Of a stretch of 62,742 nt of DNA, positions 1 through 62,742 are shown in pieces. Every line of letters starts with the position of its first letter. The first letter of the stretch is position 1. This stretch comes from Candidatus Dormiibacterota bacterium (GTDB taxonomy: Bacteria; Chloroflexota; Dormibacteria; Aeolococcales; Aeolococcaceae), in NCBI GenBank assembly GCA_003153125.1, contig PLWW01000023.1, positions 1 through 62,742 of the forward strand, read 5' to 3'. The notes beneath the pieces were generated by a model that made no database searches, had not been told where the DNA came from, and was given only the letters and a program-made list of their open reading frames with translations. A program made the position numbers and the translations under genes.

Positions 1-77
1 AGGTTGTCGAGGGTCACCATGAACAGCGCCGCGGAGACAAGTGCCAGGGTCCAGCCGGTGCGACGAGGGGAGGCCAC
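1..77 (-). CDS. MFS drug exporter, DHA2 type (N-terminal fragment)
   Basis: Only the first 25 codons are in the window; the gene runs off the left edge. The start is a GTG at 77 preceded on the minus strand by a clear AAGGAG ribosome binding site about 7 nt away. The visible residues are a short basic head (ASPRRTGW) followed by a hydrophobic helix ending in FMVTLDNL. The family knowledge used is that 14-helix DHA2/EmrB-QacA exporters begin with a first helix ending in a similar (V)xLDxT/N motif. The gene follows the TetR regulator on the same strand after a 47-bp gap that contains an operator-like site, so a repressor-exporter pair is the simplest reading. The substrate cannot be inferred. 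Confidence 0.7.
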   Translation of the reverse strand, partial: MASPRRTGWTLALVSAALFMVTLDN

Positions 78-90
78 ATGTTCTCCTTAT

Positions 91-104
91 TGATGAACCG
101 ATCA
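91..104. promoter_or_regulatory. TetR operator-like site 1 (upstream of MFS gene)
   Basis: The sequence TGATGAACCGATCA is a TGAT-N6-ATCA dyad. It nearly repeats the dyad at 715-728 upstream of tetR (TGATTGACCGATCA). It sits 14 nt upstream of the exporter start and overlaps the likely ribosome-binding or promoter zone. Two copies flanking tetR and the exporter suggest autoregulation plus control of the pump. Confidence 0.5.
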
Positions 105-124
105 TTTGTGAGGACAAAAAAAAG

Positions 125-700
125 CTACGAGGCGGGAGGCGCGGGGAGGGTGCCAGGCACGTCGAAGAGGGGTGCGCAGATGTCGTCGAGACCAAGTGCG
201 ACGGTGACGTTGGCAAGCATCCCGCAGGCAAAGAACATCGACACCTCGACGGGCGCGGCACCGGAGAGAGCGCGCACATGGTCGTAGAGCTCGCGGTAGC
301 GCTGTGCGGCGTGGGCCTGGATGACGGGGTCCCCGGTGGCGTAGGTTTGCAGCTGGAGGCGGAGCGCGTCGCGGTCGGCGATCAGCTCCGGGTACACCTC
401 GCCCATGCGGTCGAGCTTCTCGGCGCTGGTGGTGCCGCGTCCCGCCGCCTCGGTGAAGGCCCGCAGAATACGTCCCATGACCACGTCGTGCACTTCGATG
501 AACAGCTCCTGCTTGCTGGGGAAGAGCGCGTAGATGTAGGGCTGAGAGATCCCGGCCCGGCGCGCGATTGCGGCCGTGCTCGCCGCCTGGTAACCCTGCT
601 CGGCGAACTCTGTGATGGCCGCGGCCACGACCTGCTCACGACGCTCGTCGGCGCTGAATCGCGTTCCGGCGGCGCGGCGGCGGGGGGTTGCTGTGCTCAC
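125..700 (-). CDS. TetR family transcriptional regulator
   Basis: A 191-residue protein with an N-terminal helix-turn-helix at about residues 20-65 (EFAEQGYQAAS then AIARRAGISQPYIYALF), typical of TetR DNA-binding domains. The rest is a helical ligand-binding domain with no recognisable ligand signature. An in-frame ATG at 739 would give 13 more residues, but those codons overlap the operator-like dyad at 715-728. The GTG at 700 has GAAAG upstream and was preferred. The gene precedes an MFS exporter on the same strand, so it is probably the pump's repressor. The effector is unknown. Confidence 0.85.
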   Translation of the reverse strand: MSTATPRRRAAGTRFSADERREQVVAAAITEFAEQGYQAASTAAIARRAGISQPYIYALFPSKQELFIEVHDVVMGRILRAFTEAAGRGTTSAEKLDRMGEVYPELIADRDALRLQLQTYATGDPVIQAHAAQRYRELYDHVRALSGAAPVEVSMFFACGMLANVTVALGLDDICAPLFDVPGTLPAPPAS

Positions 701-714
701 GTCGCTTTCATTAT

Positions 715-728
715 TGATTGACCGATCA
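715..728. promoter_or_regulatory. TetR operator-like site 2 (upstream of tetR)
   Basis: TGATTGACCGATCA forms a TGAT-N6-ATCA dyad 14 nt upstream of the chosen tetR start. It shares 12 of 14 bases with the site at 91-104. It is the expected position for autorepression. Confidence 0.5.
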
Positions 729-770
729 CAAGATGTCAAGCCTGGTGCCCGCGGACCTTCCGGCGGAGGT

Positions 771-1124
771 TCAGGCCAGTTCGGCGCGGAGGTCGTCGGG
801 GAGGGAGCCCAGGCCGGCAGCGGTCATCCTGCCGGCGGCGGCCATGCGCCGGGCCCGCTCGCGGTTGACGTCGGTCCAGTTGCCCCCGCGGCGGCGCGGC
901 GTCCAGCGCATCAGGTAGCTGGTGGCGTCGCGGCCGCGGATCAAGCCGTCGACCCAGCCGTGGCAGACCGCCTCGTCGAGGATCTCGTGGTACTCGGGGG
1001 TGCGCCGCTGGGGGCCCTTGCGATCGATCACCAGCCAGATCTCGCGGCGGTCGCCATGGTGCTCCACAAGCCAGTCGTGCCAGGCCGCGACCGACTCGAC
1101 ACGCAGTGTCTCACCGACCTGCAC
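771..1124 (-). CDS. YdeI/OmpD-associated family protein
   Basis: A 117-residue protein that matches the YdeI family pattern: AWHDWLVEHH near the N-terminus, EIWLVIDRKG, then YHEILDEAVCHGWVDGLI and RWTPRRRGGNWTDVN. The family (bacteriocin-protection or OmpD-associated) is common in soil bacteria and its biochemical role is poorly known. The frame extends upstream to 1217, but that would overlap the preceding gene by about 70 bp. GTG at 1124 leaves a 22-bp gap and was chosen. It follows the ParA pair on the same strand, but nothing links its function to ParA. Confidence 0.75.
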   Translation of the reverse strand: MQVGETLRVESVAAWHDWLVEHHGDRREIWLVIDRKGPQRRTPEYHEILDEAVCHGWVDGLIRGRDATSYLMRWTPRRRGGNWTDVNRERARRMAAAGRMTAAGLGSLPDDLRAELA

Positions 1125-1146
1125 GGGATCACCCCATCGCCGCGGT

Positions 1147-1443
1147 TCAGAGGTTGGAGAGGAGCTTCTGTCGCAGTGCCTCGAGCTGTTCGAAGCGCTC
1201 CATGGACGGCCGTCCACTTTGCTGGTGGGGGAACTTGAGGTGCTGCACGGCGTCGGCGAGCACCTCGATCTCGATGTCGTTGAGCCGTACCGATCGTTGG
1301 TTGGGGTCGGGGGCCGCCGGAACGGTCCTCACCTCGGCGGGGACCGCGACGGCCATCACCTCCTGGCGCGGCTCCGTGTCGTCGGTGGGACGGAACAGCT
1401 CCTCCGACCCGCGCAGCTGGGCGCGCCGGAATCCCTTCATCAC
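1147..1443 (-). CDS. small protein coupled to ParA (possible ParA partner)
   Basis: A 98-residue protein of no recognised family. Its start overlaps the parA stop by 4 bp, so the two are translationally coupled. The N-terminus is short and basic (MMKGFRRAQLRG) followed by SEELFRPTDD. The middle is Pro/Ala/Val-rich and the C-terminal half (residues 50-98) is predicted helical with a heptad-like LEALRQKLLSNL ending. ParA ATPases are often stimulated by a basic N-terminal peptide of their partner, and no ParB is present here. The idea that this is an adaptor or activator for the ParA is inference from position and N-terminal composition only. Confidence 0.6.
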   Translation of the reverse strand: MMKGFRRAQLRGSEELFRPTDDTEPRQEVMAVAVPAEVRTVPAAPDPNQRSVRLNDIEIEVLADAVQHLKFPHQQSGRPSMERFEQLEALRQKLLSNL

Positions 1444-2273
1444 GCCGGACCCACCCGCACCCGCGTCGACTGTCCCAGCACCTCCGCCTCCGCAACCGGC
1501 GCGTCACTCTCCTGGGCGATCACCGCGTCGGCCAGGGCACGGTAGGCACGCGCCCCGGGCGAGGCCGACGCGTACTGGAGGATGGACTGCCCGGCCAGCG
1601 GGGTCTCCGCGAAGCGGATCGAGGAGTCGACAGTGATGTTGAACACCTCATCGCCGTAGCGCTCGCGAACAAGCTCGAGCACCTCCTGGCTGTGCAGCGT
1701 GCGCGACTTGTAGATGGTCGGGAGAATGCCCGCGATGTGCAGGCCCGGGTTGAGCTTGGCGCGCACGCGATCGATGGTGCGCTGCAACTGCTGCATGCCC
1801 TTCATGCCGAAGTACTCGCACTGCAGTGGGATGATCACGTCCGTCGACGCGACCAGCGCGTTCACGCAGAGCAGGCCGAGCGACGGCGGGCAGTCGATGA
1901 CGATGTAGTCGTACTCGTCGAGGACGGTCTCCAGCTTGTCCTTCAGCACGGACTCGCGACCGAACTCGGTGACCAGCTGCAGCTCCGCGCCGCTCAACTC
2001 GATGTTGGCGGGAAGAAAGTCGAGCTTCATCGACTCAGAGCGAAGCCGCACCTCCCTGACGTCGACGCGGTGATCGGTGAGCACGTTGTACACGGACAGC
2101 TCGAGGTCGTCGGGGCGCCGGCAACCCATGTTGATGGTGAGATGTCCCTGTGGATCGAGGTCCACAGCAAGGATTCGCGGGCCTTTCTCAGCGAGCGCGG
2201 CGGCCAGGTTCACCGCGGTCGTCGTCTTGCCGACGCCGCCCTTCTGGTTCGCGATCGAGATGATCCGCGTCAT
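1440..2273 (-). CDS. parA: ParA/Soj-type ATPase
   Basis: A 277-residue P-loop ATPase with the deviant Walker A KGGVGKTT at residues 11-18, the DLDPQGHLT switch-I region and IDCPPSLG as Walker B. This is the ParA/Soj subgroup that positions DNA or other cargo on the nucleoid; there is no membrane-targeting helix of MinD type at the C-terminus. No parB gene follows. Instead a 98-residue protein overlaps its end by 4 bp. The gene is divergent from a TPR protein across an 79-bp gap. It may be a chromosomal Soj separated from its ParB, or an orphan cargo-positioning ATPase. Confidence 0.92.
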   Translation of the reverse strand: MTRIISIANQKGGVGKTTTAVNLAAALAEKGPRILAVDLDPQGHLTINMGCRRPDDLELSVYNVLTDHRVDVREVRLRSESMKLDFLPANIELSGAELQLVTEFGRESVLKDKLETVLDEYDYIVIDCPPSLGLLCVNALVASTDVIIPLQCEYFGMKGMQQLQRTIDRVRAKLNPGLHIAGILPTIYKSRTLHSQEVLELVRERYGDEVFNITVDSSIRFAETPLAGQSILQYASASPGARAYRALADAVIAQESDAPVAEAEVLGQSTRVRVGPA

Positions 2274-2352
2274 GATGATTGGACCGAACGGGAGCGCCGC
2301 ACTGAGCCGGTATCATAGCGGACTGGGCTCGGCACCTTTGGGAGAGTGTTTG
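2274..2352. promoter_or_regulatory. divergent promoter region parA / TPR gene
   Basis: The 79-bp gap contains the symmetrical GGTATCATAGC, which gives a -10-like TATCAT (2311-2316) on the plus strand and TATGAT on the minus strand at the same place. No good -35 element was seen for either direction. A ribosome binding site GGGAGAG lies just before the TTG start of the TPR gene. Confidence 0.35.
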
Positions 2353-3243
2353 TTGGCTGAAACGGAGCATGTCAAGCCTCGCGGCCTCTACGTCGAGGAG
2401 GCGATCGCGGCAGCTCTCGATAGTCGCTGGTCCGAAGCCGTCGCCATCAATGAAGCGCTCGTCGAACGCCACGGCGCCGACGAGGAAACATCCAACCGCA
2501 TCGGCAAGGCGAAGAGTGAGCTGGGCAATCTCCGTGATGCCCTGGCCTCCTATCACGCATCCCTTGAGCTCAACCCTCTCAACCCCATCGCCCAGAAGCA
2601 GGCGCGACGGATCGCCGCATTGCTCGAGGCGCGCGCCCACCCGCTGGCATCGTCGGGGGCGATCGACGTCGACCTCTTCAGCGAAGAGCCCGGCAAGAGT
2701 GGCCGCACCACGCTGAGCCACCCCCGCGGCGGCGCCGCGATCGGGGTCGCCGTGGCGCCGGGCGACACCGTGGCCCTGATCGCCTCGGGCACCCAGCTCC
2801 TCGCGGAGACGTCGCGCGGGGTGGCCCTCGGGGCTGTCGAATCGAAGCTGAGCCACCGCCTGCGCCCGCTGATGGAGACCGGCAACCGCTACTCCGCCGC
2901 CGTCGCCAGCATCGAGGACGAGCGCATCGAGCTCATCGTCAGGGAGATCTTCCAGGCGCCGGAGAACGCCAGGAAGTCGTCCTTCCCGGTGTCTCGGAAC
3001 GCGCGCCGCGACGATTTCCGGCCCTACGCCAAGGATTCCCTGCTCTCGGAGCGGGGGGTGGACGACGAGGTCTTCGGCGACGGCGACGACGACGGCGGCC
3101 CAGCCACCGCCACGGCCGAGCCGGACGAGTTGGCCGGCATGCAGGAGCTGGACGACGAGTTCGAGCCGGCGGTGGCCGTTGCCAGCGACGACGGCGACGC
3201 GGACACCGACGACGAGGACGGCCGCCCCGAGGACCAGTACTGA
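2353..3243 (+). CDS. tetratricopeptide-repeat protein with acidic tail
   Basis: A 296-residue protein starting at TTG 2353, chosen because a GGGAGAG site lies 6-7 nt upstream and because the open frame further upstream runs through the parA promoter and coding region. Residues 10-90 form about two TPR-like helical hairpins (AVAINEALVERHG, ALASYHASLELNP). A middle domain of unknown type follows. The last 60 residues are strongly acidic (runs of Asp/Glu) and probably disordered. It is divergent from parA and precedes the GH15 gene by 51 bp. TPRs mediate protein contacts; the partner is unknown. Confidence 0.75.
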   Translation: MAETEHVKPRGLYVEEAIAAALDSRWSEAVAINEALVERHGADEETSNRIGKAKSELGNLRDALASYHASLELNPLNPIAQKQARRIAALLEARAHPLASSGAIDVDLFSEEPGKSGRTTLSHPRGGAAIGVAVAPGDTVALIASGTQLLAETSRGVALGAVESKLSHRLRPLMETGNRYSAAVASIEDERIELIVREIFQAPENARKSSFPVSRNARRDDFRPYAKDSLLSERGVDDEVFGDGDDDGGPATATAEPDELAGMQELDDEFEPAVAVASDDGDADTDDEDGRPEDQY

Positions 3244-3294
3244 GCGCCTCGAGAGCCGCGGGGGACCGTTCCTGATGCGCCGGCCGATCGACAC

Positions 3295-5214
3295 ATGAGC
3301 GAGGGTTTCGAGCGCAGCGGCGGCTACCTGCCCATCGCCGCCTACGCGCTCATCGGCGACTGTCGCAGCGCCGCGCTGGTCGGCGCGGACGGCAGCCTCG
3401 ACTGGCTCTGCCTGCCTCGCTTCGACGACCCCTCGGTGTTCGGCCGCATCGTCGACTCGCGCCGTGGCGGCCACTGGCAGGTCTGCCCGGTCGACGAATA
3501 CCGGGTGGTGCAGCGCTACGGGGACCGCAACAACATCCTCGAGACCACGTTCTGCACCGCCACCGGCACAGTGGTGGTCACGGATTTCATGCCCATCGAC
3601 GAGGCGACGATCGGGAACCACGCGCGTCCTCACGGCGAGCCACGGCTGGTCCGCATCGTGGAATGTCTCACCGGCGCCGTCACCCTGCGCCACCAGTTCA
3701 AGCCTGCTCCCGACTACGCCGACGGTCGCGCCCGCTTCTGCGCCGAGGGCTACCGCATCCACGGCAACAGCGAGATGCTGCATGTCTGCCTGCAGTCGAC
3801 GGTGGCGGTGACCGGCCCGACCGTGCGCTGGCGCGTGCGCGCAGGTGACACGATCGCCCTTGCGCTGCGCAGCGACAAGCGCGGTCCGTGCACCAGCCCG
3901 CGCCGCCTGTGGAGCGTGGAGCACGCCCGCGACCTTGCCCGCACCACCCAGGAGTACTGGTGGCGGTGGATCGACCGCTGCAACTACCGCGGGCCGTACC
4001 AGGAACCGGTGATCCGCTCCGCCCTCGGGCTCAAGCTGATGACCTACTCGCCGACCGGGGCGATCGTCGCAGCCCCCACCACCAGCCTGCCGGAGGAGGT
4101 GGGCGGCGAGCGCAATTGGGACTACCGCTTCACCTGGCTGCGCGATGCATCGTTCACCCTCTACGCCTTCTTCCAGGTGGGCATGACCGCCGAGGCCAAC
4201 GCCTTCTTCGCATGGCTGATGCGCATCGGCCTGGGAAGGCGGGGAAGCGACGTCGCCAACCTCTATACCCTGGACGGCGATCCGCATGCGGACGAGCACG
4301 AGCTCAGTCAGCTCAGCGGTTATCGAGACTCCGCACCGGTGCGCATCGGCAACGCGGCCATCCACCAGTTGCAGCTCGACGTCTACGGCGAGCTGCTCGA
4401 CAGTGCCTACGTGTTCGCGCGATTCGGCGGCGTCATCAGTCGCTCGCTGTGGAGCGAGCTACGCGCCGTTGTGAACCTTGCCATCGACAGGTGGCAGCTC
4501 CCTGACGCATCGATCTGGGAGCCGCGCGGCCAGGACCAGCACTACACGTACAGCAAGATGATGTGCTGGGTCGCGGTCGACCGCGGACTGCGCCTGGCCA
4601 AGCGTTTCGCCCTGCCCCACGACGAGGCCCGATGGGTGGCGGCGCGGCGCGACATTCACCGCACGGTCACGTCGCGCGGCTACTCCCAGCGGCTCAGGTC
4701 CTTCACCCAGGCGCTCGACGGCGAAGAGCTCGACGCGTCCCTGCTGCGCATGACCCAGGTTCGCTTCCTTCCGGACAGCGACCCGCGCCTGCTGAGCACG
4801 ATCGACGCGGTGGCGACCAACCTCGGCAGAGGGGTGCTCGTCCACCGCTATGACGCCAGGACCACCGCGGACGGGATCGAGGGTGGTGAGGGCGCGTTCC
4901 TGCTGTGCTCCTTCTGGCTCGCCGATGCACTCGCCCACGTGGGCCGCCTCGAGGACGCGCAGCGCTGGTTCGAGAAGCTGCTCGCCTTCGCCTCACCGCT
5001 GCAGCTGTATTCCGAGGAGGTGGACACCCGCACGGGGGAGCTGCTCGGCAACTTCCCGCAGGCCTTCACGCACCTCTCGCTGATCGGCGCCGCCGTCAAC
5101 ATCGAGCGCGCCCGCCACCGCGCGCTCGGCGTGCACGGATTGCAGAAGTCCTCGCGCCGCCGCCCCGCCGCGTCGCGCCGCCCGCGGACGGCCGCCACTC
5201 GCTCCGGAGGCTGA
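3295..5214 (+). CDS. glycoside hydrolase family 15 protein (glucoamylase/trehalase type)
   Basis: A 639-residue cytoplasmic-looking enzyme (no signal peptide). The N-terminal beta-sandwich begins with YLPIAAYALIGDCRSAALV and GSLDWLCLPRFDDPSVF, a hallmark of bacterial GH15. The (alpha/alpha)6 barrel carries GGERNWDYRFTWLRDAS and, further on, IWEPRGQDQHYTYSKMMCWV and GGEGAFLLCSFW, matching the two catalytic-Glu regions of the family. Members hydrolyse alpha-glucosides; actinobacterial relatives include trehalases, so substrate is open (starch-type glucan or trehalose). The C-terminal 30 residues are Arg-rich. It precedes the arginine cluster with only 45 bp between. Confidence 0.88.
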   Translation: MSEGFERSGGYLPIAAYALIGDCRSAALVGADGSLDWLCLPRFDDPSVFGRIVDSRRGGHWQVCPVDEYRVVQRYGDRNNILETTFCTATGTVVVTDFMPIDEATIGNHARPHGEPRLVRIVECLTGAVTLRHQFKPAPDYADGRARFCAEGYRIHGNSEMLHVCLQSTVAVTGPTVRWRVRAGDTIALALRSDKRGPCTSPRRLWSVEHARDLARTTQEYWWRWIDRCNYRGPYQEPVIRSALGLKLMTYSPTGAIVAAPTTSLPEEVGGERNWDYRFTWLRDASFTLYAFFQVGMTAEANAFFAWLMRIGLGRRGSDVANLYTLDGDPHADEHELSQLSGYRDSAPVRIGNAAIHQLQLDVYGELLDSAYVFARFGGVISRSLWSELRAVVNLAIDRWQLPDASIWEPRGQDQHYTYSKMMCWVAVDRGLRLAKRFALPHDEARWVAARRDIHRTVTSRGYSQRLRSFTQALDGEELDASLLRMTQVRFLPDSDPRLLSTIDAVATNLGRGVLVHRYDARTTADGIEGGEGAFLLCSFWLADALAHVGRLEDAQRWFEKLLAFASPLQLYSEEVDTRTGELLGNFPQAFTHLSLIGAAVNIERARHRALGVHGLQKSSRRRPAASRRPRTAATRSGG

Positions 5215-5222
5215 GCTGGGTT

Positions 5223-5238
5223 CTGCATAAATATGCAG
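5223..5238. promoter_or_regulatory. ARG box (ArgR operator) of the arg cluster
   Basis: CTGCATAAATATGCAG is a perfect 7-bp inverted repeat around an AA centre. It matches the known ArgR operator pattern of inverted TGCAT/ATGCA halves with an A/T-rich middle. It lies directly before argC, the first gene of a cluster that itself encodes ArgR, and covers the -35 position of the likely promoter. Confidence 0.8.
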
Positions 5239-5246
5239 GATCGAGA

Positions 5247-5252
5247 TACACT
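5247..5252 (+). promoter_or_regulatory. argC -10 element, leaderless
   Basis: TACACT lies 7 nt upstream of the GTG at 5260, placing the transcription start at or next to the start codon. The -35 zone falls in the ARG box, which fits repression by steric exclusion. Confidence 0.55.
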
Positions 5253-5259
5253 GCGGCGC

Positions 5260-6285
5260 GTGGCTGCCACCCAGCGTCTCCGCGCCGCCGTCGCCGGCTC
5301 CACCGGTTACATCGGCATGCAGTGCGTCACCCTGCTCGCGGCGCATCCCAACGTCGACCTTGTGACCGTGCTCGGGCACAGCACCGCCGGTCGGCGCTAC
5401 TCCGAGGCAGTCCCGGGAAGCGACGTGGACATCGTGGTCGGCGACGGCCTCGACCTCGGCGACGTCGACATCGTCTTCGCGGCTCTGCCACACACGGTCG
5501 CCGCCGGGCAGGCGCAGGCCTGGCTGGACGCCGGCGCCGTGGTGGTCGACATGAGCGCCGACTTCCGCCTCGCCGACGCCGCCGAGTACCAGCGCTGGTA
5601 CGGGGTGACCCACCCGGCGCCACAGCTCTTCGAGCGAGCCGTCTACGGGTTGGTGGAGATGGAGCGCGACCGGCTGCGCAGCAGCGACCTCATCGCTGCG
5701 CCCGGTTGCTACCCGACAGCCGCGTTGATCGCCACCCTTCCCGCGCTGCGCTCCGGGCTGGTCGAGCCGCGCATCATCGTCGACGCCAAGAGCGGTGTGA
5801 GCGGCGCGGGCCGGTCGCCGTCCCTGTCGGTGCACTTCGCCGAGGCCAACGAGTCGGTGCGCGCCTACGGCGTCGCCGGCCACCGTCACCGCGCGGAGAT
5901 GCTCTCGCAGATGCGGCCGGCGTCAGCCGCAGACGTGTCGCTCACGTTCGTTCCCCACCTGGTGCCGATGACACGCGGCCTCCTGGCCACGGTGTACATG
6001 CGCATCGGCGACGGGGTCGATGCCGAGGCGGTCACCGCCCTCTATCGCGACCTGTGTTGCAGGGAGCCGTTCCTGCGCTACGACGAGTCCCCCCCGCCAA
6101 CCAAGAGCGTGTTGGGCAGCAACGTGGCGGCGCTCAACTGCACCGTCCAGGGCGACACGCTGGTGGTCACCGCGGCCATCGACAACCTCGTCAAGGGGGC
6201 TGCCGGCCAGGGGATACAGGCGATGAACGTACGTTTCGGCTTTGCTGAGACGGCCGGCCTGGCCACGGCGTCGGCGTGGCCATGA
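5260..6285 (+). CDS. argC: N-acetyl-gamma-glutamyl-phosphate reductase
   Basis: A 341-residue enzyme for the third step of arginine synthesis, reducing N-acetylglutamyl phosphate with NADPH. The N-terminal nucleotide fold carries AGSTGYIG (residues 12-19). The catalytic Cys is Cys150 in APGCYPTAA. GVSGAGR and a GHRHRAEM histidine region follow, as in the family. The in-frame ATG at 5233 lies inside the ARG-box palindrome, so GTG 5260 was chosen; a TACACT -10 sits 7 nt before it. The 3' end overlaps argJ by 4 bp (ATGA). Confidence 0.93.
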   Translation: MAATQRLRAAVAGSTGYIGMQCVTLLAAHPNVDLVTVLGHSTAGRRYSEAVPGSDVDIVVGDGLDLGDVDIVFAALPHTVAAGQAQAWLDAGAVVVDMSADFRLADAAEYQRWYGVTHPAPQLFERAVYGLVEMERDRLRSSDLIAAPGCYPTAALIATLPALRSGLVEPRIIVDAKSGVSGAGRSPSLSVHFAEANESVRAYGVAGHRHRAEMLSQMRPASAADVSLTFVPHLVPMTRGLLATVYMRIGDGVDAEAVTALYRDLCCREPFLRYDESPPPTKSVLGSNVAALNCTVQGDTLVVTAAIDNLVKGAAGQGIQAMNVRFGFAETAGLATASAWP

Positions 6286-7508
6286 GCCAGCCTCTCGCCG
6301 GCGAGCGCGTGGGGGTGTGCGCGCCGGCGGGATTCCGCGCGGCCGCAACGGCGGCGGGCATCCGCGGCGACGGTGACGCGGACCGCGTCGACATCGCGCT
6401 CATCGTCAGCGACCGGCCCTGCACGGCGGCGGGCGTCTTCACGCGCAACATCGTCAAGGCGGCGCCCGTGGTGATCAGCCAGCTGACGCTGCGCCGCCGG
6501 GCGCCGATCCGCGCGGTGGTCGTCAACAGTGGCAACGCCAACGCGTGCACCGGGCCGCAGGGCTTCCGTGACGCACTGCGCACCGCGACGACGGCGGCGG
6601 ACTGCTGCGACGCCGACCCCTCGGAGGTCCTCGTCTGCAGCACGGGCGTGATCGGCAGGCCCATGCCCATGGACCGCGTCGTCGGCGGCGTGCGCGCGGC
6701 GGCGGCAACCCTCAGCGACAGGTCGGGCGAGCTGGCGGCGCAGGCGATCATGACCACCGACACGGTGAGCAAGAGCGCGGCGGCCTCGTTTCGCGCCGGC
6801 GCCCACTGGTACACGGTGGGTGGCATGGCCAAGGGAGCGGGGATGATCCATCCTGACATGGCAACGCTTCTCGGCTTCCTGACAACCGACGCCGCCGTGG
6901 AACGCGAGGCACTCCAGGAGGTGCTCACCGACGTGTGTTCGCGCACCTTCAACTGCCTCAGCATCGACGGCGACACGTCCACCAACGACACGCTCCTGCT
7001 CCTCGCCAACGGGGGCGCGGACGGCCCGGTGATGGGCGCCGGCAGCGCGGAGCTCGACGCTCTCTGCGACGCGGTCGAGGAGGTCTGCCTGTCCCTCGTC
7101 GAGCAACTGGCCGCCGACGCGGAGGGGGCCACCAAGTCGATCTGTGTGAGCGTCGACGGGGCGGTCGACGATGCGCAGGCGCAGAGCGCGGCGCGCACCG
7201 TGGTGTTGAGCCCACTGGTGAAGTGCGCCGTCCACGGCGCCGACCCCAACTGGGGACGGATCGTCGCGGCCCTGGGACGCAGCGGCGCGAGCTTTGCCCT
7301 CGACCGATGCCGCGTCAGCATCGGTGGTATCGACGTCTTCTCCAACGGCCAGCCCGTCCCGGTCGATCTGGACAGAATCCGGGCCGCGTTCAGCCGTCCC
7401 CGCATCGACATCGACATCCAGCTTGGCTCTGGCCCTGGCAGCGGTCGTGCCTGGGGCTGTGACCTCTCGCCCGACTACGTGCGCATCAACGCCGACTACA
7501 CGACATGA
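6282..7508 (+). CDS. argJ: bifunctional ornithine acetyltransferase / N-acetylglutamate synthase
   Basis: A 408-residue ArgJ. It transfers the acetyl group from acetylornithine to glutamate, giving the cyclic arginine pathway. The self-cleavage site is seen in KGAGMIHPDMATLLGF, with Thr195 as the expected new N-terminal nucleophile of the beta chain. VVNSGNANACTG (residues 80-91) is another family signature. ATG 6282 overlaps the argC stop by 4 bp; a GTG 6 nt earlier is possible. Whether it is bifunctional or only does the transfer step cannot be told from sequence alone. Confidence 0.93.
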   Translation: MSQPLAGERVGVCAPAGFRAAATAAGIRGDGDADRVDIALIVSDRPCTAAGVFTRNIVKAAPVVISQLTLRRRAPIRAVVVNSGNANACTGPQGFRDALRTATTAADCCDADPSEVLVCSTGVIGRPMPMDRVVGGVRAAAATLSDRSGELAAQAIMTTDTVSKSAAASFRAGAHWYTVGGMAKGAGMIHPDMATLLGFLTTDAAVEREALQEVLTDVCSRTFNCLSIDGDTSTNDTLLLLANGGADGPVMGAGSAELDALCDAVEEVCLSLVEQLAADAEGATKSICVSVDGAVDDAQAQSAARTVVLSPLVKCAVHGADPNWGRIVAALGRSGASFALDRCRVSIGGIDVFSNGQPVPVDLDRIRAAFSRPRIDIDIQLGSGPGSGRAWGCDLSPDYVRINADYTT

Positions 7509-7518
7509 GGTCAGCATC

Positions 7519-8397
7519 GTGACGATCGAGACGATGGACGAGCGACTGCGCCGGGCGCACACACTCATCGAGGCACTCCCCTACATCCGTCGCTTCAGCG
7601 GACACACCATGGTCATCAAGCTCGGGGGCGCCGCCGCCGCGAGCGCGGATGTCGACAGCGTGCTCCAGGATGTCGTCCTGCTGCGCTTCGTCGGCATGCG
7701 CCCCGTGCTCGTCCACGGCGGAGGCCCGGAGATCAGCAGCTGGCAGGAGCGCATCGGCATGACCCCCCGTTTCGTCAACGGGCTGCGCGTCACCGACGCA
7801 GCCACCATGGAGGTGGTCAAGATGGTCCTCACCGGCAAGGTGGGCCCGGACCTGGTGTCGCGAATCCATCGCCTCGGCGGCAGCGCCATCGGCCTGTCCG
7901 GTGAGGATGGTCCGACCCTCCTGGTGCGCCGCGCCGCCAACGACACGGGTGAGGACATCGGCCTCGTGGGGGAGGTGGACCACGTCAACGTGGAGCCGAT
8001 TCTGTCCATCCTCGACCAGGGACGCATCCCGGTGATGGCCTCGATCGGCCTCGGCTACGACGGTGAGGCGTACAACGTCAACGCCGACACCGTGGCCGCC
8101 GAGCTCGCCGTGGCGCTGAATGCCACCAAGCTGATCATCCTCACCGATGTCGACGGCGTCCACGGCAGCGACGGCAACCTGCTCGGCGAGCTCGACCGCA
8201 CTCACGCGGCGATGCTCATCGATGAGGGAGTGATCGCCGGGGGCATGATCCCCAAGGTTCGCGCCGCGCTGCGTGCCCTCGACGGAACCGAGGCCGCCCA
8301 CATCATCGACGGCAGGGTCCCGCACGCGCTCCTCCTCGAACTGCTCACCGCGGAGGGCGTCGGCACCATGTTCGCGGCCGCCGAGGCCACCCCGTGA
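7519..8397 (+). CDS. argB: acetylglutamate kinase
   Basis: A 292-residue amino-acid-kinase-fold enzyme phosphorylating N-acetylglutamate, usually the arginine feedback point. The phosphate-binding motifs are VIKLGGAA (residues 32-39) and LVHGGGPEIS, followed by NVNADTVAAELA and ILTDVDGV. The extended N-terminus before the kinase fold (residues 1-28) resembles the helix found in arginine-sensitive hexameric forms, so feedback control is likely but inferred. GTG 7519 was chosen because GAGG lies 8 nt upstream, 10 bp after the argJ stop. It overlaps argD by 4 bp. Confidence 0.93.
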   Translation: MTIETMDERLRRAHTLIEALPYIRRFSGHTMVIKLGGAAAASADVDSVLQDVVLLRFVGMRPVLVHGGGPEISSWQERIGMTPRFVNGLRVTDAATMEVVKMVLTGKVGPDLVSRIHRLGGSAIGLSGEDGPTLLVRRAANDTGEDIGLVGEVDHVNVEPILSILDQGRIPVMASIGLGYDGEAYNVNADTVAAELAVALNATKLIILTDVDGVHGSDGNLLGELDRTHAAMLIDEGVIAGGMIPKVRAALRALDGTEAAHIIDGRVPHALLLELLTAEGVGTMFAAAEATP

Positions 8398-9611
8398 GCC
8401 ATGCGCCGACGTCTCTGGACGCGCTTCGACAACGTGCCGGCAGCGTGCTCATGCACACGTACACGCGCCAGCCGCTGTCGATCGAGTCGGGTCACGGGGT
8501 GTGGGTGCGTACCGACGATGGCCGCGAGCTGATCGACCTCGTCGGCGGCATCGGCGTCAACGTGCTCGGGCATGCACACCCGGCTGTGCGACAGGCACTG
8601 TCCGAGCAGTCCGCACGCCTCATCCACACCAGCAACCTCTACTTCACGGCGCCGCAGGTGGAGCTTGCCGAGCGGCTCGTGGCCACGGCCTTCCCGGCGC
8701 GGGTCTTCCTCTGCAACAGCGGGGCTGAGGCCAGCGAGACGGCCATCAAGCTGGTCAGGAAGTGGGGTCGCAGCCGGCGCGGGGGCGCCACCGGGATGGT
8801 CGTCCTGAAGGGTGGCTTCCACGGCCGGACCCTCGGCGCGCTGGCGGCCACTGCGCAGCCGCGCTACCGAGAACCCTTCGAACCGCTGCCGGCAGGCTTC
8901 GTCCACGTCGCCGCCGAGCTCGACGCCATCGCGGCCGCCGCCGGTGAGGGCATCGCCGCCGTGATGCTCGAGCCCATCCAGGGGGAGACCGGCGTGGTCC
9001 CGCTGCCCGACGAACTGGTGGCGGGCGTGCGGGCATTGTGCGACGAGCGTGACCTGCTGCTCGTCGTCGACGAGGTGCAGACCGGCATGGGCCGGACGGG
9101 CCGCTGGTGGGCGCACCAGCACGCCGGGATCACGCCTGATGTGATGACGGTCGCCAAGGGACTCGGCGGCGGCGTCCCCGTCGCCGCCGTGCTCGCGGGG
9201 CCACGCGCTGATGTGTTCGAGCCCGGCGACCACGGTTCCACCTTTGGTGGCAACCCGCTGGCCACCGCTGTGGCGTGCGCGGTGCTCCGCACCATCGCGG
9301 AGGAGCGTCTCGTGGGACGCGCGGCGCGGATGGGCGAGTACCTTCGCGAGTCCCTCCTGTCGCTGCGCTCCCAGGGCGTGCCGGTCGCGACGGTGCGCGG
9401 CCGCGGCCTGATGCTGGCGCTGGTGCTCGACGAGCCCATCGCCGCCGCCGCGGGGCGGGCCGCGCTCGGCTCGGGGGTCATCGTCAACGCCATCGGCGAC
9501 AGCGTGCTCCGCCTCCTGCCTGCGCTGACCATCACCGAGGAAGAGGTCGACGAGGCGGTGCGCCGCCTTGGCGAGGCCTTCGCCGCAGTGCGCGCGGAGG
9601 ATGCGTCGTGA
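8394..9611 (+). CDS. argD: acetylornithine aminotransferase
   Basis: A 405-residue class III PLP aminotransferase. The PLP-binding lysine is Lys255 in MTVAKGLGGG. Other family motifs are NSGAEASETAIKLVRKWG, GGFHGRTLGAL, LEPIQGETGV and VVDEVQTGMGRTG. It converts N-acetylglutamate semialdehyde to acetylornithine. It starts with GTG overlapping argB (GTGA) and its own stop overlaps argR in the same way. In many relatives argF follows here, but in this cluster argR does. Confidence 0.92.
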   Translation: MSHAPTSLDALRQRAGSVLMHTYTRQPLSIESGHGVWVRTDDGRELIDLVGGIGVNVLGHAHPAVRQALSEQSARLIHTSNLYFTAPQVELAERLVATAFPARVFLCNSGAEASETAIKLVRKWGRSRRGGATGMVVLKGGFHGRTLGALAATAQPRYREPFEPLPAGFVHVAAELDAIAAAAGEGIAAVMLEPIQGETGVVPLPDELVAGVRALCDERDLLLVVDEVQTGMGRTGRWWAHQHAGITPDVMTVAKGLGGGVPVAAVLAGPRADVFEPGDHGSTFGGNPLATAVACAVLRTIAEERLVGRAARMGEYLRESLLSLRSQGVPVATVRGRGLMLALVLDEPIAAAAGRAALGSGVIVNAIGDSVLRLLPALTITEEEVDEAVRRLGEAFAAVRAEDAS

Positions 9612-10101
9612 GAGTTGCGTCGGAACGGACGGCCACCAACGGAACGGCCAAGCGTGCCCGGCAGCGGGCCATCCTCCAGCTGGTGCGCACGCGCACCATT
9701 CGCACGCAGGAGGAGCTGGTCAACGCCCTCGCCGGACGGCACCTCGATGTGACCCAGGCGACGGTCAGCCGCGACATCCGCGAGCTCGGGCTGCTGCGCG
9801 TCCCCGCGGAGGGCGGCGTGCGCTACGCGCAGACGGGCGCGGAGGTCGACGAACGCGTCGCCCGCCAGCGCCTCCACAACGCGCTCAGCGAGCACACCCA
9901 GGGCATCGAGTTCATCGACCTGCTCGGCGTCCTCCATGCGCAGCCGGGCAGTGCGTCGCTTGTCGCGGCGGCCATCGACCAGGCCCGCTTCGACGAGCTT
10001 GCGGGCAGCATCGCCGGCGACGACACGGTCCTGCTCATCGCCCGGTCGCGGCCTGCCGCACAGCGTCTGCTGGCGCGCCTGCGCACCATCTGGGCGCAGA
10101 C

Positions 10102-10105
<4 letters not shown>
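9608..10105 (+). CDS. argR: arginine repressor ArgR
   Basis: A 165-residue ArgR/AhrC family regulator. The N-terminal winged helix covers about residues 18-80 and ends with DVTQATVSRDIRELGLLRV. The C-terminal oligomerisation and arginine-binding domain contains GSASLVAAAIDQ and SIAGDDTVLLIA, the usual signature. It should bind the ARG box at 5223-5238 when arginine is plentiful. GTG 9608 overlaps the argD stop; the end overlaps argG by 4 bp. Confidence 0.92.
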
Positions 10106-13010
<2,905 letters not shown>

Positions 13011-13014
13011 GGGC

Positions 13015-13020
13015 TATCCT
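13015..13020 (+). promoter_or_regulatory. leaderless -10 for phosphoesterase gene
   Basis: TATCCT followed by 6 nt and then the ATG at 13027. The spacing puts the transcription start at the start codon. No -35 or ribosome binding site is evident. Confidence 0.5.
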
Positions 13021-13026
13021 CGGCTG

Positions 13027-13797
13027 ATGGCCCGGCCCCTCCTCGTTGTCGGTGATGTTCAGGGCGACGTCGAGCGCCTCGAGGTGGCGCTCGCCGACTA
13101 CCCGGAGGAGGACGTCGACACAGTGTTCCTCGGCGATTTCTTCCAGGGCGGCCTCCCCGGGCGCGGCGGCGGCGCCGCCGCCGCGCGCCTCGCCAGGGGA
13201 CGGCGCAACAGCCGCGCCGTCCTCGGCAACCACGACCTCTTCCTGCTCGCCGTCCTCGAGCGGCGTCGCGGTGTCCAACCGCCGGAGCCGTGGCAGGCGC
13301 GCAGTCCCGCCGACCTTGAGGAGCTGTGGCTGCACCGTCGCGGTGACTGGGCCGACCTCACCGCCGTCGAGGAGGACACGGGCCTGGAGGCGTGGCTGCG
13401 CGGCCTGCCATTCATGATCCTCCTCGACGACGGCACCCTTGTGCAGCACACCGACGACGACATGTACGCCAGCCTCGGCGACAGCGTCGACGCCGTCAAC
13501 GCCACCGCGCACGCCTGGCTGGCCACACCGGGCGGCGTGTTCACGGCGGTGCGAACGCTCTTCGGGCGGCGCGCCTTCGTCGAGCGTCGGAGGCTCGACC
13601 TCTACCTCGACCACTTCGGGGCGCGGCGCGTCGTGCACGGTCACACCCCTCACTGGGAGGACGTCCCCACCGTCGACCACGACGGACGTCTCTGGGGTTT
13701 CGACGGACGTTTCTCGCGCTACTGGCCGCGCGAGGAGGGCGAGCTGACCGGTCCCATCGGGGCCACCATCGCCCTCCTCCCACGCCTCGGCGGCTGA
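13027..13797 (+). CDS. calcineurin-like metallophosphoesterase
   Basis: A 256-residue phosphoesterase with the metal ligands in order: GDVQGD (residues 9-14), FLGDFFQG (35-42), GNHD (67-70) and HGHT near residue 213. This order is that of PPP-type and ApaH-like phosphatases. No signal peptide, so cytoplasmic. Substrate unknown; diadenosine polyphosphates or phosphoproteins are possible for this type. The start at ATG 13027 is supported by the TATCCT element 6 nt upstream. It lies 16 bp after argH. Confidence 0.82.
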   Translation: MARPLLVVGDVQGDVERLEVALADYPEEDVDTVFLGDFFQGGLPGRGGGAAAARLARGRRNSRAVLGNHDLFLLAVLERRRGVQPPEPWQARSPADLEELWLHRRGDWADLTAVEEDTGLEAWLRGLPFMILLDDGTLVQHTDDDMYASLGDSVDAVNATAHAWLATPGGVFTAVRTLFGRRAFVERRRLDLYLDHFGARRVVHGHTPHWEDVPTVDHDGRLWGFDGRFSRYWPREEGELTGPIGATIALLPRLGG

Positions 13798-13825
13798 TGA
13801 CGGTCGATCGCTTCGGGCCGGCGCG

Positions 13826-15262
13826 GTGACCCGCCCGCTTGACGCGGTCGTCGTCGGGTCAGGCCCCAACGGGCTCGCCGCCGCCATCGTGCTCGCCGAG
13901 CGGGGCCTGGCGGTGCACGTCGTCGAGGCGGCGGATGACGTCGGGGGGGCGTGCCGCAGCGCCGAGCTCACCCTGCCCGGCTTCCTCCACGACGTAGGTG
14001 CGTCGGTCATGCCCTTCGCCACCTCTTCACGGTTCTTCCGTGAGTTCCCGGCAGATCGATACGGGCTCGAGGTCGTCCACCCCGCTGTCCCGATGGCCCA
14101 TCCGCTCGACGGGGAGGAGGCGGTGCTGCTGGAGCGCTCCATCACCGCCACCGCGGCCGGGCTCGGTGGAGACGCGGGCACGTACCGCCGCCTGCTGTCG
14201 GCCGCCACGCGCCACGAGGAGGAGATCCTCGACCAGTTCCTCGGGCCGCTGCGCCCGCCGCGCCATCCACTCCTCGTCGCCGCCTTCGGCGCCCCGGCCC
14301 TTCTGCCGGCCAGCATCCTCGCCCGGGTGGCGTCGCGCGGAGGCAGGGGGCGTGCGCTGTTCGCGGGGATGGCCGCGCACTCGATCATGTCGCTGAAGAG
14401 CACGGCCAGCTCCAGCACGGGGATCGTCATGGCCATGGTCGCGCACGCCGTGGGCTGGCCGATCGTCCGCGGCGGCGCCGGCAACGTGCCCCGGGCGCTG
14501 GCCGCACATCTGCGCGCGCAGGGCGGCACCATCGAGACCGGCCGGCGCATCGCATCACTCGACGACCTGCCGGCGGCCCGCATCCGCCTCCTCGACCTCG
14601 TCCCGCGGGACATCGAGCGCGTGTGCGCTGACGCCCTGCCGCCGCGCTACCGGCGCAGCCTGCTGCGCTACAGGCACGGGCCGGGGGTCTTCAAGCTGGA
14701 CTGGGCCCTCGACGGCCCCATCCCCTGGGCCGATGCGCGCTGCGCCGGGGCCGCCACGGTCCACGTCGGCGGAGCGTTCGAGGAGATCGTCGCCTCCGAG
14801 GAGGACGTCGCCGCCGGCCGCCATGCGCCCCGGCCGTTCGTCATCCTCGTTCAACCGTCGCTCTTCGACGACAGCCGCGCCCCGGCGGGACGGCACACTG
14901 CATGGGCGTACTGCCACGTTCCCAACGGGTCCGGGCGGGACATGACCGAGGCCATCGAGGCCCAAGTCGAGCGCTTCGCCCCGGGATTCCGCGACATCAT
15001 CGCCGCACGCCACGTCCTCGACCCGGCGGGCCTCGAGGCCTACGACGCCAACCTCGTGGGCGGCGACATCAATGCGGGGATGTTCAGCCTCGGTCAGCTG
15101 TTCACGCGACCCACCGCGCACATGCCGCCGTACACCACCCCCAACCCCGGCATCGTCATCTGCAGCGCGGCAACCCCGCCCGGCGGCGCCGTGCACGGCA
15201 TGTGCGGCTGGTGGGCGGCTCAGGCGGCGCTGCGCGCGCTCGACCGCCAGGCCGTCGGCTGA
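13826..15262 (+). CDS. FAD-dependent oxidoreductase, phytoene-desaturase-like
   Basis: A 478-residue flavoprotein. The dinucleotide-binding motif VVVGSGPNGLAAA is at residues 8-20, followed by the second-strand acidic residue in VVEAADDVGG. The C-terminal part has PNPGIVICSAATPPGGAVHGMCG, as in the PYROXD2/CrtI-like oxidoreductases. No carotenoid genes are nearby, so a role in carotenoid synthesis is not supported. It follows the phosphoesterase by 28 bp and ends abutting the convergent zinc-ribbon gene (stops adjacent at 15262/15263). Confidence 0.8.
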   Translation: MTRPLDAVVVGSGPNGLAAAIVLAERGLAVHVVEAADDVGGACRSAELTLPGFLHDVGASVMPFATSSRFFREFPADRYGLEVVHPAVPMAHPLDGEEAVLLERSITATAAGLGGDAGTYRRLLSAATRHEEEILDQFLGPLRPPRHPLLVAAFGAPALLPASILARVASRGGRGRALFAGMAAHSIMSLKSTASSSTGIVMAMVAHAVGWPIVRGGAGNVPRALAAHLRAQGGTIETGRRIASLDDLPAARIRLLDLVPRDIERVCADALPPRYRRSLLRYRHGPGVFKLDWALDGPIPWADARCAGAATVHVGGAFEEIVASEEDVAAGRHAPRPFVILVQPSLFDDSRAPAGRHTAWAYCHVPNGSGRDMTEAIEAQVERFAPGFRDIIAARHVLDPAGLEAYDANLVGGDINAGMFSLGQLFTRPTAHMPPYTTPNPGIVICSAATPPGGAVHGMCGWWAAQAALRALDRQAVG

Positions 15263-15637
15263 TCAGACGTTGCCGTCCTCGTCCTCGATGTCGCGGTCCC
15301 CGTGGAGGCGCCGCGTCCCCTCCTCGACCTCAAAACGTGTCTCGCAGGCCGGGCACTCGATGACCATCGCAAGGGGGTCGTCTTCGGGCGGGAGCATGCG
15401 CAGCCCGCACGAGGGACAGACCAGCGTGACCACATTGTCGTCGCCGCGGCGGTGCATCTCCGCCGCCGCCGCGGCCACGTCCACGGCCACGCTCTGGCAG
15501 ACCGCACAGACGTAGGTCGCCCGACTGGCGTCGTGGCCCGCGTACCGGCCCGACCGGTCGACGAACATGGGCGCGTTCAGTGCCTCGAAGCGACCTTCAG
15601 GGCAGTTGTTGGGGCAGGCGAGGTGACCGGGGGGCAC
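15263..15637 (-). CDS. zinc-ribbon-like protein of unknown function
   Basis: A 124-residue protein with four cysteine pairs: Cys8/Cys12, Cys44/Cys47, Cys74/Cys77 and Cys95/Cys98. The last three are CxxC knuckles, so one or two zinc ribbons are likely. The C-terminal 25 residues are acidic. No enzyme motif is visible. GTG 15637 is the listed start; it is 36 bp downstream of degV on the same strand. A nucleic-acid or protein-binding role is possible but not shown. Confidence 0.65.
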   Translation of the reverse strand: MPPGHLACPNNCPEGRFEALNAPMFVDRSGRYAGHDASRATYVCAVCQSVAVDVAAAAAEMHRRGDDNVVTLVCPSCGLRMLPPEDDPLAMVIECPACETRFEVEEGTRRLHGDRDIEDEDGNV

Positions 15638-15650
15638 CCGTGAATGGTCG

Positions 15651-15666
15651 CAGGCGGGACCGCCTG
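15651..15666. repeat. inverted repeat between degV and zinc-ribbon gene
   Basis: CAGGCGGGACCGCCTG pairs 7+7 around GA (or 6+6 with a 4-nt loop). No T-run follows on either strand, so it may be an attenuating hairpin and not a full terminator. Confidence 0.3.
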
Positions 15667-15673
15667 ACAGAGC

Positions 15674-16522
15674 TCAGGGCGCCCTGCAGAAGGCGACGCC
15701 AACGGCGCCGGGACCGCCATGGCAACCGATCACCGGGCCGACGTCGATGAGCTGCACAGTTCCCCCGGCCGCCTCCTCGGCGCGGCGGGCCACATCCAGG
15801 CCCCCCTCGCGCTGGTCGGCGTGAGCCACCATGACGTGGGCACGCCCGCCCCATGCCGCGGCAGCTCGGCTCGCCTCCTCGACAAGGCGGTCGAGTGCTC
15901 TCGAGAATGTGCGCACCCTGTCGAGCGCTTCCACGCGGCCCTCGCGCACCTCGAGGATCGGCTTGATATCGAGGATCGCGCCCATCAACGCGCGGGCGCC
16001 GCCGATCCGGCCGCCGCGGCGCAGGTACTCGAGGCTCTCGACCGTGAAGACCAGCCGCATCGTCGAGGCGGCCTCGGAGATGGCCGTCTCGACGGCGGTG
16101 GCGTCCGCGCCTGCGGCCACGGCGGCAACCGCGGCGCCGACCACGAGGCGGTGCCCGGGGCCGACCGTGCGGGTGTCGATGACGCGGATGTCGAGGTCGG
16201 GAAGAGCGTCGCGCGCCGTTGTGGCGGCACCGTACGTGCCGCTCATGTCCGCCGAGATCGTTGTGCACACGACGGGACCGCCGTCCGCGCCGAGGTGTGC
16301 GAAGACCGCCTCGAAATCGGCGGGTGCCGGCTGCGACGTTCGCGGCGCGATCGCCGAGGCGCGCATGCGCGCGTAGAGGGTGGCCGCGTCGATGTCCGTG
16401 CCGTCGGCGAACACCTCGTCCCCGATGATCACCGACAGCGGCACGATGGCCACACCGAGAGCCTCTGCCTCAGCGGGGGGAATGTCGCAGGTGCTGTCGG
16501 CCACGAGGTGCACGGCGCTCAT
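15674..16522 (-). CDS. DegV family fatty-acid-binding protein
   Basis: A 282-residue DegV protein. The N-terminal ADSTCDIP (residues 8-15), the TSQPAP segment near 60 and the GSRIGGARALMG-type region (here LRRGGRIGGARALMGAILDI) are family signatures. DegV/FakB proteins bind a fatty acid and present it to the kinase FakA; no fakA is visible here. ATG 16522 overlaps the end of the ROK kinase gene by 4 bp, so the two are co-translated. Confidence 0.88.
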   Translation of the reverse strand: MSAVHLVADSTCDIPPAEAEALGVAIVPLSVIIGDEVFADGTDIDAATLYARMRASAIAPRTSQPAPADFEAVFAHLGADGGPVVCTTISADMSGTYGAATTARDALPDLDIRVIDTRTVGPGHRLVVGAAVAAVAAGADATAVETAISEAASTMRLVFTVESLEYLRRGGRIGGARALMGAILDIKPILEVREGRVEALDRVRTFSRALDRLVEEASRAAAAWGGRAHVMVAHADQREGGLDVARRAEEAAGGTVQLIDVGPVIGCHGGPGAVGVAFCRAP

Positions 16523-17382
16523 CCCGCGCCACCGCCCTGGGGGTTGAGGCCGCGCAGCACCAGCAGCGCCCCGGTCAGGTTGCGGTGGCCGCCGAGCTGG
16601 GCGACGCGGATCCCCGGCGCCGGCTGGAGCTTCAGGTGCCGCTCGACGGTGATGGCGATGGTCGGGCCGATCCGCGCCCAGCGAGCGTCGGCCACTCCGC
16701 CCCCGAACACCACGCGGTCGCAGTCGAGGAGCGCCACGGTGTTGACCACCGCAATCCCCAGCCAGCGGCCCACGTCGTCCCACACGGCCTGGTCCTCGAT
16801 CTCCTCGCCGCGCCGGCCGAAGCGCCTGGCGATGGCAGCCCCGCTGGCCAGTGCCTCGAGGCAGCCGGCGCCGCCGCACTCGCAGCGCGGACCACCGACG
16901 CTCTCGGGCCACAGCACCTGGTGGCCGCCCTCGGTGTCACCCCGTGTGATCACCAGGGCGCCGTCGCGCACCGTCCCGGTGCCGATGCCCGTGGACACCG
17001 TGTAGTACACGAGGAGACGGGCTCCTCGCCCAGCCCCGAGGTGTGCCTCGGCAAGCGCCGCGCAGTTGGCGTCGTTCTCGACCACGACATCGCAGCCGAA
17101 GCGCTCTCGCAACGGGCCGGCCAGGTCGAGGCGGTGCCAGTCGCCCGACAGCCCAGGCGGATTGAGCAGCGACCCGGTGACGCGATCGAACGGGCCGGGA
17201 ACCGCTGCCGCGATGGCCTCCAACGGCTCGCCCTCGCGCACCTCGTCGAGCATCTCGACAAGGGTTGCGATCATGTCCCCGTGCTGCGCCGTGGGGCGGA
17301 GGACGGTCCGGTCGATCCGCCCGTCGGCCGCCGCCACGGCGGTGAGCAGCTTGGTTCCCCCGATGTCGATGAGCCCGATCAC
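16519..17382 (-). CDS. ROK family sugar kinase
   Basis: A 287-residue ROK protein. IDIGGTKLL at residues 5-13 is the ATP phosphate-1 motif. Asp104 in VENDANCAAL is the expected catalytic base. His154 in EGGHQV together with CECGGAGCLE (Cys167, 169, 174) matches the ROK zinc site. There is no N-terminal DNA-binding domain, so it is a kinase and not a repressor; glucokinase is likely but N-acetyl sugars are possible. The GTG start at 17382 has a TAAGGT element 9 nt upstream. Confidence 0.87.
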   Translation of the reverse strand: MIGLIDIGGTKLLTAVAAADGRIDRTVLRPTAQHGDMIATLVEMLDEVREGEPLEAIAAAVPGPFDRVTGSLLNPPGLSGDWHRLDLAGPLRERFGCDVVVENDANCAALAEAHLGAGRGARLLVYYTVSTGIGTGTVRDGALVITRGDTEGGHQVLWPESVGGPRCECGGAGCLEALASGAAIARRFGRRGEEIEDQAVWDDVGRWLGIAVVNTVALLDCDRVVFGGGVADARWARIGPTIAITVERHLKLQPAPGIRVAQLGGHRNLTGALLVLRGLNPQGGGAG

Positions 17383-17391
17383 TGCCGGGCA

Positions 17392-17435
17392 ACCTTAGAG
17401 CAGCGAGCCGAGGTTGGCCTGGGGCTACCTACAAT
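17392..17435. promoter_or_regulatory. divergent -10 elements of ROK kinase and coaX
   Basis: On the minus strand TAAGGT (17397-17392) is 9 nt from the ROK GTG start. On the plus strand TACAAT (17430-17435) is 8 nt from the coaX ATG. Both spacings imply leaderless or nearly leaderless transcripts; no ribosome binding sites are seen for either gene. Confidence 0.5.
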
Positions 17436-17443
17436 GCCGCGCC

Positions 17444-18211
17444 ATGCTGTTGGTCATCGATGTCGGCAACACCAACATCGTTGTCGGGGTGTTCGACGGT
17501 GACCAGCTGGTCACCGATTTCCGGCTGCACACGAACGAGCGCGCCACCGGCGACGAGCTCGGCCTCACCACGACCGAGCTCCTCCGCCGCCGCGGCATCG
17601 ACGTCGGCGCCGTCAGCGCGGTGGCCGTGGCCAACGTGGTCCCACCGCTGGCGCGGGCGGTCGACGAGATGTCGCGGCTGTACTTCCACTGCACCCCGCT
17701 GGTGGTCGGTCCCGGCATCCGCACCGGGATCAGCATCAAGTACGAGGACCCGCGCTTGGTCGGCGCCGACCGCATCGCCAACGCCGTCGCCGGCCGCCAC
17801 CTCTACGGCGCCCCCGCCATCCTCCTCGACTTCGGGACGGCCACCACCTTCGACGCCCTCTCGGCGGCGGGTGAGTACCTGGGCGGGGCGATGGCGCCGG
17901 GCATCCTCATCAGCCTCGACGCGCTGGTGAGCCGCGCGTCCAAGCTGAACCGAGTCGAGCTCGCAGCGCCGCCGTCGGTGATCGGGCGCAGCCCGGCGGC
18001 GTCGATGCAGTCGGGGTTCGTCTTCGGCTACGTCGGGCTGGTGCAGGGGATCGTCGGGCGAATGCGCGCCGAGATCGGCGAGAGCGCGCGGGTCATCGCC
18101 ACCGGTGGTCTCGCCGAGCTGTTCGCCCCGCTCATCCCGGAGATCGAGGCCGTCGACCCGCACCTCACGCTGGTCGGGTTGCGCCTCATCCACGAGCTCA
18201 ACGCCGACTGA
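17444..18211 (+). CDS. coaX: type III pantothenate kinase
   Basis: A 255-residue CoaX, the first step of coenzyme A synthesis. The ASKHA-fold motifs are IDVGNTNIVVGVF (residues 5-17), GADRIANAVAG and LDFGTATTFDAL. Type III enzymes are insensitive to CoA feedback and not related to CoaA. The start is ATG 17444 directly after TACAAT plus 8 nt. It is followed after 38 bp by dus. Confidence 0.93.
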   Translation: MLLVIDVGNTNIVVGVFDGDQLVTDFRLHTNERATGDELGLTTTELLRRRGIDVGAVSAVAVANVVPPLARAVDEMSRLYFHCTPLVVGPGIRTGISIKYEDPRLVGADRIANAVAGRHLYGAPAILLDFGTATTFDALSAAGEYLGGAMAPGILISLDALVSRASKLNRVELAAPPSVIGRSPAASMQSGFVFGYVGLVQGIVGRMRAEIGESARVIATGGLAELFAPLIPEIEAVDPHLTLVGLRLIHELNAD

Positions 18212-18234
18212 ACGGCACGCGGAGGCGTGCCCCG

Positions 18235-18240
18235 TAAGAT
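18235..18240 (+). promoter_or_regulatory. -10 element before dus
   Basis: TAAGAT followed by 9 nt and the ATG at 18250. The transcript would have at most a couple of leader bases. Confidence 0.4.
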
Positions 18241-18249
18241 CAGGCGACC

Positions 18250-19290
18250 ATGACCGTGAACGCCCCGGCCCGCCCCGCGCTGCGCTTCGGCACCCTGGAG
18301 CTCAGCTCCCCGGTGCTGATCGCGCCCATGGTGGGGATCACCGACGCACCCTGCCGGGAACTGGCGCTGGAGTTCGGCGCCGGCCTCGTGTCCACCGAGA
18401 TGGTTGCGGCGGAGGCCGTGGTTCGCAGCGTCGACGCCAGCCTCCATCTCCTCGACTTCCCGTCCGGCATGGGACCTGCGGGCGCCCAGCTGGTGGGCTG
18501 CGACCCGTCGGTGATGGCCGACGCCGCCCAGGTGTGCGTCGAGCGCGGTGCCGTCACGGTGGACGTGAACCTCGGCTGCCCGGTCAGAAAGGTGGTGGGG
18601 CGGGGCAGCGGCGCGGCACTGGCCCGCGATGTGCCCGCCACCGCAGCCGTCCTGCGCGCCATGGTGGACGCGGTCACGGTGCCGGTCACGGCGAAGATGC
18701 GCCTGGGCTGGGACACCGGGAGCATCAACGCCCCGGAGGTGGCCCGTGCCCTGGCCGACGTCGGCGTCAGCGCCATCACCGTCCACGGCCGCACCCGCTG
18801 CCAGGGCTACGCGGGCGACGCCGACTGGGCACAGATCGCCCGCGTCAAGGAGGCGGTCGACATCCCCGTCATCGGCAGCGGCGACGTCGAGGCTGTGGAC
18901 CTCATCGTCAAGCGGATCCGGTCCGGCGTCGTCGACGGCGTGGTGATTGCCCGCGGCATGCTCGGCAACTTCTGGATGATCCGCCAGGCTACGCACCTGC
19001 TGGCCACCGGCGAGCGTCTCGACGACCTCGACTTCGCCACCCGGATGGCCCTCTGTCGGCGCCACCTCGACATGCTGATCGCCTACCACGGTGAGCAGCG
19101 GGCGCTGCGCATCGGCCGCAAATACGTGGCCTGGACCATCAAGGGCTGCAACGGCGCCGCCCGCCTGCGCGCCATGGTCCAGGACCTCGACAGCCTCGAC
19201 ATGCTCGACACCATCTTCGACTGCGCTCTCAGCGCCGGCCTCGGCCCCCAGGGCTGGTTCCGTCCCGTCTTCACCAGCGGCGAGGGATGA
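18250..19290 (+). CDS. dus: tRNA-dihydrouridine synthase (DusB-like)
   Basis: A 346-residue FMN enzyme reducing uridine in the tRNA D-loop. APMVGITDAPCREL at residues 25-38 is the N-terminal signature. Cys110 in VNLGCPVRKV is the expected catalytic acid. AKMRLGW, ITVHGRTRCQGY and IGSGDV follow in the TIM barrel, and the helical C-terminal domain has the RKYVAWTIKG segment. It ends overlapping the small membrane protein by 4 bp. Confidence 0.92.
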   Translation: MTVNAPARPALRFGTLELSSPVLIAPMVGITDAPCRELALEFGAGLVSTEMVAAEAVVRSVDASLHLLDFPSGMGPAGAQLVGCDPSVMADAAQVCVERGAVTVDVNLGCPVRKVVGRGSGAALARDVPATAAVLRAMVDAVTVPVTAKMRLGWDTGSINAPEVARALADVGVSAITVHGRTRCQGYAGDADWAQIARVKEAVDIPVIGSGDVEAVDLIVKRIRSGVVDGVVIARGMLGNFWMIRQATHLLATGERLDDLDFATRMALCRRHLDMLIAYHGEQRALRIGRKYVAWTIKGCNGAARLRAMVQDLDSLDMLDTIFDCALSAGLGPQGWFRPVFTSGEG

Positions 19291-19565
19291 GCGAGTCCCG
19301 CCTCGGTGCCCCCGTCGAACTCCCCTGGTGGATCGTCCCGCTCGGCCTCCCCCCCGTCGCAGTCGCGATCGCCGGGGCCGTCATCAGCGCCCCCCTCTCC
19401 ACCCGCCTGCTCGCGATCCTTTCGTCGGTGGCGCTCCTGGTCGCCCTCGCCGCCATCGCCACCCGCATCGCGAGCCGCAACATCCAGAGCGTCTGGATCA
19501 GCGCCGCCTACGCCATCTGGACCTTCACCGCCATCACTTGGGCAGTCCTGCTGGCCACCGGATAG
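19287..19565 (+). CDS. small membrane protein, three predicted helices
   Basis: A 92-residue hydrophobic protein with predicted membrane segments at about residues 15-35, 40-62 and 68-90. It starts with ATG overlapping the dus stop (ATGA), so translation is coupled. No family was recognised. The function is unknown; its coupling to a tRNA-modifying enzyme gives no clear hint. Confidence 0.6.
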   Translation: MSESRLGAPVELPWWIVPLGLPPVAVAIAGAVISAPLSTRLLAILSSVALLVALAAIATRIASRNIQSVWISAAYAIWTFTAITWAVLLATG

Positions 19566-19700
19566 CAGCCGGGCCGTCCAGCAACGCAGAGCCCCGGCGT
19601 GGGCACGACCGTCCGAGAAGAGACGTGCTCCCTGGCGTCAGCCCACCCCGCAGTCCAAAAAGTACCGCCGGCGCACGAGGTGCACCGAGGAGTGGGGTGA

Positions 19701-19792
19701 GGGCGGTCGAATTCATTTCGACCGCCCGAGGGGCGAGGATCTGCCTCGCCCCTATAAAAGAGAGGGCGCCCCTGATAAAACCAGGGACGCCC
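19701..19792. other. three tandem stem-loops
   Basis: Hairpin 1 (19701-19727) pairs GGGCGGTCGAA with TTCGACCGCCC, an 11-bp perfect stem with a 5-nt loop. Hairpin 2 (19729-19753) pairs AGGGGCGAGG with CCTCGCCCCT, 10 bp with a 5-nt loop. Hairpin 3 (19764-19792) pairs GGGCGCCCCTG with CAGGGACGCCC, 11 positions with one C-A mismatch and a 7-nt loop. They are separated by only 1 and 10 nt. No U-run follows. They could be stacked terminators of the dus unit, or part of a structured RNA. Confidence 0.75.
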
Positions 19793-19811
19793 CGAGAGGG
19801 GGGGCAGGGGG

Positions 19812-19850
19812 GGTCGAGTCGACCTTCCCGATGGTAGTCCCGGTACCGGG
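19812..19850. repeat. two further palindromes before greA
   Basis: GGTCGAGTCGACC at 19812-19824 pairs 6+6 around G, and CCCGGTACCGGG at 19839-19850 is a perfect 12-bp palindrome. They follow the three larger hairpins and precede the greA promoter. They could be operator sites or small hairpins. Confidence 0.5.
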
Positions 19851-19903
19851 TCGGTGAACGAACGTTGGCGAATCGTCACATCCGGTCGGGGTGAGCCTCG
19901 CCT

Positions 19904-19909
19904 TATACT
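19904..19909 (+). promoter_or_regulatory. greA -10 element
   Basis: TATACT is the best -10 in the gap and would start transcription near 19916, giving greA a leader of about 50 nt. No clear -35 was seen. Confidence 0.45.
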
Positions 19910-19964
19910 CCGGCGTTCAATCCGCAGAGGCGGGGTGCGCCCCGTGTGGCGAGGTCTCACATAC

Positions 19965-20426
19965 ATGGACAAACCGGTCCTGCTCACGCCCGAGGGACAG
20001 CAGAAGCTCGAGGTGGAACTCGAGGAGTTGCGCACCGTTCGGCGCGCCGAAATTGCCGAACGCATCAAGTATGCGAAGGACTTCGGTGACATCTCGGAGA
20101 ACGCCGAGTATGAGGACGCCAAGAACGAGCAGGGCATGGTCGAGGGCCGCATCCTCACCCTCGAGAACATGCTCCGCAACGCCGTGCCCATCGAGGAGCC
20201 GGCCGAGGGCGGAGTCGTGCACGTCGGGTCCGAGGTGGAGCTCAGCGACGAGTTCGGCAAGCAGGTGTTCACCATCGTCGGCCCGGCCGAGGTTGACGTC
20301 GCCAGCGGCCGGATCTCCATGGAGTCGCCGGTCGGCAAGGCCATGCTCGGGCACCGCAGCGGCGAATCAGTCGACGTGACCAGCCCGGGCGGGGCACGGC
20401 GCGTGAAGATCGTCCGCGTCTCCTGA
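19965..20426 (+). CDS. greA: transcription elongation factor GreA
   Basis: A 153-residue GreA that rescues backtracked RNA polymerase by stimulating transcript cleavage. The N-terminal coiled coil ends in the tip DFGDISENAEYEDAKNEQ with the acidic Asp/Glu pair used for catalysis. The C-terminal FKBP-like domain contains VGSEVELSD and SPVGKAMLGH. The frame is open upstream to 19854, but ATG 19965 gives the normal family length and has GAGG about 10 nt before it. It is followed by lysS after 25 bp. Confidence 0.95.
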   Translation: MDKPVLLTPEGQQKLEVELEELRTVRRAEIAERIKYAKDFGDISENAEYEDAKNEQGMVEGRILTLENMLRNAVPIEEPAEGGVVHVGSEVELSDEFGKQVFTIVGPAEVDVASGRISMESPVGKAMLGHRSGESVDVTSPGGARRVKIVRVS

Positions 20427-20451
20427 GGGCAAAACCCGAAGATAGCCCGCG

Positions 20452-21999
20452 ATGCCCGCAGACGATCTCTTCCTGGAGCGCCGCCGCAAGATCGGCGAGC
20501 TGGCGGCTCTCGGCGTGCCCTCCTACAACGTCGACTTCACGCCCACAGTGGACCTCGACGGTGCCCGGCGCCGGCTGGCCGAGTTCGAGGCGTCGGAGCC
20601 CACCCCGGCGCACGATGGGGCTGCCAGCCTCGGCCCGGAGGTGCGCGTCGCCGGCCGGGTGATGCAGATCCGGTTGCAGGGCAGGAGCTGCTTCCTGCAC
20701 ATCGAGGCCGAGGAGGAGCGCCTTCAGGTGTGGCTGCGCCTCGACCTGGTCGGCGAGAGGGCATTTGCGTTGGTACGCCTGCTCGACCTCGGCGACATCA
20801 TCGGCATCCGCGGCAACGTCATGCGAACGCGGCGGGGTGAGCCCACGGTCGCTGCGTCGGAGATCACCCTGCTGGTCAAGGCCCTCCAGTCGCCCCCGGA
20901 AAAGTACCACGGCCTCCAGGACCAGGAGACGCGATACCGCAAGCGTCACCTCGACCTGCTCGGCAGCGTGGCGCAGCGCCGTCATTTCGCTGCCCGCAGC
21001 ACGGTGATCCGGTCGCTGCGCCGAACCCTCGACGCGCGCGGCTTCCTCGAGGTCGAGACCCCCATCCTCCAGCCGATTCCCGGCGGGGCGCACGCGCGGC
21101 CCTTCGTCACCCACTGGAACGCGCTGCACACGGACGTCTACCTGCGCATCGCCATCGAGCTCCATCTCAAGCGCCTCCTGGTCGGCGGCTACCGGCGGGT
21201 GTTCGAGATCGGCAGGGTGTTCCGCAACGAGGGACTGTCCACCCGCCACAACCCCGAGTTCACGATGCTCGAGGCCTACCAGGCCTACAGCGACTACCAC
21301 GGCATGCGCGAGCTCACCGAGGCGCTGGTGGTCGACGCCGCCGCAGCGCTCGGTCCTCAGGCGACCTCTGAAGGGGGCAGTCCTCCCTGTGACGACCCGC
21401 TGCGGCGCAGCCTCGGAGGCCGTGAACTCGTGCTGACACCGCCCTTTCGCACGGCGCGCCTGGCCGACCTCGTCGCCGAGACGTGCGGCTTCGACCCTGT
21501 CGCGGAGTGGGATCGCCTCACCGAGCACGCCGGCCGTCTCGGCGTGGAGGTGCAGGCCTCGCACGGGCCGGGAGCGGTGCTCCTCGAGATCTACGAGCAG
21601 CGCGTCGAGGCGCACCTGTGGGATCCCACCTTCGTCCTCGACTACCCCGCCGAGGTCTCGCCCCTGGCGCGGCGCCGCCGCGACGACAGCCGCTTCGTCG
21701 AGCGTTTCGAGCTGATCATCGCGGGGCGCGAGCTCGCCAATGCCTTCAGCGAACTCAACGACCCGATCGACCAGCGCGACCGCTTCGAGGAGCAGGCCCG
21801 CCGCCGCGCCGCCGGCGACGACGAGGCCTTCTTCCTCGACGAGGACTTCCTCGAGGCGATCGAGATGGGCATGCCTCCGGCCGGTGGCCTCGGCATCGGC
21901 GTTGACCGCCTCGTGATGCTGCTCACCGACTCGGCGTCGATCCGCGACGTGCTGCTCTTCCCCATGCTGCGCCCGCGCCACCGCGAGGAAGAGGATTGA
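20452..21999 (+). CDS. lysS: lysyl-tRNA synthetase, class II
   Basis: A 515-residue class II LysRS. The N-terminal OB-fold anticodon-binding domain covers about residues 60-145 (VRVAGRVMQIRLQG). Class II motif 1 is FLEVETPILQP, motif 2 is RVFRNEGLSTRHNPEFT and motif 3 is GLGIGVDRLVML. DPTFVLDYPAEVSPLAR is also typical. It lies between greA and serS on the same strand. Confidence 0.93.
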   Translation: MPADDLFLERRRKIGELAALGVPSYNVDFTPTVDLDGARRRLAEFEASEPTPAHDGAASLGPEVRVAGRVMQIRLQGRSCFLHIEAEEERLQVWLRLDLVGERAFALVRLLDLGDIIGIRGNVMRTRRGEPTVAASEITLLVKALQSPPEKYHGLQDQETRYRKRHLDLLGSVAQRRHFAARSTVIRSLRRTLDARGFLEVETPILQPIPGGAHARPFVTHWNALHTDVYLRIAIELHLKRLLVGGYRRVFEIGRVFRNEGLSTRHNPEFTMLEAYQAYSDYHGMRELTEALVVDAAAALGPQATSEGGSPPCDDPLRRSLGGRELVLTPPFRTARLADLVAETCGFDPVAEWDRLTEHAGRLGVEVQASHGPGAVLLEIYEQRVEAHLWDPTFVLDYPAEVSPLARRRRDDSRFVERFELIIAGRELANAFSELNDPIDQRDRFEEQARRRAAGDDEAFFLDEDFLEAIEMGMPPAGGLGIGVDRLVMLLTDSASIRDVLLFPMLRPRHREEED

Positions 22000-22003
22000 C
22001 GGT

Positions 22004-23257
22004 GTGATCCCACTGCAGCGCCTCCGCGATGACCCGGAGGCCGTGCGCGAGGGCGCGCGCCTCAAGGGCGAGGAAGCCCCGATCGACGAGATCCTGGAAC
22101 TCGATGTGCGGAGCCGGCGGTTGCGCACCGACGTTGAGACGATGCGGGCTGAGCAACGGCGCGCCTCGGCTGACATGCGCGGCGCGCCGACACCCGAACA
22201 GCGCTCCACCCTCGGCGACCTCAAGCAGCGCATCCAGGTGGCCGAGACCGAGATGACCGCCCTGGAGGCTCGTCGCGACGATCTCCTGCTCTACGTGCCC
22301 AATCCACCGCATCCCTCGGTCCCGGAGGGCCGGGACGAGACGGACAACGTGGTGGTGCGCACCTGGGGAACGCCCGCCGAGTTCGATTTCGAACCGCGAA
22401 CCCACTACGAGATCGGCGAAGCGCTGGGCATCTTCGATTTCGAGCGCGCCGCCAAGATCAGTGGGGCGCGTTTCGCGGTGCTGCGCGGCGACGGGGCGCG
22501 ACTCCAGCGGGCCCTGAGCACGTTCTTCCTCGACGTGGCCACCACCGAGCACGGCTACACCGAGGTCGCTCCTCCGTACCTGGTGCGACGTAGCGCCATG
22601 GTCGGCGCCGCCCAGCTGCCCAAGTTCGAGGACGACGCCTACAAGACCGACGACGGCCTGTTCCTCATCCCCACTGCGGAGGTGCCGGTCACCAACCTCT
22701 ATCGCGACGAGATCCTCGACGGCACGCTGCTGCCGATCGCGCACGTCGCCCTCACGCCGTGCTGGCGGCGCGAGGCGGGTGCCGCCGGCAAGGACACCCG
22801 CGGGTACATCCGCATGCACCAGTTCGACAAGGTGGAGATGGTCCGCTTCACCACCCCGGATGGTTCGCTCGATGAGCTGGAGCTGCTCACCGGCCACGCC
22901 GAGGCCCTGCTGCAACGCCTTGGGCTCGCCTACCGCGTGCTCCTGATGTGCAGCGGCGATATGGGCTTTGCACAGTGGAAGAAGTACGACGTCGAAGCGT
23001 GGGTCCCCGGCATGCAGCGGTGGCTCGAGGTGTCTTCCTGCAGCACGTTCGGCGATTTCCAGGCGCGCCGCGCCCAGATCCGCTACCGCGCTGCGCCGGG
23101 CGATCGGCCGCAGTACGTGCACACGCTCAACGGGAGTGGCCTCCCCGCCGGCCGCATCCTCGACGCGGTGCTCGAGACCTTCCAGCAGGCTGACGGCAGC
23201 GTGCTCGTACCCTCCGTTCTGCAACCGTACATGGGCGGGCTGCAACGCCTCGGGTGA
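22004..23257 (+). CDS. serS: seryl-tRNA synthetase
   Basis: A 417-residue SerRS. The N-terminal long coiled-coil arm that reads the tRNA-Ser variable loop covers about residues 25-100. The catalytic core has PTAEVPVTNLYRDE, motif 2 CWRREAGAAGKDTRGYIR and motif 3 TLNGSGLPAGRILDAVLE. GTG 22004 starts 4 nt after the lysS stop, with a GAGGAAGAGG purine run upstream inside lysS. Confidence 0.94.
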   Translation: MIPLQRLRDDPEAVREGARLKGEEAPIDEILELDVRSRRLRTDVETMRAEQRRASADMRGAPTPEQRSTLGDLKQRIQVAETEMTALEARRDDLLLYVPNPPHPSVPEGRDETDNVVVRTWGTPAEFDFEPRTHYEIGEALGIFDFERAAKISGARFAVLRGDGARLQRALSTFFLDVATTEHGYTEVAPPYLVRRSAMVGAAQLPKFEDDAYKTDDGLFLIPTAEVPVTNLYRDEILDGTLLPIAHVALTPCWRREAGAAGKDTRGYIRMHQFDKVEMVRFTTPDGSLDELELLTGHAEALLQRLGLAYRVLLMCSGDMGFAQWKKYDVEAWVPGMQRWLEVSSCSTFGDFQARRAQIRYRAAPGDRPQYVHTLNGSGLPAGRILDAVLETFQQADGSVLVPSVLQPYMGGLQRLG

Positions 23258-23278
23258 CCAGGGTGCGTGCCGGGTCGG

Positions 23279-23284
23279 TACCCT
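23279..23284 (+). promoter_or_regulatory. leaderless -10 before thioesterase gene
   Basis: TACCCT followed by 6 nt and the ATG at 23291. No ribosome binding site is visible. This implies a separate leaderless unit after serS. Confidence 0.45.
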
Positions 23285-23290
23285 GAGTGA

Positions 23291-23794
23291 ATGGAAGGAC
23301 CGCCGACGGACCACGGCCTCGACGAGGCGTGGCTCAACGATTTCACCGAGTACCAGCGCAATTTCGTGCACGGTCTGCGCAACCCCACGGGCCTGCACCT
23401 GCAGTACCGGCTCGACGGCGACCACGTCTTCACAACCTGGCCGACCACTGAGGACCACGCGGGCTTCCCCGGCTTCGTCCATGGTGGCCTGATCGCGGCC
23501 GCTCTCGATGACGTCATGGGCCGCTGTTCCGTGCTGCACCGGCGCTGGGTGGTGACCGCCCGCATGCAGACGCGGTTCCGCGACGCCGCACCCATCGGGG
23601 CCGTCCTGCGTGTGGAGGGCTGGATCACGCGGTTCACACGCCGGGTCATGACCGCCGAGTCGCGGATCACCCAGGAGGACGGCAGCGTCGTTGCTGACGC
23701 GACCGGGACATACCTCCCGATCCCCGCGGGACTTGTGGAGCGCATGGTCGACTCCTGGCCGGGTTTCGCAGAGTTCACCGGCGACGACGCCTGA
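23291..23794 (+). CDS. PaaI-type hotdog thioesterase
   Basis: A 167-residue hotdog-fold protein. FVHGGLIAAALDDVMG (residues 62-77) matches the catalytic HGG...D/E region of PaaI/ACOT13-like thioesterases, and the central strand region with RMQTRFRDAAPIG matches the second half of the fold. The acyl-CoA substrate is unknown. It shares one base with the next gene (TGATG), so the thioesterase, CYTH protein and amine oxidase look like one transcript. Confidence 0.8.
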   Translation: MEGPPTDHGLDEAWLNDFTEYQRNFVHGLRNPTGLHLQYRLDGDHVFTTWPTTEDHAGFPGFVHGGLIAAALDDVMGRCSVLHRRWVVTARMQTRFRDAAPIGAVLRVEGWITRFTRRVMTAESRITQEDGSVVADATGTYLPIPAGLVERMVDSWPGFAEFTGDDA

Positions 23795-24417
23795 TGGGCG
23801 CGCCCGGCGCTTCGCAGGGTGGGGTGGAGGAACGGGAGGTCAAGCTGGCCGTGCCCGACGGCTGGCAGCTCCCATCGCTGACGCAGCTGGATGGCATGAC
23901 CGCAACGGACCGCGGTGACGAGCGGCTCCAGGCCGTGTACTGGGACACCGACGACCTCGGGCTCGCTCGAGCTGGGGTCGGACTGCGCCACCGCAACGGC
24001 ACCTGGGGCTTCAAGGGCACGTCGCGGCGCGAGGGCGACGCACTCGTCCGCGAGGAGGTGGAGGTTGTGGCCGGCACTGACAAGATCCCACCCGTGATCC
24101 GCGAGCGCGTCGAGTCATTTGTTGAGCTCCCGGCCCTGCATCCCATCGCCGAGCTCGACACCATGCGGCACACGATCGACGTCCGTGACGCGAGGTCTCA
24201 GGTCGAGTTGGTGCACGACCGCGTCCGCGTCATCGACGGGAATCGCGTGGTGGCGCGCTTCGCCGAGGTGGAGGTGGAGTTCGCCGTCGCGGCACAGCAA
24301 CTCGCCGACCGTCTCGTGCAGGTGCTCGTGGACGGCGGAGCGGTGGTCGACACCATTCCCAAGTACGTGCGCGCGCTCCGAGCCCTCGGCCACGACGCAC
24401 CCGGCGCGGTGATATGA
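23794..24417 (+). CDS. CYTH domain protein (triphosphate tunnel family)
   Basis: A 207-residue CYTH protein. The N-terminal EREVKL (residues 13-18) is the diagnostic ExExK-type metal and phosphate motif. YWDTDDLGLARAGVGLRHR and WGFKGTS follow as in the tunnel fold. CYTH enzymes hydrolyse thiamine triphosphate or inorganic tripolyphosphate. A second, degenerate CYTH domain fused to CHAD occurs in the ppk operon at 33784-35232. ATG 23794 overlaps the thioesterase stop; the end overlaps the oxidase by 4 bp. Confidence 0.85.
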   Translation: MGAPGASQGGVEEREVKLAVPDGWQLPSLTQLDGMTATDRGDERLQAVYWDTDDLGLARAGVGLRHRNGTWGFKGTSRREGDALVREEVEVVAGTDKIPPVIRERVESFVELPALHPIAELDTMRHTIDVRDARSQVELVHDRVRVIDGNRVVARFAEVEVEFAVAAQQLADRLVQVLVDGGAVVDTIPKYVRALRALGHDAPGAVI

Positions 24418-25577
24418 GCGCCGTCTGGGGGCAGCGCCGTTCCTTGTCCCCGCCACAGCCGCTGCCGGCGCGCGCCGAGGTGGTCATCGTCGGCGGCGGC
24501 ATCACCGGCGTCGCCGTCCTCGGCGCCCTCCGCTCGCGCGACGTGGACGCCATCCTCCTCGAGCGCGACGAGGTGGCGGCCGGCGCCAGCGGCCGCAACG
24601 CGGGCTTCCTCCTCGCCGGGGTGGCCGAGAACTACGCCCGCGCCGTGGCCCGGTACGGTCGCTCGACGGCAGCCGAGGTGTGGCGCTTCACCCTGGAGAA
24701 CCACGCCCTGGTCGCGGCCCTTGCGACCGGCCTCGACGCGGGCCACCACGTCCGCGGCAGCCTCACGGTGGCGCTCGATGCGGCCGAGTCGGCAAGCCTC
24801 GAGGAGGCGGCCACGCTGCTTCGAGAGGACGGCCTGCCCGGCGTGATCACCGCCGCCGATCAGCCGCCGGGGGCGATGGCTGCGCTGCACAACCCCGCGG
24901 ACGGTGAGATCGATCCCGTGCGCCTCGTCGGCGGCCTCGCCGCCGCCCTCGCCGGCCGCGTCCACGAGAATCGCCGCGTCGTCGCTGTCGACGACGGTGC
25001 CGAGGGCGCGGTGGTGCACCTGGACCGCTCCAGCATCGAGGCAGCCGCCGTGGTGCTGGCGACCAACGCCTGGACAGCTGAGTTGCTTGCGTCCGTCCCC
25101 ATCACGGCCGTGCGGGCCCAGATGCTTGCCACCGCCCCGGTTCCGCCATGCATCCCGCGGCCGGTGTACGCCGAGTGGGGTCATCGCTACTGGCGTCAGC
25201 GCGACGACGGCATCGTCCTGGTCGGCGGTTTCCGCCATCGCGCGCTCGGCGACGAGGTGGGCTTCGACGTCACCCCCACGCCGGTGGTCCAGGCGCACCT
25301 CGACGAGCAGCTCGCCACCCTGGCTGGGGGCGCACGCGTCACCCACCGCTGGGCCGGCACCATGGGCTTCTCCCCCGACGGTCTGGCGCTGGTGGGACTC
25401 GTGGACGGCGCCCGCCACGTCCACGTCTGCGCCGGGTACACCGGCCATGGCATGGGATTTGCCGTGAACGCCGCCGCTGTCTTGGTCAGGCAGATCCTCG
25501 ACTCCAACCCTGTCCCAGCCTGGCTCGACGCGCAACGGTTTGGTAGCGGGCTTAACCTGACGACAACCACCCCATAA
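24414..25577 (+). CDS. FAD-dependent amine oxidase of the DAO family
   Basis: A 387-residue flavoprotein of the glycine/D-amino-acid oxidase family. VVIVGGGITGVAVLGAL (residues 23-39) binds FAD, LLERDEVAAGASGRNAGF is the typical second segment, and the C-terminal region HRWAGTMGFSPDGLALVG with GYTGHGMGFAVNAAA completes the FAD site. The substrate cannot be read. The TAA stop at 25575-25577 lies inside the third repeat of the Pho box for pstS. Confidence 0.83.
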   Translation: MSAVWGQRRSLSPPQPLPARAEVVIVGGGITGVAVLGALRSRDVDAILLERDEVAAGASGRNAGFLLAGVAENYARAVARYGRSTAAEVWRFTLENHALVAALATGLDAGHHVRGSLTVALDAAESASLEEAATLLREDGLPGVITAADQPPGAMAALHNPADGEIDPVRLVGGLAAALAGRVHENRRVVAVDDGAEGAVVHLDRSSIEAAAVVLATNAWTAELLASVPITAVRAQMLATAPVPPCIPRPVYAEWGHRYWRQRDDGIVLVGGFRHRALGDEVGFDVTPTPVVQAHLDEQLATLAGGARVTHRWAGTMGFSPDGLALVGLVDGARHVHVCAGYTGHGMGFAVNAAAVLVRQILDSNPVPAWLDAQRFGSGLNLTTTTP

Positions 25578-25578
25578 C
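25552..25578 (+). promoter_or_regulatory. Pho box upstream of pstS
   Basis: TTAAC (25552), ACAAC (25563) and ATAAC (25574) start exactly 11 bp apart, the period of PhoB/PhoP direct-repeat boxes. The same pattern occurs before pstB and before the phosphodiesterase gene. A weak -10 (AGGACT, 25590-25595) lies 11 bp after the last repeat. Confidence 0.7.
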
Positions 25579-25657
25579 CCGACCTCCCCAGGACTTGGTC
25601 GACGATCGCGATGGGCCAGAGGGGAGCCCGCAGTCAGGACAGAGGAGATGGGGAGAC

Positions 25658-26830
25658 GTGAGAATAGCCACGATGCGAGCGACTGTGGTCGCAGTTGGCA
25701 TGCTCGGATTGCTCGATGCATGCGGCAGTAGCGGCAGCGGTGGCGGCGCTGCCACGACCACAGCGACCACACCTGGTGCGACCGCGGTCTGCAAGGGCAC
25801 CACCCAGAACCCGGGCTACAAGAACGGACTTACCAAGCAGCCCAACCAGGCGACGTCACTGAGCGGCGCAGGTTCCACCTTTGTGAACTCGATGATGTCG
25901 GTCTGGACGGCCGCGTACGCCTCTACCGGCGGCGTTCAGGTTGCGTATCAATCCATCGGGTCGGGCGCGGGCATCAAGCAAGTCCAGGCCGGCACCGTCG
26001 ACTTCGGAGATTCGGACGCCTACATGAAGGACGCCGACATCGCGCTCGCCAAAGGGCCCGTCCTGCAGATCCCGCTGGTGCTGGCCCCCGTCGTGGTCAC
26101 GTACAACGTGTCGGGGGTCGCGTCCGGGCTGAAGCTTGACGGAGAAACGATCGGCAAGATCTTCGCCGGCAAGATCACGTCATGGGACGACCCGGCCATC
26201 AAGAGTGAGAATCCCACGGTGACGTTGCCCAGCGAGCCCATCGCGACCGTCCATCGCTCTGATGGCTCGGGCACCACCGACATCTTCACGGACTTTCTGA
26301 CCAAGGAGAGCCCCAGTTGGGTGACCGCTCTCGGCGGGGCAACACAGAGCCGCGGCAAGACAGTGGCCTGGCCGAACGGCATCGGCGGCAAGGGCAACGA
26401 CGGCGTGTCCGGCGCTGTCGGCCAGACTGAGGGCGCCATCGGCTACGTCGAGCTGGGCTATGCGCTGACGCAGCATCTTCCCTACGCGAACGTGAAGAAC
26501 AAGTCTGGTGCGTTCATCGAGCCGTGCAACCAGACGGTCCTGGCGGCCACCAACGGGGTCACGTACCCTGCGGACTTGCGATTCGACCTGACCGACGCGA
26601 GTGACGCGCAGGCGTACCCAATTACCGGGACGACGTGGGCGCTCGTCTACCAGAACCAGACCGACGCGGCCAAGGCAGCGGCTCTGATCAACTTCTTCTC
26701 CTGGGTGCTGACCACCGGCCAGGACATGACCTCGACTGTCAACTACCAGCCATTGGGCAAGGATCTTCAGCAGAAGTGCATCGACCAGTTGAAGAAGCTG
26801 ACACTGAACGGGCGGCCGATCGTCTCGTGA
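25658..26830 (+). CDS. pstS: phosphate-binding lipoprotein PstS
   Basis: A 390-residue periplasmic-type phosphate receptor. A lipoprotein signal occupies residues 1-22 with Cys22 in LLDAC as the acylated residue; a Ser/Gly/Thr linker follows. The phosphate site is seen in SGAGSTFVNSMM, SIGSGAGIKQVQAG and VHRSDGSGTTDIFTDFL. GTG 25658 has GGGGAGA just upstream and gives a proper signal sequence. First gene of the pst unit, behind the Pho box at 25552-25578. Confidence 0.93.
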   Translation: MRIATMRATVVAVGMLGLLDACGSSGSGGGAATTTATTPGATAVCKGTTQNPGYKNGLTKQPNQATSLSGAGSTFVNSMMSVWTAAYASTGGVQVAYQSIGSGAGIKQVQAGTVDFGDSDAYMKDADIALAKGPVLQIPLVLAPVVVTYNVSGVASGLKLDGETIGKIFAGKITSWDDPAIKSENPTVTLPSEPIATVHRSDGSGTTDIFTDFLTKESPSWVTALGGATQSRGKTVAWPNGIGGKGNDGVSGAVGQTEGAIGYVELGYALTQHLPYANVKNKSGAFIEPCNQTVLAATNGVTYPADLRFDLTDASDAQAYPITGTTWALVYQNQTDAAKAAALINFFSWVLTTGQDMTSTVNYQPLGKDLQQKCIDQLKKLTLNGRPIVS

Positions 26831-26861
26831 CGTCGAGCGCCCGCAGCACCTCTGTGCGCCG

Positions 26862-27860
26862 ATGACCGCGCAGGCTGGCGTCGATGTTCCGGTGGTCCGC
26901 CCGCGAGGGCGGGCGACCCGCTGGCTCGGCGGCGACGGGGCCTTCCGCGTCGTCGTCACCGCCTGCTCGGCGGTGGTCTTGGTCACGATCGTCGCCATGG
27001 TCATCTTCCTGCTGGTGCAGGGCTTTGACGCGATGCGGCACTATGGGTTCTTCAGCTTCTTGACCACGGCAAGGTGGGCGCCGTCAGAAGCAACTGCGAC
27101 CTCGGCGTCGCCGAATCCCTACGGCATTCTGCAGTTCATCTACGGGACGCTGATCACGTCGTTGATCGCCATGATCCTCGCGGTCCCTGTCGCCGTCTCG
27201 GTGGCGTTGTACATCACCAACTTCGCACCTCTGCGCCTGCGCCGGGGGTTGTCATCGCTGGTAGACCTTCTGGCCGCCGTGCCGAGTGTTGTGTACGGGT
27301 TCTGGGGCATCTTCGCCCTCCTCCCCGCCCTCAAGCCGATTGGTGGGTTCCTGGCATCGACGCTGGGCAAGGTCCCGGTCATTGGTGTCGCATTCTCCGG
27401 ACCGTACTTCGGCTACTCGTACTTTGCCGCCGGCGTGGTTCTCGCCATCATGGTGCTGCCGATCATCGCCGCGGTCTGCCGTGAGATCTTCGCGACGACC
27501 GCTGGCAGTTGGAAGGAAGCCGCGACTGCCCTTGGCGCCACTCGGTGGGAAGTTGCCATGGTTGCGGTGTACCGGCCGTCACGAACGGGAATCCTGGGCG
27601 CGTCCATCCTCGGTTTGGGGCGTGCGCTCGGCGAAACCATCGCCGTCACCATGGTGATCGGCAACTTTGTCCTCTCGATCAACAAGAGCATCCTTGGCCA
27701 GGGCGCAACCATGTCGAGCGTGATCGCCAACGAGTTCACGGAGGCGGTGGAGCCGTTCCACCTCCAGGCACTGTTCGTCGTTGGGTTCTGGCTGCTCGTC
27801 GTCGCCCTGGTCGTCAACATCATCGCGCGCCGCATCGTGGCTGCTCAGGCCGCCTTATGA
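26862..27860 (+). CDS. pstC: phosphate ABC transporter permease PstC
   Basis: A 332-residue permease with six predicted membrane helices. The EAA loop that contacts PstB is EAATALGATRWEV, and AAVPSVVYGFWGIF is a PstC signature. A basic N-terminal tail of about 25 residues precedes the first helix. ATG 26862 is 31 bp after pstS; the stop overlaps pstA by 4 bp. Confidence 0.93.
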   Translation: MTAQAGVDVPVVRPRGRATRWLGGDGAFRVVVTACSAVVLVTIVAMVIFLLVQGFDAMRHYGFFSFLTTARWAPSEATATSASPNPYGILQFIYGTLITSLIAMILAVPVAVSVALYITNFAPLRLRRGLSSLVDLLAAVPSVVYGFWGIFALLPALKPIGGFLASTLGKVPVIGVAFSGPYFGYSYFAAGVVLAIMVLPIIAAVCREIFATTAGSWKEAATALGATRWEVAMVAVYRPSRTGILGASILGLGRALGETIAVTMVIGNFVLSINKSILGQGATMSSVIANEFTEAVEPFHLQALFVVGFWLLVVALVVNIIARRIVAAQAAL

Positions 27861-28726
27861 CCTCGCTGGCCATCGAGATCGAGGCGTACTCCGCCAAGCG
27901 CCGCCGACGGAGTGCAGCTGCCACGACCGGCCTCCTGATGGTCATGGTGGGCGTGCTCGCCGTTCTCGCCTGGGTGCTCCTGTACGTCGCGGTGCAGGGC
28001 TTCAGCGCTCTCGCTCCCTCCTTCTTCGTGAGCAACCCACCGGGCAATCCAAGCGCCCTGGGCGGCGGTTTCGCCAACGGCATCCTGGGCAGCCTGATCG
28101 TCGTGGGTCTCGCGGCGCTGATCGCCATACCGCTGGGCATTCTTGCGGCCATCTACCTCGCGGAGTACGGGCGGGGGCGATGGTCGAACGCCGTCGGCTT
28201 TTTCACCGATGTGCTGATCGGTATCCCCACCATCGTCACCGGGGCATTCGTGTACTCCGTGTGGGTCATTCACTTCGGTTTCTCAGGTTTCGCCGGCTCA
28301 CTGGCGTTGGCCATCGTGATGCTGCCCCTGATCGTCAGGACCACGACGCAGATGTTGAAACTGGTACCAGACTCGCTTCGCGAGGCCAGTCTTGCGCTTG
28401 GCGCCAGCAGGCGCAAGACGGTGACGCGCATCGTCCTTCCGGCCGCGCTGCCGGGCATCATCACCGGGCTGATGCTGGCGGTGGCGCGAGCCATGGGCGA
28501 GACGGCCCCGTTGCTCCTGACTGCCCTGGGGAACAACCTTTTCACCGAAGTCAACCCGGGGAAGCGAATGTCGACGCTCTCCCTGCAGATCTTCGACAAC
28601 GCGATCAGCGGTTTCAAGAGCGGCCAGGCGCGGGCGTGGGCCGGCGCACTGACACTGGTCGCGATCGTCCTCATCCTCACCTTTGCGGCTCGGTTTTTCG
28701 CCCGGCGCAGCCGCGTGGCCCAGTGA
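27857..28726 (+). CDS. pstA: phosphate ABC transporter permease PstA
   Basis: A 289-residue permease with six predicted helices. GFFTDVLIGIPTIVTGAF is the PstA signature and EASLALGASRRKTV the EAA loop. ATG 27857 overlaps the pstC stop, and the stop overlaps the histidine kinase gene by 4 bp, so pstC, pstA and phoR are translated together. pstB is not next; it lies beyond phoR behind its own Pho box. Confidence 0.93.
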   Translation: MTSLAIEIEAYSAKRRRRSAAATTGLLMVMVGVLAVLAWVLLYVAVQGFSALAPSFFVSNPPGNPSALGGGFANGILGSLIVVGLAALIAIPLGILAAIYLAEYGRGRWSNAVGFFTDVLIGIPTIVTGAFVYSVWVIHFGFSGFAGSLALAIVMLPLIVRTTTQMLKLVPDSLREASLALGASRRKTVTRIVLPAALPGIITGLMLAVARAMGETAPLLLTALGNNLFTEVNPGKRMSTLSLQIFDNAISGFKSGQARAWAGALTLVAIVLILTFAARFFARRSRVAQ

Positions 28727-29853
28727 CAGAACGCGCCACAAGCGAGCCGGCGCCGGCCGCCCCGTTCGCCGGTGGTCCTATGCTCACGCACGTGGATGGC
28801 GCCCAGTGGACGACGGCGATGCCGCTTGCAGACGTCCTCGCGGAGGTCCTCGAGGGTTCAGACGAGGGGTTGCTGCTCGTCGACCCCGAGGGAGTGATCC
28901 GCTTCGCATCACCCACCGCCCTGCGCCACCTCGATCTGCGCACCAACTCAGTGGGAACCCCCATCGCCGAATGCCATGGCGACTACCGGCTGGCACGCAT
29001 GTTGACTGGGGCCGCGCGGACCGAGCAGGTCATAGAGGCGCACTGGAGCACCGCGGACCGCGAGCTCTCCGTGCGCGCCCGACGAGTTCCCCGCCCGGGC
29101 GCCGGGGTCCTCCTCTGGGTACGCGACGAGACCAGGATGCGTCACCTCGAGAAGATGCGCCGCGACTTCATCAGCAACGTCTCCCACGAACTGCGCACTC
29201 CCCTGGCGGCCATGCGCGTGATGACCGAGACCCTGGAGGCCGGCGCTCTCAATGACGGCCCGGCCGCGCAGGAGTTCGTTCACAGGATCGGCCTCGAGGT
29301 CGAGCAGATGTCGCAAATGGTCGAGGAACTGCTCGAGCTGAGCGCGTTGGAGGGCGAGCAGCGCCCGGTGCCGGACGAACCTGTGCCGATCGTCGACCTC
29401 CTCATCGCCGTGGACCGGCTGCGCCCCCTCATCGAAGACAAGGAGATCAACCTGGTCTTCGATGTGCCCGCCGGCACACCGCCAATCCGCGGCGACGTGA
29501 CCCATCTGCAGCACGTGCTGCGCAACCTCGTCCACAACGCCGTCAAGTTCACACCCAACGGCGGCACCATCACCATCGCCGCCGCCGAGGTCGACGGGGA
29601 GGTGGAACTGCGTTGTATCGACACCGGTGTGGGGATCCGCTCCGACGACCTCGCACGGATCTTCGAGCGCTTCTGGAAGGCGGACAGTTCGCGACGTCGC
29701 GACGGCGAGGGATCCGGACTGGGCTTGGCGATCGTGCGCCACGTGGTCGCCGCCCACAACGGAGCCATCCGCGCCGAGTCCGAGGTCGGTCGCGGGACCA
29801 CGTTCGTCGTCCTGCTCCCGGCTTGGGAGGCACCGGCGGGCGCCAGTGCCTGA
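28723..29853 (+). CDS. phoR: PhoR-like sensor histidine kinase, apparently soluble
   Basis: A 376-residue kinase with a PAS-like domain at about residues 38-135, a HisKA domain with the phospho-acceptor His155 in SNVSHELRTPLAAMR, and an ATPase domain with NAVKFTPNGG and GSGLGLAIVRHVV. No transmembrane segment is visible, unlike most PhoR proteins, so it is probably cytoplasmic and senses phosphate status through the Pst complex and PhoU. GTG 28723 overlaps the pstA stop. The cognate regulator is probably the OmpR-type protein at 31589. Confidence 0.85.
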   Translation: MTERATSEPAPAAPFAGGPMLTHVDGAQWTTAMPLADVLAEVLEGSDEGLLLVDPEGVIRFASPTALRHLDLRTNSVGTPIAECHGDYRLARMLTGAARTEQVIEAHWSTADRELSVRARRVPRPGAGVLLWVRDETRMRHLEKMRRDFISNVSHELRTPLAAMRVMTETLEAGALNDGPAAQEFVHRIGLEVEQMSQMVEELLELSALEGEQRPVPDEPVPIVDLLIAVDRLRPLIEDKEINLVFDVPAGTPPIRGDVTHLQHVLRNLVHNAVKFTPNGGTITIAAAEVDGEVELRCIDTGVGIRSDDLARIFERFWKADSSRRRDGEGSGLGLAIVRHVVAAHNGAIRAESEVGRGTTFVVLLPAWEAPAGASA

Positions 29854-29918
29854 ATTCGAGGGGCTGGGATCTCTTCGGAGCGGGCTCGAGTGTGATTCTG
29901 AGGAGGATCTTTCCATCG

Positions 29919-29956
29919 TTAACGAAGGCATAACCAGCGCACAACGTGGCGCCAAC
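29919..29956 (+). promoter_or_regulatory. Pho box upstream of pstB, four repeats
   Basis: TTAAC (29919), ATAAC (29930), ACAAC (29941) and CCAAC (29952) are spaced exactly 11 bp. A possible -10 (CACGAT, 29968-29973) follows 11 bp after the last repeat. The site lies in a 222-bp non-coding gap between phoR and pstB, giving pstB-phoU-phoB their own phosphate-controlled promoter. Confidence 0.72.
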
Positions 29957-30075
29957 GCCCATCCCCTCACGATGGGTTGTGTGACCCTTGGATCACGATG
30001 AAATCGATCGAGTTCAGCGGACGGGGGGAACTCGGGGCACGACTGGTGCTCTCCCCCGGGGAGGGGAGGCAGTAG

Positions 30076-30921
30076 ATGTCAGCCGAGGCATTCCACATCG
30101 AGGTGGCTTCGGATATGGTCGCCGCCGTGGCGAGTGATGCCGAGCCCCTGCCTGAGATTGTTGTCGAGACGCGTGGCCTCGACACGTGGTACGGCGACTT
30201 CCAGGCGCTCCGTAAGGTCAACCTGTCCGCCGCCAAGGGTCGGATCACGGCAATCATCGGCCCCAGCGGCTGTGGCAAGAGCACGCTGCTCCGGGCCATC
30301 AACCGCATGAACGACCTGGTCCCCGGCTACCGGACGAGCGGCGAGATTCTTCTCGAGGGCGTGCCCGCTCCGACCGACCCAGCCGGGGTGATCGCTTTGC
30401 GTCGTCGTGTCGGCATGCTCTTCCAGCGACCCAATCCCTTTCCCATGTCGATCTTCGACAACGTCGCCTACGGCCTCCGTCTGGAGCGGCGGCGCAGCCG
30501 CCGCGACCTCGAAGAGCCGGTGGAGCGTGCCCTCCAGCGCGCCGGCCTGTGGGAGGAGGTCAAGGACAGACTGGAGCGTTCCGCGCTTGGTCTGTCCGGC
30601 GGCCAGCAACAGCGTCTGTGTCTGGCGCGCAGCCTGGCCGTCGAACCGCAGGTCATCCTCATGGACGAGCCCACGTCCTCCCTCGACCCCATTGCGACGC
30701 TCCGAGTCGAGGAGCTGATGCGGGAATTCCGCGATGAGGTGACAATCATCATCGTGACCCACAACATGCAGCAGGCTGCCAGGGTCAGCGATGTCACCGC
30801 CTTCATGCTCATGGGCGAGGGCCGCGCCGGCGAGCTGGTCGAGATCAACCGAACCCGCGAGTTGTTCAACCGTCCCCAGGACCGTCGCACCGAGGACTAC
30901 ATCACCGGTCGATTCGGCTGA
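30076..30921 (+). CDS. pstB: phosphate ABC transporter ATPase PstB
   Basis: A 281-residue ABC ATPase. Walker A is GPSGCGKST (residues 62-70), the signature [15 protein letters not shown], Walker [13 protein letters not shown] and the switch [24 protein letters not shown] at the end is typical of PstB. A 28-residue N-terminal extension precedes the usual start. A strong GGGGAGGGGAGG site lies upstream of ATG 30076. The stop overlaps the phoU ATG by one base. Confidence 0.94.
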
Positions 30922-31588
30922 TGGAGCCGCTCGCGCACCCACTGCGCTCCTCGCTGGCGAGCGAGCAACGCCAGGTTCGCGACCTCGTGCTCGAGATGGG
31001 TGAGATGGTCGACGTGGCCATCGCGCACGCCACCCGCGCGCTGGTCGAGCGCGACGTGGAGATGGCATCGCAGGTCATCACCGGCGACGCCGCGGTCAAC
31101 GCGCGCCAGGCCGAGGTCCACGAGCACTGCCTCTCGGTGATCCTCACGCAGGCGCCCGTGGCCCGCGACCTGCGCGAGATCCTTGGCTTCTTGCACATGT
31201 CCGACGAGCTCGAGCGCATGGGCGACCACTGCGTCAACGTCGCGCGCATCGGCCGCAACCTCGCCGATCTCCCACCGCTGCGCGCGCCGATCGACCTCGC
31301 GATCCTGTCACGGACCGTCGCGGCGCAGGTGCGCGACATGCTCAACGCCCTCGTCGGGCGCGACATCGACCGTGCCCGCGAGATCGCCGCGCGCGACGAC
31401 CGCGTGGACCGCATCTACCACCGCATCGTCGACGACATCCTCCAGCTGATGGTGGCCGACACTCGCGACGTCTATGCCGGTACCCAGCTCATCCTCGTGG
31501 CCATGAACCTCGAGCGCATCGCCGACCGTGTCACCAACCTCGCCGAGGACCTCGTGTTCCTCGAGACGGGCAACGTCGAAGAGCTCGG

Positions 31589-31592
<4 letters not shown>
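30921..31592 (+). CDS. phoU: phosphate signalling protein PhoU
   Basis: A 223-residue all-helical PhoU with two repeats of the metal-binding motif: RDLREILGFLHMSDELERMGDH in the first half and AMNLERIADRVTNLAEDLVF in the second. PhoU links the Pst transporter to PhoR and damps Pho output. It is coupled to pstB upstream (TGATG) and overlaps phoB downstream by 4 bp. Confidence 0.93.
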
Positions 31593-32356
<764 letters not shown>

Positions 32357-32380
32357 CCCGGGCGCCGCTAGGGTGGAGGC

Positions 32381-33349
32381 GTGGTCAGGTTCCCCGCCGA
32401 CAACAGGACACCCGTCCTGGCCCGGGACGCGCCGGCGCCACCCGGCGGCCGCGACACCGCCGTGGAGGTCATCGGCCACGCTGGTCTGGCCATCGACACC
32501 GAGGGCGGTACGCCAGCGCGGCGAAACCTCGACGAGGCTCTGTCGCTAGGCGTCGACCGCCTCGAGGTCGATGTGCTCTGCACCGCAGGCGGCCGCCTGG
32601 TGCTGCGTCACGACGTCTGCCTCGCCGACGGTCGCTTCGTCGCCGACCTCGACCTCGCGGAGGTGCGCGATGCCGACCCCGACCTGCTCACGATCGACGA
32701 GGCGGTGGAGCATCTCGACGGTCGCGTTGCGCTTCTGCTCGACATCAAGATGGCGGCGGCGGCCGAACTGCTCGGGACCTGGCTGAGGCGGCGCCGCGAC
32801 CAGGACGCGTACGCCCTCTGCACCGAGAACATCGCCTGGCTGCTCCACCTCCGCTTCGCGGCTCCGCGCGTGGAACGGTGGCCGTCGTTCCCCGACCTCG
32901 GCGAGCGCAGGACTCACCACGTGCAACGCGTCGTCGCCGGCATGTGGCGCAGCCACGCCAGCGTCGGTGGCCTGATTCGCGGCATCGGCGACGTGCAGCG
33001 GGCGGCGAGCCAGCTCCGTCACAGGCCGCACGAGAGCCTCGCCAACCTGGCCGGGATGCCCTGGCGTGCGCGCCTCCCCGCGGATGTCGCGCGGGCGCGC
33101 GCCGATGTCGGTGCCGCGGGAATCTGCGTGCACCACTGGGTGGTGTCTGAGCAACTCGTGGAGGAGGCGCACGCCGAGGGCCTCCACGTGAACGCCTGGA
33201 CGGTCAACAACCCCTTTGCCGCGCGCACCGTGGCGTCGGCCGGCGTGGACTCGATCACCACCGACCGCGTCCACGTCGTGCGCCTTGCCGTCGACCACGG
33301 GACACACCCTGCCCCGGCGTCGGCGCCGGCCGCCCGCTCAGGGCGCTGA
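32381..33349 (+). CDS. glycerophosphodiester phosphodiesterase family protein, altered active site
   Basis: A 322-residue GDPD-fold TIM barrel. The expected GHRG motif reads GHAG (His33-Ala34), so the phosphate-binding Arg is replaced by Ala. Glu62 and Asp64 in LEVDVLCTAGG and the pair His77-Asp78 in LVLRHD are kept. LLLDIK and NAWTVNNPFAARTV with ITTDR match the rest of the barrel. No signal peptide, so it would act in the cytoplasm. A Pho box and a leaderless promoter precede it, which fits phosphate scavenging from glycerophosphodiesters, if it is active. Confidence 0.8.
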   Translation: MVRFPADNRTPVLARDAPAPPGGRDTAVEVIGHAGLAIDTEGGTPARRNLDEALSLGVDRLEVDVLCTAGGRLVLRHDVCLADGRFVADLDLAEVRDADPDLLTIDEAVEHLDGRVALLLDIKMAAAAELLGTWLRRRRDQDAYALCTENIAWLLHLRFAAPRVERWPSFPDLGERRTHHVQRVVAGMWRSHASVGGLIRGIGDVQRAASQLRHRPHESLANLAGMPWRARLPADVARARADVGAAGICVHHWVVSEQLVEEAHAEGLHVNAWTVNNPFAARTVASAGVDSITTDRVHVVRLAVDHGTHPAPASAPAARSGR

Positions 33350-33799
33350 CGCGTACCTCGCCGAGCTGATCGCGCCGTCGCTGACCTCCAGGGTCCATGT
33401 CGAGCCCTTCTCCGTCCGCAGTGACGGCAGGGCGATGCCCCTGCCCAGGAGCAGCGAGAGGAGGTCGGCGAGGACGTCGCCGTGCGTGCACGCCACCACC
33501 GGCGACCGCTCCGCCGCGAGGCGATCGATCAGGGCCTCGGCGCCACCGCCCTCGTACAGCTCCGGCAGGGTCATCAGCGGCAGGGAGAGGTAACGAGCCA
33601 GCGGCAGCACCGTGGCCAGGCAACGCAGCGAGGGGCTGGAGTACACGCCAGCAGGTCTGGGCACGGCCAGCACGCCGACGAGGCGCTCGGCCTGACCGAT
33701 TCCGCGCTCGGACAGCGGCCGGAGGTCGTCGTCGAGCGTCCAGGCGCTGGGGTCGCCGGCGTGGCCGTGGCGAACCACGTGGATCAGCTGCGCAGCCAT
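33338..33799 (-). CDS. SixA-like histidine phosphatase
   Basis: A 153-residue phosphoglycerate-mutase-fold protein. VVRHGHAGDP contains the catalytic His11 with Arg10, and ACTHGDVLADLL has the second catalytic His. The short length and order match SixA phosphohistidine phosphatases. ATG 33799 was chosen because the longer frame to 33844 overlaps the CHAD gene more; the chosen start overlaps it by 16 bp. Third gene of the ppk-CHAD-sixA unit. The 3' end overlaps the convergent phosphodiesterase gene by 12 bp. Confidence 0.82.
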   Translation of the reverse strand: MAAQLIHVVRHGHAGDPSAWTLDDDLRPLSERGIGQAERLVGVLAVPRPAGVYSSPSLRCLATVLPLARYLSLPLMTLPELYEGGGAEALIDRLAAERSPVVACTHGDVLADLLSLLLGRGIALPSLRTEKGSTWTLEVSDGAISSARYASAP

Positions 33800-35232
33800 C
33801 GCCAGTCCTGTTTGCGCGATGCGGCGGTCCAGGCGTCGCGCCACCTGTCCCGAGCCTCACCGAGGCGGATCAGCTCCAACGCCGCCAGCTGGCCGCCGAC
33901 GAAGGAGACCTCCGTGGCACCACCGGCATTGCGGCGCAGCCATTCGCGGGTCACCGCGGCATCGTGATGGTCGCCGAGGATGGTCTGCAGGTCCGCGAGG
34001 CGCGCCGCGCAGCGCGCAGCCGGTTCGCCGGCAGCCGGGATGCACGCGGCCGCGGCATATCGCGCTCTCTTGGCAAGGATGCGAACGCGATGGAGCTGGA
34101 TGTCGTCGGCGTCCCCGTCGAGCGCCGCGACCTGGGCACGGAGACGTCGCCACGGCCGCTGGGCCAGCCCGGCCACGCCGGCCACGGTGTCGCCGTCCAC
34201 CCAGCGCGGGCGTGTGACGCCGTCGATTGCGGCATCGAGGGCGGCGATGTAGCCCGGCTGTTGGAGGCTGTCGAGCAACTGCGTCCGCGCCGACGCCAAC
34301 TGCGTGGCCGCCGTCTCGAGGAGCGGTGCAGCGGCCAGTTGGTCGGCGGGGGGAAGTCTCAACACCAGGCCGGCGAGCCGCTCAGTGAGCACCTCGGCAT
34401 CGCGCACCACGCCCATGCCCGTGGCGAGGTCGCCGAGCTGCCCGCGCAGGCCGTCCGACCAGGTGCGGTCGAACAGTGGCGCGAAGGTCTGGAGATCGCT
34501 GCGCAACCGCCGCAGGGCCACGCGGACCTTGCGCAGCGCGTCCGGCGACCCGCCCGCCAGCTCGCAGTCGAAGTACAGCCACTGGACCAGGGAGTTGGTC
34601 GCGCTGGTCATGAAAAGGTCGCGCGGCCCGACACCGCCGCCATCAGGTCGCAGGGTGGGGGCACGGACCGACGCCGGCCGCAACAGCCCGAGGGTGGCCG
34701 CGTCCTCGACGGCGGCGCCGCGGATCAGCGCGAGGACGATCGACGCTGCCTCGCGGTCCTCCGTTTCGACCACGGTGACGCGGCGAACGCGCGGTGTGGG
34801 TCGCGCGCCCACCTGTTGATCGACGCGCTCCTCGAGGAGGGTCACCACCGCGTTCGAGCGGTCATCGTCCACCTGGTGGCGGCGTCGATGCACGGTGACC
34901 GACGCGCGCACGCCGAGCGGCCGACCGTGGCGATATGCTCGCGTCCACTCGCGCAGCTGCGATGACGGCGTGCTCGCCGGAGCCGTCCACTCGCGGGTGG
35001 TGAGCTTGGGGTGACCGAGAGGGTCGCGCCGCCAGGTCCAGCCGTCGTGAACGTCCAGCGACAGCTCCGCGCCGGCAGCGGCGAGACGGCGGTCGCCCGT
35101 GTCGAAAAGGCGCAGCCCGCGGCGGGTCACCGATGCCGTGCTGACGCGATAGCCCGAACGCGCCAGGAACCGGGGCAGTGACAGTTCGAGCGGAATGCGC
35201 AGTCGCACCCCGGGGGAAGGGTCAGTCGCCAC
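33784..35232 (-). CDS. CYTH-like/CHAD domain protein
   Basis: A 482-residue protein. The N-terminal 200 residues resemble a CYTH fold (GLRLFDTGDRRLAAAGAELSL, then WTWRRDPLG) but the ExExK motif is not kept. The C-terminal half is a CHAD domain, a bundle rich in His/Arg/Lys, with QLHRVRILAKRARYAAAAC and LADLQTILGDHHDAAVTREW as signature. CHAD domains bind polyphosphate, and this gene follows ppk with an 11-bp overlap. GTG 35232 was chosen because the frame further upstream is antisense-like inside ppk. A polyphosphate-binding or targeting role is likely. Confidence 0.85.
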   Translation of the reverse strand: MATDPSPGVRLRIPLELSLPRFLARSGYRVSTASVTRRGLRLFDTGDRRLAAAGAELSLDVHDGWTWRRDPLGHPKLTTREWTAPASTPSSQLREWTRAYRHGRPLGVRASVTVHRRRHQVDDDRSNAVVTLLEERVDQQVGARPTPRVRRVTVVETEDREAASIVLALIRGAAVEDAATLGLLRPASVRAPTLRPDGGGVGPRDLFMTSATNSLVQWLYFDCELAGGSPDALRKVRVALRRLRSDLQTFAPLFDRTWSDGLRGQLGDLATGMGVVRDAEVLTERLAGLVLRLPPADQLAAAPLLETAATQLASARTQLLDSLQQPGYIAALDAAIDGVTRPRWVDGDTVAGVAGLAQRPWRRLRAQVAALDGDADDIQLHRVRILAKRARYAAAACIPAAGEPAARCAARLADLQTILGDHHDAAVTREWLRRNAGGATEVSFVGGQLAALELIRLGEARDRWRDAWTAASRKQDWRWLRS

Positions 35233-37315
35233 CCCGGCTGCGCCGGGCCGCGCCCTCCTGGAGGAACGCCTGGGCATTGACGCCGTCCGTCCCCGTGGCG
35301 CGGGTCCAGCTGGTGCCGTCGAACCGCCACGCCAGCGTATTGTCGCGCAGGGAGAGATCGATGATCTCGTCAAGGCGGGCACGCAACCCGGGATGCACCA
35401 CGGGCACGGCAACCTCCACGCGCCGGTCGAGGTTGCGCGGCATGAGGTCGGCCGAGCTGATGAAGTGGTCCGCGTCGGGGCCGGTGCCGAACCGGTAGAT
35501 GCGCGAGTGCTCGAGGTAGCGTCCCACCAGCGAGCGAACTCGCAGCCGCTCCGGCGCGGTCGAGGCAGCGGGGTTGAGCGTGCACATGCCGCGCACGATG
35601 AGGTCGATGTCGGCGCCCGCCTCGGCCGCCTCGTAGAGAGCTTCGATGATCTCGGAGTCGATGAGCCCGTTGAGCTTCAATGCGATGCGCCCTTCCGGAT
35701 GCGACTCGCGGTGGATGAGACCGGTGAGCACGCCGCGCAGGCGCTGCGGCGCCACCACGATGCGACGGTACTGCACGTCGCGGCTGTACCCGGACAGGGT
35801 GTTGAAGAGCTCGCCGAGGTCTGCACAGATGTCGCTGTCACAGGTGAGCAGGGCGACGTCCTCGTAGATGCGCGCCGTGTCGGGGTTGTAGTTTCCTGTG
35901 GAGATGTGGCAGTAGCGTGTGATGTGGCCACCCTCGTTGCGCACCACCAGCGAGACCTTGGCGTGCGTCTTGAGACCGACGATGCCGTAGATGACGTGCA
36001 CGCCCGCCTGTTCGAGTGTCTCGGCCCAGCTGATGTTGGCCTGCTCGTCGAATCGTGCGGTCAGCTCGACGAGGGCCACGACCTGCTTCCCCGCCTCAGC
36101 CGCACGGGTCAGTGCGCGGATGATCGGGCTGCGCGTGCCCGACGTCCGGTACAGGGTTTGCTTGATGGCCAGCACGCTGGGGTCCGATGCCGCCTGCTCG
36201 ACGAAGGCGACCGCCGACGACTCGAAGTCCTCGTAGGGGTGATGCACGAGCACGTCGCCGGCGCGCACCGCTGCGAAGATGTCGAAGATCCCCTCGTGGG
36301 GCAGCAGAGCGGCGGGGATCGCGGGCGCCCAGGGGGAGTACTTCAGCTCGGGGCGGTCGAGCGCTGTGAGCTGGAAAAGCGAGCCGAGGTCGAGCGGCGC
36401 GTGTACGACCTGCACGTCGCGCTCATCCATCTCGAGCTCGCGGACCAGCAGGTCGCGGACCTCGTCCGACATCCTCTCGTCGATCTCCAGGCGCACCACG
36501 AGCGGTGAGAGCCGGCGCCGTTTGAGGACGTCGCGCACCGCCTCGAGGAGGTCGTCCTCGTCGTTGTCGAGCTGGAAGTCGGCTCCGCGGGTGAGCCGGA
36601 AGGGGTGATGAGTGAGGATGTCCATGCCGGGGAACAGCGCGTCGAGGTGTGCGCTGATCACCTGCTCGAGCGGCACGAGGCGGCCGCCGTCGGGGAGGGC
36701 AGCGAAGCGCGGCAGCGCCGGCGGCACCTTGACCCGCGCAACGCGCTGCTCGCGTGTCGTCGGGTCGGCGACCACGACGGCGAGGTTCAGCGACATCGAG
36801 GAGATATAGGGGAAAGGATGGGCGGGGTCGACGGCAAGCGGGGTCAGCACCGGGAACAGCTGCAGGTTGAAGTAGGAGTCGAGGTGGGCGCGGTCGCGAT
36901 GGTCGAGCTCGTGGTAGTCCGAGATGTGGATGCCCATGTCGGTCAATGCAAGCGCAACCGCCTGCGTGTACACCTCATCCTGGTCGGCGGCGAACGCAGA
37001 CGTGCGTTCGCGGAAGAGCTCGCGCTGTTCCATGGGGGTGAGCCCGTCGGGCGAGCGATCGTCGAGGCCGGTCTCGACGTTCTGGGCGAGGACGGCACCG
37101 CGCACCTGGAAGAAGTCGTCGAGGTTGCGCGCCGAGATGGCCAGGAACCGCACCCGCTCCAGCACGGGCACGCTGCTGTCCATCGCCAGCGCGAGGACGC
37201 GGCGATTGAAATCAAGCCATGAAACGTCACGGTTGAGGAACCGCGGCGCGTCATCCTGGGGTGTCGGCTCCGCTTCGCCCGACGCCGCCAGCGGACCCAT
37301 CCGGGAAACTGCCAT
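35222..37315 (-). CDS. ppk: polyphosphate kinase 1
   Basis: A 697-residue PPK1 that makes polyphosphate from ATP. The start region has FLNRDVSWLDFNRRVL. The two catalytic-domain histidines are His451 in KTHAKVSLVVRNE and His470 in YCHISTGNYN, 19 residues apart as in the E. coli enzyme. KQTLYRTSGTRSPI is also typical. First gene of a three-gene unit with CHAD and sixA, and divergent from ppx. A CACAAT element 8 nt before the ATG suggests a leaderless mRNA. Confidence 0.95.
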   Translation of the reverse strand: MAVSRMGPLAASGEAEPTPQDDAPRFLNRDVSWLDFNRRVLALAMDSSVPVLERVRFLAISARNLDDFFQVRGAVLAQNVETGLDDRSPDGLTPMEQRELFRERTSAFAADQDEVYTQAVALALTDMGIHISDYHELDHRDRAHLDSYFNLQLFPVLTPLAVDPAHPFPYISSMSLNLAVVVADPTTREQRVARVKVPPALPRFAALPDGGRLVPLEQVISAHLDALFPGMDILTHHPFRLTRGADFQLDNDEDDLLEAVRDVLKRRRLSPLVVRLEIDERMSDEVRDLLVRELEMDERDVQVVHAPLDLGSLFQLTALDRPELKYSPWAPAIPAALLPHEGIFDIFAAVRAGDVLVHHPYEDFESSAVAFVEQAASDPSVLAIKQTLYRTSGTRSPIIRALTRAAEAGKQVVALVELTARFDEQANISWAETLEQAGVHVIYGIVGLKTHAKVSLVVRNEGGHITRYCHISTGNYNPDTARIYEDVALLTCDSDICADLGELFNTLSGYSRDVQYRRIVVAPQRLRGVLTGLIHRESHPEGRIALKLNGLIDSEIIEALYEAAEAGADIDLIVRGMCTLNPAASTAPERLRVRSLVGRYLEHSRIYRFGTGPDADHFISSADLMPRNLDRRVEVAVPVVHPGLRARLDEIIDLSLRDNTLAWRFDGTSWTRATGTDGVNAQAFLQEGAARRSRGGD

Positions 37316-37323
37316 GTGTGTCC

Positions 37324-37374
37324 ATTGTGCACCCCCGTGCGTCCCCGGCCATCACGGTGACGGCTCCTTATACT
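37324..37374. promoter_or_regulatory. divergent leaderless promoters of ppk and ppx
   Basis: Minus strand CACAAT (37329-37324) lies 8 nt from the ppk ATG. Plus strand TATACT (37369-37374) lies 8 nt from the ppx GTG. The whole gap is 67 bp, and no 11-bp Pho repeat was found in it. Confidence 0.5.
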
Positions 37375-37382
37375 CGGTTCGA

Positions 37383-38918
37383 GTGAGCCCGGCCCCGCGC
37401 GCTGTCGCCGATATCGGCTCCAACTCCGCCCGGTTGCTGGTTGTGCGGGCCACCGACCAGGGCCACCTCGATGTGCTCGCCGACGCGCGCGTGGCGCTGC
37501 GCCTGATGCGCGACCTCGACGCCAACAGCCGCCTCACAACGGCGGCGGTGCAACGCACCGTGCAGACCCTATCCGCGTTCACGACCATCGCCCGCCGCCA
37601 CGGGGCGCGCGCGGTCAACGTGGTGGCGACCTCGGCCGTCCGCGACGCCGTCAACCGCGAGGCCTTCATTGCCGAGGTCCAGCGCCGAACGGGTCTCGTC
37701 GTGGTTGTGCTCAGCGGCGAGGACGAGGCGCGCCTCGCTCTCGTCGGCGCCGTCTCCGGCCTTCCCGTGGAGAGCGGAGCGGTCGTCGACCTCGGCGGCG
37801 GCAGCATGGAGGTGGCGGCGTTCGAGCGGCGCCGCTTCCGAGCGGGCATCACGGTGCCGCTCGGGGCACTGCGACTCGGCGACGCCTTCCTGCGCCACGA
37901 TCCGCCGCGCCCCAGCGAGGTGGCCGCGTTGCGCGACCACGTGCGCAGCACCCTGGGCGCGGTCGCCATCACCGACCTGACCGTGGCGGAGAGCCTGGTG
38001 GGCACCGGTGGCACGATTCGCGCACTCGCCAAGGCCGCGCGAGGCCGTGGCCAGGTTGCGGTCAGCCGGCTGCACGGCTACAACCTGCGCCGCCGCGATG
38101 TCGCCGCCCTGGTGGATGCCCTGGTCCGGCTTCCTGCCGCCCGCCGCGCCACGGTGCCGGGGATCAGCTCGACCCGAGCGGAGTCCGTGCTCGGCGGGGC
38201 GCTGGTCGTGGAGGTGCTCATGGACCTGGCCGCCGCCGAGAGCATCCTGGTCTCGGGCTACGGGGTGCGCCAGGGCGTGGTCATCGAGCAGCTGGACCTG
38301 CAGGCCGCGCGACCGCGCCAGCTCCGCGACGCCAGCGTCAGCGCCGTCCTCTCCCGCCTGCGCAGCGGCAGCGCCGGGTCGCCGCGCCGCCGCCTCCTCG
38401 TCGCCTCGCTGGCCGCGACGCTGGCGCCGCGGCTCGACAGCGAGCTGCTCGACATGACCGGCCACGCGGCGCGCCTGGTCGACGCCGGCGCCCGCCTCGA
38501 CCACTACGGGCGCTGGTCGGAGAGCGCCAACCTGGCCATCAGCGCCGACCTCGACGGCTTCACCCACGCTGAGCTGTGCACGATCTCCGCCGTCCTGCTG
38601 CGCGCCGGCGAGGCCGCCGTGCCCCCGGCGGTCCGCCGCGAGAGCCGGGTCCCGCGGGCCAGCGTCGAGGCTGCGGCCGTGCTCCTCGCGCTCGCCGACG
38701 ACATCGACAGGCGGCTGCCTCCATCGCAGAGTGGAACGGTGGGCGGGCTCGGGCGAGACGGCCGTCTCGACATCGCCGGGATGCCGCCGATGCTTCTTCC
38801 CGGCGCACTGTCGGAGCGCTGCCGTGCGGCTCTTCACCGCGACATCCGGGAGTTGAGCGACGTCAGGAACACCCGGGCGCGGACGCCGCGGCCAGAGGTG
38901 GCCGTTGAGTTCAAGTAG
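37383..38918 (+). CDS. ppx: Ppx/GppA exopolyphosphatase
   Basis: A 511-residue ASKHA-fold phosphatase. ADIGSNSARLLVV at the start and VVDLGGGSMEVA in the second half of the fold are the phosphate loops; LSGEDEARLALVGA is the family motif between them. The C-terminal 200 residues form the helical HD-like region of long Ppx proteins. It degrades polyphosphate or pppGpp, opposing ppk, from which it is divergently transcribed. GTG 37383 sits 8 nt after TATACT. Confidence 0.9.
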   Translation: MSPAPRAVADIGSNSARLLVVRATDQGHLDVLADARVALRLMRDLDANSRLTTAAVQRTVQTLSAFTTIARRHGARAVNVVATSAVRDAVNREAFIAEVQRRTGLVVVVLSGEDEARLALVGAVSGLPVESGAVVDLGGGSMEVAAFERRRFRAGITVPLGALRLGDAFLRHDPPRPSEVAALRDHVRSTLGAVAITDLTVAESLVGTGGTIRALAKAARGRGQVAVSRLHGYNLRRRDVAALVDALVRLPAARRATVPGISSTRAESVLGGALVVEVLMDLAAAESILVSGYGVRQGVVIEQLDLQAARPRQLRDASVSAVLSRLRSGSAGSPRRRLLVASLAATLAPRLDSELLDMTGHAARLVDAGARLDHYGRWSESANLAISADLDGFTHAELCTISAVLLRAGEAAVPPAVRRESRVPRASVEAAAVLLALADDIDRRLPPSQSGTVGGLGRDGRLDIAGMPPMLLPGALSERCRAALHRDIRELSDVRNTRARTPRPEVAVEFK

Positions 38919-38921
38919 CAT
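38916..38921 (+). promoter_or_regulatory. -10 element for the 59-residue gene
   Basis: TAGCAT overlaps the ppx stop codon and lies 9 nt from a TTG and about 50 nt from the preferred ATG at 38973, which has its own GGAGGG site. Confidence 0.35.
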
Positions 38922-38972
38922 GGGCGGCGCTTGTCCCACGGTAAGGGGCCGCCGCCGCTGGAGGGATTCTCG

Positions 38973-39152
38973 ATGGCCAAGAAAGACCCAGCCCAGGAGT
39001 TCGTGAAGCAGCTGCAGGCGTTGGAGCGCGTCCATGGACGCCTGGTGGTGCTCAGCTCCAGGATTCGCGTCCAGGGCGAGATCATCGCCGACCTCGTCAA
39101 GCTCGCCCAGGCCGCCGCCGAGGCTGAGCCGCCGCCCAGCCCGCCGGCCTAG
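38973..39152 (+). CDS. small helical protein, unknown
   Basis: A 59-residue protein, mostly one long amphipathic helix (KQLQALERVHGRLVVLSSRI and IIADLVKLAQAAAEAE) with a Pro-rich tail. The GGAGGG ribosome binding site 8 nt before ATG 38973 supports it as a real gene; a leaderless TTG start at 38931 would add 14 residues. It ends in a TAG that is also, on the other strand, the stop codon of the convergent ROK gene (shared CTAG at 39149-39152). No family recognised. Confidence 0.6.
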   Translation: MAKKDPAQEFVKQLQALERVHGRLVVLSSRIRVQGEIIADLVKLAQAAAEAEPPPSPPA

Positions 39153-40240
39153 CCTGGCGCCCGCTCGGACGCCAGCACCACGCCACCCAGCGCGCCCGAG
39201 AGATCCCCGAGCCCCGCGCTGAGCACCGTCACGCTGGCGCGTCCATCGTGGAGGAGATGTGGCTGCATGGCGCGATGGATGCGCCGCGAGAACGGCTGAC
39301 CGAGGCGCGTGCCCAGACCTCCACCGATGACCACGGCGTCGACGTCGAGGATGTTCACCGCCGATGCGATGACAGGTCCGGCGGCGCGCACCGCGTCGTT
39401 GATCAATTCGTTGGCGAGCAGGTCGCCCTGGTCGAGCGCCCGGGCGATCACACCCGAGGTGAGACGGGTTCGCGCGGCCTTCCTCATCAGCGTGAACAGG
39501 GTCGTCTTGTCGCCCTTGTCGACACGCTCGCGGGCGCGCCGCTCCATCGACGAACGCCCTGCGTAGGCCTCCAGACAGCCGCGACGCCCACAGGCACAGC
39601 GCCGCCCCCCGGGCGTGGCGCAGGCGTGGCCGATCTCGCCGCAAGCGTCCAGCCGTCCCCGGCGGATCATGCCGTCGAGGAGCAGGGCGCCCCCGACACC
39701 GGTGCCGAACCACACGGCGAGCACGTCGTGATAGGGCGCAGCCGCGCCCAGGCGGTGCTCGCCGAGCAGGGCTGTGCGGACATCGTTGTCCACGGCGACG
39801 GGCACGCCAAGGCGTGTCTCGAGCTCTGCCTGGAGGGGGTAGCTCGCCGTCCATCCCCGGATGTTGGGGCTGCGCGCCACTGCGCCCGTGGCCCGGTCAA
39901 CGTGGCCGGGCACGCCGATGCCGGCCGCCACAAGGCGCCCGTGCGGGGCGGTGGCGAGCGCCTCGGCGACCGCTGCCTCGATGGCGGTGATCACGGCGGG
40001 GGGACCGCCCCGCGCCGGGGTGGCTGCGCGGGCCCGCGACAGGGGGGTGAGGTCCGCCCCGGTGACGACCACCTCGATCTTGGTCGCCCCCAGGTCGATG
40101 CCCAGGTAGGTGGGCGCGGTCGAGGAGCGTCTGGGCGGCACGCCGTGCATTGTGCGCGAGCCCGACGAACTGCCGGGGACGTCATCGGGAGGGCGACCGG
40201 CCGTCCGCGCGTCGCTGCTGCGGGCATCGGGGGCGGGCAT
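39149..40240 (-). CDS. ROK family protein, glucokinase-like
   Basis: A 363-residue ROK protein. After a 43-residue Ser/Pro/Arg-rich N-terminal extension, YLGIDLGATKIEVVV carries the phosphate-1 motif. GVPGHVD and VAVDNDVRTALLGE contain the catalytic Asp, and EIGHACATPGGRRCACGRRGCLEAY is the zinc site with EIGH and the CxCGxxGCxE knuckle. No helix-turn-helix, so a sugar kinase. It is the second ROK kinase of the window (other at 16519-17382). TAGGCT upstream of ATG 40240 gives an 11-nt spacing. Confidence 0.85.
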   Translation of the reverse strand: MPAPDARSSDARTAGRPPDDVPGSSSGSRTMHGVPPRRSSTAPTYLGIDLGATKIEVVVTGADLTPLSRARAATPARGGPPAVITAIEAAVAEALATAPHGRLVAAGIGVPGHVDRATGAVARSPNIRGWTASYPLQAELETRLGVPVAVDNDVRTALLGEHRLGAAAPYHDVLAVWFGTGVGGALLLDGMIRRGRLDACGEIGHACATPGGRRCACGRRGCLEAYAGRSSMERRARERVDKGDKTTLFTLMRKAARTRLTSGVIARALDQGDLLANELINDAVRAAGPVIASAVNILDVDAVVIGGGLGTRLGQPFSRRIHRAMQPHLLHDGRASVTVLSAGLGDLSGALGGVVLASERAPG

Positions 40241-40297
40241 GGCCGACTGAGAGCCTAGCCGGACGGTCTTAAGACGCCGTTATGGGAGTGCTATGAA

Positions 40298-40334
40298 CGC
40301 GTGTGCGAGTTGCGCCGGAGCGCCCGCACACGCG
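40298..40334 (-). terminator. hairpin downstream of the lipoprotein gene
   Basis: CGCGTGTGCG and CGCACACGCG form a perfect 10-bp stem around a 17-nt loop that itself can pair GCGC/GCGC. It starts 6 bp past the lipoprotein stop at 40340. No T-run follows on the minus strand, so the termination strength is uncertain. A palindrome GTCTTAAGAC lies nearby at 40266-40275. Confidence 0.5.
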
Positions 40335-40339
40335 CCTTC

Positions 40340-41557
40340 TCACAGGGCGCCAGGCAATGTCCCCGCCAGGGCCATGTGGTCCGCACCGGTCATGGTCAGG
40401 CTGACGACACCACCCGTGTCAGTCGACAGCACGCCGAGGGTGGTGCTGTCGATGTCCACCGCAATGTGCGTGTTGTCCATCCAGCCGAGCACGTTGTAGC
40501 GCCGGCCCAGGTTGTGCGGTGCCGTCTTCGGCGCCAGCAGTGTGAGTGCCTGGCTGGCATTTGCCGAGCACGCCATCTGCGCGCCTGACGGCGCCAGGTA
40601 ACAGTTGCCGTAGCCGAGCTGGCCGGTGTTGGACGTGAGGTAGGTCGTCTGATGGCCGGACCAGTCCACGGCGAACAGGGTGTTCTGGTTTTGGATGGCG
40701 GTGGGGAGGTTGTAGTAGTACTCGGACTCGATGCAGGCGACCCCGGCGGTGACGGGCAGCCCGTTGACCGTAAGGTTGTCGTTCTCGCTGCTCGGCGGCG
40801 GCGAGGGCGTCTCGCACAGGGTCGCCGTGCGTGAGGTCGTGGTGCTGTTGATGATGTGGTACGAACACGGCGGGGTGGTCGTCGATTGCCCGTTGTACCC
40901 GTACCCGTAGCCGCCGCACTGGTAGCCCGCGCCGTCGACGATCTGCGAACCGGCCCAGCCCACCGGCCAGCGGAAGGAGGAGGTGCCGGTGTTGTCGAAC
41001 AGGTCGAGGTGGTTGGTGGGCGCGGCGAGGTCCTCAACCCAGCCGTGGCTGGTGTCCTTGGAGGAGTCCGAGCTCTCGTTGAGCAACGACACCGCGATGC
41101 GTTGGTCGTCGGGGCTCACCGAGAACGCGAGGATGGAGCCTGCGCCCTGCGCGATCGTCTTCGCCAGCGCGACCGTCCCGGTGGGGGAGAGGGAGTGGAT
41201 CTCGGTGTCGCCGTCGAGGTAGTACACCATGTCGTTCGATGCGCTCACCAAGGGCAGGTCGATGTCCTGGTTGGGCTTGAGCAGGGGCAGCTTGGCGGTG
41301 ACGCGGGCGACGACCTGGCCGGCGGTGTCGATGAGCATCACGTCGTAGGAGGAGCCCACCCGCGCTTGGTTGCTCACGACCACGGCGTAGGGGCCGGGCG
41401 GAAGCGGGACCGCTGTGGGCGTCGTCGTCACCGGCAGCGGAGTGGGCGTCGGCCGCGCGGTGGGCTTGGCGGAGGGGGTCGATGCGGGCGAACCGCAACT
41501 CACCAGCGCGGCCGGCACAAGCAGGAGGATGGCAATTGTGCGGGCCTGGCGGATCAT
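40340..41557 (-). CDS. lipoprotein with probable beta-propeller repeats
   Basis: A 405-residue exported lipoprotein. The signal is MIRQARTIAILLLVPAALVS with Cys21 as the acylated residue, followed by a Pro/Thr/Ser-rich linker to about residue 55. The body has repeated strands of WD40/TolB-like type (ILAFSVSPDDQRIAVSLL, IHSLSPTGTVALA, NVLGWMDNTHIAVDID) and several Cys that could form disulfides. No enzyme motif. The frame is open upstream to 42385, but that part lies antisense within the bioY region and ATG 41557 gives a proper signal peptide. Confidence 0.75.
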   Translation of the reverse strand: MIRQARTIAILLLVPAALVSCGSPASTPSAKPTARPTPTPLPVTTTPTAVPLPPGPYAVVVSNQARVGSSYDVMLIDTAGQVVARVTAKLPLLKPNQDIDLPLVSASNDMVYYLDGDTEIHSLSPTGTVALAKTIAQGAGSILAFSVSPDDQRIAVSLLNESSDSSKDTSHGWVEDLAAPTNHLDLFDNTGTSSFRWPVGWAGSQIVDGAGYQCGGYGYGYNGQSTTTPPCSYHIINSTTTSRTATLCETPSPPPSSENDNLTVNGLPVTAGVACIESEYYYNLPTAIQNQNTLFAVDWSGHQTTYLTSNTGQLGYGNCYLAPSGAQMACSANASQALTLLAPKTAPHNLGRRYNVLGWMDNTHIAVDIDSTTLGVLSTDTGGVVSLTMTGADHMALAGTLPGAL

Positions 41558-41646
41558 GGGAGAAACCCCGGTGAGTGGACGACGCGTGAATAACGCGCCG
41601 AACACGTCGGGGGTTACCAACGGGATGCGCGCGAGGCCGGCGAGGG

Positions 41647-42225
41647 TCAGCGCCGCCCCCGGCCCACCAGCCACCACGCGCCGGGAAGCAATCCTGTGGC
41701 CAGCACGAGCTTGATCGCGTCGCCGACGAGGAAGGGCTGCACCCCGAGGCTGAAGGCGGTCCCCGCGGTGACGTGAAGGTCGAGGGCGAGCCAGGTGGCG
41801 CCGATGAGGTAGATGAGCACCGTGCCGGCGAGCATGGTCGCCAGCGTGCGAGCCACGGTGCGGTCTCCGCCCCTCTCGGCCAGCCACCCGACCAGCGCCG
41901 CCGCGCCGATGAAGGCCACCACGTAGCCGAAGGCGGGGCCGCCGAAGCCGGAGCCATGGTTGGCGTACCACGGCACGCCGGCGATGCCGGCCGCCATGTA
42001 CAGGAGCATCGACAGCGCGGCGCGACCGAAACCGAGCGCCGCGCCGGTGAGAAGGACCGCGAAGGTCTGACCGGTCACCGGCACCGGCGTGCCGGGGATG
42101 TGGAAGCTGACCTGAGCGGCCAGGCCGGTGAGCGCGGCGCCGAGCACGACCACGACGGCGTCCCGTGCTCGTTCGCCCGGGAGCATGTCGGCAAGCGTTG
42201 TGCGTGGTCTGGTGGCTGTCGCCAT
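41647..42225 (-). CDS. bioY: biotin ECF transporter S component BioY
   Basis: A 192-residue membrane protein with about six helices. VSFHIPGTPVPVTGQTFAVLL and GGPAFGYVVAFIGAAALVGW are BioY signatures, and the C-terminal PFLVGDAIKLVLATGLLPG is typical. No ecfT or ecfA genes are adjacent, so it would use shared modules elsewhere or work alone. AGGGGAGA lies before ATG 42225. The 226-bp gap to yceI on the other side shows no gene. Confidence 0.9.
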   Translation of the reverse strand: MATATRPRTTLADMLPGERARDAVVVVLGAALTGLAAQVSFHIPGTPVPVTGQTFAVLLTGAALGFGRAALSMLLYMAAGIAGVPWYANHGSGFGGPAFGYVVAFIGAAALVGWLAERGGDRTVARTLATMLAGTVLIYLIGATWLALDLHVTAGTAFSLGVQPFLVGDAIKLVLATGLLPGAWWLVGRGRR

Positions 42226-42451
42226 GGCATCTCTCCCCTGTGTCGCGAGGGCTTGCGGGCCTCGGTGCCGGGCAGAATACGGAACCGGGGTCGTCGCCGG
42301 TGAATGGCGCAGGTCTGCGGATGTCTGCGCCGTCCTCTCCGGGCGCGACCAGGCCGCCTTCGTAGGCGAGGATCACGGCCTGCACGCGAGACGACGACGC
42401 ACGGTGGTGCTCCGCGGCCGTCGCCGGTCACAATGGGCCGGGAGGAACGAC

Positions 42452-43015
42452 GTGGAACTGCGCAGCGGGACATGGACCGTCGGCCCGGCAGACGGAACCC
42501 TTGTCGTCAGGACCAAGCGCGAGGGTGCCGCAGCTCGCATGGGCCACGACCTCACCCTGACCGCGACGCGGTGGCACGCCACGGTCAGCATCGACGCCGA
42601 GACCCCCGATGCCTCCACGGTGCGCGCCACCGTCGACAGCGGGTCGCTGGTCGTCACCGAGGCGACGGGTGGCGCTATCGGCCTCAGTGCCTCCCAGAAG
42701 ATCGAGGTGGAGACCAACATCCGGGAGAAGGTCCTGCACTCCGAGAAGCACCCGGAGATCACCTTCGCCTCCACCTCCGTGACCAGCGACCCGAGGGCCG
42801 GGTCGGTGCGCGGGGACCTCACCCTGGCGGGGAAGACCCGGCCGGTGACCCTCGCCGTTCGCCTGGACGATTCCTCCGGCAACCCCACCGCGAGCGCGAC
42901 CACGTCGATCGTGCAGAGCGAGTTCGGCATGAAGCTGTACTCCGCCCTGCTGGGCGGGCTCAAGGTGAGGGACGTCGTCGAGCTGTCCGTCGACGTGACG
43001 CTCCCCCGTCAGTGA
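42452..43015 (+). CDS. YceI family lipocalin-like protein
   Basis: A 187-residue YceI-fold protein. SGTWTVGPADGTLVVRTKR, AARMGHDLTLTATRW, IREKVLHSEKHPEITFAS and LAGKTRPVTLAVRLDD are the family pattern. YceI proteins bind isoprenoid or other amphiphilic ligands. No signal peptide is seen with GTG 42452, chosen for the GGGAGG site 8 nt upstream, so it appears cytoplasmic. It overlaps the next gene by 4 bp, coupling it to the MBL-rhodanese enzyme. Confidence 0.85.
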   Translation: MELRSGTWTVGPADGTLVVRTKREGAAARMGHDLTLTATRWHATVSIDAETPDASTVRATVDSGSLVVTEATGGAIGLSASQKIEVETNIREKVLHSEKHPEITFASTSVTSDPRAGSVRGDLTLAGKTRPVTLAVRLDDSSGNPTASATTSIVQSEFGMKLYSALLGGLKVRDVVELSVDVTLPRQ

Positions 43016-44409
43016 GCACGGTCGTTGTCGACGCCGGCCCCGCACTCGTCGAGCAATGGGTTGCCGCCGAGCTCGGCAACAGCAGTTACCTCGTTGTCGA
43101 CACCAGCCGTGGCGAGGCCGTGGTCATCGACCCGACTCGCGACGTCGACCGCTACCTCGCCGCGGCCGCCGAGCGGGGCTGGTCGCTGGTGGCCAGCCTC
43201 GACACCCACGTGCACAATGACTTTCTCTCCGGCGGCCCCGACATGCGCGCAACCGCTGGCAGCGCGCTCCTGGTGCCGGCCGACAGTCGCATCGCCGGCG
43301 CCGACCGTGAGTTGAGCGACGGCGACGAGGTCGTGGTCGGGTCGCTTCGGCTCCGTGCCATCCACTCGCCCGGGCACACCCCCGAGCACCTCAGCTACCT
43401 CCTTGTCGACGCTGACGATCGCCGCCTCGCCATCTTCTCCGGCGGCGCGCTCATGGTGGGAACCATGGCCCGGCCCGACCTGCTCGGTCCCAGCCACACC
43501 TACTCACAGTCTCGGAGCGGACGCGACACGCTGCGCAACCGGCTGCTGACCCTGCCTGACGACCTGTGCGTGCTCCCCACCCACGGCGGTGGTTCGTTCT
43601 GCGGCACCGCCGTGTCGGACCAGAGGGTGACCACGATCGGCGCCGAGCGGCGCGACAACCCGCTTGCGACGGCCCCTGATTTCGCGCACTTCCTCGCGAT
43701 CCACACCAAGCAGGGCAGGTACCCCGCCTACTACGCGCGGATGGCGCCGCTCAACCGCCTCGCCCGCGCCACTGCCGCGGTGGAGGCGCGCAGGCTGACG
43801 CCCGCGCAGCTCCAGGAGGCGCTGGACGCCGGGGCGGTGGCCGTCGACTGCCGCCCCCACGAGGAATTCGACGCTGCCCACGTGCCCGACTCGCTCTGCA
43901 TACCGCCCGACGGCCCCTTCTCCGCATGGGTCGGGTGGGTGACCGACATCGACTCCCCCCTGGTCCTCATCGCCGGGTCGGCGAGCGCCGCTGACGAGGC
44001 GACCCGTCAGCTTGACCGCATCGGTTTCCGCGACCTGCGGGGCTGGATCGACGCCAGCGACTGGGTGGCCGAGGGCCGGACTGTGCGCAGCGTGACGCGC
44101 TGCACCATGGGCGACCTCACCGAGCGCATCCTCGACGGCGACGACATCACGGTGATCGACGTGCGCCAGGACGACGAATGGGCCGGCGGCCACCTGCCCG
44201 GCGCCGTGCACGCCCCGGCTCCCGACCTGGCCGGGATCATCGGACGGCTCGACCGCGAGTCGCCGATCGCGGTGCACTGCGCCACGGGCTACCGCGCGGC
44301 GCTGGGCGTGTCGATCCTCCTGCAGCACGGCATCAGCGACGTCCTGCACATCACCGACGGCGTCGACGCGTGGTCGGCGCTCGGACATCCCCTGGTCACG
44401 CCGGCCTGA
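43012..44409 (+). CDS. MBL-fold hydrolase with two rhodanese domains
   Basis: A 465-residue enzyme. The metallo-beta-lactamase domain (residues 1-245) has DTHVHNDFLSGG (His66, His68, Asp70), HSPGHTPEHLSYLL and GGALMVGTMARPDLLG, the pattern of persulfide dioxygenase-like proteins. Two rhodanese domains follow: the first (about 262-350) lacks a catalytic Cys, the second has Cys423 in VHCATGYRA. CstB-type proteins of this architecture oxidise persulfides and make thiosulfate. The convergent neighbour is a YeiH-type exporter, which fits a sulfur-handling pair. Confidence 0.85.
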   Translation: MSTVVVDAGPALVEQWVAAELGNSSYLVVDTSRGEAVVIDPTRDVDRYLAAAAERGWSLVASLDTHVHNDFLSGGPDMRATAGSALLVPADSRIAGADRELSDGDEVVVGSLRLRAIHSPGHTPEHLSYLLVDADDRRLAIFSGGALMVGTMARPDLLGPSHTYSQSRSGRDTLRNRLLTLPDDLCVLPTHGGGSFCGTAVSDQRVTTIGAERRDNPLATAPDFAHFLAIHTKQGRYPAYYARMAPLNRLARATAAVEARRLTPAQLQEALDAGAVAVDCRPHEEFDAAHVPDSLCIPPDGPFSAWVGWVTDIDSPLVLIAGSASAADEATRQLDRIGFRDLRGWIDASDWVAEGRTVRSVTRCTMGDLTERILDGDDITVIDVRQDDEWAGGHLPGAVHAPAPDLAGIIGRLDRESPIAVHCATGYRAALGVSILLQHGISDVLHITDGVDAWSALGHPLVTPA

Positions 44410-44412
44410 TCG

Positions 44413-45426
44413 TCAGCGGATCCCGGATGCAGCGGCCAGCGCCAGGCTGGAGACGCTGACCAGCACCCAGAGCGCAGCACCGAGCACCAGCGGGCGCGGG
44501 CCCGTGCGGCGCACCCCGCCGATGTCGGTCGACAACCCGATCGCGGCCAGCGCAATCGTGATCAGGAACACCGCTGCGGCGCTGAAGAGGCTGCGCAGAG
44601 ATGGCGATGGCGGCACGACGCTGACCACCGCGCTGATCGCCACGAAGGCGACCAGGAACCACGGCACGAGCTCCCAGATCCTGGGCAGGTGCGCGCCGCC
44701 GCGCCAGCGGCCTCGCCACAGGGCGAGGCCGACGCAGATGGGCACGATGAACAGGGTGCGCGTCAGCTTGACCACCACGGCGTGCTGCGCGGCGCCGGCT
44801 CCGTACACAGAGCCGGCGGCGACCACCGAGGAGGTGTCGTTGATGGCGGTGCCCGCGAAGAGGCCGAACGCCTGCTGCGACATCGCGAGAGCGTGACCGA
44901 GCAGCGGGAAGACCACCACGGCGACCGCGTTGAACACGAACACCGTCGACAGTGCGTAGGCCACGTCCTCGGCGGCGGCATCGATCACCGGGGTAACCGC
45001 CGCGATGGCGCTGGCTCCGCAGATGGCGGTACCGACCCCCACCAGCGTGCGCAGGCTGGAGCGCACCCGCAGCGATCGTCCCAGCAGCGCGGCGGCGAGC
45101 AGACAGATCACCAGGGTGCCGACAAGGACAGGGAGTGAGTGGACGCCGGCTGACACCGCCTCCCCGAGCGTCAGCTGCAACCCCAGGCTGGCCACGGCAA
45201 CCTGCAGCACCTGGTGGCTGCAGAGGTGCAGCCCGGCTGCCAGCGAGCGCCCGGGGCGGCGGCGCAGCGAGATGAGCACACCGATCACCAGGCCGATGAC
45301 CGGGGCGCCGACGATCGGCACCAGCCGTCCCAGCCCTGTCGCCGCCGCCGCAATGGCGACGCACAGGCCGACCCCGAGCACCGCGCCGAGGCTGGGTCGG
45401 CGCCCGGGTGGTCCGCTGGCTGGCAC
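44413..45426 (-). CDS. YeiH family putative sulfate exporter
   Basis: A 337-residue protein with about ten membrane helices. Family motifs are VGVGTAICGASAIAAVTPVI and GLFAGTAINDTSSVVAAG. The family is annotated as putative sulfate exporters but evidence for transport is limited. GTG 45426 has TAGGCT 6 nt upstream. It ends 3 bp from the convergent MBL-rhodanese gene. Confidence 0.85.
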   Translation of the reverse strand: MPASGPPGRRPSLGAVLGVGLCVAIAAAATGLGRLVPIVGAPVIGLVIGVLISLRRRPGRSLAAGLHLCSHQVLQVAVASLGLQLTLGEAVSAGVHSLPVLVGTLVICLLAAALLGRSLRVRSSLRTLVGVGTAICGASAIAAVTPVIDAAAEDVAYALSTVFVFNAVAVVVFPLLGHALAMSQQAFGLFAGTAINDTSSVVAAGSVYGAGAAQHAVVVKLTRTLFIVPICVGLALWRGRWRGGAHLPRIWELVPWFLVAFVAISAVVSVVPPSPSLRSLFSAAAVFLITIALAAIGLSTDIGGVRRTGPRPLVLGAALWVLVSVSSLALAAASGIR

Positions 45427-45432
45427 GGTGGG

Positions 45433-45438
45433 AGCCTA
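45433..45438 (-). promoter_or_regulatory. leaderless -10 of the YeiH-type gene
   Basis: On the minus strand TAGGCT is followed by CCCACC and the GTG start, a 6-nt spacing implying a leaderless transcript. Confidence 0.5.
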
Positions 45439-45558
45439 GAGAACGGGTTCGTCCCGGCGCAGGACGCCGCCCGAAACCTCCCCATCGCGTTCACACGGTG
45501 TGCACACCCACCGGCGATCGTGATGGTCACATTCACCCGGCGTCACAAGGAGATCGCC

Positions 45559-45855
45559 ATGTACTACCGACCAGCCCGGACCCTCTTCGGTCTCATCGCC
45601 GTCGGCGGAGCCGTTGCCGTGGGGGTCACAACCCACGACGCGGGCTTCACCGCCCTCACATTCGTCGGCGGGCTCCTGCTGCCCCGCATCCTCGGCGTAC
45701 GCACCCACCGTGCCCACGGCTGGGGCTGCAAGGGAGGTGAGGGCCGCGATCAGATGCGCAGCCGCCTGGAGAGCCGCATGGAGACCTGGCACCGCCAGGC
45801 GCACGGCGACAGCCCGGGCGACCCGGCGCCGGCGACCGGTCCAGCCGGGGCATGA
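45559..45855 (+). CDS. small membrane protein, unknown
   Basis: A 98-residue protein with one or two helices at about residues 8-24 and 28-45, then a hydrophilic tail rich in Gly, Arg and His. An ideal AAGGAG site lies 6 nt before ATG 45559, which fixes the start although the frame is open further up. No family was recognised. It is isolated between the YeiH-type gene (divergent) and the two-component genes (69 bp downstream). Confidence 0.65.
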   Translation: MYYRPARTLFGLIAVGGAVAVGVTTHDAGFTALTFVGGLLLPRILGVRTHRAHGWGCKGGEGRDQMRSRLESRMETWHRQAHGDSPGDPAPATGPAGA

Positions 45856-45909
45856 GCCTGCCTGCCGGGGCCGCTTCGGCGGTCCCGGTCAGCGCGCTCC
45901 GCGCCCGTC

Positions 45910-45915
45910 TACGAT
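45910..45915 (+). promoter_or_regulatory. -10 element of the two-component unit
   Basis: TACGAT is followed by 9 nt and the GTG at 45925, which suggests a very short leader or none. Confidence 0.4.
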
Positions 45916-45924
45916 GAGCGCCAC

Positions 45925-46614
45925 GTGAGGACTGTCCTAGTCGTCGATGACGAACCCGAGATCGTCCGCATCCTTCGGGACTACCTGGAGCGGGCAGGGT
46001 TCGAGGTCCTCACGGCGAGCGACGGAGAGATGGCGGTGGCCGCGGCCCGGCGCCAGAGACCGGACCTGGTCATCCTCGACCTCACCCTTCCGTCGCTTGA
46101 CGGGCTCGACGTCGCCCGGGCCCTCCGCCGCGACGGTGAGGTCCCGATCATCATGCTGACGGCGCGCACCGAGGAGAGCGACAGGGTCGCCGGCCTCGAG
46201 CTCGGAGCGGACGACTACGTCGCCAAGCCCTTCAGTCCGCGCGAGGTGGTGGCGCGCGTGCGCGCCGTCCTCCGTCGCGTCGACGCCGTGCGGTCGCATG
46301 GCGACGTGGTCCGCGTCGGCAACGCCATCGAGCTCGACGTCCCCAGGATGGAGACCTCCGTCGACGGCAACCATGTCGAGCTGACCGCGACGGAGTTCCA
46401 GCTGCTGCTCCACATGGCGCGGCAGCCGGGCCGCGTCTTCACGCGTGCGCAGCTGCTCGACGCCGTCCATGGCGTCGCCGTGGAGTCTTACGAGCGCGCC
46501 ATCGACGCGCACGTCAAGAACATCCGCCGCAAGATCGAGCGCGACCCGCACGCCCCGCGTCACCTCCAGACCGTGTTCGGGGTGGGCTACCGCCTCGCCG
46601 ACACCGCGGCATGA
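45925..46614 (+). CDS. OmpR-family response regulator (BaeR-like)
   Basis: A 229-residue regulator. The receiver has VVDDEPEIV, phospho-acceptor Asp52 in VILDLTLP and Lys in VAKPFS. The winged helix has LTATEFQLLLHMAR and YERAIDAHVKNIRRKIE. It overlaps the next histidine kinase gene by 4 bp. The target genes are unknown. Together with 46611-47741 and perhaps 47768-48979 it forms one unit. Confidence 0.9.
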   Translation: MRTVLVVDDEPEIVRILRDYLERAGFEVLTASDGEMAVAAARRQRPDLVILDLTLPSLDGLDVARALRRDGEVPIIMLTARTEESDRVAGLELGADDYVAKPFSPREVVARVRAVLRRVDAVRSHGDVVRVGNAIELDVPRMETSVDGNHVELTATEFQLLLHMARQPGRVFTRAQLLDAVHGVAVESYERAIDAHVKNIRRKIERDPHAPRHLQTVFGVGYRLADTAA

Positions 46615-47741
46615 CCGAGCCCGGTGACGGTCAGCGTTGGTCGGGGCCGCGAGGCGAGCGTCCGCCATGGTGGCCCGCCGACCGGCCCTGGCCGCCGCCG
46701 CCGGGGCAGGACTGGCGGCGCCACGGGCGGCGGGTGGCGCGGCGCGTCGGCTGCGCGGTGGCCCTGCTGTTCGTGGTTCTCGGCGGTGCCGGCGCAGCCC
46801 TGATCTGGCTGTTGCTCAGCGTCACCGGCGCAGTGGGCTCGGCGCCCTTCGCGCGGGTCGTCTCCGGTGCCGGGTTGTTGCTCGGGATCGCCGCCGTGGT
46901 CGGCGCCGCGGTCGTCGTGCGCCGCCTCACCACCCCGGCGTCGCGCCTCGTCGAGGCCGCCCGGCGCATCGAATCCGGCGACTACTCCGCGCGCGTTCCC
47001 GTCCGAGGGCCGAGCGAGTTTCGCTCGCTGGCGCGAGCCTTCAACGCGCTCAGCGGCAAGCTCGAGGCCGAGGAGGCGAGGCGTCGGTCGGTGCTGGCCG
47101 ACGTGGCCCACGAGCTGCGCACGCCGATCACGGTGATCCGCGGCCAGGCTGAGGGCATCATCGACGGCGTCTACGCCGCTGATGCCGAGCACATGCGCCC
47201 GGTCCTCGCAGCCACCCGCAGTCTCGAGGTGCTGGTCGACGACCTGCGCACCCTCGCTCTCGCCGACGCGGGCAGCCTGCACCTGCAACGCGAGCCGGTC
47301 GAGCTTGCCATCCTCGTCCACGACACCTTCGCGACCTTCGCGGACGTTGCGTCGGCTGCCGGCGCGCGCCTGTCCGCACGCATCGAGCCACCGGGGCTTG
47401 TGATCGACGCCGACAGCGTGCGCCTCGGCAGTGTGCTCGCCAACCTCGTCAGCAACGCCCTGCGCCACGTGCATCGCGGCGGCGAGGTGCGCGTCGACGC
47501 CCGGGAGTTCGGCGGCGGGGTCGAGGTTGTCGTGGGCGACGACGGCGACGGCATCGCGCCGACACTTCTGCCGCGCGTGTTCGATCGATTCGTCAAGGGC
47601 GTGGACTCGCCGGGGTCAGGTCTCGGCCTGGCCATCGTCCGTGACATCGTCGAGGCGCACAGTGGCACGGTGACCATGGCCAGCACGCTCGGCGCAGGAA
47701 CCGAGGTGCGGCTGACGCTGCCGCCGGCCCACGAGAGCTGA
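46611..47741 (+). CDS. membrane sensor histidine kinase (BaeS-like)
   Basis: A 376-residue kinase. A Pro/Trp/Arg-rich head of 45 residues is followed by two helices (about 47-70 and 82-103) with almost no extracellular loop, a HAMP domain (104-157), HisKA with His167 in DVAHELRTPITVIRG and an ATPase domain with NALRHVHRGG, DDGDGI and GSGLGLAIV. The very short loop suggests sensing within the membrane or from inside. It is coupled to the preceding regulator. Confidence 0.9.
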   Translation: MTEPGDGQRWSGPRGERPPWWPADRPWPPPPGQDWRRHGRRVARRVGCAVALLFVVLGGAGAALIWLLLSVTGAVGSAPFARVVSGAGLLLGIAAVVGAAVVVRRLTTPASRLVEAARRIESGDYSARVPVRGPSEFRSLARAFNALSGKLEAEEARRRSVLADVAHELRTPITVIRGQAEGIIDGVYAADAEHMRPVLAATRSLEVLVDDLRTLALADAGSLHLQREPVELAILVHDTFATFADVASAAGARLSARIEPPGLVIDADSVRLGSVLANLVSNALRHVHRGGEVRVDAREFGGGVEVVVGDDGDGIAPTLLPRVFDRFVKGVDSPGSGLGLAIVRDIVEAHSGTVTMASTLGAGTEVRLTLPPAHES

Positions 47742-47767
47742 GCCACGACGGTGAGGGTCGATCTGTT

Positions 47768-48979
47768 GTGAGCAGCGCGCGAGCACCCGCGACGGCGCGA
47801 GGCATCCTCGGCTACCTGGGCGCGCTCCTTGCGCCGGTGGCGGCCACCGCGGCGCTGGTGCCGCTGGGCGGCGGCGTGTCGCGCGACTACGTGTTCATCT
47901 ACCTCGCGGTGGTCGCAGTCCTCGCCGTGGTGAGCGGACTGGGCGCCGCCACCTGCGCCGCGTTGGTGAGCTTCCTGCTCGTCGACTACTTCTTCGTCGC
48001 CCCCGTGCACACACTGACCATCGCCGACCAGACGGACGTCATCAACCTCATCGTGTTCGTCGGCACCGCGCTCCTCGTCGGCGGCCTGGGCTCGCGGCGG
48101 CGACGTGCGCAGCTGCGTGCGGAGGCGCTGTCGGTCGAGTTGCGCCACGCCAACGCTGAGCTGGAGCGGCTCAACCGCGAGCAGGCGGAGGCGGCGGCCG
48201 TGGCCGTGAGGCTGGCGCGCACCGAGCAGCAGGTGCACGCGCTCGAGGAGACAGACCGGCTCCGCGCCGAGCTGCTCGCCAACGTCTCCCATGAGCTGCG
48301 CACCCCCCTGGGCACGATCCTGACCGGCACCACCGACCTGCTCAACGACGGGGACCTGGCGCAGGCGGCGCGCGCCCGGATCAGGAGCGTCGTCGCCGAG
48401 ACCCAGCGCCTCGGCCGCCTCGTCTCCGACATGCTCGACCTCGCCCGCATCGAGGGCCGAGCCCTTCGCCTCGATCCCGCCGAGGTGGCCCTGCGCGACG
48501 CGGTCGACGCGGCCGTCGAGCGGCTGCGTCGCACCTCCCCCGACCGTGTCGTGACGATCGATTTCGACGAGACGATCGAGGTGACCGCCGATTGGGACCG
48601 TCTCGGCCAGATCCTCGACAACCTCCTGCGCAACGCTGACCTGTACTCCCCCTCGGGGAGCCCCATCCGCGTCGAGGCCGCGCGCGGCAAGCGCTCGATG
48701 GTGGTGACCAGGATCATCGATCAAGGTCCGGGGATCCCCGCCGACCAGCGCGAGCGCATCTTCGAGCGCTTCGTTCGGTCCAGCGACGACGCCGACGCCC
48801 ACGCTGGCGGGACGGGCCTCGGCCTGGCCATCGTTCGCGGACTGGTCGAGGCACACGCGGGGCGTGTGTGGGTGGAGGATCCGCGCGACGGAGAGGGGAC
48901 CCGCCTGGCGTTCGCCCTTCCCGCCGCCGGTCCGTCAGCCGTCGCTGGCGAGGATGTGCACATCGACGTCGACGAGTAG
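47768..48979 (+). CDS. kdpD: KdpD C-terminal half: DUF4118 membrane domain plus histidine kinase
   Basis: A 403-residue protein equal to the second half of KdpD. Residues 12-108 hold four short membrane helices with SFLLVDYFFVAPVHTLTI, the DUF4118 signature. A coiled linker (115-165) leads to HisKA with His175 in NVSHELRTPLGTILTG and an ATPase domain with NLLRNADLYSP and GGTGLGLAIVRG. The N-terminal KdpD/USP part is absent; it is encoded separately at 48935-51130 on the other strand. The gene lies 26 bp after the BaeS-like kinase gene, so it may be transcribed with that pair. Its end overlaps the sensor-half gene by 45 bp, tail to tail. Confidence 0.87.
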   Translation: MSSARAPATARGILGYLGALLAPVAATAALVPLGGGVSRDYVFIYLAVVAVLAVVSGLGAATCAALVSFLLVDYFFVAPVHTLTIADQTDVINLIVFVGTALLVGGLGSRRRRAQLRAEALSVELRHANAELERLNREQAEAAAVAVRLARTEQQVHALEETDRLRAELLANVSHELRTPLGTILTGTTDLLNDGDLAQAARARIRSVVAETQRLGRLVSDMLDLARIEGRALRLDPAEVALRDAVDAAVERLRRTSPDRVVTIDFDETIEVTADWDRLGQILDNLLRNADLYSPSGSPIRVEAARGKRSMVVTRIIDQGPGIPADQRERIFERFVRSSDDADAHAGGTGLGLAIVRGLVEAHAGRVWVEDPRDGEGTRLAFALPAAGPSAVAGEDVHIDVDE

Positions 48980-51130
48980 CCGGATGAGGCGGCGCAGGGT
49001 CCGCGACTGGCGCCTGCCGGGAGTGCGCATGAGCACGATCTCCGTGCTGCCGTGGTCGCGGGCGTACTCCGCGACCGTGGCCGCGATGTCGTTGCCGTCG
49101 ATCGTCACGAACTGACCACCTAGCTGGTGGATGAGTGCCGCGTAGCCGCCTAGCAGCTGCTTCTCTGCGTCGGTCCGGTGAGTCCGACGCACGGAGATGG
49201 CGGTCACCGCATCGTCCCGGCTCGCGGCGAGCCGTGCCGCCGTGGTCAGCAGTTGCTCCTGACCCGGGAGCGGCGGCACGCACACGAGCAGGCGCGGTCT
49301 AGCCTGCCACGGGGCGGCGATGTTCTTCGATGCCATGTAGCTGAGCAGGCGGCGGTCGGTGTGCTGGGCGACGCGGCGGAAGGTCAGTTCGCGCAGCATC
49401 GCCAGCACCGTCGGCCGAAACGCGCCCTGCAGCGCGCGCAACGCCGCCTGCGGACTCATGATCAGCCCGTCACGCAGCCGCTCCTCGAGCTCGGCGGGAA
49501 CGATGTCGACCAGTTCGACCTCGTCGGCGGCGTCGAGTGCGGCGTCATCCACAACCGCCGAGCTCGGGTCGCGATCCATCAGCGTCCCCATGGCGGAAAC
49601 GGTGCTCTCCAGGTTGCCGATGTCCACGGTGGCGATGACGGTGACGCCGGCGGCCCGGATCACGGGGATCACGTCGGCGACCAGCTCGCCTGCGGTGGTG
49701 TGGCCGGCGAGGTCGTCCACCGCCGCAACCTCTGGATTGCGCGCCAACAGGGCCGGCAGGTCGACAACGCCGCGCGCGGCGGCTGACCTGTGTCCGCCAA
49801 GGAGCGTCAGGCCGTCCAGCTGCCCGACGGCGGTCACGGGCACCGCCGCGACCACCACGTCAGTACCGCGCCCGGCTCGACGACGCGCCTCGTCGAGCAT
49901 CGCGGTGGTCGTGCCGCAGCCGCGTGCGTACCCCATGTAGACACGCAGGCTGCCGATGCTGTGGGAGTCGCCCTGCAACCGGCGCAGCAGGCTGTCTGGG
50001 TCGGGCCTCTCCGGATCATCGCCCGCAGCGATGCCGTGCCGCGCGATCACATGCACGTCGACGTCGGGGAGACCCTCGACGATGCGGTCGACGATGTTGG
50101 GCCGCAGCGAGCCTACCAGTCCGCCTGCCTTCGGCTCACCGATGACCACGTGCCGCGCTAACCGCTCTCGCGTGGCGTCGATCACCGTGGTGGCGATGTC
50201 GACCCCGTCTCGCTCGACGACCCCACACTGCAACTCTGTCGATAGCCGCCGCCAGGTGACGTCATCAGCATCGGGGCTGGTGGCGTGCTCGTGGACGTGG
50301 ACGATGGTGCAGAGGCCGCGACGGCGACGAGCCAATCGGGCGGCGCGGCGAATCAGCTGCTCGGCGCTGCTCCTCCCCGACACGGCGACGATGACGTCCT
50401 CCGGCGGCGCTTGGACGCCGCCGCGCTCGGTCCCCACCCGTTCGGCGACGAAGCGCAACCCGATTTCGCGCAGGGCCGCGAGGTTGCCGGGGCGGAAGAA
50501 GTTCTCGAGCGCGGTGTCGACCCGATCTGGGGCGTAGACGTTGCCGTGACGCATGCGCTTGCGCAGGGCCTCGGGGGTGATGTCGATGAACTGCACCTCG
50601 TCCGCGGCATCGAGAACGGTGTCGGGTACCGTCTCTTGGATGGTGATCCCGGTGATCTGTTCGACGAGGTCCTTCACCGATTCCAGGTGCTGGATGTTCA
50701 TGGTGCTGATCACGTCGATGCCGGCCGCGCGGATCTCCTCGATGTCCTTCCATCGCTTGTTATGCCGCAACCCCGGTGCGTTGGTGTGCGCCAACTCATC
50801 GACCAGTGCCACCTGTGGCTGGCGCTCGATCACGCCGTCGACGTCCATGTCGGAGAGCGTCGTCCCCTTGTACGTCACCGTGATCCGGGGTATCACCTCG
50901 AGCGTGCCGATGGCCTCGGCGGTGTGCCGGCGACCGTGCGTCTCCACGAACCCGACAACCACGTCCTCGCCGTCCTCGCGCCGGTCGCGGCCCTCGCGAA
51001 GCATGGCGAATGTCTTCCCGGACCCAGGGGTGGCGCCGAGGTACACCTTGAGAAGCCCGCGGCGCTGCGGCCGGTCGGTCAGAACGGCAGCAGCGGTGGA
51101 CGATACCGGCTCAGGAGGCTGCACCGGCAT
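48935..51130 (-). CDS. KdpD sensor half, internally duplicated, no kinase
   Basis: A 731-residue protein made of two copies of the KdpD-sensor-plus-USP unit (about residues 25-365 and 394-730). Copy 1 has Walker A GATPGSGKT (32-40), DELAHTN (111-117) and STMNIQHLESV (142-152). Copy 2 aligns with the same landmarks at an offset near 360 (VDDLAGHT, ATVDIGNLEST, DAADEVELVDI) but its Walker A reads GYARGCGTT, so the Lys is lost. No membrane helices or kinase follow. It is the last gene of the kdp operon and overlaps kdpC by 20 bp. It probably works with the kinase half at 47768-48979. Confidence 0.88.
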   Translation of the reverse strand: MPVQPPEPVSSTAAAVLTDRPQRRGLLKVYLGATPGSGKTFAMLREGRDRREDGEDVVVGFVETHGRRHTAEAIGTLEVIPRITVTYKGTTLSDMDVDGVIERQPQVALVDELAHTNAPGLRHNKRWKDIEEIRAAGIDVISTMNIQHLESVKDLVEQITGITIQETVPDTVLDAADEVQFIDITPEALRKRMRHGNVYAPDRVDTALENFFRPGNLAALREIGLRFVAERVGTERGGVQAPPEDVIVAVSGRSSAEQLIRRAARLARRRRGLCTIVHVHEHATSPDADDVTWRRLSTELQCGVVERDGVDIATTVIDATRERLARHVVIGEPKAGGLVGSLRPNIVDRIVEGLPDVDVHVIARHGIAAGDDPERPDPDSLLRRLQGDSHSIGSLRVYMGYARGCGTTTAMLDEARRRAGRGTDVVVAAVPVTAVGQLDGLTLLGGHRSAAARGVVDLPALLARNPEVAAVDDLAGHTTAGELVADVIPVIRAAGVTVIATVDIGNLESTVSAMGTLMDRDPSSAVVDDAALDAADEVELVDIVPAELEERLRDGLIMSPQAALRALQGAFRPTVLAMLRELTFRRVAQHTDRRLLSYMASKNIAAPWQARPRLLVCVPPLPGQEQLLTTAARLAASRDDAVTAISVRRTHRTDAEKQLLGGYAALIHQLGGQFVTIDGNDIAATVAEYARDHGSTEIVLMRTPGRRQSRTLRRLIRLLVDVDVHILASDG

Positions 51131-51812
51131 CGATCGCCATGTTGAGGGAGAGCACGTTGACGTGCGGCGACCCGAAGATCCCCAGGTCGCGGCCCTCGAC
51201 GTGGGCTTCGACCACCTGGCGCAGCTTCACGGGATCGAGGTGCCGTGCCGATGCGACCATGGCGACCTGGGCCAGGGCCCCGGCCTCACTGATGTCGGGG
51301 TCGAAGCCCGTGAAGTCCCCGGTGACCAGGTCCACTGGCATGGGCGCGTTGCTGCCGTCGAGGTTCTTGGCCACCCCAAGACTGTGCAGGTAGTCGGTGT
51401 AGCCCGTGACGCGACTGACCAGGATCTTGCTGCTCGGCGCGAGGTTGCTGCCGGTGGAGTTGGCCGCGTTGCACGGCAGCGGCTTCCCGTTGGCGTCGAC
51501 GGTGAACGACGGCCTGCTCTGGAAGTACCTGGTGTCGATGACGAAGATCGTGTTGCCCTGGTCATCCTTGCTGGTCTGGTAGACGACGTTGCCGCTCTTG
51601 TCGGTGGTGGTCTTGTAGTAGCACTGGCCGATCAGGCTGGAGCCGATGATGTTCCCCTTGCTGTCAGTGACAAGGCTGCCGTTGGCCTGGTGATTGAACG
51701 CCACCTGAGAGACGCCGGTCATCACAAGCGGATAGGCAATGCCGCACACGACTGTGACGGCCAGTGTGATACGGGTGCCGACCCAGAGTTCACGAAGAAG
51801 CTTGCGAAGCAT
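51111..51812 (-). CDS. kdpC: potassium-transporting ATPase subunit KdpC
   Basis: A 233-residue KdpC. One N-terminal membrane helix (about residues 14-35, in LAVTVVCGIAYPLVMTGV) anchors it. SLIGQ, YFQSRPS and SGSNLAPSS-type (here STGSNLAPSS) are family motifs, and the C-terminus has VVEAHVEGRDLGIFG and NVLSLNMAID. It is longer than the usual 190 or so residues because of an insertion around residues 62-90. It starts 10 bp after kdpB. Confidence 0.93.
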   Translation of the reverse strand: MLRKLLRELWVGTRITLAVTVVCGIAYPLVMTGVSQVAFNHQANGSLVTDSKGNIIGSSLIGQCYYKTTTDKSGNVVYQTSKDDQGNTIFVIDTRYFQSRPSFTVDANGKPLPCNAANSTGSNLAPSSKILVSRVTGYTDYLHSLGVAKNLDGSNAPMPVDLVTGDFTGFDPDISEAGALAQVAMVASARHLDPVKLRQVVEAHVEGRDLGIFGSPHVNVLSLNMAIDAGAAS

Positions 51813-51822
51813 GTGAGGCCTC

Positions 51823-53907
51823 CTAGGCCAGATGAACGGCCGTGATCAAGATGTCAATCACCTTGATCCCGATGAACGGCGCGACGACCCCTCCGACGCC
51901 GTAGATGAGCAGATTGCGACGAAGCAGGGCGGCGGCTCCGACCGCGCGATATCCGACGCCCCGCAGGGCAATCGGAATCAGGGCAATGATGATGAGGGCG
52001 TTGAAGATGACCGCGGACAGAATCGCGCTGTGTGGTGAGTGCAAACGCATGATGTTGAGCGCGCCCAGATCAGCCAGCGCGGGAGTGGCGATGAACAGTG
52101 CGGGAATGATTGCAAAGTACTTGGCCACGTCGTTCGCGATCGAGAACGTGGTCAGTGCGCCGCGCGTCATCAGCAATTGCTTACCGGTCTCCACAATCTC
52201 GATGAGCTTTGTTGGATTGGAATCGAGATCAACGAGATTGCCTGCTTCCTTTGCTGCCTGGGTTCCGCTCTGCATGGCCACGCCGACATCTGCCTGCGCC
52301 AGGGCGGGCGCGTCGTTGGTCCCGTCCCCCGTCATGGCAACCAGTTTGCCCTCGCCCTGCTCCTGGCGAATCAGCGCGAGCTTGTCCTCCGGGGTGGCCT
52401 CGGCGAGGAAGTCGTCGACCCCCGCCTCCTTTGCGATGGCCGCCGCGGTGAGGGGGTTGTCGCCTGTGATCATGACCGTGCGCAAACCCATCCGGCGCAT
52501 CTCCTCGAAGCGCTCCTTGATGCCCGGCTTGACAATGTCCTTGAGGTGAATCGTTCCCAGGATCTTCTTGTTCTCGGCGACGACCAGTGGCGTGCCGCCG
52601 CTCCGAGCGATCTTCTCGACGTCGGAGCTGACCTTTTCGGGCAGGTCCCTGGACCCACCGTCAGAGCACCAACGCGCCACCGAGTCCGCCGCCCCCTTGC
52701 GAATCGAGGTTCCGGACTGGTCGACGCCACTCATCCGCGTGGTCGCGGAGAAGGGAACAAACTCCCATCCATCTGCGGAGCCCCCCGATGCACCGAGCCG
52801 CTTCGCTAGCGCGACGATGCTGCGGCCCTCAGGGGTTTCGTCAGGGAGGGACGCGAGATTTGCCGCCTGCACCAGCCGCTGCATGTCGACACCGCCTGCG
52901 GGGAGGAACTCTGAGGCTTGCCTGTTCCCCAGGGTGATGGTTCCGGTCTTGTCGAGCAGCAGGGTATCGACGTCGCCCGCGGCCTCCACCGCACGGCCTG
53001 ACATCGCAATCACGTTCTTCTGCATCAACCGATCGATACCCGCGATCCCGATGGCCGACAGGAGAGCCCCGATGGTCGTCGGGATCAGGCAGACCAGGAG
53101 TGCGATGAGCACGGTCACGGTCACCGAGGTCCCGGCGTAGACCGCAAAAGGCTGCAGCGTCACCACGGCAAACATGAAGATGATCGTCAGCCCGGCCAGG
53201 AGGATGTTCAACGCGATCTCGTTGGGCGTCTTCTGCCGAGACGCCGACTCTACCAACCCGATGATCTTGTCGAGGAAGGTCTCGCCCGGGTTCTGGGTGA
53301 TCTCCACCACGATACGATCGGACAGCACCCGGGTACCCCCGGTCACCGCGCTGCGGTCGCCTCCGGCCTCGCGAATGACGGGGGCCGACTCACCGGTGAT
53401 GGCCGACTCGTCGACCGATGCGATGCCCTCGATGATGGTCCCGTCGCTGGGGATGACGTCTCCCACCTCGCAGATGACGATGTCACCCTTGCGGAGTTCC
53501 GGAGCCGGCACGGGAGCCTCCCTGCCGTCGACCAACCTGCGGGCGATGGTGTCCGTTCGTGTTCTCCGCAGCGTCGCCGCCTGCGCCTTGCCACGGCCCT
53601 CGGCCACAGCCTCGGCAAAGTTGGCGAACAGCACCGTGAACCACAGCCAGAGCGCGATCTGAAAGACGAAACCGCTGTTGGGGTCGTGGTTGAAGAGCCC
53701 CGTGACAAACGCATACGTGGTCATCAGGGCTCCGATGCCCACCACGAACATGACCGGATTGCGCGCCTGCCAGCGAGGACTCAGTTTCCGGAAGGAGTCG
53801 CCGAGCGCGGGAATCAGGATGGCGCGGTCCAGCAGGCTCTGGGTGCGACGGCGACGGGACCGGACGGGAGCGGGCTGCGGGTTTGGGGTGGACGCTACAA
53901 CTGTCAT
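51823..53907 (-). CDS. kdpB: potassium-transporting P-type ATPase KdpB
   Basis: A 694-residue P-type ATPase, the energising subunit of the Kdp K+ uptake pump. The phosphorylation motif DKTGT lies near residue 315 in [19 protein letters not shown] is the actuator motif, and [19 protein letters not shown] is the hinge. [16 protein letters not shown] in the membrane domain is specific to KdpB. The start ATG 53907 gives the usual N-terminus; the open frame further up lies antisense to nothing useful and inside kdpA. Confidence 0.95.
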
Positions 53908-53915
53908 TCCTGCTC

Positions 53916-55652
53916 TCAGTGAAGGTGACCGGCGACGATTTGCAGGTGCTCGAGGATCGGTCCGAGCGTCAGCGCAGGGAAGAACGTGAGCGCCCCGATC
54001 ACCAGAACCACACCGATGAGCAGGAGCGAGAACAGTGGGGTGTCGGTGGGAAAGGTTCCCGCGCTCGCGGGGATCACCTTCTTCTTCACCATCGATCCGG
54101 CCAGCGCAAGGATCGGAATCAGGAACAGATACCGTCCCATCCACATGGCGAGCTCAAGTGTGGTGTTGTAGTAGAGGGTGTTCCCGGTCAGGCCGGCGAA
54201 CGCGCTCCCGTTGTTTCCCGTCGCTGAGCTGAAGGCGTAGAGGATCTCGCTGAACCCGTGTGGTCCGGAGTTCAGAGGACCCACCTGACCTGGTGTCACC
54301 AAGACCGACAGTGCGGTGAAACCGAGAATAGACAGCGGAAGAATGAGGATGGCAAGCGCCGCCAATTTCACCTCCCGGGCGTCGATCTTCTTGCCCAGGT
54401 ACTCCGGCGTGCGACCGACCATGAGCCCGGCGATGAAAACACCGAGAATGACGAACATCAGCATCCCGTAGAGCCCGGCGCCGATGCCGCCAGGGGTGAT
54501 CTCACCCAACTCCATGGAGAGGAGCGGTACCAGGCCGCCCAGCGCGGTCAGGCTGTCGTGCGAGGCATCCACGGACCCAGTGCTGGTCCCCGTGGTCGAT
54601 GCGACGAACTGCGACGACTGTGGAATGCCGAATCGGACGGACTTCCCCTCCATGTTTCCGCCCGACTGAGAGGCGCTCGCCACCTGCGTCACACCGGCTC
54701 CGTTGAGGGCTGGATTCCCGGCTTGCTCGGCGTAGATGGCGATGCCGGTCATGCCGGCTAGGATCACGCCCATCGCGGCGAGAACTGCCATCCCCTGCTT
54801 GATGTTGCCCACCATCCGCCCAAAGGTGAAGGTGAGTGAGATCGAGATGAGCAGGAGACTGAAGATGGTGAAGGCGTTGGTGAACCCGTTGGGATTCTCA
54901 TAGGGATGCGCCGAGTTGGCATTGAAGAACCCACCACCGTTGTTGCCCAGGTCCTTGATGATCTCCTGCGACGCAACCGGCCCCTGCGCGATGGTCTGGG
55001 TGACACCGGTCAGCGTGTGGGCCTGGGTGTACCCAGAGAAGTTCTGGATCGCCCCTTGGGAAACGTAGACAAGGGTCCCGATGACCGCGATCGGCAGCAG
55101 GACGTAGAGGATCCCCCGCGTCACATCGACGTAGAAACTGCCCAGCGTCTTCCCCGACCGTCGCGCCAGCCCGCGGATCAGAGCAATCGCCAGTGCCAAG
55201 CCGGTGGCTGCGGACAGGAAGTTGTGCATCACCAGCGCGACCATTTGCGAGAAGTAGCTCATCGTGGCCTCGCCCGCATAGTTCTGCCAGTTCGTGTTGG
55301 TCGCAAAGCTGATCGACGTGTTCATGGCCAGGTCAGGGGCCACACCGGGGAACCCCTGAGGATTGATCACGCTCTGGAACGGCAGCCTGTCTTGGAAGCG
55401 CAGCAGCAGGAAGGTGACAAGAATGCTCACCACCGTCACCACCAGGGTTGCCGCCAGATAGCGAACCCAGGTCTGCTCGTCATCCTCCTTCACCCCGATG
55501 AGTCGGTACACACCCCGCTCGACCGGGTGGAGAACGCGGCTGAGGAGCGTGCGCTCGCCGCTGAACACCTTGGCCATGTACTTCCCCAGCGGACGGGCGC
55601 ACAAGACCACCGCGGCGAAGGTGACCACGACCCCAATGATCTCCCAGAGCAT
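53916..55652 (-). CDS. kdpA: potassium-transporting ATPase subunit KdpA
   Basis: A 578-residue potassium channel-like subunit with about ten helices. Selectivity-filter regions are recognisable as [37 protein letters not shown] and [14 protein letters not shown]. The first residues [16 protein letters not shown] and the GKYMAKVF segment are typical. The start overlaps the kdpF stop (TGATG). kdpB follows after 8 bp. Confidence 0.95.
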
Positions 55653-55747
55653 CAGAACTTCTCCGGAAAGAGCATTGCGGCAACGAGGTAGATTATTGCC
55701 AGCAGAGCGATGATGCCGGCGACGATGTAGCCGGCCACGGGGCTCAT
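55652..55747 (-). CDS. kdpF: KdpF small membrane subunit
   Basis: A 31-residue single-helix peptide (MSPVAGYIVAGIIALLAIIY then LVAAMLFPEKF). The length, position directly before kdpA and the ending LFPEKF match KdpF, which stabilises the KdpABC complex. Its ATG overlaps the stop of the 28-residue gene upstream by 4 bp and its TGA overlaps the kdpA ATG. Confidence 0.9.
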   Translation of the reverse strand: MSPVAGYIVAGIIALLAIIYLVAAMLFPEKF

Positions 55748-55830
55748 AGCTTGGTGAGAGCGGCGACGTACGCCGCGCTGGCCAGCGTCAAGATGGTCAG
55801 GACGACGATCATGAGCAGGTCGACGTTCAC
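55744..55830 (-). CDS. 28-residue membrane peptide of the kdp operon
   Basis: GTG at 55830 opens a 28-codon gene encoding a single hydrophobic helix (NVDLLMIVVLTILTLASAAY then VAALTKL). It overlaps the gene upstream and kdpF downstream by 4 bp each, so all are translationally coupled, which argues for a real gene. I recall similar tiny frames before kdpF in other high-GC genomes, but no function is known to me. It may be an extra KdpF-like stabiliser. Confidence 0.65.
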   Translation of the reverse strand: MNVDLLMIVVLTILTLASAAYVAALTKL

Positions 55831-56168
55831 GCTGCATCGCCCCTTGCACGGTGCCCAGGTGCGGTGAGCTGGATGACGGCGGGCAAAACGTGCCTCTGCA
55901 CGGCGCGCGGATGGTAGACGAATGTCCGTCCCCTCATGGTGATCGCGTCACCCTGCAGGCGGAGGTAACGGGACCTGCGGAACAGCTGGCGGCGTCGCAC
56001 GAGCAGGTCGACGGTGGAGTCGCCCACCACCCGTCCCAGAACAACGCCAAGGCTCACACCCGCCGAGTCGATCACCTGCAATCCGATCAGGCTTGCCAAC
56101 GGCTGCCGGAGAGCGCGGCTCCTGCCCTCGTCCATGCCGGCAGGATCGCTCTGCAAGCGTGAACGCAT
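55827..56168 (-). CDS. PRC-barrel-like protein between kdpE and kdpF
   Basis: A 113-residue protein. The middle (SLIGLQVIDSAGVSLGVVLG then a strand-rich segment to about residue 95) resembles a PRC-barrel fold, though the match is by eye. The flanks are basic. It starts 19 bp after the kdpE stop and overlaps the 28-residue gene by 4 bp. ATG 56168 was chosen because the longer frame runs inside kdpE. A regulatory or RNA-binding role is possible; nothing proves it. Confidence 0.6.
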   Translation of the reverse strand: MRSRLQSDPAGMDEGRSRALRQPLASLIGLQVIDSAGVSLGVVLGRVVGDSTVDLLVRRRQLFRRSRYLRLQGDAITMRGRTFVYHPRAVQRHVLPAVIQLTAPGHRARGDAA

Positions 56169-56187
56169 GGTGAACGTTCTTTGCCGG

Positions 56188-56907
56188 TCAGCCTCTCGCC
56201 GCGCCCACCTCCGGGACGGGTCCGAATCGGTAGCCCTGGCGGCCGACGGTGACGATGACTCGCGGGTCGGCGGGGTCGGCCTCGAGCTTGCGACGCAACC
56301 GATTGACGAAGGTGCGCAGGTACGCGCGATCACCGGCATACGACGGTCCCCACACGCGCGAGAGAAGGGTGCGCTGCTCCATCAACCGTCCGGCGTTGCG
56401 CGCGAGCTCTGCCAGTAGCACGTACTCCGTCGGCGACAGCCGCACTTCGGCGCCGCCCCTGGTCACCGCACGGCTGCCGAGGTCGACGACCACGTCGTCG
56501 CAGCGGATCACCTGGCGTGCCTCCGCAGCGGGCCGCACACGGCGAAGGACAGCGCGCACGCGGGCGAGGAGCTCGTCGGCGCCGAACGGCTTGGTGAGGT
56601 AGTCGTCAGCGCCGAGGTCGAGGGCGCGCACCTTGTCGGTCTCCTCGCCTCGCGCTGAGATGACGATCACCGAGGGCTGGCGGCGGCCCTCCAGCGTCTC
56701 GAGGATCCGCCAGCCGTCGACGAACGGCAGCCCGATGTCGAGGAGAACCACGTCGAAGTCACCGCCTCGTAGGCTCTCGATCCCGGCACGTCCGTCGGAT
56801 GCCGTGCTGACCCGGTGGCCGTGACGTTCGAGGCTGGTCACGAGCACCTGGCGCAGCGCCGCCTCGTCCTCGATGACGAGGATCCGTCCCGTCTCCGTTG
56901 CTGCCAT
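56188..56907 (-). CDS. kdpE: KdpE-type response regulator
   Basis: A 239-residue OmpR-family regulator. The receiver has VIEDEAALR, phospho-acceptor Asp57 in VLLDIGLP and Lys in LTKPFG. The DNA-binding domain has LSPTEYVLLAELARNAG, then WGPSYAGDRAYLRTFVNRLR, the KdpE hallmark. It is the first gene of the kdp unit, whereas kdpE usually follows kdpD. The partner kinase domain lies about 7 kb away on the opposite strand. Confidence 0.9.
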   Translation of the reverse strand: MAATETGRILVIEDEAALRQVLVTSLERHGHRVSTASDGRAGIESLRGGDFDVVLLDIGLPFVDGWRILETLEGRRQPSVIVISARGEETDKVRALDLGADDYLTKPFGADELLARVRAVLRRVRPAAEARQVIRCDDVVVDLGSRAVTRGGAEVRLSPTEYVLLAELARNAGRLMEQRTLLSRVWGPSYAGDRAYLRTFVNRLRRKLEADPADPRVIVTVGRQGYRFGPVPEVGAARG

Positions 56908-56967
56908 GCCCCGTTCAGTGTGGGCGGTTGGTGGGGCCGGATGCCGCATTGCCGGTAGCATCCACGC
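56908..56967. promoter_or_regulatory. divergent promoter region kdpE / corA
   Basis: For corA, TAGCAT (56956-56961) is followed by 6 nt and the ATG, so a leaderless transcript is likely. For the kdp unit a weaker CACACT lies 9 nt from the kdpE ATG on the minus strand. The gap is only 60 bp, so kdp and corA control could interfere. Confidence 0.45.
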
Positions 56968-58041
56968 ATGATCCGGGCCCGCCTCGACGGCCGTCTCCTG
57001 CCCGACGTCCATGAGGTCTCCGACCTCGACCAGGTACACCCGGCTGCTGGCCAGCTGCTCTGGGTTTTCTGCGAGGCGCCGGCCGTGGCCGAGGTCCACG
57101 CCATCGCCGCACGTTTCGATGTTCACCCGCTGGCCGTCGAGGACCTGCTCAACAGCAACCAGCGACCCAAGCTCGACGACTACGGACACCAGTTGTTCAT
57201 CGTGCTCTTCGGCGCCGTTCCCTCTGACGACGGCAGCATCGGTCTCGCCGAGGTGCACTTCCTGGTGGGCGACGGCTACCTCGTGACGGTCACCAGCGCC
57301 CACGTGCCCGCCCTTGACGCTCTCGAGCAGCAACTCGACCTTCGCAGCGAGCTGGCGGCGTGTGCTCCCGACATGCTGCTCTACCGCGTCTGTGATGCCC
57401 TCGTGGACAGCGTGTTCCCGCTGCTCGACCACATCGGCCAGCAGATCGACGACGTCGAGGACTCGGTGCTCCAGAACCCCGACCGGGCCACGCTGCGCGC
57501 GATCTTCGAATTGAAGCGAGACCTTCTCACCCTCCGCCACATCACCGGCCCCCAGCGCGACCTGTTGCAGTCACTGACGTCGCCGCGCACCGAACGAGTC
57601 GGCAAGGACACGCAGCTGTACCTCCGCGACGTCTACGACCACACGGTGCGCATCGTCGATGAGGTCGACACATTCCGCGACCTGCTCAGCGGCTCCCTCG
57701 ACGCGTATCTCACGTCCATCTCCAACCGTCTCGGCGAGCAGACGCGGCGGCTGACCGTCGTTGCCACCATCTTCCTTCCATTGACATTCCTCACCGGCTT
57801 CTTCGGGATGAACTTCGCTTTTCTGGTGGGCCACATCGCCAGCACGCAGTCGTTCTTCCTCGGCCTGTCGCTCATGGCAGTGTCGGTGCCCACGCTGGTG
57901 TTCATTGTGACCCGGCTCAACCGGCGCGCCGACCCGCTGCCGACGGAACACACGCATCGGGGGCGGATTCGGATCAGCAGGTCAGCGCCGAGCGCCGGGC
58001 CGACCGTCGCCGACGGCAGTGGGAAAGCGATCCAACCGTAG
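56968..58041 (+). CDS. corA: CorA-family magnesium/cobalt transporter
   Basis: A 357-residue CorA. A soluble N-terminal domain with the long stalk helix is followed by two membrane helices near the C-terminus (about 264-284 and 292-312). The first ends in the pore motif GMN (280-282) in TGFFGMNF. A 40-residue Arg/Ser-rich tail follows the second helix, longer than usual. Divalent-metal uptake (Mg2+, Co2+ or Zn2+) is expected. It is divergent from kdpE. Confidence 0.92.
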   Translation: MIRARLDGRLLPDVHEVSDLDQVHPAAGQLLWVFCEAPAVAEVHAIAARFDVHPLAVEDLLNSNQRPKLDDYGHQLFIVLFGAVPSDDGSIGLAEVHFLVGDGYLVTVTSAHVPALDALEQQLDLRSELAACAPDMLLYRVCDALVDSVFPLLDHIGQQIDDVEDSVLQNPDRATLRAIFELKRDLLTLRHITGPQRDLLQSLTSPRTERVGKDTQLYLRDVYDHTVRIVDEVDTFRDLLSGSLDAYLTSISNRLGEQTRRLTVVATIFLPLTFLTGFFGMNFAFLVGHIASTQSFFLGLSLMAVSVPTLVFIVTRLNRRADPLPTEHTHRGRIRISRSAPSAGPTVADGSGKAIQP

Positions 58042-58054
58042 CGCCCGGCGACGA

Positions 58055-58252
58055 TCAATCCGGTGTGAGTCGCCACGGCGCGCCAACAGCCGCTTCGACC
58101 TCCTCGAGAAGTTCGCGGGATGCCTCCGACTCGAGGCACGTTGCGGCCTCGATCACCACCCGGTGGAGCAGTCCGCGCAGGCTGGCAATCTCATCCTGCG
58201 ACCGCACAAGCTGCCGTCGCAGATCGTCCGTAGTGTGATCGACTGCGGCCAT
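58055..58252 (-). CDS. small coiled-coil protein, unknown
   Basis: A 65-residue mostly helical protein. Residues 8-30 (DDLRRQLVRSQDEIASLRGLL) form a heptad-like coil, and the rest is amphipathic with one Cys. A strong GAGGAGG lies 8 nt before ATG 58252, supporting the start. It is convergent with corA. No family recognised. Confidence 0.6.
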   Translation of the reverse strand: MAAVDHTTDDLRRQLVRSQDEIASLRGLLHRVVIEAATCLESEASRELLEEVEAAVGAPWRLTPD

Positions 58253-58328
58253 CGTCTCTGCCTCCTCGGGATCCGGTCATCTGGACATGGTGGCACCGTC
58301 CGGGGAAACCACGTCTGTCGCCGCGTGA

Positions 58329-58334
58329 TAGGGT
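58329..58334 (+). promoter_or_regulatory. extended -10 promoter of the amidase gene
   Basis: TGATAGGGT has the TGn extension and TAGGGT hexamer. Transcription would start near 58341, giving a leader of about 34 nt with GGAG before the ATG at 58375. Confidence 0.45.
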
Positions 58335-58374
58335 GCCGCTGCGCCCGAACCCAGCCACCGGAGACCACAACTCG

Positions 58375-59589
58375 ATGACTGTCGGTAGGCCAGGCATCGA
58401 CGCCGTCGGACCGAAGACGAGCGCGTTCGTTCCTCACGACCTGCGTGCCCCCATTCCGGCGATCGGCAGCGGACCGCTGTCCGGCCTCAGCGCTGTAGTG
58501 AAGGACGTCTTCGACATCGCCGGAGAACGTGCTGGCGGCGGTAGCCCCGAGTGGCTCGCCGACGCTGCGCCTGCGGCGTCGACAGCACCCGCACTTCTCC
58601 AGCTGCTCAACGCCGGCGCGACCATCGTCGGCAAGACTGTGTGCGACGAATTTGTGTACAGCGTCACCGGCGCCAACGCGCACTACGGCACGCCGGTCAA
58701 TCCGCGTGCCCCCGATCGCCTCCCCGGCGGGTCGTCGAGCGGCTCGGCAAGCGCGATGGCGGCCGGTGCCTGCGACTTCGCGCTTGGCACCGACACGGGC
58801 GGCTCGGTGCGGGTGCCCGCCGCGTTGTGTGGTGTGTTCGGGATCCGAACCTCACATGGCCGGGTGCCGATCGGTGGTGTGCTCCCCATGGCGCCGTCCT
58901 TCGACTCGGTCGGCTGGTTCGCTGCGAGTGCCGGCGTGCTGCGACGGGTTGGCGATCATCTCCTCGGCCCCGGGCGTGTTGCCGCGACCATCGATCGAGT
59001 TCTCCTTGCGACCGATCTCCTGGATTCAGCTGACCCAGAGGTGGAGGCGGGTGTCCAGCAATTCGTGTCGCGATTGCACCGCGACCTTCCCCAACCCGAG
59101 GAGATCGCTCTCTCCGATGGGGCCATCTCCGACTGGGTCGAGTGCTTCCGGGTCGTCCAGGCATTCGAAACCTGGCTGACGTTCGGAGATTGGATCACGG
59201 CCAACGCTCCCCAACTCGGCCCGGGTATCGACGAGCGTATGCGCTACGCGGCGGCCGTCACGGCTGACCAGGTCGCGCAGGCACGCTCGCTGCGCGACGT
59301 GATCAGGAAGCGGTTGAACGATGTTGTGAGGCCCGGGACCATCGTTCTCATGCCGACGGTGGCCTGCATCGCGCCGCGGTTGGACGCATCGGCGGAGGAC
59401 CTGCAGCGGTTCCGCAGCCGCACCATGGCATATACATGCGTCGCCGGCCTGGGAGCCCTGCCGCAGGTGTCTGTGCCAATCGGTCTCGCGGGCGGTGCGC
59501 CCATCGCAATGTCGATGCTGTCATGGGCCGGCGGCGACGAAGACGTCCTGGATGCGGCGGCTCGCATCGCCGTCCACTGCGCACCCTGA
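58375..59589 (+). CDS. amidase signature family enzyme
   Basis: A 404-residue amidase with the Ser-cisSer-Lys triad: Lys43 in VVKDVFDIAG, the Ser cluster in PGGSSSGSASA (117-127) and nucleophile Ser144 in TDTGGSVRVPA. These are the hallmarks of the family (GatA, AtzF, FAAH). It lacks a GatB or GatC neighbour and is shorter than GatA, so it is a stand-alone amidase of unknown substrate. GGAG about 12 nt before ATG 58375 supports the start. Confidence 0.87.
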   Translation: MTVGRPGIDAVGPKTSAFVPHDLRAPIPAIGSGPLSGLSAVVKDVFDIAGERAGGGSPEWLADAAPAASTAPALLQLLNAGATIVGKTVCDEFVYSVTGANAHYGTPVNPRAPDRLPGGSSSGSASAMAAGACDFALGTDTGGSVRVPAALCGVFGIRTSHGRVPIGGVLPMAPSFDSVGWFAASAGVLRRVGDHLLGPGRVAATIDRVLLATDLLDSADPEVEAGVQQFVSRLHRDLPQPEEIALSDGAISDWVECFRVVQAFETWLTFGDWITANAPQLGPGIDERMRYAAAVTADQVAQARSLRDVIRKRLNDVVRPGTIVLMPTVACIAPRLDASAEDLQRFRSRTMAYTCVAGLGALPQVSVPIGLAGGAPIAMSMLSWAGGDEDVLDAAARIAVHCAP

Positions 59590-59609
59590 CGCCTCGCAGA
59601 CCCTGAACG

Positions 59610-59615
59610 TATACT
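59610..59615 (+). promoter_or_regulatory. -10 element before the membrane protein gene
   Basis: TATACT lies 94 bp before the GTG at 59709, implying a leader of roughly 87 nt. The leader was scanned for structure; nothing distinct was seen. Confidence 0.4.
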
Positions 59616-59708
59616 CGGCTGCCTGCGGGGGAGCCTTGGTCATTGACGGCGGCCTGTTCGCAGGGCTGCGCCGGCGGGCCGAGCTAACCCGCGTCAGGAG
59701 GAGCGATC

Positions 59709-60434
59709 GTGACGGTCCTGGCAGTGTTGATACCGGTTGCAGTCGTTGGGCTGGTCATCTGGATCATCGTGGGGATGAAGCAGCGCGCGGCGGAACCATT
59801 CACCCTGGCCAGTGCCACCGCCCTGTACGCACATCTCATGATCATCATCACTGCGACCGCGGCGCTCTGCGGCGGCGTCCTCGTGGTGAAGGTCCTCGCT
59901 GGATTCATCAACATCAACTATTCGTATTCCGCAGGGTTCTTCTCCGGGTCGTCGGGAACCCTTTGTCCGACGGGAGCGCCGGCAGGTGCCTGCACCGCGC
60001 CGCCCCAACCCGACTTCACCCCACAGCGGACTCAAGACCTGGTACTGGGTCTCACCCTGGTCATCGTCGGCGTCGCCGCCGCCTTTGCGCACAGGGCGCT
60101 CGCCCAGGCGCTCAGGAGTTCGCCAGGTGGTCGCCCTGTGTGGGTGGAGCGGGGTGCGGCCATCGCTTTCACCGCCCTCTATGGATTCGGTGCACTCTTT
60201 GGCCTGATCGCTGGGGCCTCCGCACTGATCAGCTATTTCGTCGTCCCCGGGTCGCCCATATCTGGGTACACGAATACCTTTCCGATCACGTCGGGAGGGC
60301 AGCCGTTCGGTGACCTCGTGGGCGCCGCCGTCCTCTTCATTCCAGCCTGGGCGGTCGTATCACTCTCCCTGCGTCGCTCGTTGAAATCGAGTGCCCTTCT
60401 TCCACCGCCGGCGACAGGTCCGGTGATGTCGTGA
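59709..60434 (+). CDS. four-helix membrane protein, unknown
   Basis: A 241-residue protein with predicted helices near residues 2-22, 40-65, 110-130 and 153-180, and a further hydrophobic stretch around 205-222. A Cys-containing outer loop (about 84-95) could carry a disulfide. A clear AGGAGG site lies 6 nt before GTG 59709. No transporter or enzyme motif recognised. The 217 bp after it, up to the convergent cyclase gene, show no gene. Confidence 0.65.
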   Translation: MTVLAVLIPVAVVGLVIWIIVGMKQRAAEPFTLASATALYAHLMIIITATAALCGGVLVVKVLAGFININYSYSAGFFSGSSGTLCPTGAPAGACTAPPQPDFTPQRTQDLVLGLTLVIVGVAAAFAHRALAQALRSSPGGRPVWVERGAAIAFTALYGFGALFGLIAGASALISYFVVPGSPISGYTNTFPITSGGQPFGDLVGAAVLFIPAWAVVSLSLRRSLKSSALLPPPATGPVMS

Positions 60435-60651
60435 GTGTGGCGGTAGCCGGCAGCGCCTGACTTCGAGGTCGTGGAGGAGTTCGGCAGGTCGCCTGGCGGT
60501 TCTGCGGTGAGCGGACTCGATGGTGACGGGTCGTGACGGAAGGTGTGCGACCAGCGCTCGTCAGTCGTGTGAGCGGTCCATCGCGCGAGGACCTCACAAT
60601 GGCCGCAGCGCCGTGCCTCCTAGCCAGGTGCCGCGCTGTTCGTATGACAGA

Positions 60652-61701
60652 CTAGGCTGTCGAGCGTGCACCTCGTTCCCGCTTGCCTCGACATATCGCA
60701 CGGTCCGCGGAACTCAGAAGTGCCTGGAGATCGCTCCCGGCCTCGGGGTATGCCGCGACCCCAATGGTTGCGCCCACGACTGCCAATTGTCCTGCGACTC
60801 TGACAGGGCTTGTGATCGTGCGCTGCAGCTTTCTTGCTAACGCGGATGCCGACTCGTCGGTTGCCCCGGCGAGCAGGATCATGAATTCGTCGCCACCCCA
60901 TCGCGCCACCGTGTCGGACTCGCGCACCGCCTCCAGCAAGCGCCCCGAGATCTGCTGAAGAACGACGTCGCCGCCACCATGACCGAGGCTGTCGTTCACA
61001 ACCTTGAAACCGTCGAGATCTATGGCCAATATTGCAAACGTGGTTCCTGCGCGTTTGGAGACGAGCACTGCCTGATTGATGCGGTCATAGAGCAGCACAC
61101 GGTTAGGTAACCCGGTGAGGTGGTCATGGAGCGACACGTGAAGAAGCGCTTCTCGCTCCGCGGCCAGCTCGCGTGTGAGCTCATCCATACGCTGGTCGAA
61201 GGCGCGCGCGACTTCGACCAGGCTGGCGTCGAAGCTCACCCGCACGGCGTTGAGCGCGTCGGAGAGGACGCTGCGGGGGGTCCTGAGGCGTAAAGCTTCC
61301 TCACGAAGTATCTCGACGATCGTGTCGCGCCAGATCAGATGCGCCCTTGTCAAGTTGACGGTCGACTGCTGGAGCGAGGCAGCCAGGTCGCCGCGGTCGG
61401 CGATGTAGAGCATCTCCTCAGGCGAGACCGGCACCCGATAGGCGATCCAGCGCGCCGTCATGACCGTGGCGAGCCAGTTGATGCCTCGCGACCGCTCGAC
61501 GTACTTCGCGTCGGGAGGCCGACCGACCCAGCCGTAGTGCGCGGCGCGTGAGCTACAGAGGTCCCAGCAGTCTTCAGCTCGGAGAGCGAGGGCGAAGCCC
61601 AAAGCTTGACCGGCATCGGGTGCTGGACGCGTCACCTCGCGGCTTTCAGCCTGGCTCGCGGGCCGACTGGACAATGGGGGAGACGGCTCCACGGACGTCA
61701 T
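60652..61701 (-). CDS. diguanylate cyclase with N-terminal sensor-like domain
   Basis: A 349-residue protein with a C-terminal GGDEF domain. The active site GGDEF (269-273) is intact, and the inhibitory I-site RESD (260-263) sits five residues before it, so c-di-GMP synthesis with product inhibition is likely. HDHLTGLPNR opens the domain. The N-terminal 160 residues are helical with a mid-region that resembles RsbR or PucR-type sensor domains, but the match is by eye. A coiled linker covers 165-190. On the minus strand TAGGAT leads to a possible leaderless GTG at 61692, three codons in; the ATG at 61701 overlaps that -10. Confidence 0.9.
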   Translation of the reverse strand: MTSVEPSPPLSSRPASQAESREVTRPAPDAGQALGFALALRAEDCWDLCSSRAAHYGWVGRPPDAKYVERSRGINWLATVMTARWIAYRVPVSPEEMLYIADRGDLAASLQQSTVNLTRAHLIWRDTIVEILREEALRLRTPRSVLSDALNAVRVSFDASLVEVARAFDQRMDELTRELAAEREALLHVSLHDHLTGLPNRVLLYDRINQAVLVSKRAGTTFAILAIDLDGFKVVNDSLGHGGGDVVLQQISGRLLEAVRESDTVARWGGDEFMILLAGATDESASALARKLQRTITSPVRVAGQLAVVGATIGVAAYPEAGSDLQALLSSADRAICRGKRERGARSTA

Positions 61702-61923
61702 CCTATCCGGATCACGACGGGCGATCAGAGCCGCGGTGAGGAGCGTGACCCCGTGTGTGACAAGTCTTCACGCATGGAGCGACAGCCGCGTGGATCCGTT
61801 ACAGCGGCCATGAGGCGGGCAGCCGCGACTGAGCGATGTTACTCGCGGTGCGTCGGCATCCTGCGACCACGCGCTGACCCGCAATACTCGCAACGCAAGT
61901 AATCCTTACGGTATAAGAGAATT
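61702..61923. other. non-coding gap between cyclase gene and tRNA
   Basis: This 222-bp gap shows no convincing gene on either strand. It holds the cyclase promoter at its left end and the tRNA-Ser 3' flank at its right end. No clear terminator was seen after the tRNA. Confidence 0.5.
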
Positions 61924-62013
<90 letters not shown>

Positions 62014-62040
62014 GCGCAGTCACGCGCTCTCCGATCCGCC

Positions 62041-62580
62041 TTAGGCGGCCTCATCGCCGCACGAACCGACGAGCTGGTCGGCCAGCTCACCAAGGCGGCT
62101 AATGTCGGTCTTGATGAGTACCACGGCATTGGTGGCCGTGGACGCGCGCACCACCCGTTCGTCGTTGGCCGGCAGCGCGGTGAGCAGCACCAGCGGGATC
62201 TCGCGCAACGCCGGCGACGAACGCACGGCTGCGCAGACGGCCAGGCCGTCCTCCTCGGGCATGTTCACGTCTGTGATCACCAGGGCGGGGTTGAGGGAGA
62301 GCAGCATCTCGATCGCGGCGCGGCCGTCCGCGGCGGTCACCACGTTGTGGCCGTGCTTGACCAGGAGCAGACGCCCGAGCTCGCGGATGTCCGGATCGTC
62401 GTCGGCGAAGAGCACCGTGGCCAGTGACGCGTCCTCCGTTCCCATCCATGAGGAGCACATCCGAACCACCCGGTCCGCCCTTCCGGTGCTGGCGATGCGG
62501 TCCTCGCGGACCTGTTGTAGCAGGTCACCCAGCTCCTCCGGCAGGAACCTGAAGGCGACGCCAACGTCGCGGCCTATCAC
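62041..62580 (-). CDS. stand-alone receiver-domain protein
   Basis: A response-regulator receiver with no DNA-binding domain. It has FADDDPDIREL, VITDVNMPEEDGLAV with the phospho-acceptor Asp, LLTALPANDE and the C-terminal KTDISRLGEL with the switch Lys. GTG 62580 gives 179 residues with a 50-residue N-terminal extension of unknown type; ATG 62460 or 62445 would give a bare receiver. It lies 14 bp after the DinB-like gene on the same strand. Its output partner is not visible. Confidence 0.8.
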   Translation of the reverse strand: MIGRDVGVAFRFLPEELGDLLQQVREDRIASTGRADRVVRMCSSWMGTEDASLATVLFADDDPDIRELGRLLLVKHGHNVVTAADGRAAIEMLLSLNPALVITDVNMPEEDGLAVCAAVRSSPALREIPLVLLTALPANDERVVRASTATNAVVLIKTDISRLGELADQLVGSCGDEAA

Positions 62581-62594
62581 ACCGGCCGCGGCGG

Positions 62595-62742
62595 TCAGCG
62601 CACCAGCGCCTCGAGCTGAACAGCATGCTGCTCGAGGTGGCCGACGAGGAATTCATCCACGATCCCGGGCAGCTCCATCGTCCCGAAGGTGCTGTGCTGG
62701 CCGCGAGCCGTCCACGCCTCGGCATCGAGCCCGAGAAGAGAC
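62595..62742 (-). CDS. DinB-like protein (C-terminal fragment)
   Basis: The last 48 codons before the stop at 62595 are in the window; the gene starts beyond the right edge. The fragment reads LGLDAEAWTARGQHSTFGTM then ELPGIVDEFLVGHLEQHAVQ, which resembles the end of DinB/YfiT-type four-helix metal proteins. The call is tentative since only one helix and the last conserved His region are seen. Confidence 0.5.
   Translation of the reverse strand, partial: SLLGLDAEAWTARGQHSTFGTMELPGIVDEFLVGHLEQHAVQLEALVR

What the first reader, a model, noticed from the sequence alone, without database searches (positions are those of the whole stretch)
47768..51130. KdpD split across opposite strands with a duplicated sensor
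The sensor half (731 residues) carries two KdpD/USP units with the second P-loop Lys lost (GYARGCGTT) and has no kinase. The kinase half with the DUF4118 helices is a separate gene on the other strand next to a BaeSR-type pair, and the two genes overlap tail to tail by 45 bp. kdpE leads the kdp operon. The arrangement suggests a sensor that acts in trans on a detached kinase, maybe also by antisense RNA in the overlap, and possible cross-talk with the neighbouring regulator.
Basis: partly seen in the sequence, partly recalled or inferred. Interest (0 to 1): 0.75.

Follow-up and report, generated by a model that had tools for sequence, protein, structure and literature searches.

The report
Serine-kinase/pseudokinase tandem beside potassium pump
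Next to the potassium-pump genes of a soil bacterium lies a protein with one intact copy of a known pump-silencing kinase and one copy with its catalytic residues lost, and because the same lopsided pairing seems to have arisen separately in other bacteria, the dead copy probably does something useful.

Summary
In detail: a 731-aa protein with two KdpD/USP units and no histidine kinase (48935-51130 -), second P-loop Lys lost; a separate 403-aa DUF4118 histidine kinase (47768-48979 +); 45-bp tail-to-tail overlap; kdpE first. The reading changes. (1) It is neither an artefact nor a recent split: 17 other Dormibacteria assemblies have the same convergent pair. (2) The kinase belongs to a GAF-less clade whose members sit beside KdpE, even in kdp-less genomes, so KdpE is its likely partner and cross-talk with the 45925 regulator is not supported. 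(3) The overlap is not conserved (3 of 18 loci), so antisense RNA has no comparative support. (4) By Silberberg 2024, unit 1 keeps the residues of the serine kinase that switches off KdpB, whereas unit 2 is a pseudokinase: 36/37 Dormibacteria first units keep GKT+DE, 0/43 second units do, yet dN/dS shows unit 2 is maintained. Bacillota carry HK-less tandems in reverse order (unit 1 keeps the Glu in 5/37, unit 2 in 37/37); the tree favours independent duplications. Split serine and histidine kinases are published; I found no description of the asymmetric tandem. Most likely: post-translational off-switch plus regulatory pseudokinase, with transcription handled separately.

The parts
48935..51130 (-). 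kdpD-N tandem: 731-aa KdpD-USP-KdpD-USP protein (active unit + pseudo unit)
50435..51064 (-). unit 1 KdpD domain, intact atypical-serine-kinase residues
51011..51037 (-). unit 1 Walker A GATPGSGKT
50795..50800 (-). unit 1 Walker B Asp-Glu (equivalent of E. coli D109/E110)
50015..50395 (-). USP domain 1 (fastest-evolving domain in most pairs)
49361..49954 (-). unit 2 KdpD domain, pseudokinase
49907..49933 (-). unit 2 degenerate Walker A GYARGCGTT (Lys to Thr)
49712..49717 (-). unit 2 degenerate Walker B Asp-Asp (catalytic Glu to Asp)
48947..49297 (-). USP-like domain 2 (from alignment and fold; 7ji4 matched by profile)
47768..48979 (+). 403-aa DUF4118 (TM) + DHp + CA histidine kinase, no GAF; ortholog of the HK that neighbours kdpE in relatives
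48935..48979 (.). 45-bp tail-to-tail overlap, not conserved
56188..56907 (-). kdpE response regulator, probable partner of the 403-aa kinase
55652..55747 (-). kdpF-like 31-aa membrane peptide whose stop overlaps the kdpA start
53916..55652 (-). kdpA
51823..53901 (-). kdpB (start approximate; the ORF extends upstream), with TGES, the motif holding the equivalents of E. coli Glu161/Ser162
51111..51812 (-). kdpC
45925..47741 (+). separate, complete BaeSR/MtrA-type regulator + kinase pair; not part of the system

Best explanation
The locus separates the two jobs that E. coli KdpD does in one chain. The 731-aa protein, last gene of the kdp operon, is the post-translational off-switch: unit 1 is an atypical serine kinase that would phosphorylate KdpB (equivalent of Ser162) and stop the pump when potassium is plentiful; unit 2 is a catalytically degenerate copy kept by selection as a regulatory or docking partner of unit 1, and adds a second USP domain that could take a ligand or partner signal. 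Transcription is run separately by the 403-aa DUF4118 kinase and KdpE. Shown: gene layout, domains, residue states, conservation, selection on unit 2, co-occurrence of this kinase family with KdpE. Inferred: serine-kinase activity on KdpB, the regulatory role of unit 2, kinase-KdpE phosphotransfer, and the USP ligand.
For: Published: KdpD residues 1-230 alone phosphorylate KdpB Ser162; Walker A (G36/K37/T38), Walker B (D109, E110) and W39/R190 are needed; split serine and histidine kinases exist, with the serine-kinase chain downstream of the pump in several species. Here: unit 1 keeps GKT + DE in 36/37 Dormibacteria sequences and unit 2 in 0/43, while single-unit KdpDs keep both except one divergent Dormibacteria ORF. 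Unit 2 KdpD-domain omega is 0.03-0.25. Unit 2 forms one clade across four families (100/99). In several f4 genomes units 1 and 2 are two genes overlapping by ATGA, fused elsewhere. Bacillota tandems show the same asymmetry in reverse order. The 403-aa kinase's orthologs sit next to KdpE orthologs with or without kdp. The AlphaFold model is confident within domains (mean pLDDT 81.5); best PDB matches are the KdpD N-domain 2r8r and the KdpD USP 7ji4.
Against: No biochemistry. Asp in place of Glu plus a lost Lys argues against catalysis but does not prove that ATP binding or activity is gone; family f2 unit 2 mostly keeps GKT. pTM 0.41 means the packing of the units is unknown. Neither USP domain carries the S. 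aureus c-di-AMP motif, so the input signal is open. G054 keeps tandem, kinase and KdpE side by side with no KdpA found in its 91%-complete assembly, so KdpB may not be the only target.
Confidence: 0.68

Rival explanations
1. One reading: the 731-aa protein is an input module that acts in trans on the detached 403-aa histidine kinase, together rebuilding one KdpD.
For: In E. coli, ATP binding to the N-terminal domain has been implicated in the phosphatase activity. The genes stay adjacent in 17 relatives.
Against: Orthologs of the 403-aa kinase exist with KdpE in genomes where no tandem and no KdpA were found (G001, G003, G010, G007), so the kinase does not need it there. In f4 the kinase lies upstream with kdpE, away from the tandem. 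The kinase clade lacks GAF and is separate from full-length KdpD kinases.
Confidence: 0.15
2. Unit 2 is still an active kinase with altered catalysis or another substrate, not a pseudokinase.
For: Walker B first Asp kept in all scored units; f2 mostly keeps GKT; f3 keeps Glu; purifying selection.
Against: f1, f3 and f4 lack the P-loop Lys; f1, f2 and f4 lack the catalytic Glu; the adenine-pocket aromatic is Thr/Val/Ser/Ala in all second units with that position aligned. E110A and Walker A mutations abolish activity in E. coli.
Confidence: 0.1
3. Decaying or chimeric gene, or an assembly join; no functional meaning.
For: Draft assembly in 130 contigs.
Against: Same junction and same residue losses in many independent assemblies; omega well below 1 in every domain.
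Confidence: 0.02
4. The tail-to-tail overlap gives antisense control between the two genes.
For: Overlap exists here (45 bp).
Against: 15 of 18 loci have a 5-71 bp gap; the f3 overlaps are 20 and 26 bp. No terminator-like or promoter-like site was found there, so read-through transcripts are not excluded.
Confidence: 0.04

Closest known systems
KdpD atypical serine kinase / short KdpD-Usp (Silberberg 2024, PMC11018627; D. geothermalis KdpD)
   Same: HK-less KdpD+USP protein downstream of kdpFABC, intact serine-kinase residues, HK on a separate chain
   Different: Two KdpD-USP units with one degenerate; HK lacks the GAF domain; S. aureus-type c-di-AMP motif absent
Split kdpD of Deinococcus radiodurans (PMC5716572) and Alicyclobacillus (Schleussinger et al., cited in PMC11018627)
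   Same: kdpD-N in the pump operon, sensor kinase + regulator separate, opposite orientation (D. radiodurans)
   Different: D. radiodurans is described as a truncated KdpD-N, not a tandem; there kinase and regulator form one operon, here kdpE stays with the pump and the kinase is convergent
HK-less tandem KdpD-USP of Bacillota (Paenibacillus, Brevibacillus, Neobacillus; among L111-L154)
   Same: Two KdpD-USP units, no HK, mostly after kdpC, one unit degenerate
   Different: Order reversed (pseudo first, active second); Walker A kept; tree favours separate origin
NCBIfam NF038185 KdpD-like non-kinase potassium sensor
   Same: Best NCBIfam match, 466 bits, 2 stretches
   Different: Below its cut-off of 550 bits; model is one unit of 373 aa

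Membership tests
KdpD atypical serine kinase (unit 1) | KdpD domain PF02702 | tested here: met
KdpD atypical serine kinase (unit 1) | Walker A GKT, Walker B DE, adenine-pocket aromatic + Arg | tested here: met
   GKT, Phe/Arg, DE
KdpD atypical serine kinase (unit 1) | KdpB substrate with Glu-Ser of TGES in the same operon | tested here: met
   TGES read in the KdpB translation, kdpB two genes upstream; TGES is common to P-type ATPases, so weak
KdpD atypical serine kinase (unit 1) | phosphorylation of KdpB | not testable with these tools
   needs purified proteins
KdpD atypical serine kinase (unit 2) | Walker A GKT and Walker B DE | tested here: not met
   GTT and DD; hence pseudokinase, inferred
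c-di-AMP-binding KdpD USP (S. aureus type) | SXS-X20-FTAXY motif | tested here: not met
   no match to the pattern in any tandem tested; motif from PMC4686210. The same pattern also found nothing in the Bacillota set, so it may be too strict
c-di-AMP-binding KdpD USP (S. aureus type) | c-di-AMP made in the cell (DAC domain) | tested here: met
   nearly universal in relatives, so not discriminating
Full-length KdpD sensor histidine kinase, divided | HK half groups with KdpD C-terminal halves and has GAF | tested here: not met
   separate clade (SH-aLRT 99, quick tree), 366-393 aa span for most members against 440-480 in most full-length KdpDs
KdpE-partner histidine kinase | conserved neighbourhood with kdpE | tested here: met

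The most novel reading that the evidence does not exclude
A serine kinase/pseudokinase tandem is a recurrent design for controlling the Kdp pump: at least two lineages (Dormibacteria and Bacillota) independently duplicated the KdpD-USP unit, kept catalysis in one copy and turned the other into a regulatory pseudokinase, in opposite orders, analogous in layout to eukaryotic kinase-pseudokinase pairs; a relative of the Dormibacteria tandem was also grafted onto an ABC transporter ATPase in Streptosporangiaceae.
Probability: 0.45. Interest if true: 0.72.

Novelty: new variant of a known kind. Interest (0 to 1): 0.56.

Why it matters
The KdpD serine kinase was recognised only in 2024 and its control is open. 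A natural version with a separate histidine kinase and an attached inactive copy lets the two activities be tested apart, and a pseudokinase that arose more than once would point to a general way of regulating P-loop serine kinases. The ABC-ATPase fusion suggests KdpD-USP tandems may regulate transporters beyond Kdp.

Tried and rejected
First genome-contig scan with the single protein found nothing; an alignment of unit 2 solved it. One align_proteins call failed on wrong frames. Recent split, assembly join and decay rejected by conservation. Antisense and cross-talk rejected for lack of conservation. c-di-AMP: synthase present but nearly universal, binding motif absent, left open. The weak KdpD hit on contig C100 reads as an ABC ATPase (by eye). 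No Rfam match, no terminator or promoter pattern. KaiC/ArsA fold hits are generic P-loop matches. Literature: no paper found on tandem KdpD or a KdpD-domain pseudokinase (abstracts and hit lists only); supplements of Silberberg 2024 could not be read.

Full report
Observation. The gene order on the minus strand is kdpE (56188-56907), kdpF-like (55652-55747), kdpA, kdpB, kdpC, tandem kdpD-N (48935-51130); the histidine kinase (47768-48979) faces it. The window lies in a 3.02-Mb, 130-contig, 86%-complete assembly with no other KdpD or DUF4118 protein over cut-off. Near relatives are mostly titled Candidatus Dormiibacterota (soil and peat MAGs), some Chloroflexi; 'Dormibacteria' below means the window's class in the genome set.

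Not a recent split. In 17 other Dormibacteria assemblies the tandem gene is followed by the facing kinase gene: stop-to-stop gaps are 5-71 bp in 15 of 18 loci and overlaps of 20-45 bp in three. So the arrangement is conserved, the overlap is not. In family f4 the kinase sits with kdpE upstream of kdpA on the same strand. Genomes of the same genus and others where no KdpA was found (G001, G003, G010, G007) have the kinase beside a KdpE that is 68-69% identical to the window's. The kinase family, DUF4118 to CA in 366-393 aa for most members, separates from full-length KdpD kinases, most of which span 440-480 aa with the GAF region (quick tree). KdpE is therefore its likely partner. The pair at 45925-47741 has its own kinase and is absent from kdp flanks in relatives.

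What the 731-aa protein is. [quoted passage not shown] Mapped on E. coli numbering, first units in Dormibacteria keep GKT and DE in 36 of 37; second units keep both in 0 of 43: 41 of 43 have Asp for the catalytic Glu, the other two (f3) keep Glu but lost Lys; f1, f3 and f4 all lost Lys, f2 mostly kept it (one Arg) (two f2 rows lack the Walker A columns). Single-unit KdpDs from Actinomycetota, Bacillota and E. coli all keep the set. Unit 2 is not decaying: KdpD-domain omega 0.03-0.25, similar to unit 1 and mostly lower than USP 1. In several f4 genomes units 1 and 2 are separate genes overlapping by ATGA; in one f4 genome they are fused (L157).

Recurrence. Bacillota loci encode HK-less tandems of about 780-800 aa, usually after kdpC, in which unit 2 keeps DE in 37/37 and unit 1 in 5/37. 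In an 84-row tree Dormibacteria unit 2, with the actinobacterial fusion unit 2, is one clade (100/99) and Bacillota units 1 and 2 group together (99/92); holding the two degenerate kinds together is rejected only marginally (p-AU 0.041) and long branches are present, so two origins are favoured, not proven.

Counts across the class. KdpA was found in 40 of 110 genomes. Setting that list, I count 35 with evidence of unit 2, four f2 genomes with a single unit and one with none found; several are judged from fragments at contig ends.

Mechanism, with status. Shown: layout, residue states, conservation. Inferred: high K+ leads unit 1 to phosphorylate KdpB; unit 2 modulates or docks; the USP domains receive a signal. 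The S. aureus c-di-AMP motif is missing although a diadenylate cyclase is present in this genome and 57 of 60 relatives. The model is confident per domain but not for packing.

Verdict. Real, conserved, a new variant of a known kind. The split is published; the asymmetric active/pseudo tandem, its likely double origin and its ABC fusion are the parts for which I found no description in the papers searched.

Noticed in passing
L097, L098, L100, L101, L103 (Streptosporangiaceae/Actinobacteria MAGs): A 1260-1320 aa ORF fuses an ABC ATPase (ABC_tran + AAA_assoc_C; Pfam on three) to a tandem KdpD-USP with both units degenerate, beside a permease gene with two BPD_transp_1 stretches (two loci checked); no kdp genes matched in these loci. 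Units nest with the Dormibacteria tandem in the tree.
   Followed up: partly
L050 (G054, family f3): Tandem, facing kinase and kdpE adjoin with kdpFABC missing between them and no KdpA found in the genome: pump lost, regulators kept, or another target.
   Followed up: no
L165-L168 (G001, G003, G010, G007): Free-standing DUF4118 kinase-KdpE pairs in genomes without detected kdp; their target genes are unknown.
   Followed up: partly
L045:13323-15617 (G026): Second tandem copy upstream of kdpA with Asp-Asp in both units, i.e. possibly no active unit.
   Followed up: no
L062, L064, L065 (G048, G044): An 864-911 aa KdpD-bearing ORF of full-length size, kdpE and a tandem in one locus.
   Followed up: no
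window 55827-56339 (-): 170-aa ORF between kdpE and kdpF with no Pfam match.
   Followed up: no
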